Shown here: positions 1 to 64,000 of the stretch, in pieces
Layout of the letters: each line of letters begins with the position of its first letter
How positions within the stretch are numbered: the stretch's first letter is position 1
NCBI GenBank assembly: GCA_003250395.1
Contig: QKGM01000001.1
Coordinates: 62,001-126,000 of the forward strand
Reading direction: 5' to 3'
Source: Bacteroidota bacterium
Lineage (GTDB): Bacteria; Bacteroidota; Bacteroidia; Bacteroidales; TTA-H9
Length of the DNA stretch: 64,000 nt
Notes under the pieces: generated by a model
Databases searched by the model: none
Told to the model about the DNA's origin: nothing
The model's input: the letters and a program-made list of their open reading frames with translations, nothing else
Program-made: the position numbers and the translations under genes

Positions 1-2682
1 TGCTAGTGATTCAAGAATTGAAGAGAAACGTGTATCGTCTTCGATGATAAGTAAGGTATTCTTTCCATCTTTTTTGATGAGAACTGTCCCGTTGTTTACG
101 AAAGCAGTATCTTCAGTTTTAGGCTTCGTTTTATCTGTTTCCTTGGAAGAGGCTTTGCTTTCCATTACAACAGAACTATCTGCTAATGGATAAGCATTTG
201 CAGTTTCTAACGAGTCATTTATAATTAGCATAAATTTGCTTCCCTTTCCGGGTTCGCTCAGCAGAAGAATTTCGCCACCAATGATCTCTGCGAAACTTCG
301 CGAAATGGTTAAGCCCAGTCCTGTTCCACCATATTTTCTACTGGTGGTACCATCTACCTGTTGGAATGCTTCAAAGATTAATTGCTGTTTATCAGTAGCG
401 ATTCCGATTCCGGTATCGTCGATGGTAAAACAGAACAATTTTTTATTTTGAAGGTCTTTACGTTTAATTTCCACATTAGGAGGAATATGTCCAAAACGGC
501 AGGTAACTTTACCCTGATCGGTGAATTTGATAGCGTTACTTAGCAGGTTCTTCAAAATCTGGTTGAGTCTTTTCGTATCAGAGTGGATGGATTCTGGTGT
601 TTTTTCATCGATGAAGAATTCGAGCCCTATAGACTTTTCATTTGCCAGGGGCACAAATATCGAACTAAGCATGTTGAATGTCTCTGATATGCTCACTTTT
701 TCAATTACAAGATCAACTTTTCCTGATTCTACTTTTGATAAGTCCAGAATATCATTGATCAACGCGAGCAAATCTGAACCAGAGCTATTAATTGTACGAG
801 CAAATTCAATTTGTTTTTCCGATAGCGTTTTGGCTTTGTTTTCAACCAGCAGTTGCGACAGGACCAGGATAGAGTTAAGAGGGGTACGGAGTTCATGCGA
901 CATATTTGCCAGGAATTCAGATTTGTATTTTGATGCAATTTCCAGATCATTGGCTTTTCTGGTAACTTCCTCCTGCATCAATTCAAGTTCTTCATTTTTG
1001 CGCATTACTATGTCGCGTTCCTTTTCAAGGCTTTTCGATTTTTCTTCAAGTTCCTCATTTGTAACTCTAAGCTCTTCCTGCTGCGTTTGTAATACTTCTT
1101 CTGAGGCTTTTAATGCTTGTGTCTGTGCCTCTAATTCCTCGTTGTTTTGCCGCAATTCTTCTTGCTGTACCTGTAATTTCTCCGCCTGATGCTGGGTTTG
1201 GATTAAAAGTTTTTGAATGCGGGTACGGGATATGGCAGAAAAGATTGCTGCAGACAAAATTGCAGTTGCCTTTTCGACAAACTCTTTCTCTTCAGGAGAA
1301 AACTTGTCCATAGAAGCCAATACAAGTACGCCAGCCACCTCTTTATCGAATATTAGGGGTGATACAAGGAGATGATTTGGTATCTCTGCATACAGACCGG
1401 AATTGAATATGGGAGCATTTTCTCTGATTCCGCTGAACTCGATGGTTTTTTGTTCAACAACAGCCTGTCCGATTAACCCTTCTCCTGGTTTTATTTCCGA
1501 GAAATTTCCTGTTCTATCGATATAGGCATAGCTTGATGTAAGGTGTAATATTTGCTGGTCATCAGCCAGATATATAATTCCCATTTTCGCATCGAGGTAA
1601 CTTACGAAGTAAGAGAGGGTTTCGTCGGTGATTTGATTAAGGGCTTTATCACCGCGCAAAAGATCGTTGAGGCCTGCAATACCGTTTTTCTGCCATGTCT
1701 CTCTTTGAATGGCTACTGTTGATGTCTTCAACGATATAGTCATTTCATTAAGCGCATGGCTAAGTTCGTCCTTGTCAGAAAGAGGAGTAACAAGCTTGTC
1801 ATAATTACCTGTTGCAATTTGACGTGCATGATGAGTAATGTTTCTCAGAACCTCGAGCGTATTGTTAATAGCTAAACCAAGCCGCCCTATTTCATCTTTT
1901 GAATTGATTTCTATGTGGCTGTTAAGATCACCTTTGGCAAGCTCCTCGAAACTTGTTATGATTGAGCGAACAGGCTTGCTAATATAAGATGAGATCAACA
2001 GGCTGAACAAAAGTGTAGCAGTCCCTAGCACAATTACAATGAATAAGATAATGAGATTGAGCAGCGAAACAACATGAACATTAATAGCGTTGATTGAATC
2101 TGCGAATTTCTTCTCATAACCGGTTACCAACTGAATATCTTCACTCAACTTGTTTATGTTTTCAATGCTGGGATTAACCAGGATATTTTGCGTAGTCTCT
2201 CTTACCAATACCTGGGTTTCGTATACTTTTCGAGCAACATTAGCTGCGTCAAGAAGTTCCTGATTTTTAAACCATAGTAGAAATTTAACCCTGTTAGCTG
2301 TAAGTTCTGCCAATGTATAATCGTCACCAATTGCTTCGTGGAAAGAGTTGTAGATTGATTTCGTGAATTCCCCGGAACTCAACTGGTAAGGAGTAGTAGA
2401 AATTGAACTGAAGGTGAGAGCAAGCTCTTCAGAATAGGCCATTTTAGAGCGGGAACTCAACAGATCGTTTGTATCCTTCGTCGCCAGATATTTATAAAAA
2501 TCCCTCACCGAAGCGTGGAAGTTTACATTATGAATTCTGTGCCCTTTAAGGATGATAGCTACTACATTACTTGTTTGTACACAGTAATTGGCAATATAGC
2601 CTACCAATAAAATACTTAAGATCGAGATGATAGAAATAAGATATAGTTTGTGTCTGATTTTTAGATTTTTAATGAGATTCAT
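1..2682 (-). CDS. Hybrid sensor histidine kinase (HAMP-GAF-HisKA-HATPase-REC), 3' end cut by window
   Basis: I translated this frame by hand from the ATG at 2682; it stays open to base 1, so 894 codons are visible and the C-terminus is missing. Visible order: TM helix at about residues 13-32, periplasmic sensor to about 200, second TM near 203-230, HAMP, a second HAMP-like stretch, GAF domain about 335-485, a glutamate/glutamine-rich coiled coil to about 585, HisKA with phospho-acceptor His596 in the motif SHELRTP, HATPase with DDTGIGI and GGTGLGL, and the start of a receiver domain (LLIIEDD) at the edge. The two TM helices place the sensor in the periplasm; GAF adds a cytoplasmic input. The start codon lies 14 nt inside the upstream kinase gene, so the two are translationally coupled. 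Signal unknown. Confidence 0.9.
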
Positions 2683-4672
2683 GTTTGATCTTATTGATGG
2701 TTATTTCTTCTATTGTCCGATACAATTCATTCATTTTAAATGGTTTGGTAATATGAGCATCCATTCCGAATTCGAGCGATTTCTCCATATCCCCTTTCAT
2801 CGCATGGGCTGTTAATGCAACGACCGGAATATGAGTTCCGAGAGCCTCCTCTATCTTTCTTATTTGTCGGGTGGCTTGATAACCATCCAGTTCAGGCATC
2901 TGAACATCCATTAGAATTAAGTCGAATTTCTCGTTGATGAATTTCTCAACGGCTTCATTTCCATTGATTGCTTCGATTACAGTATAGCCAATTTTTTGAA
3001 GCATTCCCACCGCAATTTTTCGATTGATTACTTGATCTTCAGCTAGTAAGATTTTAAGTGGTTGCTTTTGGCCAGGAAAACTATCATTTGTCGTTGAATT
3101 TGGTTTTCCTGATATCTTAAATTGTTGTAAATCAATTATTTTTTGAAGTTCAATTGAAACAAATGGTTTTCTCAACAGATAAGGGTCACCAAGCATCTGT
3201 TTAAATTTTGGAGAAATTCGTGTTGTGTCAGAGTCCGTGGCGATTATTACAGGATTCGTGGCCATGAATGCTATGAACTGTTCGTTTAATAATAAATCAT
3301 TTATTCCTGTTGAACAGAAATCAATGAAGACCAACTGAAGCGAAGAATCAGAATGTAAGGTGAAACTCCCTGGTGCTATAATTTTCGTTTCACAATTCCA
3401 AAATCGCAGTTGATCGATAATTTGTTGATTGTTGTGATCAACATTTCCAATCAAAATAGCAGAATGAAAATAATCCGGAAGCACAAACTTATTTTCAGTT
3501 AGATTGATAAAAGGAAACAAAATGCTGAAAAAGAAACAACTACCTTTATTGGGTATACTATTTACCTTTATTGTCCCTCCCATTGTACAAACTAGTTTCT
3601 GACTGATATATAGACCTAATCCAGTCCCCCCGAATTCTCTTGTCGTGGAAATATCTGCTTGCTTGTATGTTTCAAAGAGCGTTGTTGTATGTTCAGCCTT
3701 GATCCCTATTCCAGTATCTTCAATAGAGAAATGGAAGAATGCTGTCTCATTACCGGTTTGTTCCATTCTGATGTTGAGGGAAACGGTTCCTTTTGAGGTG
3801 AATTTAACCGCATTGCTGAGCAGATTAATGAGTACCTGTCGCAATCGTACGGGATCTCCTACTAAGAAATCTGGGACATCAGGATCAATTCTTAACTGAA
3901 GTTCCAAATTCTTTTCTCGCGCTTTAATAGCAATGATACTGGTGGTTTTAAGGCATACTTCCCGAAGACTAAACTTAATTGATTCCAATTCTAGCTTGTT
4001 TGCTTCGATCTTTGATAAATCAAGAATATCATTAATGATTTCCAGTAAAGATTCACCAGATTCCCTTATAGCATTAGCTCTTTCTCTTTGTAATTCTGAT
4101 AGATCATCATAAGTCATAAGGTCTGCCATACCGATAATTCCGTTCAAAGGGGTTCTGATTTCATGGCTCATAGTAGCCAGAAAAATACTTTTTGCTTTCG
4201 TAGCTTCTTCAGCAATTTGTTTTGCCTTCGCAAGTTCAATTATCGTTTGTTCCAGTTTGGCTGTTGTTTGCTGTAGTGCATATCTGTGTCGAAACAAATC
4301 GATAAAGGCTCTAATTTTACTTCGTAGTATTTCGATATCGAGAGGCTTGTACAGGTAATCAACAGCCCCGGCATCGTAGCCTCTGAAAATGTGTCTCCTT
4401 TCTTTGCTGATTGCGGTTATAAAAATAATTGGAATCATTTTTGTCTTCTCGCGACTCCGCATTATTTCCGCTACTTCAAAACCGTCCATTCCTGGCATCT
4501 GAACGTCCATTAATACGAGTGCTACATCATGCTCCCAAAGAAGTGCCAGGGCTTCATTTCCATTGGTTGCCTTAATTAGTTTTAGGTCAGGTGATTCCAG
4601 AATGTTTTCTAATGTCAGCAAATTTTCCTGTCTGTCGTCAACCAGTAGAATTTTGAACTGTTCCTGATGCAT
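2669..4672 (-). CDS. Soluble hybrid histidine kinase, REC-HisKA-HATPase-REC
   Basis: A 667-residue protein with no TM segment. An N-terminal receiver (acidic pair D12/D13, phospho-acceptor D56 in [11 protein letters not shown]) is followed by a short coiled coil, HisKA with His170 in [10 protein letters not shown], HATPase ([24 protein letters not shown]), a degenerate receiver-like segment at about 410-520 that lacks the acidic pocket, and a complete C-terminal receiver ([10 protein letters not shown]589 in [12 protein letters not shown] in the HITKPF loop). This layout suits an intracellular phosphorelay hub that receives and passes on phosphate. It is the first gene of a pair with the membrane kinase it overlaps by 14 nt. 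No DNA-binding output or Hpt domain is present, so an unlinked partner is likely (inference). Confidence 0.9.
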
Positions 4673-4782
4673 TGAGTGTGGTTTGTTTCGGGCGGCTAAA
4701 GTACTGATAATTCCGGAGTACAGTCCAGTTCTGGTAAAGGTAAAATGTTATAGGGGTCTGTTCATATTGTGATTTTCAGTTG

Positions 4783-4790
4783 TATATTTG
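4783..4790 (+). promoter_or_regulatory. Predicted -7 element (TATATTTG)
   Basis: Exact match to the Bacteroidota -7 consensus TAnnTTTG, 43 nt before the ATG of the SnoaL-like lipoprotein. No convincing -33 TTTG at the usual spacing. Confidence 0.45.
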
Positions 4791-4833
4791 TATAGACTCA
4801 TCCAAATATCTTAACTAATTAATCTAACATGCC

Positions 4834-5337
4834 ATGAAAATTAACATACTTTGGTTCATTAGCTGCTGGCTTCTATTTTCCTGCACTTCTGATCCGCCAA
4901 TGGGCTTTAAACAGCTTGACGAATCTGAATTAAAAAGAGAGGTTGACAAAGTAGAAATCGTGCTTGAGCAATATGTGATTGCCAGCGAGAAGAAGGATCT
5001 AGGTTTAGTTCAAAAAGTCTGGGCTCCTGACAGTAATATTATTGTCTTCGGAACGGAGAGCACAGAACGGCTTACCGGATGGTCTCAAATTCAGGAAGCT
5101 TTTAGGGTTCAGTTTGAACAATTGGAGCAACCATATCTTTCGGTCCGTGACCAGATAATAAGCATTAACCCTACAGGAACTACTGCCTGGTTTTCAGAAG
5201 TTATAAGCTACAGTTTTATTCGTAGAAACAAATCGTACAACCTTGAAGGAGTAAGGTTTACCGGGGTACTTGAAAAGCGGGATAGTATCTGGTATATTGT
5301 TCAAAGCCATCTTTCATTACCGGCATCTTCTGAATAA
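4834..5337 (+). CDS. SnoaL/DUF4440-like (NTF2-fold) lipoprotein
   Basis: 167 residues. The N-terminus is a lipoprotein signal peptide with lipobox LFSC (Cys at about residue 17). The mature part has the pattern of SnoaL-like NTF2-fold proteins: an initial helix (VLEQYVIASEKKDL), a W-x-PD turn (VWAPDSNIIVFG), a helix with GW, and a closing strand pair (TGVLEKRDSIWYIVQSHLS). Such domains are cone-shaped barrels that bind small ligands or act as ketosteroid-isomerase-like enzymes; no catalytic assignment can be made. It is a single gene that faces atpC across a shared terminator. Lipid anchoring implies the periplasm or outer membrane. Fold call good, function unknown. Confidence 0.75.
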   Translation: MKINILWFISCWLLFSCTSDPPMGFKQLDESELKREVDKVEIVLEQYVIASEKKDLGLVQKVWAPDSNIIVFGTESTERLTGWSQIQEAFRVQFEQLEQPYLSVRDQIISINPTGTTAWFSEVISYSFIRRNKSYNLEGVRFTGVLEKRDSIWYIVQSHLSLPASSE

Positions 5338-5360
5338 CAAGTTAGATTTGATTTACTAAA

Positions 5361-5410
5361 AAACACCTACGTCATCAAAACGTTTAGTAGTTTTGATCCA
5401 GTAGGTGTTT
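5361..5410. terminator. Bidirectional hairpin terminator between convergent genes
   Basis: AAACACCTAC at 5361-5370 pairs with GTAGGTGTTT at 5401-5410, and an inner ATCAAAAC/GTTTTGAT stem closes an 8-nt loop. A/T ends on both sides let it work for the lipoprotein gene (+) and for atpC (-). Confidence 0.75.
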
Positions 5411-5429
5411 GATATGAAATAGTACTTAT

Positions 5430-5669
5430 TTATTCAGCTAATACGAGTACTTTATTCTTTAGTACTTCAAGTATTCCTCCTCCGATAGTAAAAAATAGTA
5501 CTTGTTTACTGTTGTCAATTACTTTAATACGACCAGCCTTTAGTGCACTTATCATTGGGGCATGGTTTTCCAGAATTTCGAATAATCCATCCAGACCTGG
5601 TAATTGAACCAGAGTTATATTATCGCCTGAAAATACTTGGCTGTCGGGCTTAATAATCTGAAGTTTCAT
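5430..5669 (-). CDS. atpC: ATP synthase F1 subunit epsilon, short form
   Basis: 79 residues covering only the N-terminal beta-sandwich domain of the epsilon subunit (opening MKLQIIKPDSQVFSG, then LPGLDGLFEILENHAPMISAL with the conserved NHAP turn). The C-terminal helical hairpin that inhibits ATP hydrolysis in other bacteria is absent; an epsilon of about 80 residues is usual in Bacteroidota. It lies 6 nt downstream of atpD. The other F1Fo genes are not in the window. It forms the central rotor stalk foot with gamma. Confidence 0.95.
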   Translation of the reverse strand: MKLQIIKPDSQVFSGDNITLVQLPGLDGLFEILENHAPMISALKAGRIKVIDNSKQVLFFTIGGGILEVLKNKVLVLAE

Positions 5670-5675
5670 CCTTTC

Positions 5676-7208
<1,533 letters not shown>

Positions 7209-7211
7209 CTA

Positions 7212-7219
7212 CAAACTTA
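7212..7219 (-). promoter_or_regulatory. Predicted -7 element of atpDC (TAAGTTTG)
   Basis: Minus-strand TAAGTTTG fits TAnnTTTG exactly and lies 24 nt upstream of the atpD start codon. The 137-bp gap to lspA holds no gene. Confidence 0.5.
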
Positions 7220-7324
7220 CGTGTTTTTTTTTAGATGCTTAGAGGCGCTAGAAAAAAGTGGGATATTCAATTATACTAATACAGGTATGATTATATCCTG
7301 TTTCCTGAATCTCAAACAAATTAA

Positions 7325-7936
7325 TTATGATTTCGGTTCAGATTTTTTAAAAAAAGACCTTTCAAAAATCAATAGGTAAATAACACCAGTAGTGATTGAC
7401 GCATCAGCCAGATTAAATACCGGTCTGAAGAACTGGAAAGGTTCTCCTCCCCATATAGGAAACCAACTTGGAAGTGTTGTTTCAACGACAGGGAAGTATA
7501 ACATATCTACCACTCTACCATGAAGGAAACCAGCATAACCACCAGTATCCGGAAGAAAGCGGGCAATCTGATAGTAAGTGCTTTCGCTAAATAGCAAACC
7601 ATAGACAGCACTATCTATAATATTACCCAAAGCACCTGCCAGAATTAGAGATAAACCAAAGATTACTCCTTGACGAGTTTTTGACCGGGTTAGAGAGAAA
7701 AGGTAATATCCTATAGCAACAACAGCAACAATTCTAAATATGCTTAAAAGTAATTTGCCCCAGGCACCACCAAAGGCAAAACCAAATGCCATTCCCTCAT
7801 TTTCGGTGAAATGAATTAGAAACCAGTTGCCAATAACTTCATATTCCTGTCCAATGAACATGTTAAGCTTAATCCATAATTTCAGACACTGATCGAGAAT
7901 CAGCACTACGGACACAATTAAAGCTACCTTTTTCAA
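7325..7936 (-). CDS. lspA: Lipoprotein signal peptidase (signal peptidase II)
   Basis: 203 residues with four TM helices. It cleaves the signal peptide of diacylglyceryl prolipoproteins at the periplasmic face; this window alone encodes several substrates. Catalytic aspartates are visible in GNIIDS (about residue 109) and FNLADA (about residue 177), with the conserved NEGMAFG after the first TM. An insertion between the two Asp motifs (FSESTYY...FLPDTGGYAGF) makes it longer than the roughly 165-residue E. coli enzyme, as commonly seen in this phylum. The start codon is TTG; no in-frame ATG would preserve the first TM helix. Last gene of ileS-dksA-lspA, 34 nt after the dksA-like gene. Confidence 0.95.
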   Translation of the reverse strand: MKKVALIVSVVLILDQCLKLWIKLNMFIGQEYEVIGNWFLIHFTENEGMAFGFAFGGAWGKLLLSIFRIVAVVAIGYYLFSLTRSKTRQGVIFGLSLILAGALGNIIDSAVYGLLFSESTYYQIARFLPDTGGYAGFLHGRVVDMLYFPVVETTLPSWFPIWGGEPFQFFRPVFNLADASITTGVIYLLIFERSFFKKSEPKS

Positions 7937-7970
7937 AACGTGATTGCCTTTTCGTCGTATACAGACTTCT

Positions 7971-8366
7971 TTACTTATCTTGATTTAATTTTGCATCCAT
8001 ACTTAGCGTGGCATGTGGAACGATGCGTAAACGCTCTTTGGGGATTAATTGACCTGTCACCCGACATATCCCATATGACTTATTTTCAATCCTCATTAAA
8101 GCGTTTTCTAAGGAAGCTATGAACTTGTGCTGACGTGCAGCTAGTTTACCGTTTTCCTCTTTCGACATTACCTGATAGCCTTCTTCCAAAACCTTGAAAG
8201 TTGGTGAAGTATCGCTTGTTCCGTTTTCTTCAGTGTTTGTATAAGCTTCGGTAAGTAATTTCAGGTCAAGGCGTGCTTTTTCAAGTTTATCAAGAATGAT
8301 AAGCTTGAATTCTTCCAGTTCCTCATCAGAGTATCTGGTTTTTCCTTTTGATTCTTGTTCTGACAT
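7971..8366 (-). CDS. DksA/TraR family protein without a complete zinc finger
   Basis: 131 residues. An N-terminal helical hairpin (DEELEEFKLIILDKLEKA) leads to the C-terminal TraR/DksA motif YGICRVTGQLIPKERLRIVPHATL. Classical DksA has four zinc-binding cysteines; here a single Cys remains (GICRVTG), a form typical of Bacteroidota homologues between ileS and lspA. The family binds the RNA polymerase secondary channel and tunes transcription with ppGpp; whether this one does so is inferred. It lies 18 nt downstream of ileS and has an unusually good Shine-Dalgarno sequence (separate entry). Confidence 0.88.
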   Translation of the reverse strand: MSEQESKGKTRYSDEELEEFKLIILDKLEKARLDLKLLTEAYTNTEENGTSDTSPTFKVLEEGYQVMSKEENGKLAARQHKFIASLENALMRIENKSYGICRVTGQLIPKERLRIVPHATLSMDAKLNQDK

Positions 8367-8373
8367 AAAAAGT

Positions 8374-8379
8374 CCTCCT
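8374..8379 (-). promoter_or_regulatory. Strong Shine-Dalgarno AGGAGG before the dksA-like gene
   Basis: Minus-strand AGGAGG ends 7 nt before the ATG at 8366. Such ribosome binding sites are rare in Bacteroidota and elsewhere in this window. It sits in the 18-nt gap after ileS and supports the chosen start. Confidence 0.7.
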
Positions 8380-8384
8380 AAAAA

Positions 8385-11300
8385 TTAATTTGTAGCCTGC
8401 GTTTTTTCGATTATCATCCACACTTTCAGTTCATCGGCAATTTCGGCTACTTGTCTTGCAGTTACTTCCGACAAGTCTTTTATTACAATATCATCTGCAA
8501 GTGTTTCGGCGCAAATATAGTTATAATTGGTATCGATAGCCGTTTTAATCTCTTCATGTGGATGAATAGTCAACCTGATACGGTCTGTTACTTCCAACCC
8601 ATTCTCTTTCCGTATATTTTGTACCCTATTTACTATATCACGGGCAATACCTTCTGCTTTTAGTTCAGGCGTTAAAGTAACATCAAGGGCAATGGTTAAG
8701 CTTCCTTCTATACTGATGACCCAGCCGGGTATATCTTCTGTTAAAATGTCTACATCCTCGCGGTTAATAATGAGAACTTCATCTTTTAAACAGATTTTAA
8801 TTGGTTCACCCTGTTCAAGTCGTGAAATACTATTTTGATCAATCGACTCCAGAGCTATTGCCACATCTTTCATGTGTCTACCCATTCTTGGTCCTAATCT
8901 TTTGAAGTCCGCCTTAATTTTCTTTATCAAAATGCCTTCAGTATTTGTCAGGAATTCTATGTCTTTGATATTCACCTCGTTCATTATAAGGTGCTTAACC
9001 GCCGAGATTTGACTGACAATCTTTTCGTTAAGAACGGGAATCATGATTCTCGACAAAGGCTGCCTGACTCTGATAGAGACTTTCTTCCTAAGCGAAAGCA
9101 CCATAGAGCAAATTTTTTGGGCCAATTGCATTCTCTGTTCCAGTTCAGGATCAATCTTTTCTGCATCAAATACAGGGAATGTGGTAAGGTGAATTGATAC
9201 TGCTTTCTCCTTTCCGGTAACCTCATTCAGGTCTGTAAATAATCGATCTGAAAAGAAAGGTGCAATCGGAGCCGATAATTTTGCTATTGTAATTAGACAG
9301 GTATATAGCGTTTGATAAGCTGAAATTTTATCTGTCGAATAATCCCCTTTCCAGAATCTACGACGCGATAATCTGACATACCAATTACTCAGATGTGCAT
9401 CTACAAATTCAGCAATGAGCCTTCCTGCTTTGGTTGGTTCATAATCAGAATAACTCTCATCGACAGATTTGACTAATGTATTCAGCTCCGACAGAATCCA
9501 ACGGTCAATTTCAGGCCGTTCATTGGCTGGGATGTCTGTCTCTGAGTATTTAAACTTGTCAATGTTAGCGTATAATGTAAAGAATGAATAGGTGTTGTAT
9601 AGTGTCCCGAAGAATTTCCTCTGTACTTCACTTATGCCCGAAGCATCGAATTTCAGATTATCCCATGGTTGAGAATTGGTTATCATGTACCAACGGGTAG
9701 CATCAGGCCCATATTTGTCCAGCGTTTCGAAAGGATCTACTGCATTACCAAGACGTTTGGACATCTTATTTCCATTCCTGTCCAGCACCAATCCGTTCGA
9801 TACTACCGTTTTATAAGCTACAGAACCGAAAACCATAGTCGCAATGGCATGAAGCGTGAAAAACCATCCACGTGTTTGATCAACCCCTTCTGCAATAAAA
9901 TCAGCAGGGAAGAAGTCGGCCAAATTCTCTTTATTTTCAAATGGGAAATGGAATTGGGCATATGGCATAGCACCGCTATCAAACCATACATCAATAAGAT
10001 CGGTTTCCCGTATCATTTTTTTCCCGGATGATGAGACAAGGAAAATCTCATCTACCGTAGGACGGTGTAAATCAAAAGTTTGGTAGTTTTCTTTGTTTTG
10101 AATACCTGGTTTATAATTTTTTAAAGGATTATTTAGCATATACCCTGCTTTAACCGATTTCTCGATCTCTTCGTAGAGTTCGGAAACAGACCCGATGCAT
10201 ATTTCTTCTTCCCCGTCTTCAGTACGCCAAACAGGGAGAGGTGTACCCCAATATCTTGATCGTGAAAGGTTCCAGTCAACTAAATTCTCAAGCCAGTTAC
10301 CAAACCTTCCTGTACCTGTTGATTCAGGTTTCCAGTTAATGGTTTTGTTGAGTCTCAACATCTCATCCTTAAAGGCTGTGGTCTTGATAAACCAGCTATC
10401 GAGAGGATAGTAAAGTATCGGTTTATCGGTGCGCCAACAATGAGGGTAGGAATGCTCGTATTTTTCAGTTTTGAAAGCCTTATTTTCTTTTTTTAGTTTA
10501 ACAATGATATCTACATCGACGCTTTGACTTGATTTTGGATCAAAATCTGCTGCATATTCAGGTTTGACATACCTGCCGGCAAATTCACCCATTTCTTCAG
10601 TGAATTTTCCCTGTCTGTCAACCAATGTAAGAGATCCTAAGTTATATTGACGGCCTATTTTAAAATCATCAGCTCCAAAGCTCGGCGCAATGTGAACTAT
10701 ACCAGTACCATCTTCAGTGGTAACAAAATCACCGCAAACAACCCTGAATGGATCCCCTGTATCAGGTTTTGCATATGGAAGGAGTTGTTCATAGCGTATT
10801 CCTTCCAACTGCTTTCCAATAAAATCACCATCGATAGCAAAAGGTATTGTCTTCTGCCCCGGTTCATAATTTTCAAGCATTAATTCTGCATTCTTTTCCG
10901 GAAAATACCTTCCGACCAACTCTTTAGCAAGAATGACAGTGACAGGTTTATAAGAATAGGGATTATATGTTCTAACCTTAACATAATGCATGTTTTTTCC
11001 AACAGCTAGCCCGGTGTTGGAAGGTAAGGTCCATGGAGTAGTTGTCCAAGCCATCATAAAAAGATCTCCATGTGGGTTATTAAATAGCCACTCTGATTTC
11101 TGATTTCTGATAAGCTTGAATTGAGCTACTAAAGTATTGTCTTTTACCATTTTATAACAGCCAGGCTGGTTAAGTTCATGTGTTGACAATCCTGTACCAG
11201 CGGCAGGTGAGAAAGGCTGTATCGTATAGCCTTTGTAGAGAAGGCCTTTCTCATACAATTTTTTCAAGAGATACCAGATGGTTTCGATGTACTTATTCTC

Positions 11301-11759
11301 AAAGGTAATATAGGGATCTGTAAGATCCACCCAATAACCCATTCTGCGTGTTAGGTCGTCCCACAAGTCTTTATATTTCATTACTTCCGACCTGCATTCG
11401 TTGTTATATTCCGCTACAGAGATGGTTTTGCCAATGTCTTCTTTTGTAATCCCTAATTTTTTCTCAACGCTTATCTCAACCGGCAAACCATGAGTATCCC
11501 AACCAGCTTTACGCTGAACAAGATATCCTTTTTGGGTTTTATATCTGCAGAAAATGTCTTTAATTGCCCGTGCCATTACATGGTGAATACCAGGAATACC
11601 GTTAGCTGATGGAGGCCCTTCGTAAAAAATGTAGGGTTTTTGATCAGATCGGTTTTCCAAACTTTTTTTAAATACATTTGCTCTAACCCAAAATTCATTT
11701 ACCTGCTGGGCAACTTCTGTAAGGTTAAGATTACGATATTCTCTGTATGATTTTTCCAT
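8385..11759 (-). CDS. ileS: Isoleucyl-tRNA synthetase, type 2
   Basis: Charges tRNA-Ile. I chose the ATG at 11759 (1124 residues, MEKSYREYRNLNL) rather than the upstream frame extension to 11810 because a -7 promoter element lies at 11788-11795, downstream of that alternative. The class I signature region PPSANGIPGIHHV replaces HIGH, and KMSKR matches KMSKS. The editing-domain motif GWDTHGLPVE is present. The C-terminus has no zinc-binding cysteine cluster and instead carries the DUF5915-like domain of type 2 (eukaryote/archaea-like) enzymes. Type 2 enzymes are generally poorly inhibited by mupirocin; intrinsic resistance here is an inference. First gene of ileS-dksA-lspA. Confidence 0.97.
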   Translation of the reverse strand: MEKSYREYRNLNLTEVAQQVNEFWVRANVFKKSLENRSDQKPYIFYEGPPSANGIPGIHHVMARAIKDIFCRYKTQKGYLVQRKAGWDTHGLPVEISVEKKLGITKEDIGKTISVAEYNNECRSEVMKYKDLWDDLTRRMGYWVDLTDPYITFENKYIETIWYLLKKLYEKGLLYKGYTIQPFSPAAGTGLSTHELNQPGCYKMVKDNTLVAQFKLIRNQKSEWLFNNPHGDLFMMAWTTTPWTLPSNTGLAVGKNMHYVKVRTYNPYSYKPVTVILAKELVGRYFPEKNAELMLENYEPGQKTIPFAIDGDFIGKQLEGIRYEQLLPYAKPDTGDPFRVVCGDFVTTEDGTGIVHIAPSFGADDFKIGRQYNLGSLTLVDRQGKFTEEMGEFAGRYVKPEYAADFDPKSSQSVDVDIIVKLKKENKAFKTEKYEHSYPHCWRTDKPILYYPLDSWFIKTTAFKDEMLRLNKTINWKPESTGTGRFGNWLENLVDWNLSRSRYWGTPLPVWRTEDGEEEICIGSVSELYEEIEKSVKAGYMLNNPLKNYKPGIQNKENYQTFDLHRPTVDEIFLVSSSGKKMIRETDLIDVWFDSGAMPYAQFHFPFENKENLADFFPADFIAEGVDQTRGWFFTLHAIATMVFGSVAYKTVVSNGLVLDRNGNKMSKRLGNAVDPFETLDKYGPDATRWYMITNSQPWDNLKFDASGISEVQRKFFGTLYNTYSFFTLYANIDKFKYSETDIPANERPEIDRWILSELNTLVKSVDESYSDYEPTKAGRLIAEFVDAHLSNWYVRLSRRRFWKGDYSTDKISAYQTLYTCLITIAKLSAPIAPFFSDRLFTDLNEVTGKEKAVSIHLTTFPVFDAEKIDPELEQRMQLAQKICSMVLSLRKKVSIRVRQPLSRIMIPVLNEKIVSQISAVKHLIMNEVNIKDIEFLTNTEGILIKKIKADFKRLGPRMGRHMKDVAIALESIDQNSISRLEQGEPIKICLKDEVLIINREDVDILTEDIPGWVISIEGSLTIALDVTLTPELKAEGIARDIVNRVQNIRKENGLEVTDRIRLTIHPHEEIKTAIDTNYNYICAETLADDIVIKDLSEVTARQVAEIADELKVWMIIEKTQATN

Positions 11760-11787
11760 GTGATGAAAATTGTTGGCCAAAAAGTTG

Positions 11788-11795
11788 CAAAAATA
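11788..11795 (-). promoter_or_regulatory. Predicted -7 element of ileS (TATTTTTG)
   Basis: Minus-strand TATTTTTG, exact TAnnTTTG, 28 nt upstream of the ATG at 11759. It decides the ileS start. Confidence 0.55.
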
Positions 11796-11862
11796 TGGAA
11801 TTCTGGCCACATTTCAGTAGCCCTGTCAGTTAGGATTTTTTGAAAACAGATGAAAACGCTAC

Positions 11863-13662
11863 TTAGTGTGTCCTTGATTCTACCTCGTTTAGAATTTTCT
11901 CAAGATTTGGAGCGTCTTTAAGATCCTTTGCTAGGGACTCCATAAGTGCCTTTGGTGCGTTATGAATATCCATTATCATTAGAGCATCGAGGCAATTGTT
12001 AAACATAGGATCAACGTTAAACCCAATTGTTTTGGTATTCAACATACTGACATATTGCCTCACAAGGATTGGTGTTGTAAAATTAGGATCAATGTCCTGA
12101 ATATACTTATCCAGTTTAGCGAAATCGCCTTTGGTAACCTGAAGGAAAAGTTCTCGGTCAATTACTTTGTGTAATTTGATTTCAGACTTTTCGCGATTTT
12201 TAATATAAATAGCTAAGTCATTCAGATAGTAATTGGCTGCGAGGAATTCTATGGTAAGAGCTTTGGCGATATTTGAAAAACGCCCGCTGATACTTACTGG
12301 CCCAATGAGATAACGATAGTCAAATTTCAACAAAAGCACAAGAAGTGCCTTCCAAAGAAGATAGAGAGGCGTAGCTTTTCTTTGATAATCTTTAACGACA
12401 AACGAGCGACCAAGCTCAAGCGTTTCGTTTAGAATCGGTTTGAGCTTTTCATCCAGTTTAAATAGGCTATTTATATAGAATCCATCCAATCCAAACTTTG
12501 CTAAAATTTCTCTTCCAGGACCGATACGATAGGCTCCAACCAATCTTTTCGCATCCTCGTCCCAAATAAAAAGTTGATAGAAATATGTATCGTATTTATC
12601 TGTATCAAGAGCTTTATTTGTGCCTTCGCCAACTTCTCGGTATGTTATTTCGCGACAGCGTCCAATCTCCTGCATCATGTTGGGAATGAATGAAGAAGGT
12701 GGGGCATAAACAGAGTAATTTTTAATACTGAAAAGGTAGTGTTCTTTTAGTGTGGCTATCTCTGCCAACAAAATGTCAGTAGGAATTGCCTCAATGATAG
12801 ATTCTTCGGGTGTTAAAATTTGGGTATTCTGAATTTCTTTTTCATGATAGGGTATACCCAATGCATAAGTTTTATTGCGTAAGAAGCAGGTATAGTCTGA
12901 TAGTTGGGAAAATTCAGATTGCTCTGCTATGTTAATTGGTGTTCCAATCCTGATTTTAAGTGGTTTACCATGTTTGTTTTGAAATTCAGCAGGTAATCTG
13001 ACCGTTCGGAGCAAAGGATTAATTAACCCTAAAAGGTAGAACCAAAGGCTATTTCTTCCTTCAAAATAAATTGGAATTACCGGTACATTCGCCCTCTGAA
13101 TTATTTTCATAATTGACGGCTGCCATTCTTTATCAGTTATTGTCCTCCATTTCTTTTGGTAGGAAGAAACTTCGCCGGCAGGAAAAATACAGAGCGGTTT
13201 TCCTTCTGACAAATGTGCTAATGCCTGTTTAAGTCCGGGAAAACTAGACTTTGAATTTTTGTGGCTTTCGAACGGATTCACAGGTATGAACCAACCCGTT
13301 AAAGGGGCGATTCTACTTAAAAGAAAATTAGTCAGGATTTTGAAATCAGGCCTTATATTTAACATTAACCTGGTAAGTATAACTCCTTCCGGACCTCCCA
13401 GGGGATGATTTGAAATAGTTATATATGCCCCAGTTTTTGGAAGCCGTTTTAAATCTGTTTCACTTACTTCATATTTAAAACCAAAATAATCAATGATATT
13501 ATTCAGTCCTTTTTCAGGCTCTGAACCGTGAATTGTATCATAAAAAGAATTGAGCCTGTCGATCTTTAGAATTCGCAAAATAAGCTTGGCTAACGGCCGT
13601 CCGCCTAATTTGCGTAGAACCGGAGTTGCCGACAAAAGTTCTTCAGGTGTAACTAACGCCAT
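11863..13662 (-). CDS. Bifunctional acyltransferase, PlsC-like plus OlsB/GNAT-like (OlsF/GlsF type candidate)
   Basis: 599 residues in two catalytic halves. The N-terminal half (about 50-280) resembles 1-acyl-glycerol-phosphate acyltransferases: NHPLGGPEG stands at the HX4D/HX5D position with Glu in place of Asp, followed by FPAGEVS. The C-terminal half (about 300-500) resembles the OlsB N-acyltransferase/hemolysin family (LVGAYRIG, LELGRSFV, YLLWKALL). Fusion of the two activities matches OlsF, which makes ornithine lipids, and the related glycine-lipid enzymes GlsB/GlsA of Bacteroides. Likely product: an N-acyl, O-acyl amino-acid lipid for the membrane. Amino-acid substrate not readable from sequence. 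Single minus-strand gene after the strand switch at 13.7 kb. Confidence 0.82.
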   Translation of the reverse strand: MALVTPEELLSATPVLRKLGGRPLAKLILRILKIDRLNSFYDTIHGSEPEKGLNNIIDYFGFKYEVSETDLKRLPKTGAYITISNHPLGGPEGVILTRLMLNIRPDFKILTNFLLSRIAPLTGWFIPVNPFESHKNSKSSFPGLKQALAHLSEGKPLCIFPAGEVSSYQKKWRTITDKEWQPSIMKIIQRANVPVIPIYFEGRNSLWFYLLGLINPLLRTVRLPAEFQNKHGKPLKIRIGTPINIAEQSEFSQLSDYTCFLRNKTYALGIPYHEKEIQNTQILTPEESIIEAIPTDILLAEIATLKEHYLFSIKNYSVYAPPSSFIPNMMQEIGRCREITYREVGEGTNKALDTDKYDTYFYQLFIWDEDAKRLVGAYRIGPGREILAKFGLDGFYINSLFKLDEKLKPILNETLELGRSFVVKDYQRKATPLYLLWKALLVLLLKFDYRYLIGPVSISGRFSNIAKALTIEFLAANYYLNDLAIYIKNREKSEIKLHKVIDRELFLQVTKGDFAKLDKYIQDIDPNFTTPILVRQYVSMLNTKTIGFNVDPMFNNCLDALMIMDIHNAPKALMESLAKDLKDAPNLEKILNEVESRTH

Positions 13663-13825
13663 TCTTCAAACAGATTATTTTAAGCCACATATCAGGTTTA
13701 AAACCCGAAACTAATGCGATTATAGGTGGGCAAAGGTAAATAATTTACTCGTTGCTATTGCAACTATTAACGACCGCATCATGCAATGGACAACCATTCA
13801 CTTATGTTTATGTTTCTTTTTGCGA

Positions 13826-13833
13826 TATTTTTG
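13826..13833 (+). promoter_or_regulatory. Predicted -7 element of the DUF4175-ybeY-mnmG cluster (TATTTTTG)
   Basis: Exact TAnnTTTG, 34 nt before the ATG at 13868, in the 205-bp gap between two divergent transcription units. Confidence 0.5.
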
Positions 13834-13867
13834 CAAGCATTAGTTATTGTGTCTCTTTTACCAATTC

Positions 13868-16800
13868 ATGGAAATTTATCACTGTTCGTCATATAGTAGG
13901 ATTCTTGACAAATTGCATCATTTTGTCAGACGGTATTATCAGGCCGTCATTATCAGGGGGCTTGTGATTTCTGGTATTGGAACTGTTACTTTGTGGTTTT
14001 TTCTTTTTCTTTTAGAGTACTTTCTTTTTCTTCCTGGAATTTTTCGATTTTATTTTCTGATTTTAGGTTGTCTCTTACCCGTTTTATGCATAGCTGGTTT
14101 TGTAATTCCAGCATTATTTGCTTTATTTAATCTTAGACAAGGGTTAAGTCGCAACCAGGCAGCCGAATTAATTACTTCTCATTTTACAGAAATACATGAT
14201 CGACTTGTTAATATTCTTCAGCTCGGTCAAAAAAATATCGAAACGAATGACGATCTGTCATTAATCTTTGCCGCTATCGATCAAAAAGCGAAACAAATTG
14301 ATCCTTATGATTTTAAACAGGTTGTCAATATAAAACCGCCTAAATGGTTGGTACGTTCTGTTATTAGTATATTACTGGTAATAGCTACTGCTGTGTATCT
14401 CAGACCTGGAATACTCATACAGTCACCGGTTAGAGTTTTCAACTATGATAAGTTGTACGAACGACCTGCTCCATTTTCATTTGTCCTCTTATCCGATTCT
14501 CTCGAAGTATATCAGGGGAGGGACTTCCTTGTTAAGGTTAAGATTAAGGGAGAAGTATTACCTTCGGAGGTTCGTCTTGTGACAGGCAGGGGTACATTTC
14601 TAATGACAAGAACTAATGAGCCGGATTTGTATGAGTTTAGATTGAAAGAATTGTTGGTTAATTCAACATTTCATTTTACTGCAGCAGGCATTGTTTCCAA
14701 TGAGTATGAGTTAAAAGTCAAGCAACTTCCAGGTATTAATTTTTTCAAAGTTACAGTATCATTTCCTGATTACCTGAATAGATTACCTGAGATAATTGAA
14801 GGAACAGGAGATTTAATAGTCCCCGTTGGAAGCAAACTGAATTGGAATATTGGTTTGAAAGGAGAAGCTTTTATAGACTTTTTAATTGGTAATATCCAGA
14901 TTTCGCCCATTAGCGTACACGATAGGCAGATTAGTTTTAAAAAATTTATAATAAACTCTTTCAGGTATTCGATCATTATTACAGACAGCCTCAAACAAAA
15001 TATCGATTCGTTAAGCTTTAACTGTCAGGTTATTGCTGATCAGGCTCCTACAATTCATGTCAATCAGTCAGGCGATACTACTACACCGGATTTTTTCTTT
15101 TTCAATGGACACATATCTGACGATCATGGAATTTCAAAACTTATTTTTTCTTACGGTTTAGCAGGACACCAATCAGTTTCCTCTTCAATCATTGTACCTG
15201 TTAATGAGGGTGTTTTATCTACGGATTTTTACTACAGCCTGCAAATTGATTCTCTTAATCTTGAACCTGGCAAAAACTACGAAGCATGGTTTACTGTTTA
15301 TGACAATAATTATTCCACCGGACCATCTTTTACTCGTTCTTCGGTTTTCCAATTGCGTAAGTATACCAGAGAGGAACTGTCTGTAATTAGTCGAGAAATG
15401 AATGAATCCTCTTTAGTAAAATTGAATAATCTTTTCAAATCGAGCCTCACACAGAAAGATCAACTGGAAAATCTTGAATATAAACTAAGGACGCAAAGTG
15501 AAGATGAGTGGCATAATCGAAATAGATTAAAAGATGCCATTGAAATGCAAAAGAATAGTTATGAGTCTTTGCAGACGCTAAAGAAAAAACTAAAGCAAGA
15601 GTCTGATATCCGCAGTAAATTATCAGACAGTTATCTTGAGAAGTTTTCAACTAAAGAACAGGCCTTGATGGAACTAATGCATCAGGTTTTAGATGAGAAA
15701 ACGTTGAAAAACCTTGAAGAGATGCAAAAATTGATTGATAGTATTAGCCAGGATAAATTAAAAGATCAGGTAACGGATATTAAAAAGTCGTTAGAGCAAC
15801 TCGAGGAGAATCTGGATCGCAGTCTTGAATTATTTAAAGAGCTTACCCTTCAAAAAGAAAAATTTGAGGCTGCTGAGAAATTAAAGGAACTTAGTAATAG
15901 GCAATTACAACTTTTAACCCAGTCAAAGGATACAAATAATATTCCTAGAAGCCGAGTTGCAGAACAATCTATAATTAACAGCGAGTTCAAAAAACTTCAA
16001 TCAAACTTTGATAGCATAGACAAAATGAGTAATGACTTGAAACGTGATTCACTTTCTAGTATTTTTCGTGAGAATGAGCAAAAGGCCAGTAAAAGCTTAA
16101 AACAATCTGAGAAAGGTTTACTTGAAGGCAATATGCAACATGCAAAAATGGATCAAAAGGTGGCGGCAAACAAAATGACTGATATGAGCAACGAATTATT
16201 TTCTTTACTTGAAGAAGAAGAGCAGCAATCACTTGAGGAATCAATTTTGAAACTGAGGCTTATTTTGCAAAATGTAATCGAGACTTCATTTCAGCAAGAG
16301 CGTCTGCTGAATCTAACAAGTCATACAAATTTTAACGATCCTGGTTTTATTCAACTTGGCTATGAACAGCGCATGCTTATGTCAGGATTAGGGGCTATGC
16401 ATGATTCCTTACGAGAATTGGGTACACGTGAAAGTAGTATACCTCCTTTTCTTTTTTCACTGTTTAGACAGATTGATGAAACAATGCACTCAATTCTTTA
16501 TCAATTTGAAGGACGGAAGTTGTCAGCAATGTTAGTTGGCCAAAGAAGTGCTTTGACTGATATAAATGATTTAGCTTTATTACTAAATGAGGCTATGATG
16601 AATTTACAGCAACAATCCAACATGAATATGATGAACTCTGGTAACTGTAAGAGTTCAAAACCACGTCAAGGCAAGCAAGGTAAGCCTAATCTTAAAGGCC
16701 TTAGACAGGCTCAGGAACAACTTAATCAGCAAATCCAGCAAATGCAACAGTCTGGAAAAGGTAATAAAAGTAAAAACGAGCAAATGCATCTAACTGGTGA

Positions 16801-17218
16801 GCAATTCTCCAGATTAGCTATGGAACAATCAAGGATCAGGCATGATTTAGAATCGTACATGAAATTCCTACAGAATGAGAACGGAGTGACTGGAGATGGA
16901 CTTCAGAAAATTGCGAGCGAAATGGAAAAATCTGAAGTTGATTTGGTTTATAAGAGGCTTTCATCTTCAACATTGGATAGGCAGAAGAAGATTTTAACTA
17001 GGCTTCTGGAATCAGAAAATGCTGAGTTAGAAAGAGAAAAAGAAGAGCGTCGGGAAAGTAAAACTGGAATTCTCGAACAGGAGAGTAACCCTTTTCAAGA
17101 TTTTAGGTATAATAGGTTAAAGCGCAAAGGAGATGATGTATTTCAGCGAGAAAATTTGAAATTTAATTCTTTCTTCCAACAAAAAGTTATTCTATACGAA
17201 CATAATACTGTAAAGTAG
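13868..17218 (+). CDS. DUF4175-like large membrane protein with long coiled coil
   Basis: I take the ATG at 13868 (1116 residues); the longer frame begins at a TTG only 14 nt past the -7 box. Two close TM helices occur near residues 26-75 and one near 150-170, then a beta-rich region (about 190-490) with PAPFSF and FPDYLNR motifs. From about 490 to 900 the chain is charged coiled coil. A glutamine/asparagine-rich, lysine/glycine-rich linker follows (QQQSNMNMMNSGNCKSSK and later QQIQQMQQSGKG), then a last helical block. I recognise the family DUF4175, common in Bacteroidota beside the same three genes; its function is not established. Envelope mechanics or a scaffold role is speculation. The next gene starts 2 nt after its stop. 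Confidence 0.8.
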   Translation: MEIYHCSSYSRILDKLHHFVRRYYQAVIIRGLVISGIGTVTLWFFLFLLEYFLFLPGIFRFYFLILGCLLPVLCIAGFVIPALFALFNLRQGLSRNQAAELITSHFTEIHDRLVNILQLGQKNIETNDDLSLIFAAIDQKAKQIDPYDFKQVVNIKPPKWLVRSVISILLVIATAVYLRPGILIQSPVRVFNYDKLYERPAPFSFVLLSDSLEVYQGRDFLVKVKIKGEVLPSEVRLVTGRGTFLMTRTNEPDLYEFRLKELLVNSTFHFTAAGIVSNEYELKVKQLPGINFFKVTVSFPDYLNRLPEIIEGTGDLIVPVGSKLNWNIGLKGEAFIDFLIGNIQISPISVHDRQISFKKFIINSFRYSIIITDSLKQNIDSLSFNCQVIADQAPTIHVNQSGDTTTPDFFFFNGHISDDHGISKLIFSYGLAGHQSVSSSIIVPVNEGVLSTDFYYSLQIDSLNLEPGKNYEAWFTVYDNNYSTGPSFTRSSVFQLRKYTREELSVISREMNESSLVKLNNLFKSSLTQKDQLENLEYKLRTQSEDEWHNRNRLKDAIEMQKNSYESLQTLKKKLKQESDIRSKLSDSYLEKFSTKEQALMELMHQVLDEKTLKNLEEMQKLIDSISQDKLKDQVTDIKKSLEQLEENLDRSLELFKELTLQKEKFEAAEKLKELSNRQLQLLTQSKDTNNIPRSRVAEQSIINSEFKKLQSNFDSIDKMSNDLKRDSLSSIFRENEQKASKSLKQSEKGLLEGNMQHAKMDQKVAANKMTDMSNELFSLLEEEEQQSLEESILKLRLILQNVIETSFQQERLLNLTSHTNFNDPGFIQLGYEQRMLMSGLGAMHDSLRELGTRESSIPPFLFSLFRQIDETMHSILYQFEGRKLSAMLVGQRSALTDINDLALLLNEAMMNLQQQSNMNMMNSGNCKSSKPRQGKQGKPNLKGLRQAQEQLNQQIQQMQQSGKGNKSKNEQMHLTGEQFSRLAMEQSRIRHDLESYMKFLQNENGVTGDGLQKIASEMEKSEVDLVYKRLSSSTLDRQKKILTRLLESENAELEREKEERRESKTGILEQESNPFQDFRYNRLKRKGDDVFQRENLKFNSFFQQKVILYEHNTVK

Positions 17219-17220
17219 CC

Positions 17221-17715
17221 ATGAATGTGCCTTATACTCTTACACTACAAAGCCGTTTAACAGAGCAGGTTTTACTTGAATCATTTATAGAAGAGGCCTG
17301 TGAATATTTTAATATTGGGAATACATATTTTGGTCATATATTGCTTTCTCTTACAGAAGCTTTTCATAATGCCGTTATTCATGGCAATAACAGTAATCCT
17401 TTAAAAAATGTGATAATCGAATTACATAATACAAGAAAGGGGTTATTGTTTTCTGTTATCGATGAAGGTGCCGGTTTTAATCCTGATGATATTCCCGATC
17501 CGACTAATCCCGATAATGTAGGAGAAAATATTATAGGAAGAGGGTTGTTTACTATTCGTTCACTTGCTGATGAGGTTCTTTTTAGCAAGAATGGCAGAGC
17601 GATAAATATATCTTTTTTTGTTAGTAGTATGAACCTTGAGCTGAGTGAGATACGAGCTAAAGAATTATCTAATTACCTCAAACCAGTATATATTAAATCA
17701 AGAAAAGAGTTGTGA
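17221..17715 (+). CDS. RsbW-like ATP-binding protein (HATPase_c_2, anti-sigma kinase family)
   Basis: 164 residues, a stand-alone GHKL ATPase domain. The N-box ALTEAFHNAVIHGN-type helix (LTEAFHNAVIHGN), the G1 box VIDEGAGFNP and the G2 region GRGLFTIRSLAD are present, as in serine kinases of the RsbW/SpoIIAB type that hold sigma factors. No anti-anti-sigma (STAS) or PP2C gene lies nearby, so the partner is unknown. It sits between the DUF4175 gene (2-nt gap) and ybeY (4-nt GTGA overlap), a conserved arrangement in the phylum. Anti-sigma activity is family knowledge, not shown here. Confidence 0.85.
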   Translation: MNVPYTLTLQSRLTEQVLLESFIEEACEYFNIGNTYFGHILLSLTEAFHNAVIHGNNSNPLKNVIIELHNTRKGLLFSVIDEGAGFNPDDIPDPTNPDNVGENIIGRGLFTIRSLADEVLFSKNGRAINISFFVSSMNLELSEIRAKELSNYLKPVYIKSRKEL

Positions 17716-18137
17716 TTACTTTTAATACTGAAGATATCAATTATAATCTTCCAGAGAAACGAAAGATCAAGAAATGGATTACTGATACCATTCTGCGTGA
17801 AATGAAGGTCGTTGGATCAGTTAATTTTATTTTCGTTTCTGATGAGTTTTTATATAGGCTGAATAAACAATACCTTACACATGATAATCTTACAGATGTA
17901 ATCACCTTTGATTATACGGAAAATAAGAGTGTATCAGGTGATATTTATATAAGTGTGCCACGTGTAAGGGAAAATGCTGCTACCTTTGCAGTTCTATTCA
18001 TTGATGAATTGCATCGGGTGATGATTCATGGTATATTACACCTATTGGGATATAAAGATAAAACTAGAGAAGCAAAATGTATAATGCGTGGGAAAGAAGA
18101 TTATTATCTCTTAACTAGGTGTATGTCAATGAAATAG
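17712..18137 (+). CDS. ybeY: Endoribonuclease YbeY, rRNA maturation factor
   Basis: 141 residues, starting at a GTG that overlaps the previous stop by 4 nt. The metal-dependent RNase YbeY acts in 16S rRNA 3' end maturation and 70S quality control. Conserved parts are TDVITFDY, SGDIYIS and the zinc motif, here MIHGILHLLGYKDKT. The canonical motif is H-x3-H-x5-H; the first two His are present (HGILH) but the third is not, the sequence reading GYKD where GYDH is usual. I recall GYKDKT-type motifs in other Bacteroidota YbeY proteins, so this may be a lineage variant. A parS-like site follows at once in the gap to mnmG. Confidence 0.92.
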   Translation: MITFNTEDINYNLPEKRKIKKWITDTILREMKVVGSVNFIFVSDEFLYRLNKQYLTHDNLTDVITFDYTENKSVSGDIYISVPRVRENAATFAVLFIDELHRVMIHGILHLLGYKDKTREAKCIMRGKEDYYLLTRCMSMK

Positions 18138-18143
18138 GTTTAT

Positions 18144-18159
18144 TGTTTCACGTGGAACT
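18144..18159. promoter_or_regulatory. parS: parS-like centromere site 1
   Basis: TGTTTCACGTGGAACT matches the ParB-binding palindrome TGTTNCACGTGNAACA at 15 of 16 positions; only the last base differs. It fills the 28-nt gap between ybeY and mnmG. See the two other sites at 20039 and 22869. Confidence 0.85.
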
Positions 18160-18165
18160 ATATTG

Positions 18166-20037
18166 ATGTTTAATCATTATGATGTTATAATTGTTGGTGC
18201 CGGTCATGCTGGATGTGAAGCGGCCCATGCTGCTGGCACTCTCGGTTCGAGGGTGCTTTTAATTACTATGAATATGATGGCAATGGGTCAAATGTCATGT
18301 AATCCTAGTATGGGTGGAATTGCCAAAGGTCAGATTGTTCGGGAGATTGATGCGCTTGGTGGAGTGTCTGGGATTGTTACTGATCATTCTATGATCCAGT
18401 TTAGAATGCTTAATAAATCAAAAGGACCTGCTATGTGGAGTCCTAGGGCTCAAAATGACAGAGCATTATTTTCTTCTTTTTGGCGCGAAATATTAGAAAA
18501 AAATACAAATATTGATTTTTTGCAAGATACTGTTCATGGGCTTATCACTGATCGGGTGGGTGTTTGTGGTGTTAGAACCCAATTAGGGTATTCAATTTAT
18601 AGCCGAGCTGTTGTCTTGACGAATGGTACTTTTCTTAATGGAGTTATTCATATCGGGGAGCGGCATTTTTCTGGGGGAAGAATGGGAGAGAGGGCTGCTG
18701 TTGGTTTAACTGCCTCATTGTTGGAGTTTGGGTTTGTCTCGTCGCGTATGAAAACAGGAACACCAGTCAGAGTTGATGGGAGGTCCATAGATTTTTCCTT
18801 ACTTGAAGAACAAAAGGGTGATGATTTTCCAGGTAGGTTTTCTTTTTTGCCAACACCCAAATTGACAAAGCAACGTAGTTGTTTTATAGCCTATACTTCT
18901 GAGGAGGTTCATGATACGCTAAGGAAGGGTTTTGAGTTTTCTCCTATGTTCAATGGACGAATCCAGGGAATTGGCCCGCGTTATTGTCCAAGCATAGAAG
19001 ATAAAATTGATCGATTTTCTAGTCGAGTCAGACATCAGCTCTTCGTAGAGCCGGAGGGATGGAATACGATAGAATACTATATTAATGGTTTTTCTAGTTC
19101 CTTGCCAGACGATATACAGGTAGAAGCCCTCAGAAAAGTCGTTGGCTTTAAAAATGCGAAAATTTTCAGACCAGGTTATGCTATAGAATATGATTATTTC
19201 CCCCCCTTACAGTTGACCCCTGCTTTAGAAACAAAGCTAGTTCCTTTCCTTTTTTTTGCCGGTCAGATTAATGGTACCACCGGTTATGAAGAGGCAGCAG
19301 CACAAGGTTTGATTGCTGGGATTAACGCGCACCGTAAGGTCAATGAACTTGAGTCGTTTGTTTTGAAACGTTCTGAAGCATATATTGGTGTTCTGATAGA
19401 TGATCTTATCACAAAAGGGGTAGATGAACCATACAGGATGTTTACTTCAAGAGCAGAGTATAGAACTCTTTTGAGACAAGATAATGCTGATCTGCGATTA
19501 AGTCCTATAGGTCACAAGCTAGGGCTTTCGTCTGACGAGAGAGTTAAAAGGTTAGATGCTAAAATCAAGGCGATTTCTGAACTAGATCGTTTTGTAAATC
19601 ATACTTGGATCAGTCCAGATGAAGTCAATGGATATTTGTTAGCTAACAACTCTGCAACAGTGGTTCATAAACAGAAATTGGCCTCCCTTTTGCTTAGACC
19701 GCAAGTTACCTTAAATGGTTTAAAATCTCTTGTACCCGATTTTGAATTATTATTAGCTTCATCTGGAGATCTATCAAGTGAAGTGTTAGAAGAAGTTGAA
19801 ATTCAGATCAAGTATAACTCATATATTAGTAAGGAAAGAGAATTAGCTGATAAATTGAATCGTTTTGATGGTTTTCCTATTCCTACTGATATCGATTATC
19901 AATCATTAGTTTCACTTAGCACTGAAGCTCGTCAAAAGCTTATTAAACATCGTCCCGAAACTATTGGACAGGCAAGTCGGATAAGTGGTATTAGTCCATC
20001 GGATGTTTCTGTCCTTCTTGTTTTTCTTGGTCGGTGA
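18166..20037 (+). CDS. mnmG: tRNA uridine-5-carboxymethylaminomethyl synthase, FAD subunit
   Basis: 623 residues from the ATG at 18166 (a TTG lies directly before it). With MnmE it modifies U34 of tRNAs in the cytosol. FAD-binding GAGHAGCEAAHAAG at the N-terminus, the Cys-containing SCNPSMGGIAKG, GTFLNGVIHIG, GTPVRVDG, and the C-terminal QINGTTGYEEAAAQGL and RAEYRTLLRQDNADLRL signatures are all visible. Length is normal. The gene is often close to the replication origin (gidA, 'glucose-inhibited division'), and here it is bracketed by two parS-like sites lying exactly in both flanking gaps. Confidence 0.98.
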   Translation: MFNHYDVIIVGAGHAGCEAAHAAGTLGSRVLLITMNMMAMGQMSCNPSMGGIAKGQIVREIDALGGVSGIVTDHSMIQFRMLNKSKGPAMWSPRAQNDRALFSSFWREILEKNTNIDFLQDTVHGLITDRVGVCGVRTQLGYSIYSRAVVLTNGTFLNGVIHIGERHFSGGRMGERAAVGLTASLLEFGFVSSRMKTGTPVRVDGRSIDFSLLEEQKGDDFPGRFSFLPTPKLTKQRSCFIAYTSEEVHDTLRKGFEFSPMFNGRIQGIGPRYCPSIEDKIDRFSSRVRHQLFVEPEGWNTIEYYINGFSSSLPDDIQVEALRKVVGFKNAKIFRPGYAIEYDYFPPLQLTPALETKLVPFLFFAGQINGTTGYEEAAAQGLIAGINAHRKVNELESFVLKRSEAYIGVLIDDLITKGVDEPYRMFTSRAEYRTLLRQDNADLRLSPIGHKLGLSSDERVKRLDAKIKAISELDRFVNHTWISPDEVNGYLLANNSATVVHKQKLASLLLRPQVTLNGLKSLVPDFELLLASSGDLSSEVLEEVEIQIKYNSYISKERELADKLNRFDGFPIPTDIDYQSLVSLSTEARQKLIKHRPETIGQASRISGISPSDVSVLLVFLGR

Positions 20038-20038
20038 T

Positions 20039-20054
20039 TATTTCACGTGAAACA
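20039..20054. promoter_or_regulatory. parS: parS-like centromere site 2
   Basis: TATTTCACGTGAAACA differs from TGTTTCACGTGAAACA only at position 2. It begins 2 nt after the mnmG stop and ends 10 nt before the chosen start of the methyltransferase. Confidence 0.85.
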
Positions 20055-20064
20055 TATCTGTTGT

Positions 20065-20961
20065 ATGTCTAAAATTCAATGCATTGCGTGCGGAAATCCT
20101 ATTGATACGATAGGAGTGAAGATTGTTGATTACTATTGTTCAAAGGAGTCGTTTTCTCTTATAACATGTAACCATTGTGGGCTTCGTATTACTGAACCTA
20201 AACCACCAATTGAAAAGCTACCTGATTATTACGCCTCTGAAAAGTATATTTCCCACAGTGATGGCAAGGGGGGGGGGTTCCTAAAAGTTTATAAGCTTAT
20301 TCAGCGTTATAATCTTAAAATGAAGTTAAAGGGAATTTATGCTAATGGAGCTAAAAAGGGCGTTCTCCTTGATATTGGATGTGGTAATGGGGCTGCTTTA
20401 AAGTTTTTTACTAGGATGGGATGGAAGGGAGTGGGTGTGGAACCTGCTTCTGGGGCAAGGCATTTATCCATATTATCTGGACTCGAAGTTTATGGTGAGA
20501 ATTTTTTAAATGAGGCCATTGATTCTTCATTCGACTTGATTACCATGTGGCATGTTTTGGAACATGTTTACGATGTTCCGGAGCGTTTGCTGCAAGTAAA
20601 GAGATTAGTAAAGGACCATGGCCTTGTTGTTGTAGCGGTGCCAAATCCCGATTCTTATGATGCAATACACTATGGGTCATATTGGGCGGCCTGGGATGTT
20701 CCTCGTCATTTGTATCATTTCTCGAAAAAGTCGTTTGAATTACTTATAACAAAGGCTGGCTTTGAAATTGCTGACATACAACCAATGTGGTTTGATTCTT
20801 ATTATGTAGCGCTTAAGAGTGAAGAGTATAAAAACAGTGGTTGGTTTGGATTTATTTCTGCTCTTTGGGTTGGTTTCTGGTCAAATCTCATTTCCGGAAG
20901 AAATAAACGAGGTACTTCCAGCCTGATTTATTATCTTAAGCCATCTAGACTACATGGGTAA
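20065..20961 (+). CDS. Class I SAM methyltransferase with N-terminal zinc ribbon
   Basis: 298 residues from the ATG at 20065; a GTG at 20047 is possible but lies inside the parS-like site. The N-terminus holds two CxxC pairs (CIAC and CNHC, about 30 residues apart), a probable zinc ribbon. The Rossmann motif LLDIGCGNG is at about 101-109, followed by VGVEPASGA and the motif-IV-like WHVLEHV; then DVPRHLYHFSKKSF, typical of the Methyltransf_23 group that acts on sugars, lipids or other cell-surface precursors. Substrate unknown. A run of ten G at 20268-20277 encodes KGGG at about residue 68-71 and is a candidate slippage site (separate entry). Confidence 0.85.
   Translation: MSKIQCIACGNPIDTIGVKIVDYYCSKESFSLITCNHCGLRITEPKPPIEKLPDYYASEKYISHSDGKGGGFLKVYKLIQRYNLKMKLKGIYANGAKKGVLLDIGCGNGAALKFFTRMGWKGVGVEPASGARHLSILSGLEVYGENFLNEAIDSSFDLITMWHVLEHVYDVPERLLQVKRLVKDHGLVVVAVPNPDSYDAIHYGSYWAAWDVPRHLYHFSKKSFELLITKAGFEIADIQPMWFDSYYVALKSEEYKNSGWFGFISALWVGFWSNLISGRNKRGTSSLIYYLKPSRLHG
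20268..20277. repeat. Homopolymeric G10 tract inside the methyltransferase gene
   Basis: Ten consecutive G after the codons for DGK, reading AAG GGG GGG GGG TTC. Loss or gain of one G would shift the frame about 70 codons into the gene. It is the only such G run I noticed in the window. Confidence 0.9.
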
Positions 20962-21015
20962 TTTGCTGTATGCGTTTTTTTGTACTTTTACCCCCAACTC
21001 ATAGTCACAAATAGA

Positions 21016-24000
21016 ATGCTCACAAAACGGAATTTATCTCCAGCCTCTTTTTTCTTTCTTTTTTTGTTTGTTAATCTTTTTTGGCTTATAGTTTTAATAT
21101 ATCATAGTCATTCAACCGGGCTTAATGCAACTGTTGGCCGATTGCAAGAGAAATTACAGAAGGCCTCTGTTGAACTTCATCAAACAACAAAACAGTTTAG
21201 CCATATTAATAATGAACGGTTAGTTCAAATGTCTAACTGGTTTGTTTTGAAAGATAAGATAGATGGATATCGGTTATACCGGAATGATTCATTGTTTCAA
21301 TGGAGTGATAATGATGTTTGTTTCCCGATTATTGATAGAGGCGAAATAAGAAATGGGTATATTTCAACCCTTGGAACTACAAAAATGCTTCTAGATATTG
21401 TGGAGAAACCACCATTTAAACTTTATCTATTTAAAAAAGTTTATCATCAATATCCCGTTGAAAATGGTTTTCTTAGAAATGGATTTGTCCCGGAGTTTTC
21501 AGACAGGAATAATTTGGTAATTAATTTCAATGCAGATAGTTTGCCTGTATGCATTAATGAAGAAGTTTTGTTTTTTGTTAGCTTTAAGATTGCTCATTCC
21601 TTCTGGAATATAAATCAATGGTTGATTTTTGTATGGATATTATTAGATTTTATTCTCCTTGTCTCATTTTTGTTCAGTGTAAGTAAACGTCATTATTCAG
21701 GGAAGTCCATTAAGAAGACTTGTTTTAGATTAGTAATCACTATTGGGGTGTGGGGATTATTTGGATCAATTTTGCATATCTTAAATTCGGTTTTACCTGG
21801 TGATTTGTTCAAGCCATTGATCTTTGCTTCTGGTTGGTTTAATCCTAATCTGGCAGTTTTATCCCTAAACATAATTTTTATGTTCATTTTGGCAGTGATA
21901 TTACATGCCGTTGAATATCAGCCTGTTTTTAGTAAAAAAGTTTGGCGGATCACTTATGTTTTATCGATACCTATTCTCATTACTGGAGGATTTAGGCTGA
22001 TGATCAGTGGTTTTAAATTGTTAATTCACCATTCAAACCTACCTCTCGATACTAACTCAATCCCATTATTTAATGAGTATTCATTATTAGTATATGCACT
22101 GTTATTTTTACTCTTTCTGGTATGGTTCTTCCCCGTATTTTCAATGCTGAAAACGTTTGATCGGTTTTCGATTCAACAGCGAGTTTATGTTATTTTTGAT
22201 TTAGCTGTTCTAACAGCAGTTAGTGGATGGTTGGTAAATATGAATCTTATCGCCATTATAATTGAAACTATATGTGCTATTCTCATCTTTACCATCATTT
22301 TATTTCGTCATAGTAATGGTAAATCCCCTTATCTGATGACTCTACCAGCCCAGTTGGTTGTAATAGGAGCCGCAGCATTTTTGATTTCTAATATGGTTAT
22401 ACGCTCGATGAGTCAGAAGGAAATAGCCTTTAGGTATACTATTGCAGAGAAGTATTTGCTTGATAGTCAGGACCGGATCGCAGAACGTCATTTACTAACT
22501 TTGAAAGCACAGTTGATTGTAGATACAACCCTACAGAGGATGGCTGCGCAGTATGCTGAGAATGAATTGCTGCAGGATCAGTTAAATATGTACTTGCATA
22601 CACATTATTTTGACGGGTATTTGCGAAGATTTAATTCCGATTTTACTTTTTGCCTTCCTGCTGATAACCTTCTAGTTCCTGGGATGAGGCAACCGGTTTC
22701 ATGTGAGGGCTTTTTTCGTGATAAATCCTATTCTGCCATTACCGAAATAGATTCATCCATGCTTTGGTTTTTTGGATATACTCCGGAACATAAGGGATAT
22801 CTTGCCCGGTATGAAGTTCCCTTTAATGTAGGGGTGTTGTATATTTATGCTGAGCTGGTTCCAAAGGGTGTTTCACGTGGAATAGGCTTGCCTGAAATCT
22901 CTGGATACAATTCTTCAACTGGAGGAATAGCTCTACAACCATATTCCTATGCACGCTACTGGGATACAGACTTGATGAGTCATGCTGGTACTTTCCCATT
23001 TTGGCGTCAACTACCGATTTTACCTAATAGTATTCGTAGCGATAGCTTATTTAATACACAGAATTGGTCTCACCTTATGATAAAGGCACCCGGCAAAGCT
23101 ATTATAATCATTAGTTTACCTCTTCGCTCATGGCTTAATTCTGTCTCCCTGTTTAGCTACATATTCTTAGATTTTTGTTTATTGATGCTATTAAGCCTTA
23201 TTGTAGTAGCTCTCTCATCTGGTCACGGCATATTTATTGGTTCGTTTAGGAGCCGGTTCCAGTTAACGGTTTTTTTATTGATTTTATTTTCATTAGTAAC
23301 CATCGGAATCAGCTCTGTTTACTTTGTTATTAATCTTAATGAACGGAAGAATCAAAATCTCATTTCTGATAAGGCCCATAGTATTCTGATCGAGCTACAA
23401 CACAAGTTGCTGGATGCTAATCAATATCAATTTACTGATACTGATTATTTGGGCTCACTGATGACAAAATTCTCTGAAGTATTTTTTACAGACATTAATT
23501 TATATGATCGCCGGGGATATCTTATTGCGACCAGTCAATCTGATGCATTTGATGCAGGGATTTTAGCCCAATACATGGATGGAAACGCATTTCGGGTCTT
23601 AATTGAGAATAAAGAATCAATGCTTGTTCATAATGAAATGGTTGGTGACTTAAAGTACCTATCAGCGTATTTACCTCTCACCAATTCGAAAAATCAGGTA
23701 TTGGCTTATCTTAATCTACCTTCCTTTTCCAGACAGGAAGAATTGCAGGCGGAAATTGGTTCTTTCCTGATTACAATTATAAATGTTTATGCTATAGTTT
23801 TATTATTAGCAGCAATAACAGGACTAATCGTTGCGCGAATCCTTACGCATCCTCTACAGATACTGGCAATACATCTTTCATCTGTCAAGATTGGAAAGAC
23901 AAATCGTAAAATTGAATGGCAAGGATCAGATGAATTGGCGGTATTAATCAGCGAGTACAATAGAATGTTAGATGAACTTGATTCCGGTACAGTAGAGATT

Positions 24001-24720
24001 AAAATCAGAGAGCGCGAAGCAACCTGGAACGAAATGGCTCGACAAGTTGCCCATGAAATAAAAAACCCGTTGACTCCTTTGCGCCTCAATATGCAATATT
24101 TACAGAAGGCTTGGATTGATGGGGCTCCTGACTTTGATCAGAGGCTTCAACGGTTTATTTGTACTATGCAGGAACAAATAGAACGATTGAACACCATAGC
24201 GACAGATTTTGGGCAGTTTGGTTCTCTCCCGAAACCTAGACTGGCTCAGGTTGACTTGTGTGGATTGCTTAGAAAAGTAATTTTCCTTTTTTCAGAGGGC
24301 GAGTCGATGGTAAAACTTGTATCAGATGTCGAATCTTGCTTTATAATAAGTGATGAAGGATTATTACAGGTTGTTTTCACCAATTTGATTAAGAATGCTA
24401 TACAGGCTGTTCCTGTAGACCGGAAAGCAGATGTTTCTATCACACTATCCGTTGTTAAATCTGGTTATATCGAAATACAAGTCGCGGATAATGGGCGAGG
24501 GATACCTGTTAGTGAATATCATAAGATTTTTACCCCATACTTTACAACTAAATCGCAAGGGAATGGTATCGGTCTGCATCTTGTTTATCAGATTGTAAAT
24601 GCTCTTCATGGAAAGGTTTGGTTTGCATCGGAGGCCGAAATTGGCACAATTTTCTTTATCGCCTTACCTGCTGCAATAGAGTCTTTGGAGGATGAAAGCT
24701 TAAATTTGTCCAATTTTTAA
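21016..24720 (+). CDS. NtrY-like membrane sensor histidine kinase, multi-TM
   Basis: 1234 residues from the ATG at 21016; the longer frame starts at a weak TTG. TM helix near 9-32, an N-terminal extracytoplasmic part to about 195, a block of about seven or eight hydrophobic helices (about 200-465), a second soluble segment, further TM helices near 715-770, a third extracytoplasmic stretch, a TM near 920-945, HAMP, HisKA with His1013 in VAHEIKNPLTPLRL and HATPase (NLIKNAIQ, DNGRGI, GNGIGLHLVYQIV). The H-box and HAMP layout match the NtrY branch. No response regulator is adjacent, so it is an orphan. A parS-like site lies inside at 22869. The flippase gene starts 3 nt after the stop. Confidence 0.9.
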   Translation: MLTKRNLSPASFFFLFLFVNLFWLIVLIYHSHSTGLNATVGRLQEKLQKASVELHQTTKQFSHINNERLVQMSNWFVLKDKIDGYRLYRNDSLFQWSDNDVCFPIIDRGEIRNGYISTLGTTKMLLDIVEKPPFKLYLFKKVYHQYPVENGFLRNGFVPEFSDRNNLVINFNADSLPVCINEEVLFFVSFKIAHSFWNINQWLIFVWILLDFILLVSFLFSVSKRHYSGKSIKKTCFRLVITIGVWGLFGSILHILNSVLPGDLFKPLIFASGWFNPNLAVLSLNIIFMFILAVILHAVEYQPVFSKKVWRITYVLSIPILITGGFRLMISGFKLLIHHSNLPLDTNSIPLFNEYSLLVYALLFLLFLVWFFPVFSMLKTFDRFSIQQRVYVIFDLAVLTAVSGWLVNMNLIAIIIETICAILIFTIILFRHSNGKSPYLMTLPAQLVVIGAAAFLISNMVIRSMSQKEIAFRYTIAEKYLLDSQDRIAERHLLTLKAQLIVDTTLQRMAAQYAENELLQDQLNMYLHTHYFDGYLRRFNSDFTFCLPADNLLVPGMRQPVSCEGFFRDKSYSAITEIDSSMLWFFGYTPEHKGYLARYEVPFNVGVLYIYAELVPKGVSRGIGLPEISGYNSSTGGIALQPYSYARYWDTDLMSHAGTFPFWRQLPILPNSIRSDSLFNTQNWSHLMIKAPGKAIIIISLPLRSWLNSVSLFSYIFLDFCLLMLLSLIVVALSSGHGIFIGSFRSRFQLTVFLLILFSLVTIGISSVYFVINLNERKNQNLISDKAHSILIELQHKLLDANQYQFTDTDYLGSLMTKFSEVFFTDINLYDRRGYLIATSQSDAFDAGILAQYMDGNAFRVLIENKESMLVHNEMVGDLKYLSAYLPLTNSKNQVLAYLNLPSFSRQEELQAEIGSFLITIINVYAIVLLLAAITGLIVARILTHPLQILAIHLSSVKIGKTNRKIEWQGSDELAVLISEYNRMLDELDSGTVEIKIREREATWNEMARQVAHEIKNPLTPLRLNMQYLQKAWIDGAPDFDQRLQRFICTMQEQIERLNTIATDFGQFGSLPKPRLAQVDLCGLLRKVIFLFSEGESMVKLVSDVESCFIISDEGLLQVVFTNLIKNAIQAVPVDRKADVSITLSVVKSGYIEIQVADNGRGIPVSEYHKIFTPYFTTKSQGNGIGLHLVYQIVNALHGKVWFASEAEIGTIFFIALPAAIESLEDESLNLSNF
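22869..22884. promoter_or_regulatory. parS: parS-like centromere site 3, intragenic
   Basis: TGTTTCACGTGGAATA matches TGTTTCACGTGGAACA at 15 of 16 positions, inside the NtrY-like kinase coding sequence where it encodes part of KGVSRGIG. Confidence 0.75.
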
Positions 24721-24723
24721 CTC

Positions 24724-26202
24724 GTGAACCCACTCAAAAAACTGGCAGGCCAGACCGCTATTTATGGTTTACCCAGTATTCTTCTCAGAATCTTGGGCTA
24801 TTTACTTACACCACTTTATACAAGGGTGCTTGATACTCAGGAGTATGGGTCATATGTGTATCTCTATTCGGTAGTGGCTTTCATGATTGTTGTCCTTACC
24901 TATGGTATGGAAACTGCTTTTTTCCGTTTTTACAGTAAAGGGGAGAAAAGTGAAAAGGTTTATACCACCTCGTTGATTTCTCTTTTATTTACTACTACAA
25001 TATTTGTTGTAGCAGTCTTATACTATACTTCATCAATTGCAAGGTCAATAGGTTATGAGGAAAAACCAGAGTATATTCGTTACTTTGGTTTTATTCTGGC
25101 TTTTGATGCCCTCAGTGCCATTCCTTTCGCAAAGCTTCGAGCTCAAAACCAGGCAAAGCGATTTGCGTTACTTAGAATGGTTAATATATTGATAAACATA
25201 GCTCTAAATTTAGTGTTCTTATTACTAATTCCTGCTATCAATTCTGGTGGTGATTTTTCCGGAGGATGGTTGAACGGCGTGTTTCCTACTGAAAATCTCG
25301 TACAATATATTTTCATAAGTAATCTAGTTGCCAGTGCAGTTACATTGATTTTGCTCCTTCCTGAACTGAGATTCAGTTTAAGAGCTTTCAGTTTAAAATT
25401 GCTGGGTTCTATGTTAAAATATGCCCTGCCTCTCCTTATTGCTGGATTTGCAGGGATCGTTAATGAGACTTTCGACAGGGTTTTGCTTAAGCATTTATTA
25501 CCGGTTGATATAGCAGAATCGCAAGTTGGAATTTATGGAGCATGTTATAAGATTTCTATTTTAATTACACTTTTCATTCAGGCATACCGCTATGCTGCAG
25601 AACCTTTCTTTTTTTCTCAGGCTGGAGAGAAGGACTCAAAGCTAATCTATAGTCAGATGCTTACCTATTTCGTTTTGGTAATAAGTATTATCTTCCTTAT
25701 TACAATGCTATACCTGGATGTCATTATACTTTTTATTGGTAAAGATTTCAGAGAAGGAAGATCAGTAATTTCAATATTAATGCTTGCCAATATCTGTCTC
25801 GGTATCTTTTACAATTTAAGTATCTGGTATAAGCTTACTAATCAGACTCTTTATGGTGCAATGATTGCAGCAGTGGGAGCTTTTATTACCATTGTGTTCA
25901 ATTTGTGGTTAATCCCCGACTATGGGTATATGGGGTCTGCCTGGGCTACATTAATTTGCTATTTTATAATGATGGTCATTTCATACCGTTTGGGACAGAA
26001 ACATTTTCCCATCAAATACAATCTCAGAAAGATTACTTTTTATCTTGGAGGAGCTTTATTAATATATTTTGTTTCAACCTTATTCTATTCGCAGCAAGTC
26101 GTTATAAGGTTGATAGTTGGTACTGTTCTTTTGTTAATATATCTATTGGGGGTATTCTTTCTTGAATATGCAAATTTGAAGCGGATTATCACATCCCGGT
26201 GA
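24724..26202 (+). CDS. MOP-superfamily polysaccharide flippase (Wzx-like)
   Basis: 492 residues, start GTG, 3 nt after the kinase stop. About 12-14 predicted TM helices; the opening LAGQTAIYGLPSILLRILGYLLTPLYTRVLDTQEYG is the usual start of polysaccharide-biosynthesis membrane proteins that flip lipid-linked oligosaccharides across the inner membrane. The family's YG-x3-SW pattern appears late as DYGYMGSAWATL. No glycosyltransferases lie around it, so the substrate (O-antigen, exopolysaccharide or lipid II-like) cannot be deduced. Transcribed together with the kinase by spacing. Confidence 0.88.
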   Translation: MNPLKKLAGQTAIYGLPSILLRILGYLLTPLYTRVLDTQEYGSYVYLYSVVAFMIVVLTYGMETAFFRFYSKGEKSEKVYTTSLISLLFTTTIFVVAVLYYTSSIARSIGYEEKPEYIRYFGFILAFDALSAIPFAKLRAQNQAKRFALLRMVNILINIALNLVFLLLIPAINSGGDFSGGWLNGVFPTENLVQYIFISNLVASAVTLILLLPELRFSLRAFSLKLLGSMLKYALPLLIAGFAGIVNETFDRVLLKHLLPVDIAESQVGIYGACYKISILITLFIQAYRYAAEPFFFSQAGEKDSKLIYSQMLTYFVLVISIIFLITMLYLDVIILFIGKDFREGRSVISILMLANICLGIFYNLSIWYKLTNQTLYGAMIAAVGAFITIVFNLWLIPDYGYMGSAWATLICYFIMMVISYRLGQKHFPIKYNLRKITFYLGGALLIYFVSTLFYSQQVVIRLIVGTVLLLIYLLGVFFLEYANLKRIITSR

Positions 26203-26231
26203 GAATGGGATAGCAGCACTGCTAAAATGCG

Positions 26232-26239
26232 TAAATTTG
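26232..26239 (+). promoter_or_regulatory. Predicted -7 element of dut (TAAATTTG)
   Basis: Exact TAnnTTTG, 28 nt before the dut ATG. A small TAGCAG-CA-CTGCTA inverted repeat lies just upstream at about 26211-26224. Confidence 0.5.
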
Positions 26240-26267
26240 CCTTTAATTCAAATATTCTCACGTATAG

Positions 26268-26699
26268 ATGGAAATAAGAATCGTAAATAAATCTTCAAAC
26301 CCACTTCCTGCATACGAAACAATGTTTTCTGCCGGTATGGATCTTCGAGCAAACCTTGATGCAAGTATTGAACTTCAGCCCCTCGAAAGGGTACTTATTA
26401 AAACTGGTCTTTTTATTGAATTACCCGCAGGCTATGAGGCACAGGTAAGACCTCGTAGTGGTCTGGCCATCAAACATGGAATCACAGTTCTGAATTCTCC
26501 GGGTACAATTGATGCTGATTATCGTGGTGAGATAGCTGTTATTATCGTGAACCTTTCTGATAAACCGTTTACAATCGCGCATGGCGATAGAATTGCCCAA
26601 ATGATTATTGCCCGGCATGAGACGATTAATTGGATTCAGACAGAACAGTTATCTGAAACGGATCGGGGTTCTGGTGGCTTTGGACATACCGGATCATGA
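26268..26699 (+). CDS. dut: dUTP diphosphatase
   Basis: 143 residues, typical for the trimeric enzyme. It hydrolyses dUTP to dUMP and PPi, keeping uracil out of DNA and feeding thymidylate synthesis. All five motifs are present: AGMDLRA, RPRSGLA, the catalytic-Asp segment [21 protein letters not shown], and the C-terminal glycine-rich arm [11 protein letters not shown]. First gene of dut-TPR-DUF4292-EnvC. Confidence 0.97.
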
Positions 26700-26730
26700 T
26701 TCTTTTCGTTTAGAAAACTAATTTTTGATT

Positions 26731-28470
26731 ATGATAACCCGATTGATAAAATTGTTCTTATTGGTAGGTATTCTATCTTGCGGAATTCTTGTTCAGGCTC
26801 AAAATGATGAATCAAGTACAATCCCTCCCAAGGGTGTATCTGAAACAGAACAAAAAGCCAATGCTGATGCTTTCGCTGCTGCATATAAATTTTTACTTCT
26901 GGAGAATTATTCATCAGCCCAGAAAGCATTTGAAGAGATCGTTGGAAAATATAAATGGGATGCAGCGTCCCGTTATGAATTGGCAAGGATTTATGCCGGT
27001 ATTGATAGGTTAAATGAGGCTGTAGGGATGGCAGAAGAGGCCTCTAAAATTGACCCTTCAAATAAATGGTACAAAGAATTACTGGGAAGTTTGTATGAAC
27101 AGACAGGGCAGTCTAAAAAACTTATTGGCCTTATCGAAAAGATGCTGCAAAAGGACCCCAAAAATACTACAGCCCTTGAAAAGATGGCCAATGTTTGGCT
27201 CAGTAATGGAAAACCAGCTAAAGCAATTGTTTATCTAGATAAAATTGAGGCAATTGAAGGGATTAATGAATCACTTTCTGTTCAAAAGCATAAGATTTAT
27301 GCAGAGCAACTTAATAAGAATAAAGAGGCTGCCCGCGAATTGATTCGTCTGGCTGATGCTTTTCCAGAAGAGCAGAAGTATATGATGATGCTTGCCGAGT
27401 TTTATGGTAAGAATGGCGATTTCAAAGATGCGGTGAAAGTATATGATCAACTGCTGGATCGCTCACCTGATAATGTCTATACGGCAATCTCAATGGCAGA
27501 TCTGTATAATAAGATGGGTGACAGAGAAAAGGTTAGATTGACACTAAAGAAGGTTTTTGCCTCAAAGGCATTAAACGCCGAACCCAAGCTGCAGGTCTTT
27601 TTGACTCTGTATACCCCTGAACAAATTTATACCACGGAGAAGGAGGCCGCACTTGAATTAGTCGATATTCTGAACGCTACCCATCCGAACGACTCCAAAT
27701 TGCTGGCTATTAGAGGAGATCTCCTCTACAAATCAAAAAGGGAGGTTGAGGCCAAAGAGAACCTGTTACAAAGTATAGCCATAGATAGTAGCCGGTATTT
27801 TGTTTGGGAACAATTAATGTTTGTTATGTCGACAATGAATGATACTTCTGAACTTCTTAATTTCAGTTACCGTTGTCGCCAGCTGTTTCCTTTTCAACCA
27901 ATTCCTTACTTTTTTGAGGGTCTTATGAAGGCCCGTGCCGGACAAAATACAGAGGCAGTAAAGATATTTAGTGAAGGAAAGGCTCTTGTTACTGATAACA
28001 AACCACTTCTTGAGCAATTTGCAATGTTCCTGGGAGATACTTATCATGCCCTTAACCTGCCAGCTAAGTCTGATTCTGCTTATGAGGAAACATTAAGGTA
28101 CAATCCTGACAATATTTATGTCCTGAATAATTATGCATACTATCTTTCTGAGAGAGGTGTAGCACTTACTAAAGCAGAAAAAATGTCTTCCAGAGCAATA
28201 ACTGCTGAACCTAATAATGCGACTTATCTGGATACGTATGCATGGGTATTGTATAAACTTGGCCGTTATGAGGAGAGTCATTTTTGGATGAATAAAGCAC
28301 TGGCAGCAGAAGAAAATCCAAGCGCAACGTTATATGACCATGCTGGTGATATTTTGTTTAAAATCAATCGTGTAGATGAAGCTGTACAAATGTGGCAGAA
28401 GGCATTATCGATTGATTCAACGCAAAAGCTGGTAGAGGATAAAATCATACGCAGAAGTTTAAATGAATAA
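26731..28470 (+). CDS. Secreted tetratricopeptide-repeat protein
   Basis: 579 residues from the ATG at 26731 (the longer frame begins at a TTG). A signal peptide (LFLLVGILSCGILVQAQ) ends near residue 25; a Cys within it could also be a lipobox (LSCG). At least eight to ten TPR units follow, e.g. ASRYELARIYAGIDRLNEAVGMAEEASKIDP-type segments and NNYAYYLSERGV/YLDTYAWVLYKLGRYEES near the C-terminus. TPRs are protein-binding scaffolds; the periplasmic location and the downstream DUF4292 and LytM partners suggest an envelope assembly role (inference). Its last 8 nt overlap the next gene. Confidence 0.88.
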   Translation: MITRLIKLFLLVGILSCGILVQAQNDESSTIPPKGVSETEQKANADAFAAAYKFLLLENYSSAQKAFEEIVGKYKWDAASRYELARIYAGIDRLNEAVGMAEEASKIDPSNKWYKELLGSLYEQTGQSKKLIGLIEKMLQKDPKNTTALEKMANVWLSNGKPAKAIVYLDKIEAIEGINESLSVQKHKIYAEQLNKNKEAARELIRLADAFPEEQKYMMMLAEFYGKNGDFKDAVKVYDQLLDRSPDNVYTAISMADLYNKMGDREKVRLTLKKVFASKALNAEPKLQVFLTLYTPEQIYTTEKEAALELVDILNATHPNDSKLLAIRGDLLYKSKREVEAKENLLQSIAIDSSRYFVWEQLMFVMSTMNDTSELLNFSYRCRQLFPFQPIPYFFEGLMKARAGQNTEAVKIFSEGKALVTDNKPLLEQFAMFLGDTYHALNLPAKSDSAYEETLRYNPDNIYVLNNYAYYLSERGVALTKAEKMSSRAITAEPNNATYLDTYAWVLYKLGRYEESHFWMNKALAAEENPSATLYDHAGDILFKINRVDEAVQMWQKALSIDSTQKLVEDKIIRRSLNE

Positions 28471-29296
28471 AGTTAGCTACCGTTCTGTTTTTTATATTAT
28501 TGCTTTACTTTTGCTTGTTGTACAGGCCTGTAGTCCTACCCGCAAAGCAATTCGGGAACCGTTGAAGCAACAGGGAGCGACTTTCCTTTTTGAACAACTT
28601 CAGAAAAGTAAACCTACCTTTAATACTTTATCTTCCAGGGCAGCTCTTGATATCCGCTCATCAAAGACAGATATGAGCCTGAAAGTACAGTTTCGGATTC
28701 AGAAGGACAGCCTTATCTGGATGTCCTTTAGTCCTCTGCTTGGAATTGAGGTTGTCAGAATAGTTCTAACCCCTGATAGCGTAAAGTTTTTAGACCGGAT
28801 CAATAAGAGTTATTTCTGTGGAAATTATTCTTTTTTCCAGGAGTTCTACAATGTTGGTTTTGATTATGATATGATTGAATCAATTCTGTTGGGTGTAGAT
28901 TTCAGATGTTATGATCAGGGAGAGATGAAAGCTGGGATTGATAATTTACTTTACCATCTTTCAACTGCCAACCGTAGGAAGATTCGCCGGTTTGTCAGAT
29001 CGCATTCTGATTCAGAACGGGTACTCTTACAGGATGTCTGGCTCGATCCTCAAACGTTCAGGATCAGACAGCTAAAGCTGAAAGAAGCAAACAGGGATAG
29101 CAGAAGATTAGATGCTTACTACGATTCTTTTATTACGCTTGAAAATAAGGATGTACTGCCCGATGAAATGAAGTTGCAAATTCATTCGGAAGAAAATATT
29201 GAGATTAAGTTCAGAATTAACAAGATCAGGATTAACGACACCTTATCGTTTCCTTTTTCGGTACCTTCGTCTTATCAACCCATTAATTTTCACTAG
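28463..29296 (+). CDS. DUF4292 lipoprotein (LolA/LolB-like fold)
   Basis: 277 residues. Lipoprotein signal with lipobox VQAC (Cys near residue 23) followed by SPTRK. The mature region has the amphipathic beta pattern of DUF4292 proteins, with LSSRAALDIRSSKTDMSLKVQF-type strands, WMSFSPLLGIEVVRIVLTPDSV and a DYDMIESILLG helix, reminiscent of the LolA/LolB lipoprotein-carrier fold. The start overlaps the TPR gene by 8 nt, so they are coupled. A role in outer-membrane lipoprotein handling is plausible from fold but not shown. Confidence 0.85.
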   Translation: MNKVSYRSVFYIIALLLLVVQACSPTRKAIREPLKQQGATFLFEQLQKSKPTFNTLSSRAALDIRSSKTDMSLKVQFRIQKDSLIWMSFSPLLGIEVVRIVLTPDSVKFLDRINKSYFCGNYSFFQEFYNVGFDYDMIESILLGVDFRCYDQGEMKAGIDNLLYHLSTANRRKIRRFVRSHSDSERVLLQDVWLDPQTFRIRQLKLKEANRDSRRLDAYYDSFITLENKDVLPDEMKLQIHSEENIEIKFRINKIRINDTLSFPFSVPSSYQPINFH

Positions 29297-29312
29297 GAGA
29301 TAGTTTTTTGCT

Positions 29313-30581
29313 ATGGTTAGGTATAAAGAATATTCTGTAGTTGTTGTTCTGGTGTCTTTGCTGTTGTTATTAACTATGCCGGGTTACAGCCAGGATAGCC
29401 GCGACAGGAAGAAACTTGAACAGGAGAAGAACAGGATAGAAGAAGAGATTAAGAGCCTGAAACGAATGCTCGATGCTACCAGTACCAACCACAAGGAGTC
29501 TGTAGTCCGTTTTCAGATTCTTACCAATACCATCAGTAAAAGGCAGCAACTAATTGAGAACCTGAATAGAAATATTAAAGGGATTGATAGCCAGATAAAG
29601 CTTTTACAGAAAGAAGTAATCCGTCTTTCCAGAGAATATGAAACGCTTCGGAAGGATTATGCCCATATGATCAGAGCCGCCTATGCCAACCGTGAACGAT
29701 ATTCGAAAATTATGTTCCTGTTAGCTTCCAACGATTTTAATCAGGCCTATCTTCGTCTCAGGTATTATCAACAATATAGCGAATTCAGAAAGCGTCAGGC
29801 CCTGCAAATTGAAACTACCCAACAACTTCTTTCTCAACGCAAAGCAACTTTAGATTCTACCCGTAAGAAACAGCTTGAGGGGTGGAGGGAGTTGAATACC
29901 GAAAAGAACAAACTTCAACAGGAACAAACGCAACAGGATAAGTTGGTCAAATCACTTGGTGCTAAAAAGGCCACACTTGAGAAAGATATTAAAAAGAAGC
30001 AGATCGCTGCTGAAAAGCTTAAAAAGGTGATTGAAAAGGTTATCGCTGAAGAAATCCGGATGGCTGCCGAGAGGGCAAGAAAAGCGAAAAAGAATGATGT
30101 TGTAAAGCCAAAATCAAATAATAAGCCTGATGTGTTTGAACTTACTCCTGCTGAACAAGCCTTAGCAAAGGACTTTACGGATAATCGCGGGCGCATTCCA
30201 TGGCCGGTTGAACGGGGATATATAGTCGAGGAATATGGGGAACATCCTCATCCTGTGACACGTACTGTAAAGACCAAAAACAATGGTATCGATATACTCA
30301 GTCCGGGAAATTCAACGGCTAAAGCTGTTTTTGACGGCGTTATCAGTAGGATAATCGAGGTTCCGGGTTATAATCATGTGGTAATTATACGTCATGGAAG
30401 CTTTCTGTCTGTGTACTCAAATTTACTCTCTGTCAATGTGAAGATTGATGAGAGAGTTTCCAAGGGATCATCTATCGGGGTTATTGCACCTGATGCATCT
30501 GAGAAAAATGCGATGATCCATTTTGAGCTCTGGAAGGGAACAACCTCTGTGAATCCTTCAGAATGGCTATTACGCCGTTAA
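29313..30581 (+). CDS. EnvC-like murein hydrolase activator, degenerate LytM/M23 domain
   Basis: 422 residues: signal peptide (to about residue 27, ending GYSQ), a long coiled coil (about 28-250), a low-complexity linker, and a LytM domain (about 300-422). Active M23 enzymes have HxxxD and HxH; here the first motif reads NNGIDI and the last IHFELW, with VYSNLLS replacing YxHL, so metal ligands are missing. This matches EnvC, which does not cut peptidoglycan itself but activates amidases at the division site. Its FtsEX partners are not in the window. Last gene of the dut cluster, 16 nt after DUF4292. Confidence 0.88.
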   Translation: MVRYKEYSVVVVLVSLLLLLTMPGYSQDSRDRKKLEQEKNRIEEEIKSLKRMLDATSTNHKESVVRFQILTNTISKRQQLIENLNRNIKGIDSQIKLLQKEVIRLSREYETLRKDYAHMIRAAYANRERYSKIMFLLASNDFNQAYLRLRYYQQYSEFRKRQALQIETTQQLLSQRKATLDSTRKKQLEGWRELNTEKNKLQQEQTQQDKLVKSLGAKKATLEKDIKKKQIAAEKLKKVIEKVIAEEIRMAAERARKAKKNDVVKPKSNNKPDVFELTPAEQALAKDFTDNRGRIPWPVERGYIVEEYGEHPHPVTRTVKTKNNGIDILSPGNSTAKAVFDGVISRIIEVPGYNHVVIIRHGSFLSVYSNLLSVNVKIDERVSKGSSIGVIAPDASEKNAMIHFELWKGTTSVNPSEWLLRR

Positions 30582-30605
30582 TTGGTTGATATCTTTATTC
30601 CTAAA

Positions 30606-31031
30606 CTACATTTCCTTATCGAACGTTAAAACGATTATTCCTTCCCGGGTGTAGTGGGTGTTCTCAAGTCTTAACCTCCCGTTCAATGAGATTACCCTGA
30701 GTGTATCCGTCCTTTTGTCCTGACCTGACAGGATAATCTGGTTATCTGCAATATTGTATTTCCATGTTCCATTTACAGAAAAGCGCGAGGATTCAGCTCT
30801 GAACTCTCCATTGTTTTCCAGGTTATAATAGACAGGATAAACGGCTTCTTCTGAAAGCCTGATGCGGTCTGCCCTTCCCCCGAAAACTGCTTCCCTGCGG
30901 GCTGCAGACAGCCTCCATTCTCCTGCTGGGTCATTGTCATTATATGATTGACACTGGCTGAAAACACCGAGCGATAGTATTAATAGTATTATGCCGGCCT
31001 TGACGGGAAGATTTGTTTTACTTGTTAACAT
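30606..31031 (-). CDS. Small lipocalin-like lipoprotein
   Basis: 141 residues from the ATG at 31031; the frame extends 45 codons upstream, but that extension has no signal peptide and the internal ATG gives a good one. Lipobox FSQC at about residue 27. The mature part opens with PAGEWRLSAAR and contains NGTWKYNIADNQIILSG and RTDTLRVISLNGRLRLEN, an up-and-down beta pattern of lipocalin-like domain proteins. Ligand unknown. Monocistronic, convergent with EnvC across 24 nt. Confidence 0.65.
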   Translation of the reverse strand: MLTSKTNLPVKAGIILLILSLGVFSQCQSYNDNDPAGEWRLSAARREAVFGGRADRIRLSEEAVYPVYYNLENNGEFRAESSRFSVNGTWKYNIADNQIILSGQDKRTDTLRVISLNGRLRLENTHYTREGIIVLTFDKEM

Positions 31032-31352
31032 GGATGGTAATTTCACGTTAGGGGGAATGGTGATACAAAGGAACGATTTTTTCCTTTTTGGATAGTACCT
31101 TATGACATTCTCTATCCTTTGTTTTTGTAATGGTATTTTTAATGATCTCCGGGTTATAAAGCTCATTTGCGATGCAGTTGTAACTTGTATTTATCGATTA
31201 AATAGTTTTGAAAAGTATTACAGCCAGTGGGGTTATAATAGTTTAATTAACAGAGCAGGACTCGTTGTCTGTTTTTTTGTTTTATATCCGCTCTCTTTTG
31301 AGAAGATATAGGTTTTTTTGTCAGCAGATGATAGTTTTTTGAATTTAGATAT

Positions 31353-31360
31353 TATCTTTG
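31353..31360 (+). promoter_or_regulatory. Predicted -7 element of the tetR-efflux operon (TATCTTTG)
   Basis: Exact TAnnTTTG. The expected transcription start falls about 6-9 nt downstream, i.e. at the edge of the palindrome at 31369. Confidence 0.55.
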
Positions 31361-31368
31361 TCGTATGG

Positions 31369-31386
31369 TTTAACTATATAGTTAAA
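31369..31386. promoter_or_regulatory. Perfect 18-bp palindrome, likely TetR operator
   Basis: TTTAACTATATAGTTAAA is identical to its reverse complement. It lies 8 nt after the -7 box and 32 nt before the tetR ATG, where a bound repressor would block initiation. Autoregulation of the operon is the simplest reading. Confidence 0.75.
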
Positions 31387-31418
31387 TCAAAAGGATAAAC
31401 CAATTAATTATCTATAGT

Positions 31419-32030
31419 ATGAAATTAACCGATTCTACCACAGAGAGTTCAATTCTGGAAGCTGCAAAACATGTTTTTGTTCTCAAAGGATTTGAAGGGG
31501 CAAGGATGCAGGAAATTGCTGATGAAGCGGGGATAAATAAAGCCTTGTTGCATTATTATTTTAGAAGTAAGGATAAATTATTCGAAGCAGTATTCATTGA
31601 TGCATTTGTGAAGTTTGTCCCGACCATATTAATTACGTTGAATTCTAATAGTCCGTTATTCAGGAAGATAGAGGTTTTTGTTGATCATTACATCGAAGTT
31701 TTATCAAAGAACCCGTTTATCCCGGGCTTCATTTTGCATGAACTGAGCCATAACAGTGAAAGGCTGAGTAAGATAATACGAACAGTTGGGCTGAATCCTG
31801 ATCAGTTTTCAGAGCAGGTATTGGCTGAGATAAATGCTGGGAATATCAATCCGATAGACCCGCGTGAATTGCTGGTTAATATTCTCGCATTATGTATTTT
31901 CCCGTTTGCCGGAAAGCCGATCCTGAAGATCGTTCTGTTTAAAAACAATGAAGAGGAGTATGCTGAGTTTCTCAATAAACGCAAACATGCCGCTGCGCAG
32001 TTTATTATCAATTCCATAAAAAAACGGTGA
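31419..32030 (+). CDS. TetR/AcrR family transcriptional regulator
   Basis: 203 residues. The N-terminal helix-turn-helix is classic: SSILEAAKHVFVLKGFEGARMQEIADEAGINKALLHYYFRSKDKLFEAVF, with the recognition helix around residues 38-46. The C-terminal ligand/dimer domain is unrelated to any known ligand. First gene of a seven-gene export operon and separated from tolC by a single nt, so it should repress its own operon through the upstream palindrome until an exported compound or signal binds (inference). Confidence 0.92.
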   Translation: MKLTDSTTESSILEAAKHVFVLKGFEGARMQEIADEAGINKALLHYYFRSKDKLFEAVFIDAFVKFVPTILITLNSNSPLFRKIEVFVDHYIEVLSKNPFIPGFILHELSHNSERLSKIIRTVGLNPDQFSEQVLAEINAGNINPIDPRELLVNILALCIFPFAGKPILKIVLFKNNEEEYAEFLNKRKHAAAQFIINSIKKR

Positions 32031-32031
32031 T

Positions 32032-33312
32032 ATGAAGCGCTTTACTGTTTGTCTCTCATTAATGATTGCCCTTTTCCTTAGCTTTGAGAAAACAAAGGCG
32101 CAATCGGATGTATTGACCCTTGATTCATGTTACAGGGCTGCAAGGACTGTTTTTCCGGGAATATCCCAACTCTCGGCACTGTCCGAAATGCATCGTCTGG
32201 CACTTGAAAATATAAGGGCAGCTTTTTTACCCAAAAGCACTTTTACCGCGTCGGCAGGCTACCAATCTGATGTGACTTCGATAGCTGTTAAAATCCCCAT
32301 GGTTTCAATACCCAGCATGTCGAAGGATTCATATAAAGCTTACGTTGATGTTAATCAGCTTATTTATGATGGTGGTGCTTCAAGGGCAAGGCGTGAAGGG
32401 CAACAGGTACAACACGCCGTGGATAATACTCAGGTTGAAACTGATTTTTATAAGGTGAAGGAGGTGATTAACGATTTGTTTTTTTCGGCATTATTAGGGC
32501 GAAAAATGAAAGAACAACTTGAACTTGGCCTGTCAAACCTCACCGCACGAAGACAAATTGCGGCATCAGCAGTTGCTAATGGAGTACTCTTACCCGCACA
32601 ACTCGAGATCATTGATGTTGAGATCACTGCTCAGCATCAGCGATTGGTTGATGTTGACCACGCAATTGATGGTGCGCTTCAGATGTTATCAGTCTGGATT
32701 GGTAAACCGCTCTCAACTGAAAGCCGTTTGTCGGTTAGTTCGATATCTGAGGCTGTTGGTACCCGTAATAATATACGACCTGAGCAGGCTCTTTTCGGGT
32801 TGCAGCAAAAGCGGCTTCAACATTTGAGCGATCAGACAAATGCCCGCATTATGCCGGTAATCATTGGCTATGGTCAGGCTGGTTATGGCAGGCCCGGATT
32901 GAATATGCTTCTGAATGAATTTGATTCCTGGTTTTTGGTTGGAATAAAATTACAATGGACAATCTGGGACTGGAGGCAAACGTATCGTGAAAAGAGTCAG
33001 TTTAGACTACAGGAAGACATAATCAATGCTCAAAAACAATCATACGACCAACGAATACAAGCTCAACTGGTTGCAGTTGAATCAGATATTTCCAGAATAA
33101 ACGATTTGCTAAAACTTGATGGACAAATCATCTCCTCCAGAGAAAGAATCAGGTTGACGGCTGTGTCTCAATTTGAAAATGGCACGGTTGAGGCGTCTGA
33201 TCTTGTTGCCAGGACGAATGAAGAAACACAGGCAAGAATCAACTACGAGATTCATAAACTGCAACTTATTCAGTACCAGGTAAAATATTTAACAGTTTTA
33301 GGTCAACAGTAA
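32032..33312 (+). CDS. TolC-family outer-membrane efflux protein
   Basis: 426 residues with signal peptide (to about residue 24, KTKAQ). Two OEP repeats are seen: LTLDSCYRAARTVFPGISQLSALSEMHRLALENIRAAFLPK-type N-half and a second half containing IIGYGQAGYGRPG, WTIWDWRQTYREKSQ and the closing ARINYEIHKLQLIQY helix. TolC trimers form the outer-membrane channel for ABC exporters. It directly precedes the membrane-fusion protein and ABC genes, which defines its partner pump. Confidence 0.9.
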   Translation: MKRFTVCLSLMIALFLSFEKTKAQSDVLTLDSCYRAARTVFPGISQLSALSEMHRLALENIRAAFLPKSTFTASAGYQSDVTSIAVKIPMVSIPSMSKDSYKAYVDVNQLIYDGGASRARREGQQVQHAVDNTQVETDFYKVKEVINDLFFSALLGRKMKEQLELGLSNLTARRQIAASAVANGVLLPAQLEIIDVEITAQHQRLVDVDHAIDGALQMLSVWIGKPLSTESRLSVSSISEAVGTRNNIRPEQALFGLQQKRLQHLSDQTNARIMPVIIGYGQAGYGRPGLNMLLNEFDSWFLVGIKLQWTIWDWRQTYREKSQFRLQEDIINAQKQSYDQRIQAQLVAVESDISRINDLLKLDGQIISSRERIRLTAVSQFENGTVEASDLVARTNEETQARINYEIHKLQLIQYQVKYLTVLGQQ

Positions 33313-33324
33313 ATTTCAAATAAT

Positions 33325-34197
33325 ATGAAGAATATCGGATATATAGTATGTGTTTTTCTTCTGGCAGCTTGTGGGAATGGTGATAAACCTGCAGATGCCT
33401 ATGGGAATTTTGAGGCGCAGGAATATACTATCAGCGCAGAATCGAACGGGAAAGTCGTCGAGTGCAAAACCAATGAAGGAATGGCTGTTGATTCTTCCGG
33501 CAGGATTGCGCTGATTGATACCATTGATTTTAGTCTCCGCAGGTTGCAGCTAAAAAGCCAGCGGGAAGCTATTATAGCAAAAGCCTCTCCTCTTGAAGCT
33601 CAGAAAAGGGTTTATGAACAGCAAATTGAGAACCTTCTGAAAGATAAAATGAGATTTGAAAAGATGTTGTTGGATGGTGCTGCTACCCAAAAACAACTTG
33701 ATGATATTGACGGGGCTGTTAAGCTGGCTACAAAGCAGGCTGAAGCTGTAGTAGCGCAGTTTGCTTCACTTAATTCTGAAAGCCTGGCGGTCAGCAGTCA
33801 GATAGATCAGATTACCGAATCTATAAACAGATGCTATGTAGTCTCTCCTGTCAAAGGAACCATTCTTGAGGCTTATGTAAGACAAGGAGAATTTGTCAAT
33901 ATAGGGAAGCCCCTTTTCAAAATTGCCAATCTGGAAGAACTCGATTTGAGGGTTTATTTTTCAGGAGATCAATTGGCTTCGATCAGGATAGGACAGGAAG
34001 TGAAGGTGTATATTGATGGGGATAGTACCAACAATCGACTTTCGGGCAGGATTACCTGGATTTCGCAGGAAGCAGAATTCACACCAAAGATCATACAAAC
34101 CCGAAAGGAGAGGGTCAACCTGGTCTACGCTGTAAAAGTACGGGTAAAGAATAATGGAAGCCTGAAGATTGGAATGCCGGGTGAGGTCAGATTATAA
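33325..34197 (+). CDS. HlyD-family membrane fusion lipoprotein
   Basis: 290 residues. Lipobox LAAC near residue 15. Mature order: lipoyl half (EYTISAESNGKVVECKTNEGMAV), a coiled-coil hairpin with EAQKRVYEQQIENLLKDKMRFEKMLLDGAATQKQLDDI, the second lipoyl half CYVVSPVKGTILEAYVRQGEFVNIGKPLFKIA, and a beta-barrel domain with LDLRVYFSGDQLASIRIGQ. It resembles the YbhG/HlyD type that links the ABC-2 exporter to TolC. It ends 10 nt before the first ATPase. Confidence 0.9.
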   Translation: MKNIGYIVCVFLLAACGNGDKPADAYGNFEAQEYTISAESNGKVVECKTNEGMAVDSSGRIALIDTIDFSLRRLQLKSQREAIIAKASPLEAQKRVYEQQIENLLKDKMRFEKMLLDGAATQKQLDDIDGAVKLATKQAEAVVAQFASLNSESLAVSSQIDQITESINRCYVVSPVKGTILEAYVRQGEFVNIGKPLFKIANLEELDLRVYFSGDQLASIRIGQEVKVYIDGDSTNNRLSGRITWISQEAEFTPKIIQTRKERVNLVYAVKVRVKNNGSLKIGMPGEVRL

Positions 34198-34207
34198 TAT
34201 AAGGCTG

Positions 34208-35131
34208 ATGATACGGATTTCTGATGTTGAAAAACATTTTGGTGATGTGACAGCCCTCGACAAGGTTACATTGTCGGTACAACGAGGGGAACTGTTTGGT
34301 TTGATTGGCCCTGATGGTGCCGGTAAGACAACTCTTTTGAGGATAATAGCTTCGTTGATGATTCCTGATGCGGGTAGTACTCTGGTGGCGGGACATGATG
34401 TAGTTAAGGATTTCGCGAAAATAAGACAGATGGTTGGATATATGCCTGGGAGATTCTCTCTCTATCAGGATCTTTCTGTACTCGAGAATATTACCTTCTT
34501 CGCCTCCATTTTCAAGACTACTCTTGAGGAGAATTATGATCTGATACGGGATATTTATGTTCAGATTGAACCGTTTAAGCATCGTCAGGCAGGAAAGCTG
34601 TCGGGAGGCATGAAACAAAAACTGGCTTTATGCTGCGCCTTGGTTCACCGGCCGGAATTATTAATCCTCGATGAACCAACTACAGGTGTTGATGCCGTTT
34701 CACGAATCGAGTTCTGGGATATCCTCAACCGCCTAAAGGCAATGGGGATTACTATTATAGTCTCAACACCATACATGGATGAGGCGTCGCTTTGTGAGCG
34801 GATCGCGCTTATTCAGGGAGGGCATTTATTGAGTATCGACACTCCTGCCGCCGTAGCCGCATCATTTCCGCATTCGCTCTTCTCCGTTAAAACCGATAAC
34901 TTTTTTTTATTGCTTACTCACCTGAGGGAATGGAGTGCGACTTTTTCGGCGTATTCTTTTGGCGAGTATGTACATTTCACCCCAACATCTGAAACCATCA
35001 CGGAAAGAGATATCATGAGTTTTCTGGTTGAGAAGGGGCACAGCGAAACTCACGTCACTAAGACCCAACCGACAATTGAAGATAGTTTTATGTATCTGAT
35101 GATGAAGAAACAAAACCAGTATGCAGGCTAA
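34208..35131 (+). CDS. ABC exporter ATPase 1 (YbhF N-half-like)
   Basis: 307 residues from the ATG at 34208; the longer frame overlaps the previous gene without a better start. Walker A GPDGAGKTT, Q-loop region, canonical signature LSGGMKQK, Walker B LLILDEP, and the switch His replaced in STPYMDE (as in YbhF-like domains). A C-terminal extension of about 70 residues follows. Together with the next gene it looks like E. coli YbhF split into two polypeptides: this half has the intact signature. The last 11 nt overlap the second ATPase gene. Confidence 0.92.
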   Translation: MIRISDVEKHFGDVTALDKVTLSVQRGELFGLIGPDGAGKTTLLRIIASLMIPDAGSTLVAGHDVVKDFAKIRQMVGYMPGRFSLYQDLSVLENITFFASIFKTTLEENYDLIRDIYVQIEPFKHRQAGKLSGGMKQKLALCCALVHRPELLILDEPTTGVDAVSRIEFWDILNRLKAMGITIIVSTPYMDEASLCERIALIQGGHLLSIDTPAAVAASFPHSLFSVKTDNFFLLLTHLREWSATFSAYSFGEYVHFTPTSETITERDIMSFLVEKGHSETHVTKTQPTIEDSFMYLMMKKQNQYAG

Positions 35132-35855
35132 TCAAACAAAGATTATTATCGTTGAAAATCTGGTGAAGAAGTTTGGAAGCTTTATTGCCAACGACAATCT
35201 TACTTTTGATGTCGCGAAAGGAGAAATTTTTGGCTTCCTGGGAGCTAATGGAGCTGGGAAAACAACTGCCATGAAGATCTTGTGCGGATTAAGCCATCCT
35301 TCATCCGGGAGGGTGACTGTAGCCGGTTATGACATCTATTCGCAGACAGAAAAAATTAAAAGGAGCATCGGTTATATGTCGCAAAAGTTCTCGCTTTATG
35401 AAGACCTCACAGTATATGAAAATTTCAGGTTCTACGGTGGTATATATGGCTTGAGTCGTTCTATGATACTCGATCAGACCCAAAGATTGCTTTCACGGCT
35501 TGGAATGTCTGATTACAAGGACAGGGTTATAAAGACACTTCCGCTTGGATGGAAGCAAAAGCTTGCTTTCTCGGTCGCCATCATTCACAAACCGGCTATT
35601 GTCTTTCTGGATGAACCAACCGGTGGTGTTGATCCTGTAACAAGAAGGCAATTCTGGGATCTGATTTATGAAAATGCCCATGAAGGGCTCACTGTTTTTA
35701 TTACCACTCATTACATGGATGAGGCAGAGTATTGTAACCGGTTGTCGATCATGGTTGATGGCAGGATTAAAGCACTGGATACCCCTTCTGCCCTGAAAGA
35801 ACGGTTTTCGTGTAATTCTATGCAGGAAGTATTTATCAGACTGGCCAGAAATTAA
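35121..35855 (+). CDS. ABC exporter ATPase 2 with degenerate signature (YbhF C-half-like)
   Basis: 244 residues. Walker A GANGAGKTT, Walker B IVFLDEP and switch ITTHYMDEAEYC are intact, but the signature is LPLGWKQK instead of LSGGQ. The same LPLGWKQ form occurs in the second half of YbhF. Paired with ATPase 1 it should give a heterodimer with one consensus and one degenerate ATP site. It overlaps ATPase 1 by 11 nt and is followed by both permeases. Confidence 0.92.
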   Translation: MQANQTKIIIVENLVKKFGSFIANDNLTFDVAKGEIFGFLGANGAGKTTAMKILCGLSHPSSGRVTVAGYDIYSQTEKIKRSIGYMSQKFSLYEDLTVYENFRFYGGIYGLSRSMILDQTQRLLSRLGMSDYKDRVIKTLPLGWKQKLAFSVAIIHKPAIVFLDEPTGGVDPVTRRQFWDLIYENAHEGLTVFITTHYMDEAEYCNRLSIMVDGRIKALDTPSALKERFSCNSMQEVFIRLARN

Positions 35856-35866
35856 TATCAGGAAGG

Positions 35867-36964
35867 ATGAAAGCATTCATTAAAAAAGAGATTTATCATA
35901 TTTTCAGGGATTACCGATCCATGTTGATATTATTTGGAATGCCGGTGGTTCAGGTGCTTATTTTTGGTTTTGCCATCACTAACGAGATTAAAGATGCGAA
36001 AGTGACTATCCTGGATCAGTCGGGCGATGTACTCAGCAACCGGTTTGTATCAAAACTTACTGCCTCTGGTTACTTTAAGGCAGATCGCGCCCTTGACCAT
36101 CCATCCCAGATTGAACCTGCCTTTCGTGAGGGTCGTGTGAAGCAGGTTATTGTTATCCCTTCCGGATTTGGTGCTGATTTAGGCCTCCATAAACAGGTGA
36201 CCATCCAGATTCTGGGCGATGCATCAGACCCCAATACGGCGAATATGCTGAAAAACTATACGATGGCTGTTCTGAATGCTTTTCAGATGCAGGAAATGGG
36301 TATGCAGGCTCTTCCTGTGGATGTGAGGGTTGAACCAATTATGTATTATAATCCTGAACTTAAAGGTGTTTACATGTTCGTTCCTGGTACCATGGCCATA
36401 ATCCTCATGTTGGTTTCCGCCATGATGACTTCCATCAGTATTGCACGCGAAAAAGAGCTCGGTACAATGGAGGTACTGTTAGTATCACCCCTTCGGCCCT
36501 GGCAGATTATCGTTGGCAAGGTGATTCCATATGTCGCGCTCTCATTTGTCAATGCATTGCTGATATTATCGCTCGGGTGGTTTGTATTCGGTGTACCTAT
36601 TATTGGACATAAAGGATTTCTCATGTTGGAAGTGCTATTGTTTATTATCATGTCTCTCTCGCTGGGAATCTTTATTTCAACAGTCAGCCCTACGCAACAG
36701 GTGGCAATGTTGTTGTCGATGTTTGCCCTTATGCTTCCCACCATTCTTTTATCCGGTTTTATCTTCCCGATCGAGAATATGCCGGTATTTTTACAGTGGA
36801 TTAGCAATCTGATGCCTTCAAAATGGTTTATTATCATCGTTAGAGACGTTATGCTGAAGGGGTCTGGAATAGCCTATCTCTGGAAAGAAACACTGATCAT
36901 TTTCGGTATGACAATTTTCTTTATCGGGTTAAGCATCGCAAATTTTAAACTTAGGCTTGAATAG
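35867..36964 (+). CDS. ABC-2 type permease 1 (YbhS/YbhR-like)
   Basis: 365 residues. An N-terminal TM helix (LILFGMPVVQVLIFGFAIT) is followed by a large extracytoplasmic domain with DQSGDVLSNRF and IPSGFGADL, then five TM helices from about residue 170, including EKELGTMEVLLVSPLRPWQIIVGKVIPY, the characteristic ABC2_membrane_3 coupling segment. It forms the inner-membrane pore with the next gene. Substrate not predictable; related systems export drugs, cations or lipids. Confidence 0.92.
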   Translation: MKAFIKKEIYHIFRDYRSMLILFGMPVVQVLIFGFAITNEIKDAKVTILDQSGDVLSNRFVSKLTASGYFKADRALDHPSQIEPAFREGRVKQVIVIPSGFGADLGLHKQVTIQILGDASDPNTANMLKNYTMAVLNAFQMQEMGMQALPVDVRVEPIMYYNPELKGVYMFVPGTMAIILMLVSAMMTSISIAREKELGTMEVLLVSPLRPWQIIVGKVIPYVALSFVNALLILSLGWFVFGVPIIGHKGFLMLEVLLFIIMSLSLGIFISTVSPTQQVAMLLSMFALMLPTILLSGFIFPIENMPVFLQWISNLMPSKWFIIIVRDVMLKGSGIAYLWKETLIIFGMTIFFIGLSIANFKLRLE

Positions 36965-36970
36965 TACCTT

Positions 36971-38080
36971 ATGAGAACAATCGGCTATATTATTCAGAAG
37001 GAGTTTATCCAGATATTCAGAGACCGGTTTATGCCTAAAATCATTTTCCTGGTACCTCTTCTTCAACTCTTAATCCTGTCATATACTGCTACTTTTGAAA
37101 TTAAACAGACCCGTATCGTGATTCTTGACAATGATCATTCTGTTGAATCACGGAAACTGATTTCATTGTTTCAGGGATCTCGTTTTTTTTCCTGTTCGTT
37201 AGATGTTGAAGGGATGGAAGTTGCCGAGAGGTTGATCAATACCAGGAAGGTGCATCAGGTTTTGGTAATTCCACATGGGTTTGAGCGAACGATGATCAAC
37301 AGGGAACCTGTTACAATTCAACTAATTACGGATGCTGTTGACGGCTCTGCAGGTGCGTTACGGAGTGCCTATGCCCAGAGCATTGTTCAACGTTACAGTT
37401 TAGATATTAATACAAGGGTTACAGGGCTCGATATCAAACCTCCCCTTGTTGCAACCTGGTCGTTTTGGTATAACCCGGAGCTTCATTATACGACTTTCAT
37501 GGTTCCCGGTATACTGGTACTCCTGGTAACCATTATTGGTTTGTTTCTTACCGGGATAAATCTGGTCAGAGAAAAGGAGATGGGAACGATTGAGCAGATC
37601 AATGTAACCCCGATCAGGAAGATTCAGTTTATTGCCGGGAAACTTATCCCTTTTTGGATTATCGGGCTGATTGAACTTACTTTTGGCTTAATTCTCGCTC
37701 ATTTCTTTTTCGATGTGCCTATTTTGGGAAATCCTGCCATTATCTATCTCGTTGCTGCCATCTATCTCGTCCTGATCATGGGCATTGGCCTTATCATTTC
37801 AACGGTTAGTGATACCCAGCAACAGTCAATGTTTATCAGTTGGTTTTTCCTCGTGTTATTTATCTTGATGAGCGGACTGTTTACCCCGGCAGAAAGCATG
37901 CCCGCCTGGGCACAAATTTTCAACCGGATAAACCCGATAGCTTATTTTATCCAGGTCATCAGGCTGGTTATGCTAAAAGGATCGGGATTGGCCGATGTTT
38001 CTCATCAGGTCATTTCCCTTTCAATATACGCGGTTGCTTCTATCGTAATCGCGGTACGCCGGTACAGGAAAACAAGCTGA
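36971..38080 (+). CDS. ABC-2 type permease 2 (YbhR-like)
   Basis: 369 residues, same topology as the preceding permease: TM near residues 22-42, extracytoplasmic domain (VILDNDHSVESRKLIS, VLVIPHGFERTM), then TMs from about residue 175 with EKEMGTIEQINVTPIRKIQFIAGKLIPFWIIG. It starts 6 nt after permease 1. Last gene of the export operon; no clear terminator follows. Confidence 0.92.
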   Translation: MRTIGYIIQKEFIQIFRDRFMPKIIFLVPLLQLLILSYTATFEIKQTRIVILDNDHSVESRKLISLFQGSRFFSCSLDVEGMEVAERLINTRKVHQVLVIPHGFERTMINREPVTIQLITDAVDGSAGALRSAYAQSIVQRYSLDINTRVTGLDIKPPLVATWSFWYNPELHYTTFMVPGILVLLVTIIGLFLTGINLVREKEMGTIEQINVTPIRKIQFIAGKLIPFWIIGLIELTFGLILAHFFFDVPILGNPAIIYLVAAIYLVLIMGIGLIISTVSDTQQQSMFISWFFLVLFILMSGLFTPAESMPAWAQIFNRINPIAYFIQVIRLVMLKGSGLADVSHQVISLSIYAVASIVIAVRRYRKTS

Positions 38081-38848
38081 GTAAGGCCGGTGAGGCTTAT
38101 CCATGCCCCTTGAACAGAACGGGTGGCTGAAGAGAGGAAGTCTGCATTTGGCAGGTTCCGGCTTTGGCATGATCCGAAAAATCATGATACTCCGGGTAAA
38201 TAATTTATCAATGAAGTTGAATAATCCTGAGTGACCAGCAGGTTGGTAGAGGAGCGGAAATCACCTGACAGAGCTTTCTGGTTTTTGGTATCTGTCATTG
38301 TATGAAGGGATGTAAGACGAACATCTTATTTCTTCGTTGCCTCATGGTAGATAAATTGAAAATGCAATAGCTAAAATTGTGCCAGAATTTTTTTGTATTT
38401 AGTTGTGGTTCATATGTAAGGTATGTAAACGTTACTACAACCATAAGCGTTTTAGGGGTAAAACATATCTTTGATCTATCTTTGGTCTCTCTCAGTTGTA
38501 ATTCAGTTTAAAAATGACCTGTAAAGAACGTATATTCAGGTGATTAAAAAACCTGAGATTTGTGCATTTTGTCATATAAGAATGCTTAAAATAGTTTGGA
38601 AATTTCAAAACCCGGGGGGAAACATGGTGTATAATGTCACGTGCAAAAACTGGAAACCGTCCAAATGCAGGAATGCTGAGGGGTTAGTTTTTCATTTTCC
38701 CGCGATTGAGTGCCTGTTGGATTTGTTTCGGGCGTGGAGTCTGGTTTCAGGAATCGGTCAGTGAATCAAAATAACCGGAAGAAGATACCCGGAAGTGAAT
38801 GCCGGGAATCAAAAGGCGGGTAGTTGCCAGCATTGTATGTAAATTTGT
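38081..38848. other. Roughly 770-bp gap with no gene I can support
   Basis: All frames are broken. It contains a CATGAT/ATCATG hairpin near 38168 and two tandem TATCTTTG -7 boxes at 38466-38484. The frame at 38540-38764 (74 codons, cysteine-containing) lacks a start context and any recognisable domain. The region may hold an untranslated RNA or a decayed gene; neither is demonstrated. Confidence 0.4.
38466..38484 (+). promoter_or_regulatory. Tandem -7 elements (TATCTTTG twice)
   Basis: TATCTTTG at 38466-38473 and again at 38477-38484, both exact TAnnTTTG. The next confident start codon is almost 390 nt away and has its own -7 box, so the transcript from here is unexplained. Confidence 0.4.
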
Positions 38849-38856
38849 TATTTTTG
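38849..38856 (+). promoter_or_regulatory. Predicted -7 element (TATTTTTG)
   Basis: Exact TAnnTTTG, 14 nt before the ATG at 38871, with TTG at 38824-38826 as a possible -33 at 22-nt spacing. It excludes the upstream start at 38799. Confidence 0.5.
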
Positions 38857-38870
38857 TAGAAAAACATGCT

Positions 38871-39368
38871 ATGCGAGCAGTTTGCATTACCATTTTGTTG
38901 TTGGTACTGACCACGGTTTCCTTCTCACAGCAGTTTATTCTGCTTGAGAAAGCTGGTACATTTAAGAATTACAAATACTTTACCGGTGATGATATAAGCC
39001 TGATACTGAAAAGTGATGGGCGCCGGATTGACGGACAAATTACACGAATCGGAGATTCCACATTCGTAATTAACAATCAGGAGGAGTTTTGGGTAGGAGA
39101 TGTGATGTCGGTTGTTAAGAGCAGATTTTTCTTCTCTTACTTCGGATATGGAGCCATGATCGGAGGGGCTTTTTACCTTTCGCTCGATGCAATAAACAGA
39201 GTTATAACCGGTGACACTCCGGTGGTTACATCCGAGACGGCTGTGATTGGGGGAGCTTTGATCGGTAGTGGGTGGTTAATGTCGCTTTTTAAAGAGCGCA
39301 AGATTCGTGTTGGAAAAGACAGGAGATGGCGTTTACGTATAATGCCATCAATTGGAAGGTTTAATTAG
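38871..39368 (+). CDS. Hypothetical exported protein with two membrane segments
   Basis: 165 residues from the ATG at 38871. A signal peptide (AVCITILLLVLTTVSFSQ) is followed by a short beta-rich domain (FTGDDISLILKSDGRRIDGQITRIGDSTFVIN) and two hydrophobic glycine-rich segments (SYFGYGAMIGGAFYLSL; TAVIGGALIGSGWLMSLF). It ends with a basic tail. I do not recognise a family with certainty; proteins of this pattern are frequent in Bacteroidota next to envelope genes. The last 4 nt overlap the convergent lpxK gene. Confidence 0.65.
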   Translation: MRAVCITILLLVLTTVSFSQQFILLEKAGTFKNYKYFTGDDISLILKSDGRRIDGQITRIGDSTFVINNQEEFWVGDVMSVVKSRFFFSYFGYGAMIGGAFYLSLDAINRVITGDTPVVTSETAVIGGALIGSGWLMSLFKERKIRVGKDRRWRLRIMPSIGRFN

Positions 39369-40429
39369 AGCTGTTTTAGTGTCCTGCGAATATAGGATGT
39401 AACCTCCTCATCGAAGGTCTCTTTATCCTGATCATGAAAAACAACTTGTATCCCGATCGAGAAAATTGGCAGTTTTTCGATCAATGGCAACAGTGATGGG
39501 TGTTTAAGCCTGATCGCGTCTTTTTCGGTTGTCACGATGATTTTTTTCCTGGAAATAATATTGCCAAAGGTATTCTCGATAGTTTTTATATCTGATTCAG
39601 TGTAATTGTGGTGATCTCTGAACCGCAGGACTTCCAGGTTCTCGCTCATTCTTCTCAGGTACTCTTCCAGCGGGTATATGTTAGCAATTCCTGCAACCAG
39701 GAGGATGTTATTTGATTTTGGAACCGTACAGGTAGTTGCCCCCCTTGTAACAGGAACCATTTCTCCGTAGTTGATAGTGCTGAATAATAGTTTTTGATGC
39801 GGAAGCGGTTTCAATTCTTCGGTAACATGTTGCCGTAACATTTTAGGGAAAACGGGATCTGTCTTGGTAACAATTATGATGTCTGCCCTTTTTGCTCCAC
39901 TGATCGATTCCCGAAGGGTTCCCGCGGGAAGGAGATAATTATTGATATAGAGGTTACGGAAGTCGGTAAGCAGAATATTTAGCCCGGCCTTTACCCAGCG
40001 GTGTTGAAAGGAGTCATCCATCAATACTACCTGAGTCTGAGGTTTAATGTTTAACAGTTTTTTGATGCCCCTTGCCCTTCTGTTGTCAACAACAACAGAG
40101 ATATCACTGAATTTTGAAAGGTATTGTAACGGTTCGTCTCCTATATTCGTGTGGTTGTGTTCGTGTGAAGCCAGAATAAAGCCCTTGCCTTTTCTGCCAT
40201 ATCCCCTGCTGATGGTTGCAACCTGAAACTGATCCTTCAGAAGGCGAATCATGTATTCGACGTGCGGAGTTTTCCCTGTTCCGCCCACGGATAGATTTCC
40301 AACACCGATAACAGGTATGGTAAACCTTTTCGGGTGGAAAACTTCATAGTCAAACAATAAGTTACGTATGGTTGTTACTGTGCCATACAGAAGATTAAAA
40401 GGTAGAAGCAGAGGGGTCCATGCGTTCAT
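39365..40429 (-). CDS. lpxK: Tetraacyldisaccharide 4'-kinase
   Basis: 354 residues. It phosphorylates the lipid A disaccharide precursor at the cytoplasmic face of the inner membrane. An N-terminal hydrophobic helix anchors it; the P-loop GVGNLSVGGTGKTP (about residue 43-55) is the LpxK hallmark, followed by SRGYGRK, GDEPLQY, LMDDSFQHR and the C-terminal TTEKDAIRL. Length is normal. Convergent overlap of 4 nt with the upstream hypothetical. Its presence implies a conventional lipid A outer membrane. Confidence 0.96.
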   Translation of the reverse strand: MNAWTPLLLPFNLLYGTVTTIRNLLFDYEVFHPKRFTIPVIGVGNLSVGGTGKTPHVEYMIRLLKDQFQVATISRGYGRKGKGFILASHEHNHTNIGDEPLQYLSKFSDISVVVDNRRARGIKKLLNIKPQTQVVLMDDSFQHRWVKAGLNILLTDFRNLYINNYLLPAGTLRESISGAKRADIIIVTKTDPVFPKMLRQHVTEELKPLPHQKLLFSTINYGEMVPVTRGATTCTVPKSNNILLVAGIANIYPLEEYLRRMSENLEVLRFRDHHNYTESDIKTIENTFGNIISRKKIIVTTEKDAIRLKHPSLLPLIEKLPIFSIGIQVVFHDQDKETFDEEVTSYIRRTLKQL

Positions 40430-40579
40430 TCCTGAGTAGTATAATATGATAAGTAATTGTGTCGGTTTAAATCAGAGAGTGTTAATAACAGGTCTTTAGT
40501 AATTTGATTTACGTTAAAAATGCAATAATGGTTACGTTTAACCACGATTTCTTCAGGATTGAATCTGGAACATGTTGTT

Positions 40580-40587
40580 TATCTTTG
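40580..40587 (+). promoter_or_regulatory. Promoter of the Nif3-like gene (TTG-N18-TATCTTTG)
   Basis: Exact -7 TATCTTTG with TTG at 40559-40561 at 18-nt spacing, the best -33/-7 pair in the window. It lies 17 nt before the ATG at 40605 and rules out the upstream start at 40572. Confidence 0.6.
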
Positions 40588-40604
40588 TCAGAAAAAGGAA
40601 AATT

Positions 40605-41702
40605 ATGTCGACAATCAACGATTTATGGAACTCATTGTGTAAGCTGGCTCATCCTTCATTACAGGAGGATTATGACAACAGTGGATTGATTATTGGTGAC
40701 AGACAGGAAACTGTGACCGGTGTTCTGGTATCGTTTGATGTCAACGAGGCTGTTGTGGATGAGGCTATCGCGAAGCATTGTAATGTCATAATAGCGCACC
40801 ACCCGGTTTTATTCAGGCCTCTTAAGCAGATTACTTCTGACACGCCAAACGGGCGGCTTCTACTGAAGGCCATCCGCCATAATATTGCATTGGTAGCCAT
40901 GCATACCAATCTAGATAACCATTTGCAGGGGGTTAATTATGAGCTGGGTAGAAGAATAGGCCTCTCTAACCTTTCTATTTTAAGCCAGATTGAAGGGAAA
41001 CTGAGGAAACTTGCCACTTTTGTTCCTCAAAGCCATGCAGATGAGGTGAGATCAGCATTGTTTGAAGCCGGAGCCGGAAACATCGGGCAATATGATTCAT
41101 GCAGTTTCAATACAAGCGGAACGGGAACTTTTAAAGCAGGATTACAAGCGAATCCTTTTGTTGGTGAGCGCGATAAAATCCACTTTGAGCCGGAAGTAAG
41201 GATTGAGGTTGTATATCCGCAGTGGATTGAGAAGCAGATTGTTGAAGTGATGAAGAAGGTACACCCGTATGAAGAGGTAGCATACGATATTTATCAACTT
41301 CAGAATGAGATACCTGTTTTTGGGGCAGGTATGATTGGTAACTTCGATACCCCGATGACCGAAAATTCGTTCCTGAGCCATCTGAAAGCTGTTCTTGGGA
41401 TTCCGGTTCTCAAGCATACCAGCCTTTCGGGGAAGATGATCAGCCGGGTGGCAATATGCGGTGGATCTGGTAGTTTTCTTATCCGGAAGGCTTCTGCCTC
41501 CGGAGCTGATGCTTTTGTAACGGCAGATGTAAAATATCACGATTTTTTCGATACACCATCCCGGTTGTTGGTTGTTGATGCCGGTCACTATGAAACCGAA
41601 CAGTTTACAGTTCAATTACTGGCGTACTATTTAACCGAAAAATTTCCTAACTTTGCCGTCCTGATTTCCGAAGTGAATACCAATCCGGTTTATTATACTT
41701 AA
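40605..41702 (+). CDS. Nif3-like dinuclear metal center protein (DUF34, YbgI family) with inserted domain
   Basis: 365 residues. Conserved metal ligands are seen: AHHPVLFRP (two His), AMHTNLDN (His) and the C-terminal DAGHYETEQ (His, Glu). The middle (about 125-230) carries the CutA-like insert found in longer family members (LATFVPQSHADEVRSALFEAGAG). Annotated elsewhere as GTP cyclohydrolase 1 type 2-like, but the real reaction is not settled. It is followed by the zinc-ribbon coiled-coil gene, a very common pairing in Bacteroidota. Soluble, hexameric toroid in solved homologues. Confidence 0.92.
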   Translation: MSTINDLWNSLCKLAHPSLQEDYDNSGLIIGDRQETVTGVLVSFDVNEAVVDEAIAKHCNVIIAHHPVLFRPLKQITSDTPNGRLLLKAIRHNIALVAMHTNLDNHLQGVNYELGRRIGLSNLSILSQIEGKLRKLATFVPQSHADEVRSALFEAGAGNIGQYDSCSFNTSGTGTFKAGLQANPFVGERDKIHFEPEVRIEVVYPQWIEKQIVEVMKKVHPYEEVAYDIYQLQNEIPVFGAGMIGNFDTPMTENSFLSHLKAVLGIPVLKHTSLSGKMISRVAICGGSGSFLIRKASASGADAFVTADVKYHDFFDTPSRLLVVDAGHYETEQFTVQLLAYYLTEKFPNFAVLISEVNTNPVYYT

Positions 41703-41760
41703 AAATCAGGATTTCAGTTTATTGAGTTGATTAATCAAACGATCCGAATATTTCCAAACT

Positions 41761-42561
41761 ATGAAAGAGAATAACCTAAACCCAGATTCCGTCGGCACAC
41801 CCGAAGTCGAAGAGAACATTGAAGTTTCAATTGAGCGTAAACTCATTGCCCTCTACAGTTTGCAACAAGTGGATTCGCACATTGACAAAATTCGGATTAT
41901 CAGGGGAGAGCTACCTCTTGAAGTTCAGGATTTAGAGGATGATATTGCTGGCCTTGAAACCCGTATTGAGAATTACATTCAGCAGAGCACGCTTTTAAAT
42001 CAGAAGATTGTCGAGAAAACACAGGCCATTAAGGACAGCGAATCTCTTATTAAGAAATATGAAGAGCAACAGATGAATGTTCGCAACAACCGTGAGTATG
42101 ATTCATTGTCGAAAGAAATTGAGTTTCAGGGTCTTGAAATGCAGTTGTCTGAGAAGCGGATCAGAGAGTTTTCGTTTGAGCTGAACAATCTGAAGGATGA
42201 GATTCAACAAGCTCAGACAGAATTGGTTGATAAACGTAATGACCTGGAAGTAAAGCGTGCTGAACTGGACGATATTGTTGCCGAAACGCAGAAAGAGGAA
42301 CAGCAATTGTTAAGTCGCAGTGAAGATAATAAGAAATATATAGAGGATCGCCTGCTTGCTGCCTATGCCCGGATTCGGCGAAATGCCCGTAACGGACTGG
42401 CTGTTGTTCAGATTGAAAGGGATGCCTGTGGCGGTTGTTTTTCAAAGATTCCACCGCAGCATCAGCTGGATATCAGGATGCACAAGAAGATAATTGTATG
42501 TGAATACTGTGGCCGTATCCTTGTTGATCAGGAGATTGTCGATATTGTTAAAGGTTCCTGA
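41761..42561 (+). CDS. Coiled-coil protein with C-terminal C4 zinc ribbon (CT398/YbgI-neighbour family)
   Basis: 266 residues. Long antiparallel coiled coil from about residue 28 to 195 (RKLIALYSLQQVDSHIDKIRIIRGELP start), then a zinc ribbon with CGGC and CEYC pairs about 25 residues apart (CGGCFSKIPPQHQL ... VCEYCGRIL). The family is a C4-type zinc-ribbon (DUF164-like) of unknown function, nucleic-acid or protein binding suspected. It follows the Nif3-like gene by 58 nt and is closed by a strong terminator. Confidence 0.9.
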   Translation: MKENNLNPDSVGTPEVEENIEVSIERKLIALYSLQQVDSHIDKIRIIRGELPLEVQDLEDDIAGLETRIENYIQQSTLLNQKIVEKTQAIKDSESLIKKYEEQQMNVRNNREYDSLSKEIEFQGLEMQLSEKRIREFSFELNNLKDEIQQAQTELVDKRNDLEVKRAELDDIVAETQKEEQQLLSRSEDNKKYIEDRLLAAYARIRRNARNGLAVVQIERDACGGCFSKIPPQHQLDIRMHKKIIVCEYCGRILVDQEIVDIVKGS

Positions 42562-42588
42562 TTATTTACAATCAAGAGATTCTAAGTG

Positions 42589-42620
42589 GGGCTGGTCGAC
42601 TGACCAGCCCTTCCTTTTTA
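42589..42620 (+). terminator. Rho-independent terminator
   Basis: GGGCTGGTC at 42589-42597 pairs with GACCAGCCC at 42602-42610 across a 4-nt loop, followed by TTCCTTTTTA. Confidence 0.85.
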
Positions 42621-42640
42621 TGGTACAATGGCAAAAAGAC

Positions 42641-42648
42641 TAACTTTG
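42641..42648 (+). promoter_or_regulatory. Predicted -7 element (TAACTTTG)
   Basis: Exact TAnnTTTG, 23 nt before the ATG of the TPR-like gene and directly after the terminator. Confidence 0.5.
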
Positions 42649-42671
42649 AGACACAAATCTGTTGTCGAAAG

Positions 42672-44201
42672 ATGAGAAAGCATACACTTATTACAGCTAA
42701 TATAGTAGCAGTATTTCTGTTGTTTTTTATTCCTTCAGTCGTATCGGGAGCTTATTATTACCGGTTTGATCGATACAGTAGTGAGGCTATGACAGCACTC
42801 ACTCAGTTAAAGATTGAAAAGGCCCGCCAGCTGCTTGGCCTGGCGCGTATTCAGTATCCTGATAATAACATACCTGTATGGTTGCTTAATTATGCTGATT
42901 TTATAGAAATTATTGTCACGGAGGAGGAAGATTTATTTCATCGTTATGAAAGTAATCTCGGTCAGCGACTCGACAGGTTGAGAAAAGGAGATCCGGAGAG
43001 CCCCTATCATAAATTTTGTCAGGCAGAAGTAAACCTGCAATGGGCTTTGGCGAGGGCAAAATTCAAAGAGTATCTCACCAGTTTAAGTGAGGTAAGAAGA
43101 AGTTACCTGTTACTTTCAGAATTAAACCGGGAACATCCTGATTTCAAGCCAGCTTTAATCTCATTGGGGTTTCTCCATACCCTGATCGGGTCGGTTCCGT
43201 CAAAATATCAATGGGCGGTCAGGATACTTGGTTTTAACGGTGATGTGAATGGTGGAATCGCGGAAATGAAAGAAGCGATGGAGTGGACAGAATTGAGTGA
43301 GGATCGGGAGTTCTATAATCTGCAATGTCTTTTTTTCCTTAGCATTATCTATTTGAATGCCGATAGTGACAAATCGCATGCGGTTGATTTCATGTACAAT
43401 TACATGAGCCGGAGGCAACTCGGGACATCGAAGCTGGAGCCTCTTCAGGCATATGCACTCGGTGGTATTGCTCTTAAAACAGGGCATAATAGATTAGCAA
43501 TCAATATGTTGATCGACAGAGAAAAGAGTCATGACCGGCTAACTGTCCCATATCTGGATTATATGACAGGGGTCGCGTTACTTTCTGACGAAGACGATTG
43601 CGCGGAGACCTACCTCTATAACTATGCTCATGGATTCAGGGGACGGAATTTTATAAAAGCTGCCTGGCAACGACTGGCCTGGTTTCACTTGTTGAAAGGA
43701 GATACAGAAAAATACCGTAGTTGTATGGCCTCTGCCGGGACCTATGGTTCGCTTGATGTTGATGCTGATAAGGCTGCCTATCGCGATTCGAAGTCGAGGA
43801 TTGTCCCCAATCCGCAATTATTAAGGGCACGTTTGCTTTCAGATGGTGGTTATCTTGATCGTGCCCAGGAAGTATTGGATGTGTTTTATCGACATAAGGA
43901 TATCAGCAGCTACGACAAGCTTGAAGCCGATTACCGGCAGGCCAGGATCTTTGACGAAAAAGGATTGTCGCGGCAGGCAATGACTGCCTACCAAAAGGTT
44001 TATGAAACGGGGAAGAATGATACGCGATATTATGCTGCCAACAGCGCCCTGAAACTTGGCGATCTTTTCGAACGGCTTGGCAGGCCTGATATGGCCGCTT
44101 TATGGTATGACAGGGTTGAATCTCTTGAGTTTAATGAATACAGAAACAGCCTTACCCAGAAAGCAAGGGCAGGATACCAGCGAACAAAAGCGAGAAAATA
44201 A
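42672..44201 (+). CDS. Exported helical-repeat (TPR-like) protein
   Basis: 509 residues with a signal peptide (VAVFLLFFIPSVVSG). The rest is alpha-helical with weak TPR-like pairs: KARQLLGLARIQYPDNN, EHPDFKPALISLGFLHTLIGSVP, and a C-terminal cluster (DRAQEVLDVFYRHKDIS, SRQAMTAYQKVYETGKNDTRYYAANSALKLGDLFERLGRPDMAALWYDRV). The middle KYQWAVRILGFNGDVNGGIAEMKEA resembles the TTC39/IML2 helical-repeat group. Probably a periplasmic binding scaffold. Ends 33 nt before dtd, so possibly cotranscribed. Confidence 0.75.
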   Translation: MRKHTLITANIVAVFLLFFIPSVVSGAYYYRFDRYSSEAMTALTQLKIEKARQLLGLARIQYPDNNIPVWLLNYADFIEIIVTEEEDLFHRYESNLGQRLDRLRKGDPESPYHKFCQAEVNLQWALARAKFKEYLTSLSEVRRSYLLLSELNREHPDFKPALISLGFLHTLIGSVPSKYQWAVRILGFNGDVNGGIAEMKEAMEWTELSEDREFYNLQCLFFLSIIYLNADSDKSHAVDFMYNYMSRRQLGTSKLEPLQAYALGGIALKTGHNRLAINMLIDREKSHDRLTVPYLDYMTGVALLSDEDDCAETYLYNYAHGFRGRNFIKAAWQRLAWFHLLKGDTEKYRSCMASAGTYGSLDVDADKAAYRDSKSRIVPNPQLLRARLLSDGGYLDRAQEVLDVFYRHKDISSYDKLEADYRQARIFDEKGLSRQAMTAYQKVYETGKNDTRYYAANSALKLGDLFERLGRPDMAALWYDRVESLEFNEYRNSLTQKARAGYQRTKARK

Positions 44202-44234
44202 AAATGGATTTGTGTTAAACGGAAGGATGATGAG

Positions 44235-44687
44235 ATGAGAGCAGTTATTCAAAGAGTTACAAGTGCCTCGGTTGAGATAGATCAGTTAAAAGTTGCTGAA
44301 ATAGGTACCGGATTATTGATTCTGGTTGGATTTGAAGACGATGATTCAATGGCAGATGTTGAATGGCTGAGTGGAAAGATTGCCAGACTAAGGGTATTCA
44401 ATGATACATCGGGTATCATGAATCTTAATGTTTCGGAAGTTAGTGGCAGGGTATTGGTTGTTAGTCAGTTTACGCTTCATGCTTCAACGAAAAAAGGTAA
44501 CAGGCCCTCATATATACGAGCCGCGAGGCCCGATACCGCGCTTCCTCTTTATCAGTATTTCATAGAAAAGATGGAACTTGATTTGGGACAAAAACCGCTC
44601 ACGGGTATGTTTGGAGCGGATATGAAAGTCTCTCTCCTTAATGATGGTCCGGTTACCATCATTATTGACACTAAATGGAAGGAATAG
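44235..44687 (+). CDS. dtd: D-aminoacyl-tRNA deacylase
   Basis: 150 residues. Removes D-amino acids (and mischarged glycine) from tRNA in the cytosol. Opening MRAVIQRVTSASVEI, the SQFTLHAS motif, the catalytic GNRPSYIRAA, and the closing GMFGADMKVSLLNDGPVTIIID (all family signatures) are intact. Normal length. Convergent with the thioesterase gene, 1 nt apart. Confidence 0.97.
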   Translation: MRAVIQRVTSASVEIDQLKVAEIGTGLLILVGFEDDDSMADVEWLSGKIARLRVFNDTSGIMNLNVSEVSGRVLVVSQFTLHASTKKGNRPSYIRAARPDTALPLYQYFIEKMELDLGQKPLTGMFGADMKVSLLNDGPVTIIIDTKWKE

Positions 44688-44688
44688 G

Positions 44689-45066
44689 TCAGAGGGAATT
44701 CAGAAATTTCTCTTCGTCGATGATATAGCGGGTATGTAATCCCGATCCAATTATTCCTTTTTCATCGAATGCCTCTACCTTAAACACAATTTTTTTTCCT
44801 TCAACCGCTAAAAGAGTTGCATCGCACCATACTTTCTTATAGAGAGGAGTTGCCCTTATGTGTTTAATATCGACATGAGTTCCGACTGTATTCTCTCCTT
44901 TGGGCAAGGCGGGAGCAACGAGGGAAAGACAGGCATGTTCCATCAGCGCGATCATGGCAGGAGTAGCAAAAACATCTACCATCCCTGATCCGTATTCCCT
45001 GGCAGAATCTTTTGGTGTTACAGTTTTTTCATCCCGGAATGTACTGCCTATAATCAACTCGCTCAT
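44689..45066 (-). CDS. FlK-like thioesterase (hotdog fold)
   Basis: 125 residues, single hotdog domain. The pattern VTPKDSAREYGSGMVDVFATPAMIALMEHACLSLVAPAL followed by TVGTHVDIKHIRATPLYKKVWCDATL fits the FlK/fluoroacetyl-CoA-thioesterase-like family, whose usual catalytic residues Thr, Glu and His are matched by ATPAMIALMEH and GTHVDI. In most species the substrate is an unspecified acyl-CoA. The start ATG overlaps the OsmC stop (TAATG), so the two genes are translationally coupled. Confidence 0.85.
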   Translation of the reverse strand: MSELIIGSTFRDEKTVTPKDSAREYGSGMVDVFATPAMIALMEHACLSLVAPALPKGENTVGTHVDIKHIRATPLYKKVWCDATLLAVEGKKIVFKVEAFDEKGIIGSGLHTRYIIDEEKFLNSL

Positions 45067-45476
45067 TATTCATTAAAATGTAAGTGAATATTTTTTTCCA
45101 GGTCAGGGTGTAAGCTATGATAGACCGGACACGAAAAAGCAGCATGTTCGATGAGTTTTTTCTCTTTAGCAGAGTACTTATTGGAAGGAAACCAGAGATG
45201 AATCTCAATGGTTCCCACCCGCCTGGGATTGGATGCCATTATTTTTGTAATTTCTGCCGTTGTTCCGTCGATAGAGAAGCCGTGCACATTAGCGGCAATC
45301 CCCATGATTGTTAGCATGCAACTACCCAAAGAGGCTGCAAGCAAATCGGTTGGGGAGAAAGCTTCACCCCGGCCATGATTGTCGGAGGGAGCATCGGTAA
45401 GAATTACGCTATTGGATTGTATATGTGTCGCATTAGTTCGAAGATCACCAATGTAGGTAGTTTTGATCGTAGCCAT
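45066..45476 (-). CDS. OsmC/Ohr-family peroxiredoxin-like protein
   Basis: 136 residues from the ATG at 45476; the open frame continues upstream only as a shadow of the cysteine-rich gene. Conserved cysteines are in LGSCMLTI (about residue 58) and SCPVYHSLHP (about residue 120), the pair used to reduce organic hydroperoxides. FSPTDLLAASL is the family signature before the first Cys. Cytosolic dimer. Coupled to the FlK-like thioesterase by TAATG, an unusual but simple two-gene unit. It starts about 13 nt downstream of its own -7 box. Confidence 0.93.
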   Translation of the reverse strand: MATIKTTYIGDLRTNATHIQSNSVILTDAPSDNHGRGEAFSPTDLLAASLGSCMLTIMGIAANVHGFSIDGTTAEITKIMASNPRRVGTIEIHLWFPSNKYSAKEKKLIEHAAFSCPVYHSLHPDLEKNIHLHFNE

Positions 45477-45487
45477 AGTTTTTTTAT

Positions 45488-45529
45488 GCAAAAATAAAGA
45501 ACCCCTGCCGGATTCTGACCGACAGGGGT
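45488..45529 (-). terminator. Terminator of the cysteine-rich secreted protein gene
   Basis: On the minus strand ACCCCTG at 45529-45523 pairs with CAGGGGT at 45507-45501 (inner CGG/CCG adds pairs), followed by TTCTTTATTTTT. Confidence 0.75.
45489..45496 (-). promoter_or_regulatory. Predicted -7 element of osmC (TATTTTTG)
   Basis: Minus-strand TATTTTTG, exact consensus, 12 nt before the ATG at 45476 and inside the T-rich tail of the preceding terminator. The leader would be very short. Confidence 0.4.
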
Positions 45530-45552
45530 AAATTAATTGAACCGAAGTGAAA

Positions 45553-45855
45553 TTATTTCTTTTCGGGTTTCTTGTCCTTTGAGCAGCTAGTACTACCGGC
45601 ACAGCTTTTTGAGCACGAACTTTTTGAACTGCAGCATGATTTGGCATCACCAGATTTAGCCTTATCCTTGCATTCGGTTGTTTTCGCTTTGTTATCGGTT
45701 GCTTTGGCATTTTTTGCTTCTGCTTTGGCAGCCTTTGGAGGATCATCCTTATTAATCGAAATTGAATAGCCATTTGAAGTTGTGGCAAAGCTTACAGTGT
45801 TGAACCCAACAAGTAAGAAAGCTGCTAAAGCGACACTCAGAAATACGTTTTTCAT
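45553..45855 (-). CDS. Small secreted cysteine- and lysine-rich protein
   Basis: 100 residues. Signal peptide of about 24 residues (FLSVALAAFLLVGFNTVSFA), then an Ala/Lys-rich stretch and a C-terminal part with six cysteines in about 35 residues (TECKDK, SCCSS, SSCSKSC, TSCSKDKK). No family recognised; the composition suggests metal binding or disulfide cross-links, similar in flavour to secreted metal-binding peptides. It has its own terminator and -7 box and shares an upstream region with the divergent two-component genes, whose repeat array lies 22 nt from its -7 box. Regulation by that system is a direct prediction. Confidence 0.75.
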   Translation of the reverse strand: MKNVFLSVALAAFLLVGFNTVSFATTSNGYSISINKDDPPKAAKAEAKNAKATDNKAKTTECKDKAKSGDAKSCCSSKSSCSKSCAGSTSCSKDKKPEKK

Positions 45856-45892
45856 AATTCAAAAATTATTTAGAAGTGAAAATTTTACAATG

Positions 45893-45900
45893 CAAACATA
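45893..45900 (-). promoter_or_regulatory. Predicted -7 element of the cysteine-rich protein gene (TATGTTTG)
   Basis: Minus-strand TATGTTTG, exact TAnnTTTG, 37 nt before the ATG at 45855. The repeat array starts 21 nt upstream. Confidence 0.55.
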
Positions 45901-45921
45901 CAACAGAGCAGCCATGAGGTG

Positions 45922-45963
45922 TGTTAACGGCTTGTTAATGGTGGTGTTAATGTGTTGTTAATA
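45922..45963. promoter_or_regulatory. Four tandem TGTTAAT repeats at 11-12 bp spacing, likely OmpR-type binding sites
   Basis: TGTTAACG at 45922, TGTTAATG at 45933, TGTTAATG at 45945, TGTTAATA at 45956; offsets 11, 12 and 11 bp. Same-face direct repeats are the classic recognition pattern of PhoB/OmpR-family dimers. The array stands almost exactly midway between two divergent -7 boxes and covers the -33 region of both. Confidence 0.8.
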
Positions 45964-45986
45964 ACAAAATGTTGAGTTTTTCACAG

Positions 45987-45994
45987 TACTTTTG
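45987..45994 (+). promoter_or_regulatory. Predicted -7 element of the two-component operon (TACTTTTG)
   Basis: Exact TAnnTTTG, 32 nt before the kinase ATG and 23 nt after the last TGTTAAT repeat. Confidence 0.55.
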
Positions 45995-46026
45995 TATGAA
46001 TTATAATGAATTATATCGTGTAAGAA

Positions 46027-47334
46027 ATGAAGCCATTTTGGTTTAAGACGATTGTTTGGATTGCTGCTATTTCACTGGCCGGAATCATTTTTACGCAGGT
46101 TTACTGGGTCAGGAATGCATGGTTGTTAAAGGAAGAACAGTTCGACAGCCGTGTAAAGGTAGCCCTGAAGACAGTTGTAAACCGTTTGTACAAGCAATCT
46201 GCTTCACAGGCAAAAGCCGTATTTGTTGCAGGCTGCACACCAGGTTGTCCCATTCCGGATTCAATAAAATCGAGTCTGAATATTGACGGGTATTTATTGG
46301 ACTCGTTACTAGTAGATGAGTTTAGAGGAACTGATGTCAACCGGGATTTTTATTATTCTGTGTACAGTGCACTTGAGAAGAGATCACTATTGGGTAATCC
46401 CGACAGGTATTTTCCTGAGATATTGGCTTCTCCTCATTCTGTTTCCTTGTCTTGCCTTCATGAAGCAAACGTGTATTATTTATCAGTCTTTTTCCCGGGG
46501 AAAAGAGGATTTATTTTATCTCAACTGATGGGATGGATGTTATTATCGGTTGCCTTTACGGCGATAATCATATTTTCTTTTTCCTGGACAGTGCTGGCTT
46601 TTATCAGGCAAAGGAAACTTTCGGAGATGAAAAGCGACTTTGTGAACAATATGACGCATGAGTTACGGACGCCTGTTTCCGCAATTTCATTAGCAAGTGA
46701 AATGCTTTTAAAACCTTTAGTACTGTCTGATCGTGAAAAGATTGAAAAATATGCCAGTTTGATTTACGATCAGAATAACCGAATGAGGAGCCTGGTAGAA
46801 CATGTATTACAGATTTCAGCGTTTGACAGGCATGAGTACCGCCTGAACCTTGCAAGGGTTGATGTACACGAAATGATAGATGATCTGGTAGCATCGTTTC
46901 GTCTTATTGTTGAAGAGAGGGGGGGCTCTATCACGTTAAACATGGATGCTGAGAGGTTTCTGGTATCAGGTGATCGTCTTTATTTAACCAATATCCTGAG
47001 CAGTCTTATTGATAATGCTGAAAAGTATTCTCCTTCAAAACCGCAAATCGTCATTAGTACCCGTTCAAGTGAACATGGCCTCTATATTATAGTGAGTGAT
47101 AATGGTATGGGGATGAGTGCTGCTCAACGAAAGCTTGTTTTCCAGAAGTTTTATCGTGTACCAACCGGCAATAAACACAATATCAAAGGGTATGGACTAG
47201 GCCTTTATAATGCTCAGGTACTTGCAAAGGCACATGGTGGCTCATTATCGGTTACAAGTGAACCCGGCAGGGGTAGTACCTTTTCACTTTATCTTCCTTT
47301 TGGGGAATCTGAGAATTCTGACTATATTAGCTGA
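46027..47334 (+). CDS. Sensor histidine kinase, RprX-like, with periplasmic CxxxC
   Basis: 435 residues. TM1 near 9-25, periplasmic sensor of about 140 residues, TM2 near 165-195, no HAMP evident, HisKA with His211 in MTHELRTPVSAI, HATPase (SSLIDNAEKYSP, SDNGMGM, GYGLGLYNAQV). The sensor region contains GCTPGCP (a CxxxC) and a further Cys in SLSCLHE, which could form a disulfide or bind metal; a redox or metal signal is therefore possible (inference). It precedes its response regulator by 3 nt. RprX/RprY is the known Bacteroides pair it resembles. Confidence 0.9.
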   Translation: MKPFWFKTIVWIAAISLAGIIFTQVYWVRNAWLLKEEQFDSRVKVALKTVVNRLYKQSASQAKAVFVAGCTPGCPIPDSIKSSLNIDGYLLDSLLVDEFRGTDVNRDFYYSVYSALEKRSLLGNPDRYFPEILASPHSVSLSCLHEANVYYLSVFFPGKRGFILSQLMGWMLLSVAFTAIIIFSFSWTVLAFIRQRKLSEMKSDFVNNMTHELRTPVSAISLASEMLLKPLVLSDREKIEKYASLIYDQNNRMRSLVEHVLQISAFDRHEYRLNLARVDVHEMIDDLVASFRLIVEERGGSITLNMDAERFLVSGDRLYLTNILSSLIDNAEKYSPSKPQIVISTRSSEHGLYIIVSDNGMGMSAAQRKLVFQKFYRVPTGNKHNIKGYGLGLYNAQVLAKAHGGSLSVTSEPGRGSTFSLYLPFGESENSDYIS

Positions 47335-47337
47335 ACG

Positions 47338-48036
47338 ATGAATCCGATACCACAAATATTATTTGTTGAAGACGATCCCGCTTTGGGATTGGTTATTTCA
47401 GATTTCCTTCAGATGGATGGATTTGGTGTTAAACTGGCCACTGATGGAATAGTTGCACGTGATTTGTTTATTAAACAGCGATATGATCTTTGTGTCCTTG
47501 ATGTTATGCTTCCCGGGATTGATGGTTTTGAACTGGCCCGGATAATCAGGAAGACTGATGCAGCAGTCCCGATAATTTTTCTGACAGCCAGATCCCTTTC
47601 CACTGACAGGATTGAGGGTTTTCGGATAGGTTGCGATGATTATATAGTGAAACCTTTTAACAGTGAAGAGCTATCACTCAGGATAAGGGCTTTGCTTAAG
47701 CGGTGCGGTATATTTTCATCTGTTGGAATGGAAAGGCAGGAATATAACATCGGCCACTATACGTTTATACCCAAAGAATTGATCCTTAAAGGGAAAAACA
47801 GTATTCAGCCGCTCACCCGAAGAGAGGCTGAGTTATTGAAGTTTTTTTGTGATCACCAGAATGAATTGTTACCCCGTGAAGTCATCCTGAAAGCTGTCTG
47901 GGGAAATGATGATTATTTTATTGGCAGAAGCATGGATGTTTTTATCGCACGACTGAGGAAATACCTTAAAGATGATGACTCCGTATCTATCACGAATAGT
48001 CATGGAAATGGCTTCAAACTCACGGTAATTATATAG
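47338..48036 (+). CDS. OmpR-family response regulator, RprY-like
   Basis: 232 residues. Receiver with acidic D12/D13, phospho-acceptor D55 in CVLDVMLPGIDG, T in FLTARS and K in YIVKPF; then a winged-helix DNA-binding domain (LTRREAELLKFFCDHQNELLPREVILKAVWG, SMDVFIARLRKYL, NSHGNGFKL). Such regulators bind 11-bp direct repeats, precisely the element found upstream of this operon, which suggests autoregulation and control of the divergent cysteine-rich protein. It is followed 67 nt later by the Crp/Fnr regulator. Confidence 0.95.
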   Translation: MNPIPQILFVEDDPALGLVISDFLQMDGFGVKLATDGIVARDLFIKQRYDLCVLDVMLPGIDGFELARIIRKTDAAVPIIFLTARSLSTDRIEGFRIGCDDYIVKPFNSEELSLRIRALLKRCGIFSSVGMERQEYNIGHYTFIPKELILKGKNSIQPLTRREAELLKFFCDHQNELLPREVILKAVWGNDDYFIGRSMDVFIARLRKYLKDDDSVSITNSHGNGFKLTVII

Positions 48037-48103
48037 ATGTGTTTTTGAACAATTTGGAGAGTCTTTGGTTGTAATATAAAGAGTAAAAATCAATAAATCA
48101 CCA

Positions 48104-48799
48104 ATGGCTATACATACAAATAGTGAGAGATGCGAAAACTGTAGGAGCAGGTCTTTCATCTTTGACCTTATCAGCGAGCAGGATAGGGAGATTCTGGACA
48201 AGGCCAAGCAGGAAGTTAGTTTTAATGCAGGTGAGATTATTTTTAAACAGGGGGCCATGTTGACGCATGTAGTATGTGTTACATCAGGCCTCGCTAAGAT
48301 ATACTTTGAAGGTCTTGATAAGAAAAATCTTCTTTTGAGGCTTGTTAAACCTTCTGAACTTGTTGGCGGGCCAGGTATGTTTGTTGATCAGCGACATCAC
48401 TACTCCCTGGGAGCTGTTGAGGATACCCGGGTTTGTTTTATTGATATCGGTTTATACAGGGAACTTGTTTTCAGAAATAAACCGCTGGCACACGAAGTGA
48501 TGGCACGAGAAAGCTACCATAGAATAGAAATGTATGAGAAACTTGTGAACCTTACCCAGAAACAAATGCCCGGTAGGGTCGCAGAAGCGCTGATTTATTT
48601 ATCTACTCAGATATATGAATCGGCGAAATTTCAATGTACCATATCGCGTCAGGAACTTGCAGATCTGACTGCTATGTCGAAGGAGAGTACAATCAGGATT
48701 TTAAAAGATCTGAAAGAAAGTGGTCTGGTTACAATAGAGGGGAATATTGTCGAAATTGTTGATATGAAGGGGCTTGAAGATATCTCTCAGAGAGGTTGA
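48104..48799 (+). CDS. Crp/Fnr-family transcriptional regulator
   Basis: 231 residues. N-terminal cNMP-binding-type domain (ILDKAKQEVSFNAGEIIFKQGAMLTHVVCVTSGLAKIYFEG), dimer helix, and C-terminal HTH_Crp (SRQELADLTAMSKESTIRILKDLKESGLVTIEG). Two cysteines near the N-terminus (C10 and C13 in SERCENCRS) and another near residue 65 recall FNR, but FNR uses four, so a [4Fe-4S] sensor is possible, not certain. The gene stands directly before a cytochrome gene cluster whose upstream region holds FNR-like sites, so it is the obvious regulator of anaerobic electron transport. Confidence 0.88.
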   Translation: MAIHTNSERCENCRSRSFIFDLISEQDREILDKAKQEVSFNAGEIIFKQGAMLTHVVCVTSGLAKIYFEGLDKKNLLLRLVKPSELVGGPGMFVDQRHHYSLGAVEDTRVCFIDIGLYRELVFRNKPLAHEVMARESYHRIEMYEKLVNLTQKQMPGRVAEALIYLSTQIYESAKFQCTISRQELADLTAMSKESTIRILKDLKESGLVTIEGNIVEIVDMKGLEDISQRG

Positions 48800-48818
48800 T
48801 TTTTTTTGAGCTCCTACG

Positions 48819-48832
48819 TTGATATTTGTCAA
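48819..48832. promoter_or_regulatory. FNR/CRP-like box (TTGATATTTGTCAA)
   Basis: Nine of ten half-site bases match TTGAT-N4-ATCAA; the only deviation is G for A at the start of the right half-site. It lies about 135 nt upstream of the hexaheme cytochrome start. Confidence 0.6.
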
Positions 48833-48860
48833 TCAAAATATGTGTTTATGTCAATCAAAA
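48828..48860. repeat. Direct repeat GTCAATCAAAA, 22 bp apart
   Basis: GTCAATCAAAA at 48828-48838 and again at 48850-48860, two helical turns apart on the same face of DNA, overlapping the FNR-like box. Confidence 0.75.
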
Positions 48861-48879
48861 GTTGATGTAAATCATCAAC
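48861..48879. promoter_or_regulatory. 19-bp palindrome GTTGATG-N5-CATCAAC, FNR/CRP-like
   Basis: GTTGATG at 48861-48867 is the exact inverse of CATCAAC at 48873-48879. It combines TTGAT/ATCAA half-sites with a 7-bp rather than 4-bp core. It sits about 88 nt before the cytochrome start codon. Confidence 0.65.
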
Positions 48880-48966
48880 GCATGGTATAAATGTCATATT
48901 TAGAACTGTGCATACATTGAATAAACTCCGTAGGTTTGCATCATCGAAAAACCAATATCCTCACAC

Positions 48967-49998
48967 ATGAAAAAGATACTCTTTGTTTTCGGATTTGCTG
49001 CTTTGGCAGCTATGACTACTGTTAGTTTTACCAGTTGTACAAAAGAAGGCCCCGCAGGGAAAGATGGCGAGGCTGGTATAAATGGTACCGATGGGACAGC
49101 AACATGTATACAGTGCCATGATAACACGGAAGAGCTGTTTGCAAAACAGAATCAATGGGCAGCATCAACTCATGCTATTGGCGGTAACTATGCCCGTAAC
49201 ACTGTGGGTTGTGCTGATTGCCACACCAGCCAGGGTTTCCGTGAAACAGTTGCAACAGGCCTTCCGGTTGCTAATACCATCTCTAACGCCAATCCTATCA
49301 ACTGTTACACCTGTCATGAAATTCACAAGACCTATACTCCGACAGACTGGGCTCTTACAACCGTTGCCCCGGTTACGCTTATGCTTAATGGAGCAACTGT
49401 TGATTTTGGTACAGGTAACCTCTGTGCAAATTGTCATCAGTCTCGTCCGATTGATGCTGCAGTGATGCCGGTAGTCGGAGGCCCGGATATTACTTTAACT
49501 GCTGCCAACAAACGCTATGGATCTCACCATGGTCCTCAGGCCAATATTATTGGTGGTATAGGAACCGGATTGTTTGAAATTGGTGCAGGATACGTGAATT
49601 CAGCACATACCAGCCTTGAAAAGGGTTGTGTGACCTGTCATCTCAGTGAAGGTTATGGTAACCAGGGAGGCGGTCATGTGATGAATGTCAAGTATGGCAC
49701 GAATTATGTTACCTCAGGATGTACAGAAGCAGGTTGTCATGATGCAGCTGCTGTAAAACAAGAAATTCTTGATTATCAGGCTGAAATTCAATCATTACTC
49801 GATCAGATTAAAGTTAAGTTGGTCGAAGCTGGTATAGCCAACGAAGGTGATTTGTATACAAAGCCGGGAACCTATTCAGCAAATGTGGTTGGTGCTTTCT
49901 TAAACCATCAGTCTGTTACTGAAGATAAGAGCCTGGGTGTTCACAATCCCAGATATGTGAAAAAGCTCCTTGAAAACTCATTAGCCGCTCTCAACTAG
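48967..49998 (+). CDS. Hexaheme c-type cytochrome lipoprotein
   Basis: 343 residues. Lipoprotein signal with lipobox FTSC near residue 20, then a collagen-like GPAGKDGEAGINGTDG spacer. Five CXXCH motifs (CIQCH, CADCH, CYTCH, CANCH, CVTCH) and a sixth CX4CH (CTEAGCH). The C-terminal part is helical without heme motifs. The lipid anchor places it in the periplasm or on the outer membrane surface; the collagen-like spacer may extend it from the membrane. It should pass electrons to or from the other cytochromes of this locus. A hairpin terminator follows, so it may be made in greater amount than the downstream genes. Confidence 0.92.
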   Translation: MKKILFVFGFAALAAMTTVSFTSCTKEGPAGKDGEAGINGTDGTATCIQCHDNTEELFAKQNQWAASTHAIGGNYARNTVGCADCHTSQGFRETVATGLPVANTISNANPINCYTCHEIHKTYTPTDWALTTVAPVTLMLNGATVDFGTGNLCANCHQSRPIDAAVMPVVGGPDITLTAANKRYGSHHGPQANIIGGIGTGLFEIGAGYVNSAHTSLEKGCVTCHLSEGYGNQGGGHVMNVKYGTNYVTSGCTEAGCHDAAAVKQEILDYQAEIQSLLDQIKVKLVEAGIANEGDLYTKPGTYSANVVGAFLNHQSVTEDKSLGVHNPRYVKKLLENSLAALN

Positions 49999-50018
49999 TA
50001 GTCTGGCGATGTTCAGAG

Positions 50019-50050
50019 GGAGGCTTCAACAACTGAGGCCTCCTTTTGTT
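50019..50050 (+). terminator. Hairpin terminator after the hexaheme cytochrome
   Basis: GGAGGCTTCA at 50019-50028 pairs with TGAGGCCTCC at 50034-50043 (one wobble) around an ACAAC loop, then TTTTGTTT. Probably partial, given the functional continuity downstream. Confidence 0.8.
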
Positions 50051-50097
50051 TGTAATATGTATTTTTAACAATTTGAATTTCAAAAACATAGAGTCAA

Positions 50098-50472
50098 ATG
50101 ATGAAAAAACGAATTTTTAACCTTATGTCAGCACTCCTTCTGGTTGTCGGATTTACGGCTTGTGAATATGACTGGGTTGAGCCTGAAGTAATTGTTGTAC
50201 CTGATGTAGTCAGTTTCAAAGGAGATGTTATCCCGGTTTTCAATAAGAGTTGTAATATGTCGGGCTGTCATGCACAAGGCTCCACATCGCCAGATTTATC
50301 ATCAGACAATGCATGGGGAGATCTGATGGCAAAAGGTCTGATAAATACGGAAACCCCTGCACAAAGTGAACTCTACATTTCGATATCTACCGGATCGATG
50401 AAGAAGTTTAGCAATGATGCTAATAATGCCCTTATACTGAAATGGATTGAGCAAGGTGCACTGAATAACTAA
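50098..50472 (+). CDS. Small lipoprotein with one CX4CH heme-binding motif
   Basis: 124 residues. Lipobox GFTAC near residue 20. The mature part contains SCNMSGCHAQGS, a CX4CH c-type heme motif, with the following SPDLSSDNAWGDLMAKGLI and SMKKFSNDANNALILKWIEQGA as in the planctomycete-type/cytochrome-c-like DUF domains. A later Met or His could serve as the distal ligand. No adjacent enzyme. It starts 48 nt after the terminator and 30 nt before the beta-barrel gene, so it is probably a lipid-anchored electron relay next to the barrel. Confidence 0.75.
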   Translation: MMKKRIFNLMSALLLVVGFTACEYDWVEPEVIVVPDVVSFKGDVIPVFNKSCNMSGCHAQGSTSPDLSSDNAWGDLMAKGLINTETPAQSELYISISTGSMKKFSNDANNALILKWIEQGALNN

Positions 50473-50502
50473 CTGATTAATTAACAGAAAAAAATTTCAG
50501 AG

Positions 50503-51384
50503 ATGAAGAAGCCTATCCTATATACAATTATCACCCTGATGCTTGCATTAGTTAACACACCAATGGTTAATGCTCAGGATGAACCCGAAACAGAAAGTAA
50601 ACCGGTAAGATCAACCTTTGAAAGTGGTATCCTTATCGACCAGCAGACAAATAATATTCCCACCGCGAATACGCTTGAGTTGCTTATTCAGCATAAGTTT
50701 GGCACTATCCAGAATGGAATTACCGATCTATATGGAATTTATGCTGCTGGTGCCAATGTTCGTATTGGATTTAATTACAGCATACTCGATAACCTGATGG
50801 TTGGCTTTGGTTCTACCAAGAATAAAAAGTTTCAGGATTTTCAGGTGAAATGGAATGTTTTTCCACAGACAAGAGATAACAAATATCCGGTAGCAATTAC
50901 ATTGTATGGAAATATGGCCATTGATGCCAGGGATAAAGAAGTATTCGGAACAGAGTATAACTTTGGGAATCGGTTCAGTTACTTCTCTCAACTGATTATT
51001 ACACGTAGGTTCAATGATTACTTGAGTTTACAAGTTGCTCCCAGTTTTACCCATTTTAATTCAGCTGAGAAAGGAAAGGATCACGATAAGATTGGTTTGT
51101 CAATGGCAGGTCGTGTAAAAGTTAGCCCTCAGTCGTCGTTTCTGCTTCAATGTGACATACCGTTTAAAATTCAGGGCATTGCTGAAAATATGGAGTTTAC
51201 AGATCCTTCTAAGCCAAATTTTGCCTTCGGGTGGGAGATCTCAACTTCGACTCATGCTTTCCAGATATATATGGGTACTGCCAGTGGAATTCTGGGACAG
51301 GAGAACCTTATGAACAATACCAACGATTTCCTAAACGGGGAGATGATGCTCGGTTTTACTATTACCCGTTTGTGGAGTTTTTAA
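50503..51384 (+). CDS. DUF5777-family outer-membrane beta-barrel protein
   Basis: 293 residues with signal peptide ending in NAQ (about residue 24). The mature chain alternates short amphipathic strands typical of a beta-barrel (RSTFESGILIDQQTNN, TLELLIQHKFG, GANVRIGFNYSILDNLMVGFGS, LIITRRFNDYLSLQVAP, FAFGWEISTSTHAFQIYMG) and closes with an aromatic last residue (LWSF), as outer-membrane barrels do. I recognise DUF5777. Its position between heme lipoproteins and soluble and membrane cytochromes suggests a porin-like sheath for electron transfer, analogous to porin-cytochrome complexes (inference). Confidence 0.82.
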   Translation: MKKPILYTIITLMLALVNTPMVNAQDEPETESKPVRSTFESGILIDQQTNNIPTANTLELLIQHKFGTIQNGITDLYGIYAAGANVRIGFNYSILDNLMVGFGSTKNKKFQDFQVKWNVFPQTRDNKYPVAITLYGNMAIDARDKEVFGTEYNFGNRFSYFSQLIITRRFNDYLSLQVAPSFTHFNSAEKGKDHDKIGLSMAGRVKVSPQSSFLLQCDIPFKIQGIAENMEFTDPSKPNFAFGWEISTSTHAFQIYMGTASGILGQENLMNNTNDFLNGEMMLGFTITRLWSF

Positions 51385-51414
51385 TTAATATCTATCAATC
51401 ATAAATTATTTATT

Positions 51415-51837
51415 ATGAAAGCAAAGATGAATTTTTTGTCTATCGCAGCCGTTTCTCTTAGTTTAGTTGTTCTGGTTGCATTTACCCCTCAGGATCAAAA
51501 AAAAGGTGCTGCATGGCAGATACCAGCCAATTATAAAAGCATGAAAAATCCTACCAAAGCCGGAGATGCAGAATCTTTGAAAATTGGTAAGACGCTGTAT
51601 GCCAAGCATTGTAAGGCTTGCCATGGCAACAATGGACAGGGTGATGGTCCCAAAGCAAAACAGCTCAAGACTTTTCCCGGTGACTTTCAGTCAGCTGAGT
51701 TTAAAGCTTATGGTGATGGCCAGCTTTACTATATGTCATTCATCGGACGTGATGAAATGCCAAACTTTGAGAAGAAGATCACAACAGAAGAAGATAGGTG
51801 GGCTCTGGTGAATTATATTCACTCGATGAAGAAGTAA
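51415..51837 (+). CDS. Monoheme cytochrome c
   Basis: 140 residues. Signal peptide to about residue 22, then AWQIPANYKSMKNP and one class I heme site CKACHGNNGQGDGPKA, followed by the helix EDRWALVNYIHSMKK. The Met in GRDEMPNFEK is a likely distal ligand. A small periplasmic electron shuttle in the cytochrome cluster, 30 nt after the beta-barrel gene and 79 nt before the heptaheme cytochrome. Confidence 0.92.
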   Translation: MKAKMNFLSIAAVSLSLVVLVAFTPQDQKKGAAWQIPANYKSMKNPTKAGDAESLKIGKTLYAKHCKACHGNNGQGDGPKAKQLKTFPGDFQSAEFKAYGDGQLYYMSFIGRDEMPNFEKKITTEEDRWALVNYIHSMKK

Positions 51838-51862
51838 TTATCTCCTGATAATTAAAGTGGTC

Positions 51863-51898
51863 ATCAGGCTGTACCTTTTAGGAATACTACAGCCTGAT
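51863..51898 (+). terminator. Long hairpin between two cytochrome genes
   Basis: ATCAGGCTGTA at 51863-51873 pairs perfectly with TACAGCCTGAT at 51888-51898; only a short T-poor tail follows (TATCTTAACT). It may be a weak terminator or an mRNA-stabilising element. Confidence 0.6.
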
Positions 51899-51916
51899 TA
51901 TCTTAACTATTGACAA

Positions 51917-52879
51917 ATGAAAAAAGTTCTAAACCTGATATTGTTTTTAGGCTTCACGTTTTGGTGTTTTGCCCAGGATCATGTGAATTCGGAGAACCGT
52001 ATAGCGAACCGACATTGTCTGGATTGCCATGGACAGAGAGTTTACAGCTTTGTAAATCCGGATGATGGTAGTACGGTCAGGAAGTTAATGCCTGTTGATT
52101 TTAGGGTTGATTCGGCTTTGTTCTATACAGGGGCCCATCATATTTTCAAATGTGTTGATTGTCATGTTCCTGAATATGATTCATTTCCTCATCCTAATCA
52201 ATTACGGTTTGAGCCGATGTATGCCTGTTTGGATTGCCATGGTGGCGATGATACATACGCTAAATACCATTTCGAGACCATAGACGAGCAGTTTCAGAAA
52301 AGTGTCCACAGCCCTGAAACATTGAACGGCTTCACCTGTTGGAACTGTCATGATCCTCATAGCTTCAGAATTAATCAACGGACGGGTGAAAGTATTGCCA
52401 ATACAATTGCCTATGATAACGCTGTTTGTATGAAATGTCATTTTGAAACTGGTTCAGAAGTGATGTTGTTATTGGCCAATGAAAAGCTGAAACCAATGTC
52501 TGTATCTCATGATTGGTTGCCTAATCAGGAACTTCATTTCAGGCAGGTAAGATGTATTGAATGCCATGCTGCAATGCACGATTCTCTTTTGGTTGCACAC
52601 CTTGTAAGCCCGGCCGATAGCGCAGTTAAGCAATGTAAGGAATGCCATAGTCGCAACACGATGTTGTTATCAAGTTGGTATCGTTTTCAGAATATTGAGA
52701 ACCGTAATAAAAATGGATTCGTGAATGGTGTATTGCTTAACGAAGCGTATGTAATTGGCGCCAGCCGAAATGAAATTCTTAATATTTTAAGTCTGATCCT
52801 TTTTGGACTGACATTGGGCGGAATTTTAGTACATGCATTGTTCAGATTGAAAATGAATAAAAGAAAAAGACATGAGTGA
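51917..52879 (+). CDS. Heptaheme c-type cytochrome with C-terminal TM anchor
   Basis: 320 residues. Signal peptide (to about residue 20), seven CXXCH motifs (CLDCH, CVDCH, CLDCH, CWNCH, CMKCH, CIECH, CKECH), and a C-terminal TM helix (ILNILSLILFGLTLGGILVHALF) with a basic cytoplasmic tail. The globular hemes thus face the periplasm while the anchor holds it to the inner membrane. It overlaps the b-type cytochrome gene by 8 nt, indicating a fixed complex that receives electrons from quinol through cytochrome b and hands them to the soluble cytochromes. The family overlaps with cytochrome c3-like and NrfH/NapC-type donors by role, not by fold. Confidence 0.9.
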   Translation: MKKVLNLILFLGFTFWCFAQDHVNSENRIANRHCLDCHGQRVYSFVNPDDGSTVRKLMPVDFRVDSALFYTGAHHIFKCVDCHVPEYDSFPHPNQLRFEPMYACLDCHGGDDTYAKYHFETIDEQFQKSVHSPETLNGFTCWNCHDPHSFRINQRTGESIANTIAYDNAVCMKCHFETGSEVMLLLANEKLKPMSVSHDWLPNQELHFRQVRCIECHAAMHDSLLVAHLVSPADSAVKQCKECHSRNTMLLSSWYRFQNIENRNKNGFVNGVLLNEAYVIGASRNEILNILSLILFGLTLGGILVHALFRLKMNKRKRHE

Positions 52880-53489
52880 GAAGCTTTATTTATACCCTTT
52901 ATGGCTTAGGTTGTGGCATGGGCTCAATGCCTTGTTTTTTTTAACTCTTCTGGTAACAGGCATTAGTATGCAATATTCAGACATTGATTTTCCTCTGGTT
53001 CGATTTGACCTTGCAGTTACCGGCCATAATATCGCAGGGATAGGGATAACATTAAGTTATTTTATGTTTATAACCGGGAATTTGTTTACGTCTAATGGGC
53101 GCCAATACAGGATAAATATTCGGAGCTTGTTTTCTGATTTATTAGCCCAGGGTCGTTATTACCTTTTTGGGATTTTTTCAAAACAGATACCTCCATTTCC
53201 GGTTACGTTGAAATCAAAGTTTAATCCCCTGCAACGAGTCAGTTATATCGGAGCTATGTATGTTTTATTTCCAATTGTAGCTATTACCGGATGGGCATTA
53301 TTGTTTCCTGAAACAATTGCCCGACAGGCATTTGGATATAGTGGAACTTTGCTGACGGCTTTGCTTCACATCGTGATGGGCTTCTTTATGTCAATTTTTA
53401 TGATTGTTCATGTATACATGTGTACTGTTGGGAAAACACCTCTCAGTAATTTCAAGAGTATGATAAACGGTTATCACGAAGCACATTAA
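52872..53489 (+). CDS. b-type cytochrome, cyt b561/Ni-Fe hydrogenase B-like membrane subunit
   Basis: 205 residues with four TM helices. Likely heme ligands: His16 in LWHGLNALFF, His in VTGHNIAG, and His in ALLHIVMG and MIVHVYM. It opens PLWLRLWHG as in b561-family di-heme proteins that accept electrons from quinol. Overlapping with the heptaheme cytochrome by 8 nt, it is the probable quinol dehydrogenase of the cluster. A terminator follows. Confidence 0.9.
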   Translation: MSEKLYLYPLWLRLWHGLNALFFLTLLVTGISMQYSDIDFPLVRFDLAVTGHNIAGIGITLSYFMFITGNLFTSNGRQYRINIRSLFSDLLAQGRYYLFGIFSKQIPPFPVTLKSKFNPLQRVSYIGAMYVLFPIVAITGWALLFPETIARQAFGYSGTLLTALLHIVMGFFMSIFMIVHVYMCTVGKTPLSNFKSMINGYHEAH

Positions 53490-53518
53490 GTTGATCTTAA
53501 TTTTGACGAGAATATAAG

Positions 53519-53555
53519 CCAGGTTCCTTTTAAGGGTCCTGGTTTTTCTTTTTTA
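53519..53555 (+). terminator. Terminator of the cytochrome cluster
   Basis: CCAGG at 53519-53523 pairs with CCTGG at 53538-53542 with inner CC/GG and TT/AA pairs, followed by TTTTTCTTTTTT. Confidence 0.75.
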
Positions 53556-53620
53556 TATCGAAAGGGTTTGTATCCGTGAGTTCCTGTGTTTTTTTACGAT
53601 CTTTGTGTGGTTCTAATCAT

Positions 53621-53628
53621 TACTTTTG
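53621..53628 (+). promoter_or_regulatory. Predicted -7 element of the TonB receptor gene (TACTTTTG)
   Basis: Exact TAnnTTTG with TTTG at 53602-53605 upstream (15-nt gap, shorter than usual). It is 45 nt before the ATG. Confidence 0.45.
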
Positions 53629-53673
53629 TAGATTACTTGGGTCTAATATATTGTCTATTCAGATTTAACCGCA

Positions 53674-55980
53674 ATGAAACAATTCTCAATTCTGATGATG
53701 CTGCTTGTTATTTTAGGCAGTTATATTGCTGATGCTCAGAATGCCAGCGTACGAGGTTTCGTTTATGAAAAAGAGACAGGTGAACCTGTTATTTTCACGA
53801 ATGTATATCTCTATAAAACATCTCATGGGGCATCTACCGATGTTAATGGTTATTATTCAATTACCCAGATACCTGCCGGTAAATATGAACTGATGGTAAC
53901 CTCAATGGGATATGACTCTATCAGAATGCCAATTACGCTAAAGAAAGGGGAAATACTTACGAAACAGATTTTCCTGTCCAAAGCATCCTATATGTTGGAA
54001 GTAGTTAATGTAAGTGCTTCTAAGGAGGAAGCCCAAACACAGACACGCACCTCCATTGCCAAGATTACTCCCAAGGAAATGAGGCAGATTCCTACCGTTG
54101 GCGGGCAGGCTGATCTAGCGCAGTATCTTCAGGTGTTACCAGGAGTTATTTTTACTGGCGATCAGGGAGGACAATTGTATATCCGAGGTGGTTCTCCTAT
54201 TCAGAATAAAGTACTATTAGATGGTATGATTGTTTATAATCCGTTTCATTCAATCGGGTTATTCTCTGTTTTTGACACTGATCTGATGAGAAATGCCGAT
54301 GTGTATACGGGTGGTTTTAATGCTGATTTTGGTGGTCGTATCTCGTCAGTTATGGACATAACTACTCGTGATGGAAATAAAAAACGTCTTGCTGGTAAGA
54401 TTGAGGCCAGCACTTTTGGGGCCAAAGTTCTTCTTGAAGGACCTCTAAAGAAACAGCCTGATGCAGGAGGTTCCAGCTCTTCTTTTGTCCTTTCGATTAA
54501 AAATTCTTATCTCGAGGAGACCTCGAAATCGTTGTATAAGTACGTGAATGATGATGGTCTCCCTTTTAACTTCCTGGATATATATGGCAAGGTTTCTTTT
54601 AATGGACAGAATGGCTCAAAATTTAACCTGTTCGGATTCAGTTTCTCTGATAAAGTTAATAACTACCAGAGCCTTAGTGATTTTAGTTGGGATGCCTTTG
54701 GGGGTGGTGCTAACTTTGTTGTTATACCGGGCAGGTCGCCTGTTCTGCTTGAGGGAAATATCGCGTTCTCAAGCTATAAAGCCAATATGGCAGAAATTGA
54801 TGCCAAGGACAGAACAAGCAAAATCTCTGGTTTTAATGCCGGATTGCAGTTCACCTATTTTATGGGTAAAGATGAACTGAAGTATGGTGTTGAATTACTT
54901 GGATTCAAAACGAATTATTTGTTTTTCAATAGTTATAATAATAAGATCCAACAAGAAGAAAATACAACGGAACTGGCAGGCTATCTTAAATACAAACTTA
55001 CAGCAGGACCAGTCCTTATTGAGCCGGGAATCCGTCTTCAGTGGTATGCATCTTTAAGCGAGCTTTCGTTTGAGCCCCGAATCGCTGCAAAGTATAATAT
55101 TACTGACAGAATCAGGATCAAAGCCGCAGCTGGCCTCTACAGTCAGAATCTGATAAGTGCCAATTCTGATCGTGATGTCGTAAATCTTTTTTATGGTTTC
55201 CTTTCAGGACCTGATAACCTTCCCGATGAATTCGATGGGCAAGAAGTAACTTCCAAATTGCAGAAAGCCCAGCACCTGGTTGGAGGTATAGAGTTCGACC
55301 TCACTAAACATGTCGTGTTGAATGTAGAAGGTTATTACAAGAATTTCAATCAGCTGACGAACCTCAACAGAAGCAAGATATTCGATGATACCGAGGAGAA
55401 TTCATCACGCCCGGATGAATTGAAAAAAGATTTCGTAGTAGAAAGCGGAACAGCGAAAGGGCTTGATATTTCACTAAAATATGAATTTAATCGTTTCTAT
55501 CTGTGGGGAGCATATTCTCTTGCTTGGGTTGATCGTTTTAATGGTACAGAGACCTATTACCCTCACTATGACAGACGTCATAATGTAAATTTAGTTTCTT
55601 CGGTTAAATTGGGTCCGGCAATGGATTGGGAAATCAGTGCGAGATGGAACTATGGCTCTGGATTTCCGTTTACCGAGAATCAGGGGTTTTTCGAGAATAT
55701 TACATTTGTCGGACTTTCGCAATATGATCCATCACAGATTAATGGTTCAATGGGAATTATATATGGATCAACGAATAATGGTCGTTTGAGTGACTACCAT
55801 CGTTTAGATATCAATGTTAAGAAGAAATTTGAATTGGGGAAATATAGCGAGCTTGAGCTTAATGCAGGTGTTACTAATGTATATGACCGAAAGAATGTAT
55901 TCTACAGGAATAGAATATCGGGAGATGTGGTCAATCAATTACCTGCTATGGCAATGTTTGGAGCGAGTTTGACATTTTAA
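53674..55980 (+). CDS. TonB-dependent outer-membrane receptor with CarboxypepD_reg-like domain
   Basis: 768 residues. Signal peptide ending DAQN (about residue 22), an N-terminal regulatory domain (SVRGFVYEKETGEPVIFTNVYL to about 105), plug with the TonB-box-like region and ADLAQYLQVLPGV, IRGGSPIQNKVLLDG, DVYTGGFNADFGGRISSVMD, and a beta-barrel ending in a Phe (GASLTF). The N-terminal domain is the CarboxypepD_reg-like type common in Bacteroidota receptors. It is not a SusC (no SusC-specific N-terminus and no SusD partner gene). Substrate unknown; an iron chelate, peptide or sugar is possible. Monocistronic. Confidence 0.93.
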   Translation: MKQFSILMMLLVILGSYIADAQNASVRGFVYEKETGEPVIFTNVYLYKTSHGASTDVNGYYSITQIPAGKYELMVTSMGYDSIRMPITLKKGEILTKQIFLSKASYMLEVVNVSASKEEAQTQTRTSIAKITPKEMRQIPTVGGQADLAQYLQVLPGVIFTGDQGGQLYIRGGSPIQNKVLLDGMIVYNPFHSIGLFSVFDTDLMRNADVYTGGFNADFGGRISSVMDITTRDGNKKRLAGKIEASTFGAKVLLEGPLKKQPDAGGSSSSFVLSIKNSYLEETSKSLYKYVNDDGLPFNFLDIYGKVSFNGQNGSKFNLFGFSFSDKVNNYQSLSDFSWDAFGGGANFVVIPGRSPVLLEGNIAFSSYKANMAEIDAKDRTSKISGFNAGLQFTYFMGKDELKYGVELLGFKTNYLFFNSYNNKIQQEENTTELAGYLKYKLTAGPVLIEPGIRLQWYASLSELSFEPRIAAKYNITDRIRIKAAAGLYSQNLISANSDRDVVNLFYGFLSGPDNLPDEFDGQEVTSKLQKAQHLVGGIEFDLTKHVVLNVEGYYKNFNQLTNLNRSKIFDDTEENSSRPDELKKDFVVESGTAKGLDISLKYEFNRFYLWGAYSLAWVDRFNGTETYYPHYDRRHNVNLVSSVKLGPAMDWEISARWNYGSGFPFTENQGFFENITFVGLSQYDPSQINGSMGIIYGSTNNGRLSDYHRLDINVKKKFELGKYSELELNAGVTNVYDRKNVFYRNRISGDVVNQLPAMAMFGASLTF

Positions 55981-56002
55981 TTAATAGATCAGATCTTTCC
56001 TG

Positions 56003-56041
56003 AATCGGAATTCGGCAATTTAAGTTGAATTCCGATTTTTT
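56003..56041. terminator. Bidirectional terminator
   Basis: AATCGGAATTC at 56003-56013 pairs with GAATTCCGATT at 56027-56037, with a T-run following on the plus strand; it serves the TonB receptor gene and the convergent lipoprotein gene, whose stop is at 56040. Confidence 0.85.
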
Positions 56042-56495
56042 AATTACCGGTTTTTCGCTCCATTATGATTGTATCATTGGCATTTACTCCTCTTAGGATG
56101 ATACGAAGGGTGTCATTTCCTATAAAATAATAGATGATATCAGCCGGAAAATCGTTTTCAGGATTACTCCATTCTAGGTAATCAGGAGAGGATTTATTGA
56201 GTGTAAAATCAACTGGATCCCTGTTAGGAAGGATGGCTCGATAGTAGCTGTTTTTATCATTAGTGCTTATGATCAGTTCTTCGAAGAAGAGAGTATCTTT
56301 TTCATTAATCTGACCACCTCTCCCGTGAAGTGTCTCATCAGCTAAAACATGCCATATCTCAATAAATGGTTTAGTGTTCCCTATCTCTACCCAAACCCCC
56401 GTTATTTTACTAAAAGCTGTTTTATCCTTCTCCGGTTGACTACACACGCAACCCCCAAGCAATAATGTAAATACTACAAATGTTGTCGTTCTCAT
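56040..56495 (-). CDS. DUF6265-like lipoprotein
   Basis: 151 residues. Lipobox LGGC near residue 16. The mature beta-rich domain contains ITGVWVEIGNTKPFIEIWH, LFFEELIIS, YRAILPNRDPVDFTL and LEWSNPENDFPADIIYYFIGNDTLRI, which I match to the DUF6265 pattern (v-F-N-P-x-D-F-P). Function unknown. The start overlaps the aldo/keto reductase by 4 nt, so it ends a unit REC-kinase, reductase, lipoprotein. Confidence 0.78.
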   Translation of the reverse strand: MRTTTFVVFTLLLGGCVCSQPEKDKTAFSKITGVWVEIGNTKPFIEIWHVLADETLHGRGGQINEKDTLFFEELIISTNDKNSYYRAILPNRDPVDFTLNKSSPDYLEWSNPENDFPADIIYYFIGNDTLRIILRGVNANDTIIMERKTGN

Positions 56496-57340
56496 TTGGA
56501 AAAAGATTCTGTAAGGAGATTATAATCATCGGGCGAGAGTTTTATCTGAGCCGCCTTGACATTTTCATCAATATGGTCCTTGGAGGAGGCTTTTACCACA
56601 GCAGCGGTTCCTGTTTTATAAATTACCCAAGAAAGAGCTATCTGAGCCGGGGTGCATTCATATTTAAGTGAAATCTTAGCTAGGGTTTCAGAAGAGGATT
56701 TTGAGAGTAACCCTTTGCCAAGCGGACGCCACGCAATGAAAACAATTTTGTTGTCTCGGCAAAAAGGGATAACTCCTGAATGACTGTCTCTTGTGTAGAT
56801 CCCATTATTGATGGAGAGGAGAGAATATTCATTCTGGCAAACATCAATTTCTCCGGGGAAAAGGTTTTCAATCCTGTTTAGCTCTTCAAGGCTGAAGTTA
56901 CTAAGACCTATACTTCGGGTAATGTTTTTTTCTTTTAGCCGGATAAGGGTTTCAAAGGATTCTTCGATTGGAACATCGTTCCCTGGTGCATGGATTAAAA
57001 GGGAATCCACAAAGCCGCATTTGAGCCTTTTGAGGCTGTTAAAAGCAGACTGTTGTAATTTTTCTTTACTAAGATTTGAAGGCCATACTTTTGTAGTAAT
57101 GAAAAGTTTTTCACGGATAAAGGGTCTGATTGCTTCACCGGTTATTCTCTCAGCTTCTCCTTCACCATACATTTCGGCCGTATCGATGTGTGAAAATCCT
57201 TGCTGTATTGCGTATTGAATTGATTCAATGTGTTTTTCTCTGTTATGCAGGCTGGCCTTTTCTCTTCCTCCCATTTCCCATGTCCCAATTCCAAGAACTG
57301 GTATACAGGCTTTATTTCTGAGAGTGGTCGTCGGAATCAT
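56492..57340 (-). CDS. Aldo/keto reductase
   Basis: 282 residues. The catalytic tetrad is readable: D in DTAEMYGEGE, Y in the same motif, K in ITTKVWP and H in LLIHAPGN. The remainder has SIGLSNFSLEEL and AWRPLGKG and the NADPH-binding AVVKASSKDHIDEN-type segment (the usual IPGSSK/GASS motif). Cytosolic NAD(P)H-dependent reductase of small carbonyls; substrate unknown. 4-nt overlap downstream and 14 nt from the REC-kinase upstream. Confidence 0.93.
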   Translation of the reverse strand: MIPTTTLRNKACIPVLGIGTWEMGGREKASLHNREKHIESIQYAIQQGFSHIDTAEMYGEGEAERITGEAIRPFIREKLFITTKVWPSNLSKEKLQQSAFNSLKRLKCGFVDSLLIHAPGNDVPIEESFETLIRLKEKNITRSIGLSNFSLEELNRIENLFPGEIDVCQNEYSLLSINNGIYTRDSHSGVIPFCRDNKIVFIAWRPLGKGLLSKSSSETLAKISLKYECTPAQIALSWVIYKTGTAAVVKASSKDHIDENVKAAQIKLSPDDYNLLTESFSK

Positions 57341-57354
57341 TATATTCAGGAGTA

Positions 57355-58485
57355 CTAAAACGTGAGAGGCTGAGGTGGAAGTGTAACAATAAACTTACTG
57401 CCTTTGCCTGGCTTGCTTTCAATGTTTAAGTTCCCATTGTGCCTGGAAATAAAGTCAATGCACAGGCTTATACCCAATCCTGTCCCTTTTTCAAAATTGG
57501 TGCCTGGTGTCGAGTAGTGTGTCAATGGATCTAATATGCCAGGTATGTTTTCTGGTTCAATTCCGATACCATTGTCTTCAATTGTTATTATTACTGAAGA
57601 ATCGGAGTGACAAGCGGAAAGTTTTATAATTCCACCCTCTCCGGTGTATTTAATTGCATTTGAAAGGAGATTTCGAATAACAGTAGTCAGCATGTTTTCA
57701 TCAGCGAAGCAACTTAGACCCGGTTCACAATGCATCTCAAGAACAATATTTTTTTCTTTCGCCAGACTTTCAAGTAGTAACAGGTTGTCCGTCATGATGA
57801 TTTGGAGGTTAAGTAGATGTGGGTTGAAATCAATTTCATGACGCTGGTTCTTAGCCCAAAATAACAAATTTTTCAATAGCAGAAGGGTTTGCTGACTTGA
57901 TTTCAGAGCTCCCTGAAGGAAATCTTTTTGTTCTTCAGGACTACAAATATCCTGTACCAATAGTTTTAGAACTTCAGTAACACTGGAAACCGGACCGAGT
58001 AAATCGTGTGCAATAATCGAAAATAATCTGTTTTTAGTCTGATTTGCTTCCTCTAGTTCAAAATTCTTCCTCGTCAGTTCAATCTGTTGTCTTCTGATTG
58101 TTGTATGGGCCTTTACTCTTGCAAGTACCTCATCCTGATGAAAGGGCTTGGTAATATAATCGACGCCACCTTCCTGAAATCCACGTAACTTATCCTGGGA
58201 AGTATCAAGGGCTGTGACGAAGATTATTGGAATATCTTTTGTACTGGCCTGCTGTTTAAGCAGTCCGCATAATTCAAACCCATCCATCTGGGGCATCATC
58301 ACGTCGAGCAAAATCAAATCAGGAATGATCGATGAAACATATTCAAGAGCTTGTGTCCCATTTTGGGCAACGGCAATTGTATAGTCATGTTTTCTAAGGA
58401 TGGTTCCAAGTACCTGAAGGTTTCTGGGATGATCATCCACCATCAGAATCAAGGGTCTGTTAGCTTGTTTTTCAATCTCGTCCAT
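57355..58485 (-). CDS. Response-regulator histidine kinase (REC-HisKA-HATPase), soluble
   Basis: 376 residues without TM. N-terminal receiver with D61 in LLDVMMPQMDGFEL and K in YITKPF, coiled linker, HisKA with His160 in IIAHDLLGPVSS, HATPase ([27 protein letters not shown]). The receiver is at the N-terminus, so it probably takes phosphate or signal from another kinase and modulates its own kinase domain. It is followed by an aldo/keto reductase. It has its own promoter (TAACTTTG at 58520). Confidence 0.92.
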   Translation of the reverse strand: MDEIEKQANRPLILMVDDHPRNLQVLGTILRKHDYTIAVAQNGTQALEYVSSIIPDLILLDVMMPQMDGFELCGLLKQQASTKDIPIIFVTALDTSQDKLRGFQEGGVDYITKPFHQDEVLARVKAHTTIRRQQIELTRKNFELEEANQTKNRLFSIIAHDLLGPVSSVTEVLKLLVQDICSPEEQKDFLQGALKSSQQTLLLLKNLLFWAKNQRHEIDFNPHLLNLQIIMTDNLLLLESLAKEKNIVLEMHCEPGLSCFADENMLTTVIRNLLSNAIKYTGEGGIIKLSACHSDSSVIITIEDNGIGIEPENIPGILDPLTHYSTPGTNFEKGTGLGISLCIDFISRHNGNLNIESKPGKGSKFIVTLPPQPLTF

Positions 58486-58519
58486 AATGGTTGCTGTATA
58501 AAGGTCATTGGATGATGAG

Positions 58520-58527
58520 CAAAGTTA
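58520..58527 (-). promoter_or_regulatory. Predicted -7 element of the REC-kinase operon (TAACTTTG)
   Basis: Minus-strand TAACTTTG, exact TAnnTTTG, 34 nt before the ATG at 58485. Confidence 0.5.
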
Positions 58528-58562
58528 GTCAGAATAATCATTCTTCACACAGATATAATTCA

Positions 58563-59612
58563 TCAGTCAGTTTCCAGAAACCGGGAGATGTCCGAACGGC
58601 GTGGGTTTAGTATTCCTTTTTCGGTTATTATACCATTAATTAATATGGAAGGCGTAACATCAAAGGCTGGGTTTAGTGCCATTGATGCAGGATTCGAAAC
58701 ATTAATTTTTCTGATTTCTCCTTCTTCATCAGGACCTTCCTGGTATTTCACTTCATCCTGATGACGCATTTCTATCTTTATACCGGCACCGGTCTCACAA
58801 TGAGGATCGAATGTAGATGCCGGTGCAGCTATAAAAAAGGGGATCTTAAAATGGCGAGCCAGAATGGCCCTGTCCAATGTTCCTGTTTTGTTTGCCGTGT
58901 CTCCATTGAGAGCAATACAATCGGCTCCGGTAATTACGAGATCTATTTTTCCGCTGCTCATCAATGATGCTACTGCATTATCGGCAACAATGGTATGTTG
59001 AATTTCTTCATTGTAAAGTTCCCAGGCTGTCAGTCTTGCTCCCTGGCTTCGTGGTCTTGTCTCACCGACCCATACAAACGGGTTCATCCCTTTACGTGAG
59101 GCATGATAAACCGGGGCAAGTGCAGATCCCCAATCTACAAAAGCGAGCCAACCGGCATTACAGTGAGTTAAAATTCGCATGCCCGGTTTGATTAATGAAA
59201 GTCCATGCAATCCAATCTGATAACCATCTTCGATATTTTTTTCAGCCAACCTTTTAGCCTCTTCTTCCGCCTGTTCTTTCCCTTCCAGCGCTGCGGCAAA
59301 AACTTTTTCTACCGCGTAAAAAAGATTGTAGGCTGTTGGCCGGCAGTTTTTTATCATGATAGAAGCATCAGTGATATAATCCAGATAGCCCGACTCAGGC
59401 GCCTTCCGGGCAGCCTGCGCCATTGCAAATCCAGCTGCTGCGCCGATTGCTCCTGCTCCTCTGACAATCATTGTTTTGATAGCCAAACATGTCTCTTCCA
59501 ATGTTTTTGCCGTAAATATTTCGAAACGGAATGGTAACAACAATTGGTTGATCATGTGTACCTCCCCCTCATGGTACCAAATTGTTTTGTATTGTATTTG
59601 ATTTACCTTCAT
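58563..59612 (-). CDS. mtnA: S-methyl-5-thioribose-1-phosphate isomerase family protein
   Basis: 349 residues, the size of the family. MtnA converts methylthioribose-1-P to methylthioribulose-1-P in methionine salvage. It has TIWYHEGEVHMIN, RGAGAIGAAAGFAMA, THCNAGWLAF (catalytic Cys region), RPRSQGARLTAWEL and GADCIALNGDTANKTGTL. The usual motif is GADRI-x-NGD-x-NK; here Arg is Cys. No other salvage gene lies nearby, so the physiological substrate (MTR-1-P or another pentose phosphate, as for related ribose-1,5-bisphosphate isomerases) is open. Confidence 0.85.
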   Translation of the reverse strand: MKVNQIQYKTIWYHEGEVHMINQLLLPFRFEIFTAKTLEETCLAIKTMIVRGAGAIGAAAGFAMAQAARKAPESGYLDYITDASIMIKNCRPTAYNLFYAVEKVFAAALEGKEQAEEEAKRLAEKNIEDGYQIGLHGLSLIKPGMRILTHCNAGWLAFVDWGSALAPVYHASRKGMNPFVWVGETRPRSQGARLTAWELYNEEIQHTIVADNAVASLMSSGKIDLVITGADCIALNGDTANKTGTLDRAILARHFKIPFFIAAPASTFDPHCETGAGIKIEMRHQDEVKYQEGPDEEGEIRKINVSNPASMALNPAFDVTPSILINGIITEKGILNPRRSDISRFLETD

Positions 59613-59689
59613 CGGGTTGGTTTTTTAGTGAGCCCGAATTTACCAAAAAACACGGCGCGACAACATATCTGTGGTTGGCTAAAAGAGTG

Positions 59690-59697
59690 TAAATTTG
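59690..59697 (+). promoter_or_regulatory. Predicted -7 element of the U32 gene (TAAATTTG)
   Basis: Exact TAnnTTTG, 19 nt before the ATG at 59717, divergent from mtnA. Confidence 0.5.
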
Positions 59698-59716
59698 CGC
59701 TCATTTTACCGACTAA

Positions 59717-60961
59717 ATGATAATGAATAAGATAGAAATAATGGCACCTGCCGGTTCTTTTGAGTCTCTCAGGGCAGCAATCGATGGCGGTGCCAACAGT
59801 GTATATTTCGGAGTAGGAAGGTTAAACATGCGTTCTCGTTCCTCCCAGAATTTTACCATTAGTGACCTGCAGGAAATCGTTGCCATATGTAATGCATCTG
59901 ACGTTAAGAGCTATGTAACACTTAATACTATTGTATTCGATAAAGAGCTGGACGAGATGAAAACTGTTGCAGATGCTTGCCGTTCAGCAGGTGTAAGCGC
60001 CGTTATTGCTTCGGATCCTGCTGTGCTTGGTTATCTTCGATCAATAGACCAGCCTGTCCACATAAGTACCCAGTGCAACATCACTAACATTGAAGCTGTG
60101 AAATTTTACAGCCATTTTGCAGATGTTATGGTTCTGGCCAGAGAGCTGACAATCGTTCAGGTTAAGGAGATTACACGTAGGATTTTTGACGAAAGAATCA
60201 AAGGACCTTCTGGTGAGCTGGTCAGTATTGAGCTGTTTGCTCATGGCGCTCTTTGTATGGCTGTTTCGGGGAAGTGCTATCTGAGCCTTGATAACCTTAA
60301 CTCTTCTGCTAATCGCGGTGCCTGTTTGCAGATTTGCCGTAGGCCCTATAAAGTAACAGATACCGATGGTGAAATTGAACTTGTTGTTGACAATGAATAC
60401 ATCATGTCACCTAAGGATTTATGTACACTTCCATTTCTTAACCGACTCATTGACGCTGGTGTGAGCGTATTAAAAATTGAAGGAAGGGGACGCTCGGCGG
60501 AATATGTCAAAACAGTTGTGCAGGTGTATAAAGAGGCAGTAGACGCTATCACCGGTAACATTTTCACCGATGATCGTATTGAGTTATGGATGAAAAGACT
60601 TGAACAGGTATATAATCGTGGATTCTGGGACGGATATTATCTCGGGCAAAAGCTTGGAGAATGGTCATCTGGCTATGGTTCACAGGCTACACGGCGTAAA
60701 CTGTATGTTGGTAAAGTGACCAATTACTTTGGTAATCTGCGTGTTGCTGAAATCAAAGTAGAGACCAATTCTATCGCCCCGGGTGATATATTGGTTTTCA
60801 ATGGCCCTACTACAGGTACATTTGAACAGGAAGTGAAGGAGGTGAGACTTGCTTTTGATCCCATCGCAGAGGTACATAAAGGAAACACCTGCTCTGTGGC
60901 AGTCGACTCAATTGTACGAAGGTCAGATAAGGTTTATAAATGGACAGATGCTGTCAGCTAG
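59717..60961 (+). CDS. Peptidase U32 family protein (TrhP/YegQ-like tRNA hydroxylation)
   Basis: 414 residues; a second ATG two codons later is equally possible. TIM-barrel U32 domain: KIEIMAPAGSFESLRAAIDGGANSVYFGVGRLNMR, VHISTQCNITN, ELFAHGALCMAVSGKCYLS and the cysteine cluster NRGACLQICRRPY, which in TrhP coordinates an iron-sulfur cluster. The C-terminal U32 domain (YVGKVTNYFGNLRVAEIKVE) is present. Members hydroxylate tRNA U34 (TrhP) or 23S rRNA (RlhA) using prephenate-derived oxygen; despite the name, peptidase activity is doubtful. Closest to TrhP by length, but I cannot separate TrhP from RlhA here. Confidence 0.88.
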   Translation: MIMNKIEIMAPAGSFESLRAAIDGGANSVYFGVGRLNMRSRSSQNFTISDLQEIVAICNASDVKSYVTLNTIVFDKELDEMKTVADACRSAGVSAVIASDPAVLGYLRSIDQPVHISTQCNITNIEAVKFYSHFADVMVLARELTIVQVKEITRRIFDERIKGPSGELVSIELFAHGALCMAVSGKCYLSLDNLNSSANRGACLQICRRPYKVTDTDGEIELVVDNEYIMSPKDLCTLPFLNRLIDAGVSVLKIEGRGRSAEYVKTVVQVYKEAVDAITGNIFTDDRIELWMKRLEQVYNRGFWDGYYLGQKLGEWSSGYGSQATRRKLYVGKVTNYFGNLRVAEIKVETNSIAPGDILVFNGPTTGTFEQEVKEVRLAFDPIAEVHKGNTCSVAVDSIVRRSDKVYKWTDAVS

Positions 60962-60971
60962 GAGGTTCTGA

Positions 60972-61127
60972 TTAATTATTTAAAGCAATTAAGGCTACAA
61001 GTGCCAAAATGAGAAATGCTGCAAAGTAAATCCAGTAAGTGCTTTCTTTCGACTTGTCCGCCTTTTGTTCCTGACGTATGCTTCTTCGAAAGGCTGAGTG
61101 AGGTGTGTGTCTGCGTGGTTCTGGCAT
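60972..61127 (-). CDS. 51-residue single-TM small protein
   Basis: Found by direct translation of the minus strand: MPEPRRHTPHSAFRRSI, a charged middle (KADKSKEST) and one TM helix (YWIYFAAFLILALVALIAL) ending NN. The basic N-terminus and Lys-rich region before the TM predict N-in topology. No family recognised. Codon pattern and the clean start-stop in a gap between convergently placed U32 and lysS make it a likely gene; a longer ORF in another frame at 60995-61177 is not credible. It is convergent with the U32 gene, 10 nt apart. Confidence 0.65.
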   Translation of the reverse strand: MPEPRRHTPHSAFRRSIRQEQKADKSKESTYWIYFAAFLILALVALIALNN

Positions 61128-61194
61128 AATGTATTCAGGTTGGTTGGTTCAATAGCTAATGCAATATACGAAAACAATAGAGCCTTGTCAAATT

Positions 61195-61219
61195 TTTGAT
61201 TAATGGAATATTAATCAAA
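61195..61219. repeat. Inverted repeat TTTGATTAAT-GGAAT-ATTAATCAAA
   Basis: A 10-bp perfect stem with a 5-nt centre, extending by several A/T pairs on both sides. It stands 68 nt upstream of the small membrane protein start and 219 nt before the lysS -7 box. A regulator site or a weak hairpin; no T-run follows. Confidence 0.6.
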
Positions 61220-61437
61220 TTTGGAATAAGGTAAAAGTATAGACACTGCTTTGTGTCAGAAAGTTGCTTCAATATAACAGATGATGGATAATTTTGTTGA
61301 GTAAAATCTACATTGAATGAGTTTAGTTAGATGGCATAATTACTATGTGTTTGTAATACAGGCTATTGTTTTTGTTTGTTTGTTGTAATATATTCAAGAT
61401 ATTTTTACGGGCCAGGCTTCATGTCGGAGCTGTTTTG

Positions 61438-61445
61438 TACCTTTG
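61438..61445 (+). promoter_or_regulatory. Predicted -7 element of lysS (TACCTTTG)
   Basis: Exact TAnnTTTG, 20 nt before the ATG at 61466. It excludes an upstream start at 61376. Confidence 0.55.
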
Positions 61446-61465
61446 CACGTAAATTACAAATAGCT

Positions 61466-63181
61466 ATGCAATTAAGTGAACAGGAATTAATCCGCCGTGC
61501 GACATTGAAAGAACTCGTTGACCTGGGTATTGAACCATACCCTGCTGAGTCGTTTGAAGTTAATGCGTCGGCAGTAGAGATTCAGTCAAAATTTCCAACC
61601 GATAACACACTTTTTCAGGAGGTAAGTATCGCAGGACGTATCATGGGCCGCCGTATTATGGGTGCCGCTTCATTTGTTGAACTTCTCGACGCTTCAGGAC
61701 GCATTCAACTTTATGTAAAACGTGATGATATTTGCCCAACCGAGGATAAATCATTCTATAATACTGTTTTTAAACGACTTCTTGATATTGGAGATTTCAT
61801 TGGTGTAAAGGGTTATGTTTTCATTACCCAAATGGGTGAAATTTCAATTCATGTTAAGGAGTTAAAATTGCTCTCGAAGTCTTTGCGTCCTCTCCCTGTG
61901 GTAAAGGAAAAGGATGATAAGGTATTTGATGCCTTTACCGATCCGGAGACCCGATACCGGCAGCGTTATGTCGATTTGGTTGTGAATCCTGAGGTTCGTG
62001 ATATTTTTATTAAACGTACCCGTATGGTCAACTCCATGCGCGAATACCTTAATACAAAGGGATATCTCGAGGTTGAGACTCCAATTCTTCAGCCTCTCTA
62101 TGGAGGTGCCACTGCACGTCCTTTTAAAACATATCACAATACTCTTGATATGCCTCTTTATTTGCGTATTGCTAATGAATTGTATTTAAAAAGGCTGATC
62201 GTGGGAGGATTCGACGGGGTTTATGAATTTTCAAAGGATTTCCGGAATGAGGGAATGGATCGCTTTCATAATCCCGAATTCACTCAGATGGAACTTTATG
62301 TGGCGTATAAGGACTATGAATGGATGATGAACCTGGTTGAGGAGATGGTCGAAAAGATGACCATAGACATCCACGGTACTACCAAAATTAAGGTAGGTGA
62401 AAACATCATTGATTTTAAACGTCCATGGGCCCGCTATACCATGTTTGAGGCGATAAACCATTTCACGGGAATTGACATCTCATCAATGGATGAAACAGAA
62501 CTTCGTGCAACTGCCTCGAAGTTGAATATTGAATTGGATGAGACCATGGCTAAAGGTAAAATCATTGATGAAATCTTTGGTGAAATGTGTGAGCCTTACC
62601 TGATTCAACCTACTTTTATTACCGACTACCCTGTTGAGATGTCGCCTCTGGCAAAGAAACACAGGTCAAAACCTGGCCTGGTTGAACGTTTTGAGGCAGT
62701 GTGTAATGGGAAGGAGATATGTAACTCATTCAGTGAACTCAATGACCCGATTGATCAACGTCAGCGTTTCGAAAGTCAGCTGGAGTTGGGTAAGCGCGGT
62801 GATAGTGAGTCTATGGTTCTTGACGAAGATTTTCTCCGGGCACTCGAATATGGTATGCCACCAACAGCAGGTCTTGGTATTGGAATTGACCGGATGGCGA
62901 TGATTCTTACCAATTCTTATTCTGTTCAGGAGGTACTCTTTTTCCCACAGATGAAGCCCGAAAAGAAAGCCGCGGTGAGTACCGATGAGGAATTTTCAAC
63001 GCTGGGCATCCCGGCTCCCTGGATTCCTGTAATAAGACAGGCGGGGTATCAGACAATCGAAACGCTTAGAAAAATAACCCCTGGTGCCCTTTTTAATCAA
63101 TTGGGAGGTCTCCGCAAGAAAAACAAACTCGATATAGCTATGCCTACACAGGAGGAGGTGAAAGCCTGGCTGGGGGCATGA
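61466..63181 (+). CDS. lysS: Lysyl-tRNA synthetase, class II, with C-terminal extension
   Basis: 571 residues from the ATG at 61466. Anticodon-binding OB fold in the first 170 residues ([31 protein letters not shown]), then the class II catalytic core: motif 1 region [18 protein letters not shown], motif 2 [18 protein letters not shown], motif 3 [12 protein letters not shown] tail of about 70 residues after the core ([41 protein letters not shown]) is not in E. coli LysS and looks like a helix-hairpin-helix add-on seen in Bacteroidota. Monocistronic. Confidence 0.97.
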
Positions 63182-63200
63182 AAAAGCTCTAATAACAGAT

Positions 63201-63238
63201 AAAAAGGGTTCTGGTGGTTTTCCTCCGGAACCCTTTTT
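63201..63238. terminator. Bidirectional terminator
   Basis: AAAAAGGGTTC at 63201-63211 pairs with GAACCCTTTTT at 63228-63238; the A and T runs let it work for lysS and for the convergent proline dehydrogenase gene. Confidence 0.85.
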
Positions 63239-63240
63239 AT

Positions 63241-64000
63241 TTAGTTATTGGATTGTCTTCTTCTCTTCAGCTCTTTTTTAATTAACCCCAGTTCTCTACC
63301 TGTCTGTCCTTTCACGCTTGTGTTTTCCTCAGCCCGTCGTGCCAGATAAGGGATTACATGCTTTACGGGCCCATAGGGAACATATTTGGCAACATTGTAC
63401 CCCGCAGCAGCCATATTAAAACTGATATGATCGCTCATACCATACAGCTGAGAAAACCAGATTCGGGAATCAGAAGCGTCGAGATTATGCCGGTGCATGA
63501 GATCTATCAGATGCAGGCAACTGTTCTCATTATGTGTGCCACAGAAAATGCTGATGTTGCTGATGTTTTTAACACAGAAAGTAAGTGCTTCATCAAAGTC
63601 ACGATCAGTGGAGGCTTTATCTGGTTGAATAGGTGAAGCATAACCTAAAGCCAGGGCTCTTTGCCTCTCTTTTTCCATATAGGCACCCCGTACAAATTTG
63701 ACCCCCAGGACATAATTACCGTCAATTGCTTTCTGATGCAGGCTCTTCAGAAATGAGATACGATCGTGACGATACATTTGTAATGTATTGAAAACAATAG
63801 CCTTATCACGATTGTACCTTTGCATCATTTGTTCGGTTACATCATCAATGAACTTTTGGTACCAACTGTCCTCAGCATCAATCAGGATGGGTTTACCAAT
63901 CTGGCTGGCAGCAGAACAAAGCCTGTCAACCCTTGATTTGAACAATTCTATTTTTGCGTGGTCGTCGGTTGTCAACGTCCAGGGCTGTTCTATTTTATCA
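63241..64000 (-). CDS. Proline dehydrogenase family protein, 5' part outside window
   Basis: The frame is open to base 64000, so about 252 C-terminal residues are visible and the start lies outside. It oxidises proline to pyrroline-5-carboxylate with FAD. Visible features: KFVRGAYMEKER (the KLVRGAYxxxE motif), FCGTHNENS (ATHN-type), and SQLYGMSDHISF near the end (LYGMSDxxSF, family motif), plus KYVPYGPVKHVIPYLARRAEEN, a PRODH signature for the substrate-binding arginines. No P5C dehydrogenase follows in the window, so it is monofunctional rather than PutA. Confidence 0.92.
   Translation of the reverse strand, partial: DKIEQPWTLTTDDHAKIELFKSRVDRLCSAASQIGKPILIDAEDSWYQKFIDDVTEQMMQRYNRDKAIVFNTLQMYRHDRISFLKSLHQKAIDGNYVLGVKFVRGAYMEKERQRALALGYASPIQPDKASTDRDFDEALTFCVKNISNISIFCGTHNENSCLHLIDLMHRHNLDASDSRIWFSQLYGMSDHISFNMAAAGYNVAKYVPYGPVKHVIPYLARRAEENTSVKGQTGRELGLIKKELKRRRQSNN

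Follow-up and report, generated by a model that had tools for sequence, protein, structure and literature searches.

The seven genes at positions 48104 to 53489 of the window, by which we mean the whole stretch of 64,000 nucleotides of Bacteroidota DNA analyzed here, belong to a conserved respiratory electron-transfer module established by genomics, and probably (we put the probability at about 0.6) encode a respiratory chain that exports electrons to the cell surface in anaerobic Bacteroidales, a reading in which we infer the direction of flow, the exposure of the hexaheme lipoprotein P2 and the crossing of the outer membrane at the barrel P4. The parts of the block, their conservation, the invariant candidate heme ligands and the pairing of P6 with P7 come directly from the computation. 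On the best reading the module would be a novel form of porin-cytochrome export, similar to a Cyc2 divided into two proteins, with an outer-membrane step that stands as a proposal. The block consists of the following genes:

48104 to 48799, + strand: Crp/Fnr-family regulator (Pfam HTH_Crp_2 and cNMP_binding)
48967 to 49998, + strand: P2, hexaheme c-type lipoprotein with five CXXCH, one CX4CH and six further invariant His (AlphaFold2 model, pLDDT 86.5)
50098 to 50472, + strand: P3, monoheme CX4CH lipoprotein, LIC11213-like (NF047812, E = 1e-8, under the cut-off of that model)
50503 to 51384, + strand: P4, DUF5777 outer-membrane beta-barrel (PF19089, 245.8 bits; 12 strands in the AlphaFold2 model)
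51415 to 51837, + strand: P5, exported class I monoheme cytochrome c with one CXXCH and an MP ligand (PF00034, E = 1e-13)
51917 to 52879, + strand: P6, periplasmic heptaheme cytochrome c with seven CXXCH and a C-terminal transmembrane anchor (residues 287-305)
52872 to 53489, + strand: P7, diheme cytochrome b561-type membrane subunit, predicted to oxidize quinol (PF01292, E = 5e-24; PRK15006, E = 2e-51, under cut-off)

A check of the open reading frames together with Pfam matches (Crp/Fnr, DUF5777, cytochrome c and cytochrome b561) agrees with the initial annotation on all seven genes, their coordinates and their common strand, and its claim of at least 15 c-type heme sites corresponds to a count of 15 (six in P2, one each in P3 and P5, and seven in P6). 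The two heme lipoproteins, which it had described as flanking the barrel, are both encoded upstream of the barrel gene. From P2 to P7 the intergenic gaps are 99, 30, 30, 79 and -8 bp, the last being an overlap of the P6 and P7 genes, and this spacing is operon-like. The host genome comprises 2.98 Mb and is 76% complete.

When 60 relatives were searched for the barrel, an A type, similar to that of the window, could be told apart from a B type that is about 28% identical, and each type has its own gene neighborhood. A scan that took a single genome for each species turned up 195 related stretches, and 80 of these were read. Conservation of the gene order had been named from the start as a check on the proposal, and in 67 of the 80 homologous Bacteroidales loci P3-P4-(P5)-P6-P7 are co-directional and follow in this order, so the block is not due to chance; P2 is found at one end of the conserved block as well in 63 of the 80. 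With small variations, the A-type block P2-P3-P4-P5-P6-P7 spans about 15 families of Bacteroidales. The closest named relative found is Bacteroidetes bacterium GWE2_42_24, whose barrel is 95% identical, and the loci include the cultured hosts Carboxylicivirga sediminis, C. mesophila, C. linearis, Mariniphaga sediminis, Sunxiuqinia elliptica and Tangfeifania diversioriginum. We are not aware of respiration with metals or electrodes in any of these cultured hosts, which counts against the export reading.

The regulator gene occurs in 55 of the 80 loci, frequently divergent from the block, and C10xxC13, C58 and C111 of its product are conserved in 82-96% of 71 sequences. Resembling the Cys set of FNR, these four residues might coordinate an iron-sulfur cluster and allow the regulator to sense oxygen or the redox state. 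Other neighbors are rarely shared: the gene for a TonB-dependent receptor at 53674-55980 is present in only 2 of the 80 loci and was dropped as a member of the system, and the two-component pair located upstream, found in 3 of 80, was rejected as a core member. Upstream of this pair, positions 45553-45855 of the window encode a small exported Cys-rich protein (CSSKSSCSKSCAGSTSCSKDKK), whose position is shared by two loci of the same genus.

On the inner-membrane side, the seven CXXCH motifs of P6 and seven other periplasmic His (H74, H92, H131, H148, H198, H207 and H228) are invariant in 75 sequences, and P7 contains the invariant residues H16, H52, H166 and H180, a set suited to two b hemes. 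The two proteins combine a membrane-anchored multiheme cytochrome c with a HydC/FdnI-like diheme cytochrome b, as is also the case for CbcL and CbcBA of Geobacter, and besides being encoded by adjacent, overlapping genes, they correspond to one fused protein in a locus from outside the class (L132). Homologs of P6 outside the class carry 7 or 13 hemes and are located beside P7. P6-P7 resemble a split quinol dehydrogenase of the CbcL/CbcBA type, although, unlike CbcL, they are separate genes and are likened to the Geobacter proteins by architecture, not by sequence. As no ImcH was found in the window's own genome, quinol oxidation for this chain would fall to P6-P7 there. In P5, the residues C66, C69, H70, M115 and P116 are invariant in 90 sequences.

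In the clusters of relatives, other quinol-oxidizing candidates appear. ImcH has been described as a protein of about 500 amino acids with N-terminal transmembrane helices, a CX3CH next to the membrane part and several CXXCH (PMC6295460), and ImcH-like proteins of 500 amino acids, with a CX3CH followed by six CXXCH, are encoded in these clusters, one of them (L027:12668-14167) also showing an NNT domain. The clusters also encode NrfC/NrfD-like pairs and CbcL-like proteins that carry 19 hemes and end in a cytochrome b. Strong ImcH matches occur in 10 of the 60 relatives, and all 10 fall within the 18 that possess an A-type barrel, one of these barrels being partial (Fisher p = 6e-7, a value that ignores kinship).

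P2 is predicted to be the terminal cytochrome at the cell surface, a placement drawn from its lipobox-like signal and from a Gly-rich stalk, the collagen-like Gly-x-x stretch that follows the lipobox. All six heme motifs are invariant in 14 diverse sequences, as are exactly six His outside the motifs (H69, H120, H187, H214, H237 and H326). When the AlphaFold2 model was searched with Foldseek, OcwA (E = 1.4e-4) and OmhA (1e-3), two surface cytochromes that serve extracellular electron transfer, were found ahead of NrfA (at least 1e-2), and Z scores from VIA-align were tied (14.1 OcwA, 13.7 OmhA, 13.2 NrfA). The alignment with OcwA extends over 239 residues with an rmsd of 4.0, and the NrfA-like heme core with a C-terminal three-helix bundle is shared with OcwA from Thermincola and OmhA from Carboxydothermus; unlike these, P2 is a Gram-negative lipoprotein with 6 hemes, not 9 or 11, and with one invariant non-motif His per heme. 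That the hexaheme protein may itself be the reductase, as the initial annotation had suggested, would rather mean an OcwA-like terminal reductase, which fits better than a small-molecule enzyme because there is one such His for each heme, and P2 as NrfA or another small-molecule reductase is disfavored on the same grounds. The invariant His of P2, P6 and P7 would fit electron transfer rather than catalysis. For P2 the ligand argument calls for caution by analogy, as OcwA has open heme sites though its sequence holds enough His for all nine hemes (PMC6703420).

The barrel P4 belongs to DUF5777 by its match to PF19089 (245.8 bits against a curated cut-off of 23.1; E = 5e-73). Its AlphaFold2 model (pLDDT 88.6) has 12 strands and matches the 12-stranded barrels FapF, KdgM, NanC and NalP at Z 17-18; a search of PDB sequences with P4 gave no match. 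From standard barrel geometry, the backbone radius is about 11-12 Angstrom for the 12-stranded P4, as compared with about 23 for a 26-stranded barrel. As modeled, P4 has too little room inside for a cytochrome domain, and unless P3 inserts, the distance between hemes docked at its two mouths would not permit fast tunneling.

P3 has a CX4CH motif in the window and CXXCH in most relatives. The distal position is occupied by Met in all 21 CX4CH forms and by His in 63 of 66 CXXCH forms, and a Met distal ligand is predicted for P3 of the window. Among P3 and its homologs in L031-L122, the ligand type switches several times on the barrel tree, at least four of them on well-supported branches. The coupled change of motif and ligand has the appearance of a single site being tuned in its redox potential, a possible natural experiment. 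An attempt to find a fusion of P3 with DUF5777 via one long open frame (L022) yielded a plain DUF5777 protein.

DUF5777, which is not named in the literature searched, is present in 259 of the 295 Bacteroidia genomes sampled. B-type loci contain a co-directional heme protein in 19 of 20 cases and a YceI gene in 17 of 20, suggesting that the family is a general partner of small cytochromes and the type in the window one specialization. As the usual company of DUF5777 proteins is YceI and small cytochromes, with no multiheme chain, the barrel family as a whole is not confined to electron export. A second DUF5777 gene of the window's own genome lies in an operon on another contig (C8; L041:8392-11411) with genes for YceI, a small tRNA_anti-like protein, a monoheme cytochrome c and a diheme PSCyt1-like lipoprotein, an arrangement common across Bacteroidia.

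Homologs of P2 in another class are accompanied by different barrel units. Directly after them, in four places, comes a gene for a fused monoheme-barrel protein, which is Cyc2-like and has no Pfam match:

L134:11568-12839: fused monoheme-barrel protein
L158:8011-9234: fused monoheme-barrel protein
L157:11614-12870: fused monoheme-barrel protein
L157:15309-16553: fused monoheme-barrel protein

In these proteins of about 410-430 amino acids, a single CXXCH at the N-terminal end precedes a region that is barrel-like, as judged from sequence only, and neighboring genes encode a Rieske-like protein and in some cases a monoheme cytochrome c. No homology between DUF5777 and the fused barrel was detected, and a search of PDB sequences with a fused protein gave no match. 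At four further loci (L164, L166, L169 and L171), P2 is found with a putative porin of about 430 amino acids, cytochromes of 12-14 and 7-9 hemes, and ImcH- or NrfD-like genes. One P2 family thus goes with three different barrel units, as would be expected if the pair of P3 and DUF5777 carries out the outer-membrane step.

In the chain that we propose, P7 would oxidize menaquinol in the inner membrane and pass electrons to the seven hemes of P6, the small soluble P5 would ferry them across the periplasm, and P3 and P4 would form the outer-membrane unit, in which P3 sits at the opening of the 12-stranded barrel or closes it, in the manner thought to apply to the heme domain of Cyc2. From P3 the electrons would be handed to P2 on its Gly-rich stalk, which would act as terminal reductase for an extracellular acceptor such as Fe(III) or Mn(IV) minerals, humics, an electrode or a partner cell. 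A more far-reaching claim, which we advance only tentatively and which is rather doubtful, is that P3 and DUF5777 form a previously unrecognized minimal outer-membrane electron conduit, a one-heme lipoprotein with a 12-stranded barrel and functionally a split Cyc2, that occurs throughout Bacteroidia and that one lineage has connected with a quinol dehydrogenase and with a hexaheme protein at the surface for extracellular respiration.

Electron export might also be real while DUF5777 serves as a translocator or anchor that takes P3 or P2 to the surface, electrons reaching P2 by another way. The presence of 12-stranded secretion barrels, FapF and autotransporters, among the top matches of P4 and the almost constant pairing of DUF5777 with heme proteins, as for a dedicated exporter, are in line with this view; however, the solute porins KdgM and NanC match equally well, and the fusion of a heme domain to a barrel at the same position in another class suggests a lasting physical coupling, so that we regard a translocator as unlikely. 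The resemblance of the predicted barrel to solute porins would instead suit a chain that reduces a soluble acceptor, in which P2 belongs to the small-molecule reductases of the NrfA superfamily and substrate enters through DUF5777 as a porin, a scheme also compatible with the fold and three-helix C-terminal bundle that P2 shares with NrfA and octaheme reductases, with its match to PF02335 (E = 1e-4) and with the resemblance of P7 to the cytochrome b of thiosulfate reductase. However, P2 lacks the CXXCK catalytic heme of pentaheme NrfA, all six of its motifs ending in CH, and with six invariant non-motif His for six hemes an open site is not expected, whereas the clusters of relatives contain ImcH- and CbcL-like proteins and putative porin-cytochrome units; this scheme, too, appears improbable.

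Least probable, in our estimation, is that the chain runs inward, from an extracellular donor such as Fe(II), Fe(0) or a partner cell to quinone. Complexes of the CbcL/MtoC type (PMC6295460) and CbcBA (PMC10553843) are thought to be bidirectional, Cyc2, the closest analog of P3 and P4, is an Fe(II) oxidase (PMC8406198), and Prolixibacter MIC1-1 takes electrons from iron (PMC4767289), but ImcH, the quinol oxidase associated with the block in relatives, has been reported only from Fe(III) reducers (PMC6295460).

If electrons are exported by this chain, the module bears on the occurrence of Bacteroidales on anodes and in metal-reducing sediments, for which the literature searched assigns them no outer-membrane conduit. 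Standard searches with MtrB, OmbB or ExtB models (as in PMC7399161) would miss it. Reduction of both Fe(III) and Mn(IV), by a route left unassigned, has been described for Labilibaculum, a member of Marinifilaceae (PMC9765461). The module gives DUF5777 a testable function, and cultured hosts exist in Carboxylicivirga, Mariniphaga, Sunxiuqinia and Tangfeifania.

Compared with MtrCAB and Pcc systems, the block shares a barrel gene beside heme lipoproteins and an inner-membrane quinol dehydrogenase, and it differs in its small barrel, MtrB being 26-stranded, in the lack of a filler cytochrome similar to MtrA or OmaB (the block contains no gene for a decaheme MtrA-type cytochrome) and in its protein families. 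That the families differ from MtrCAB had been stated from the outset and is borne out by the 12 strands predicted for P4 and by a search for the MtrB/PioB-family barrel (PF11854), which found none over the cut-off in 60 genomes, the window's own included. Of the original porin-cytochrome reading, the electron path that leads from quinol up to a multiheme lipoprotein and the relation to extracellular electron transfer gain support from the conservation, the P2 fold, the ImcH- and CbcL-like neighbors in relatives and the swapping of barrel units, whereas a barrel sheathing a cytochrome as in MtrAB, and with it a strict Mtr/Pcc mechanism, is not supported, because the 12-stranded barrel is predicted to be too narrow. 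The uncharacterized Bacteroidetes_1 cluster of an anode-enriched Bacteroidetes MAG, for which a role in extracellular electron transfer has been proposed (PMC8258643), comprises seven genes, six for multiheme cytochromes and one for a barrel; it is similar in gene content as described, and is likened here by this description only. With Cyc2 the module shares one heme coupled to a small barrel, the fused form occupying the same position in another class, and unlike Cyc2, P3 and P4 are separate ORFs, the barrel has 12 strands instead of 16, and the motif AXPXFAR[Q/K][T/Y], which in Cyc2 stands upstream of the heme (PMC8406198), is absent from P3, on reading, as is its exact form from the fused proteins found in the other class. 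On the features compared, the best reading is that the module works like a porin-cytochrome conduit, yet is a member of neither the MtrCAB nor the Cyc2 family.
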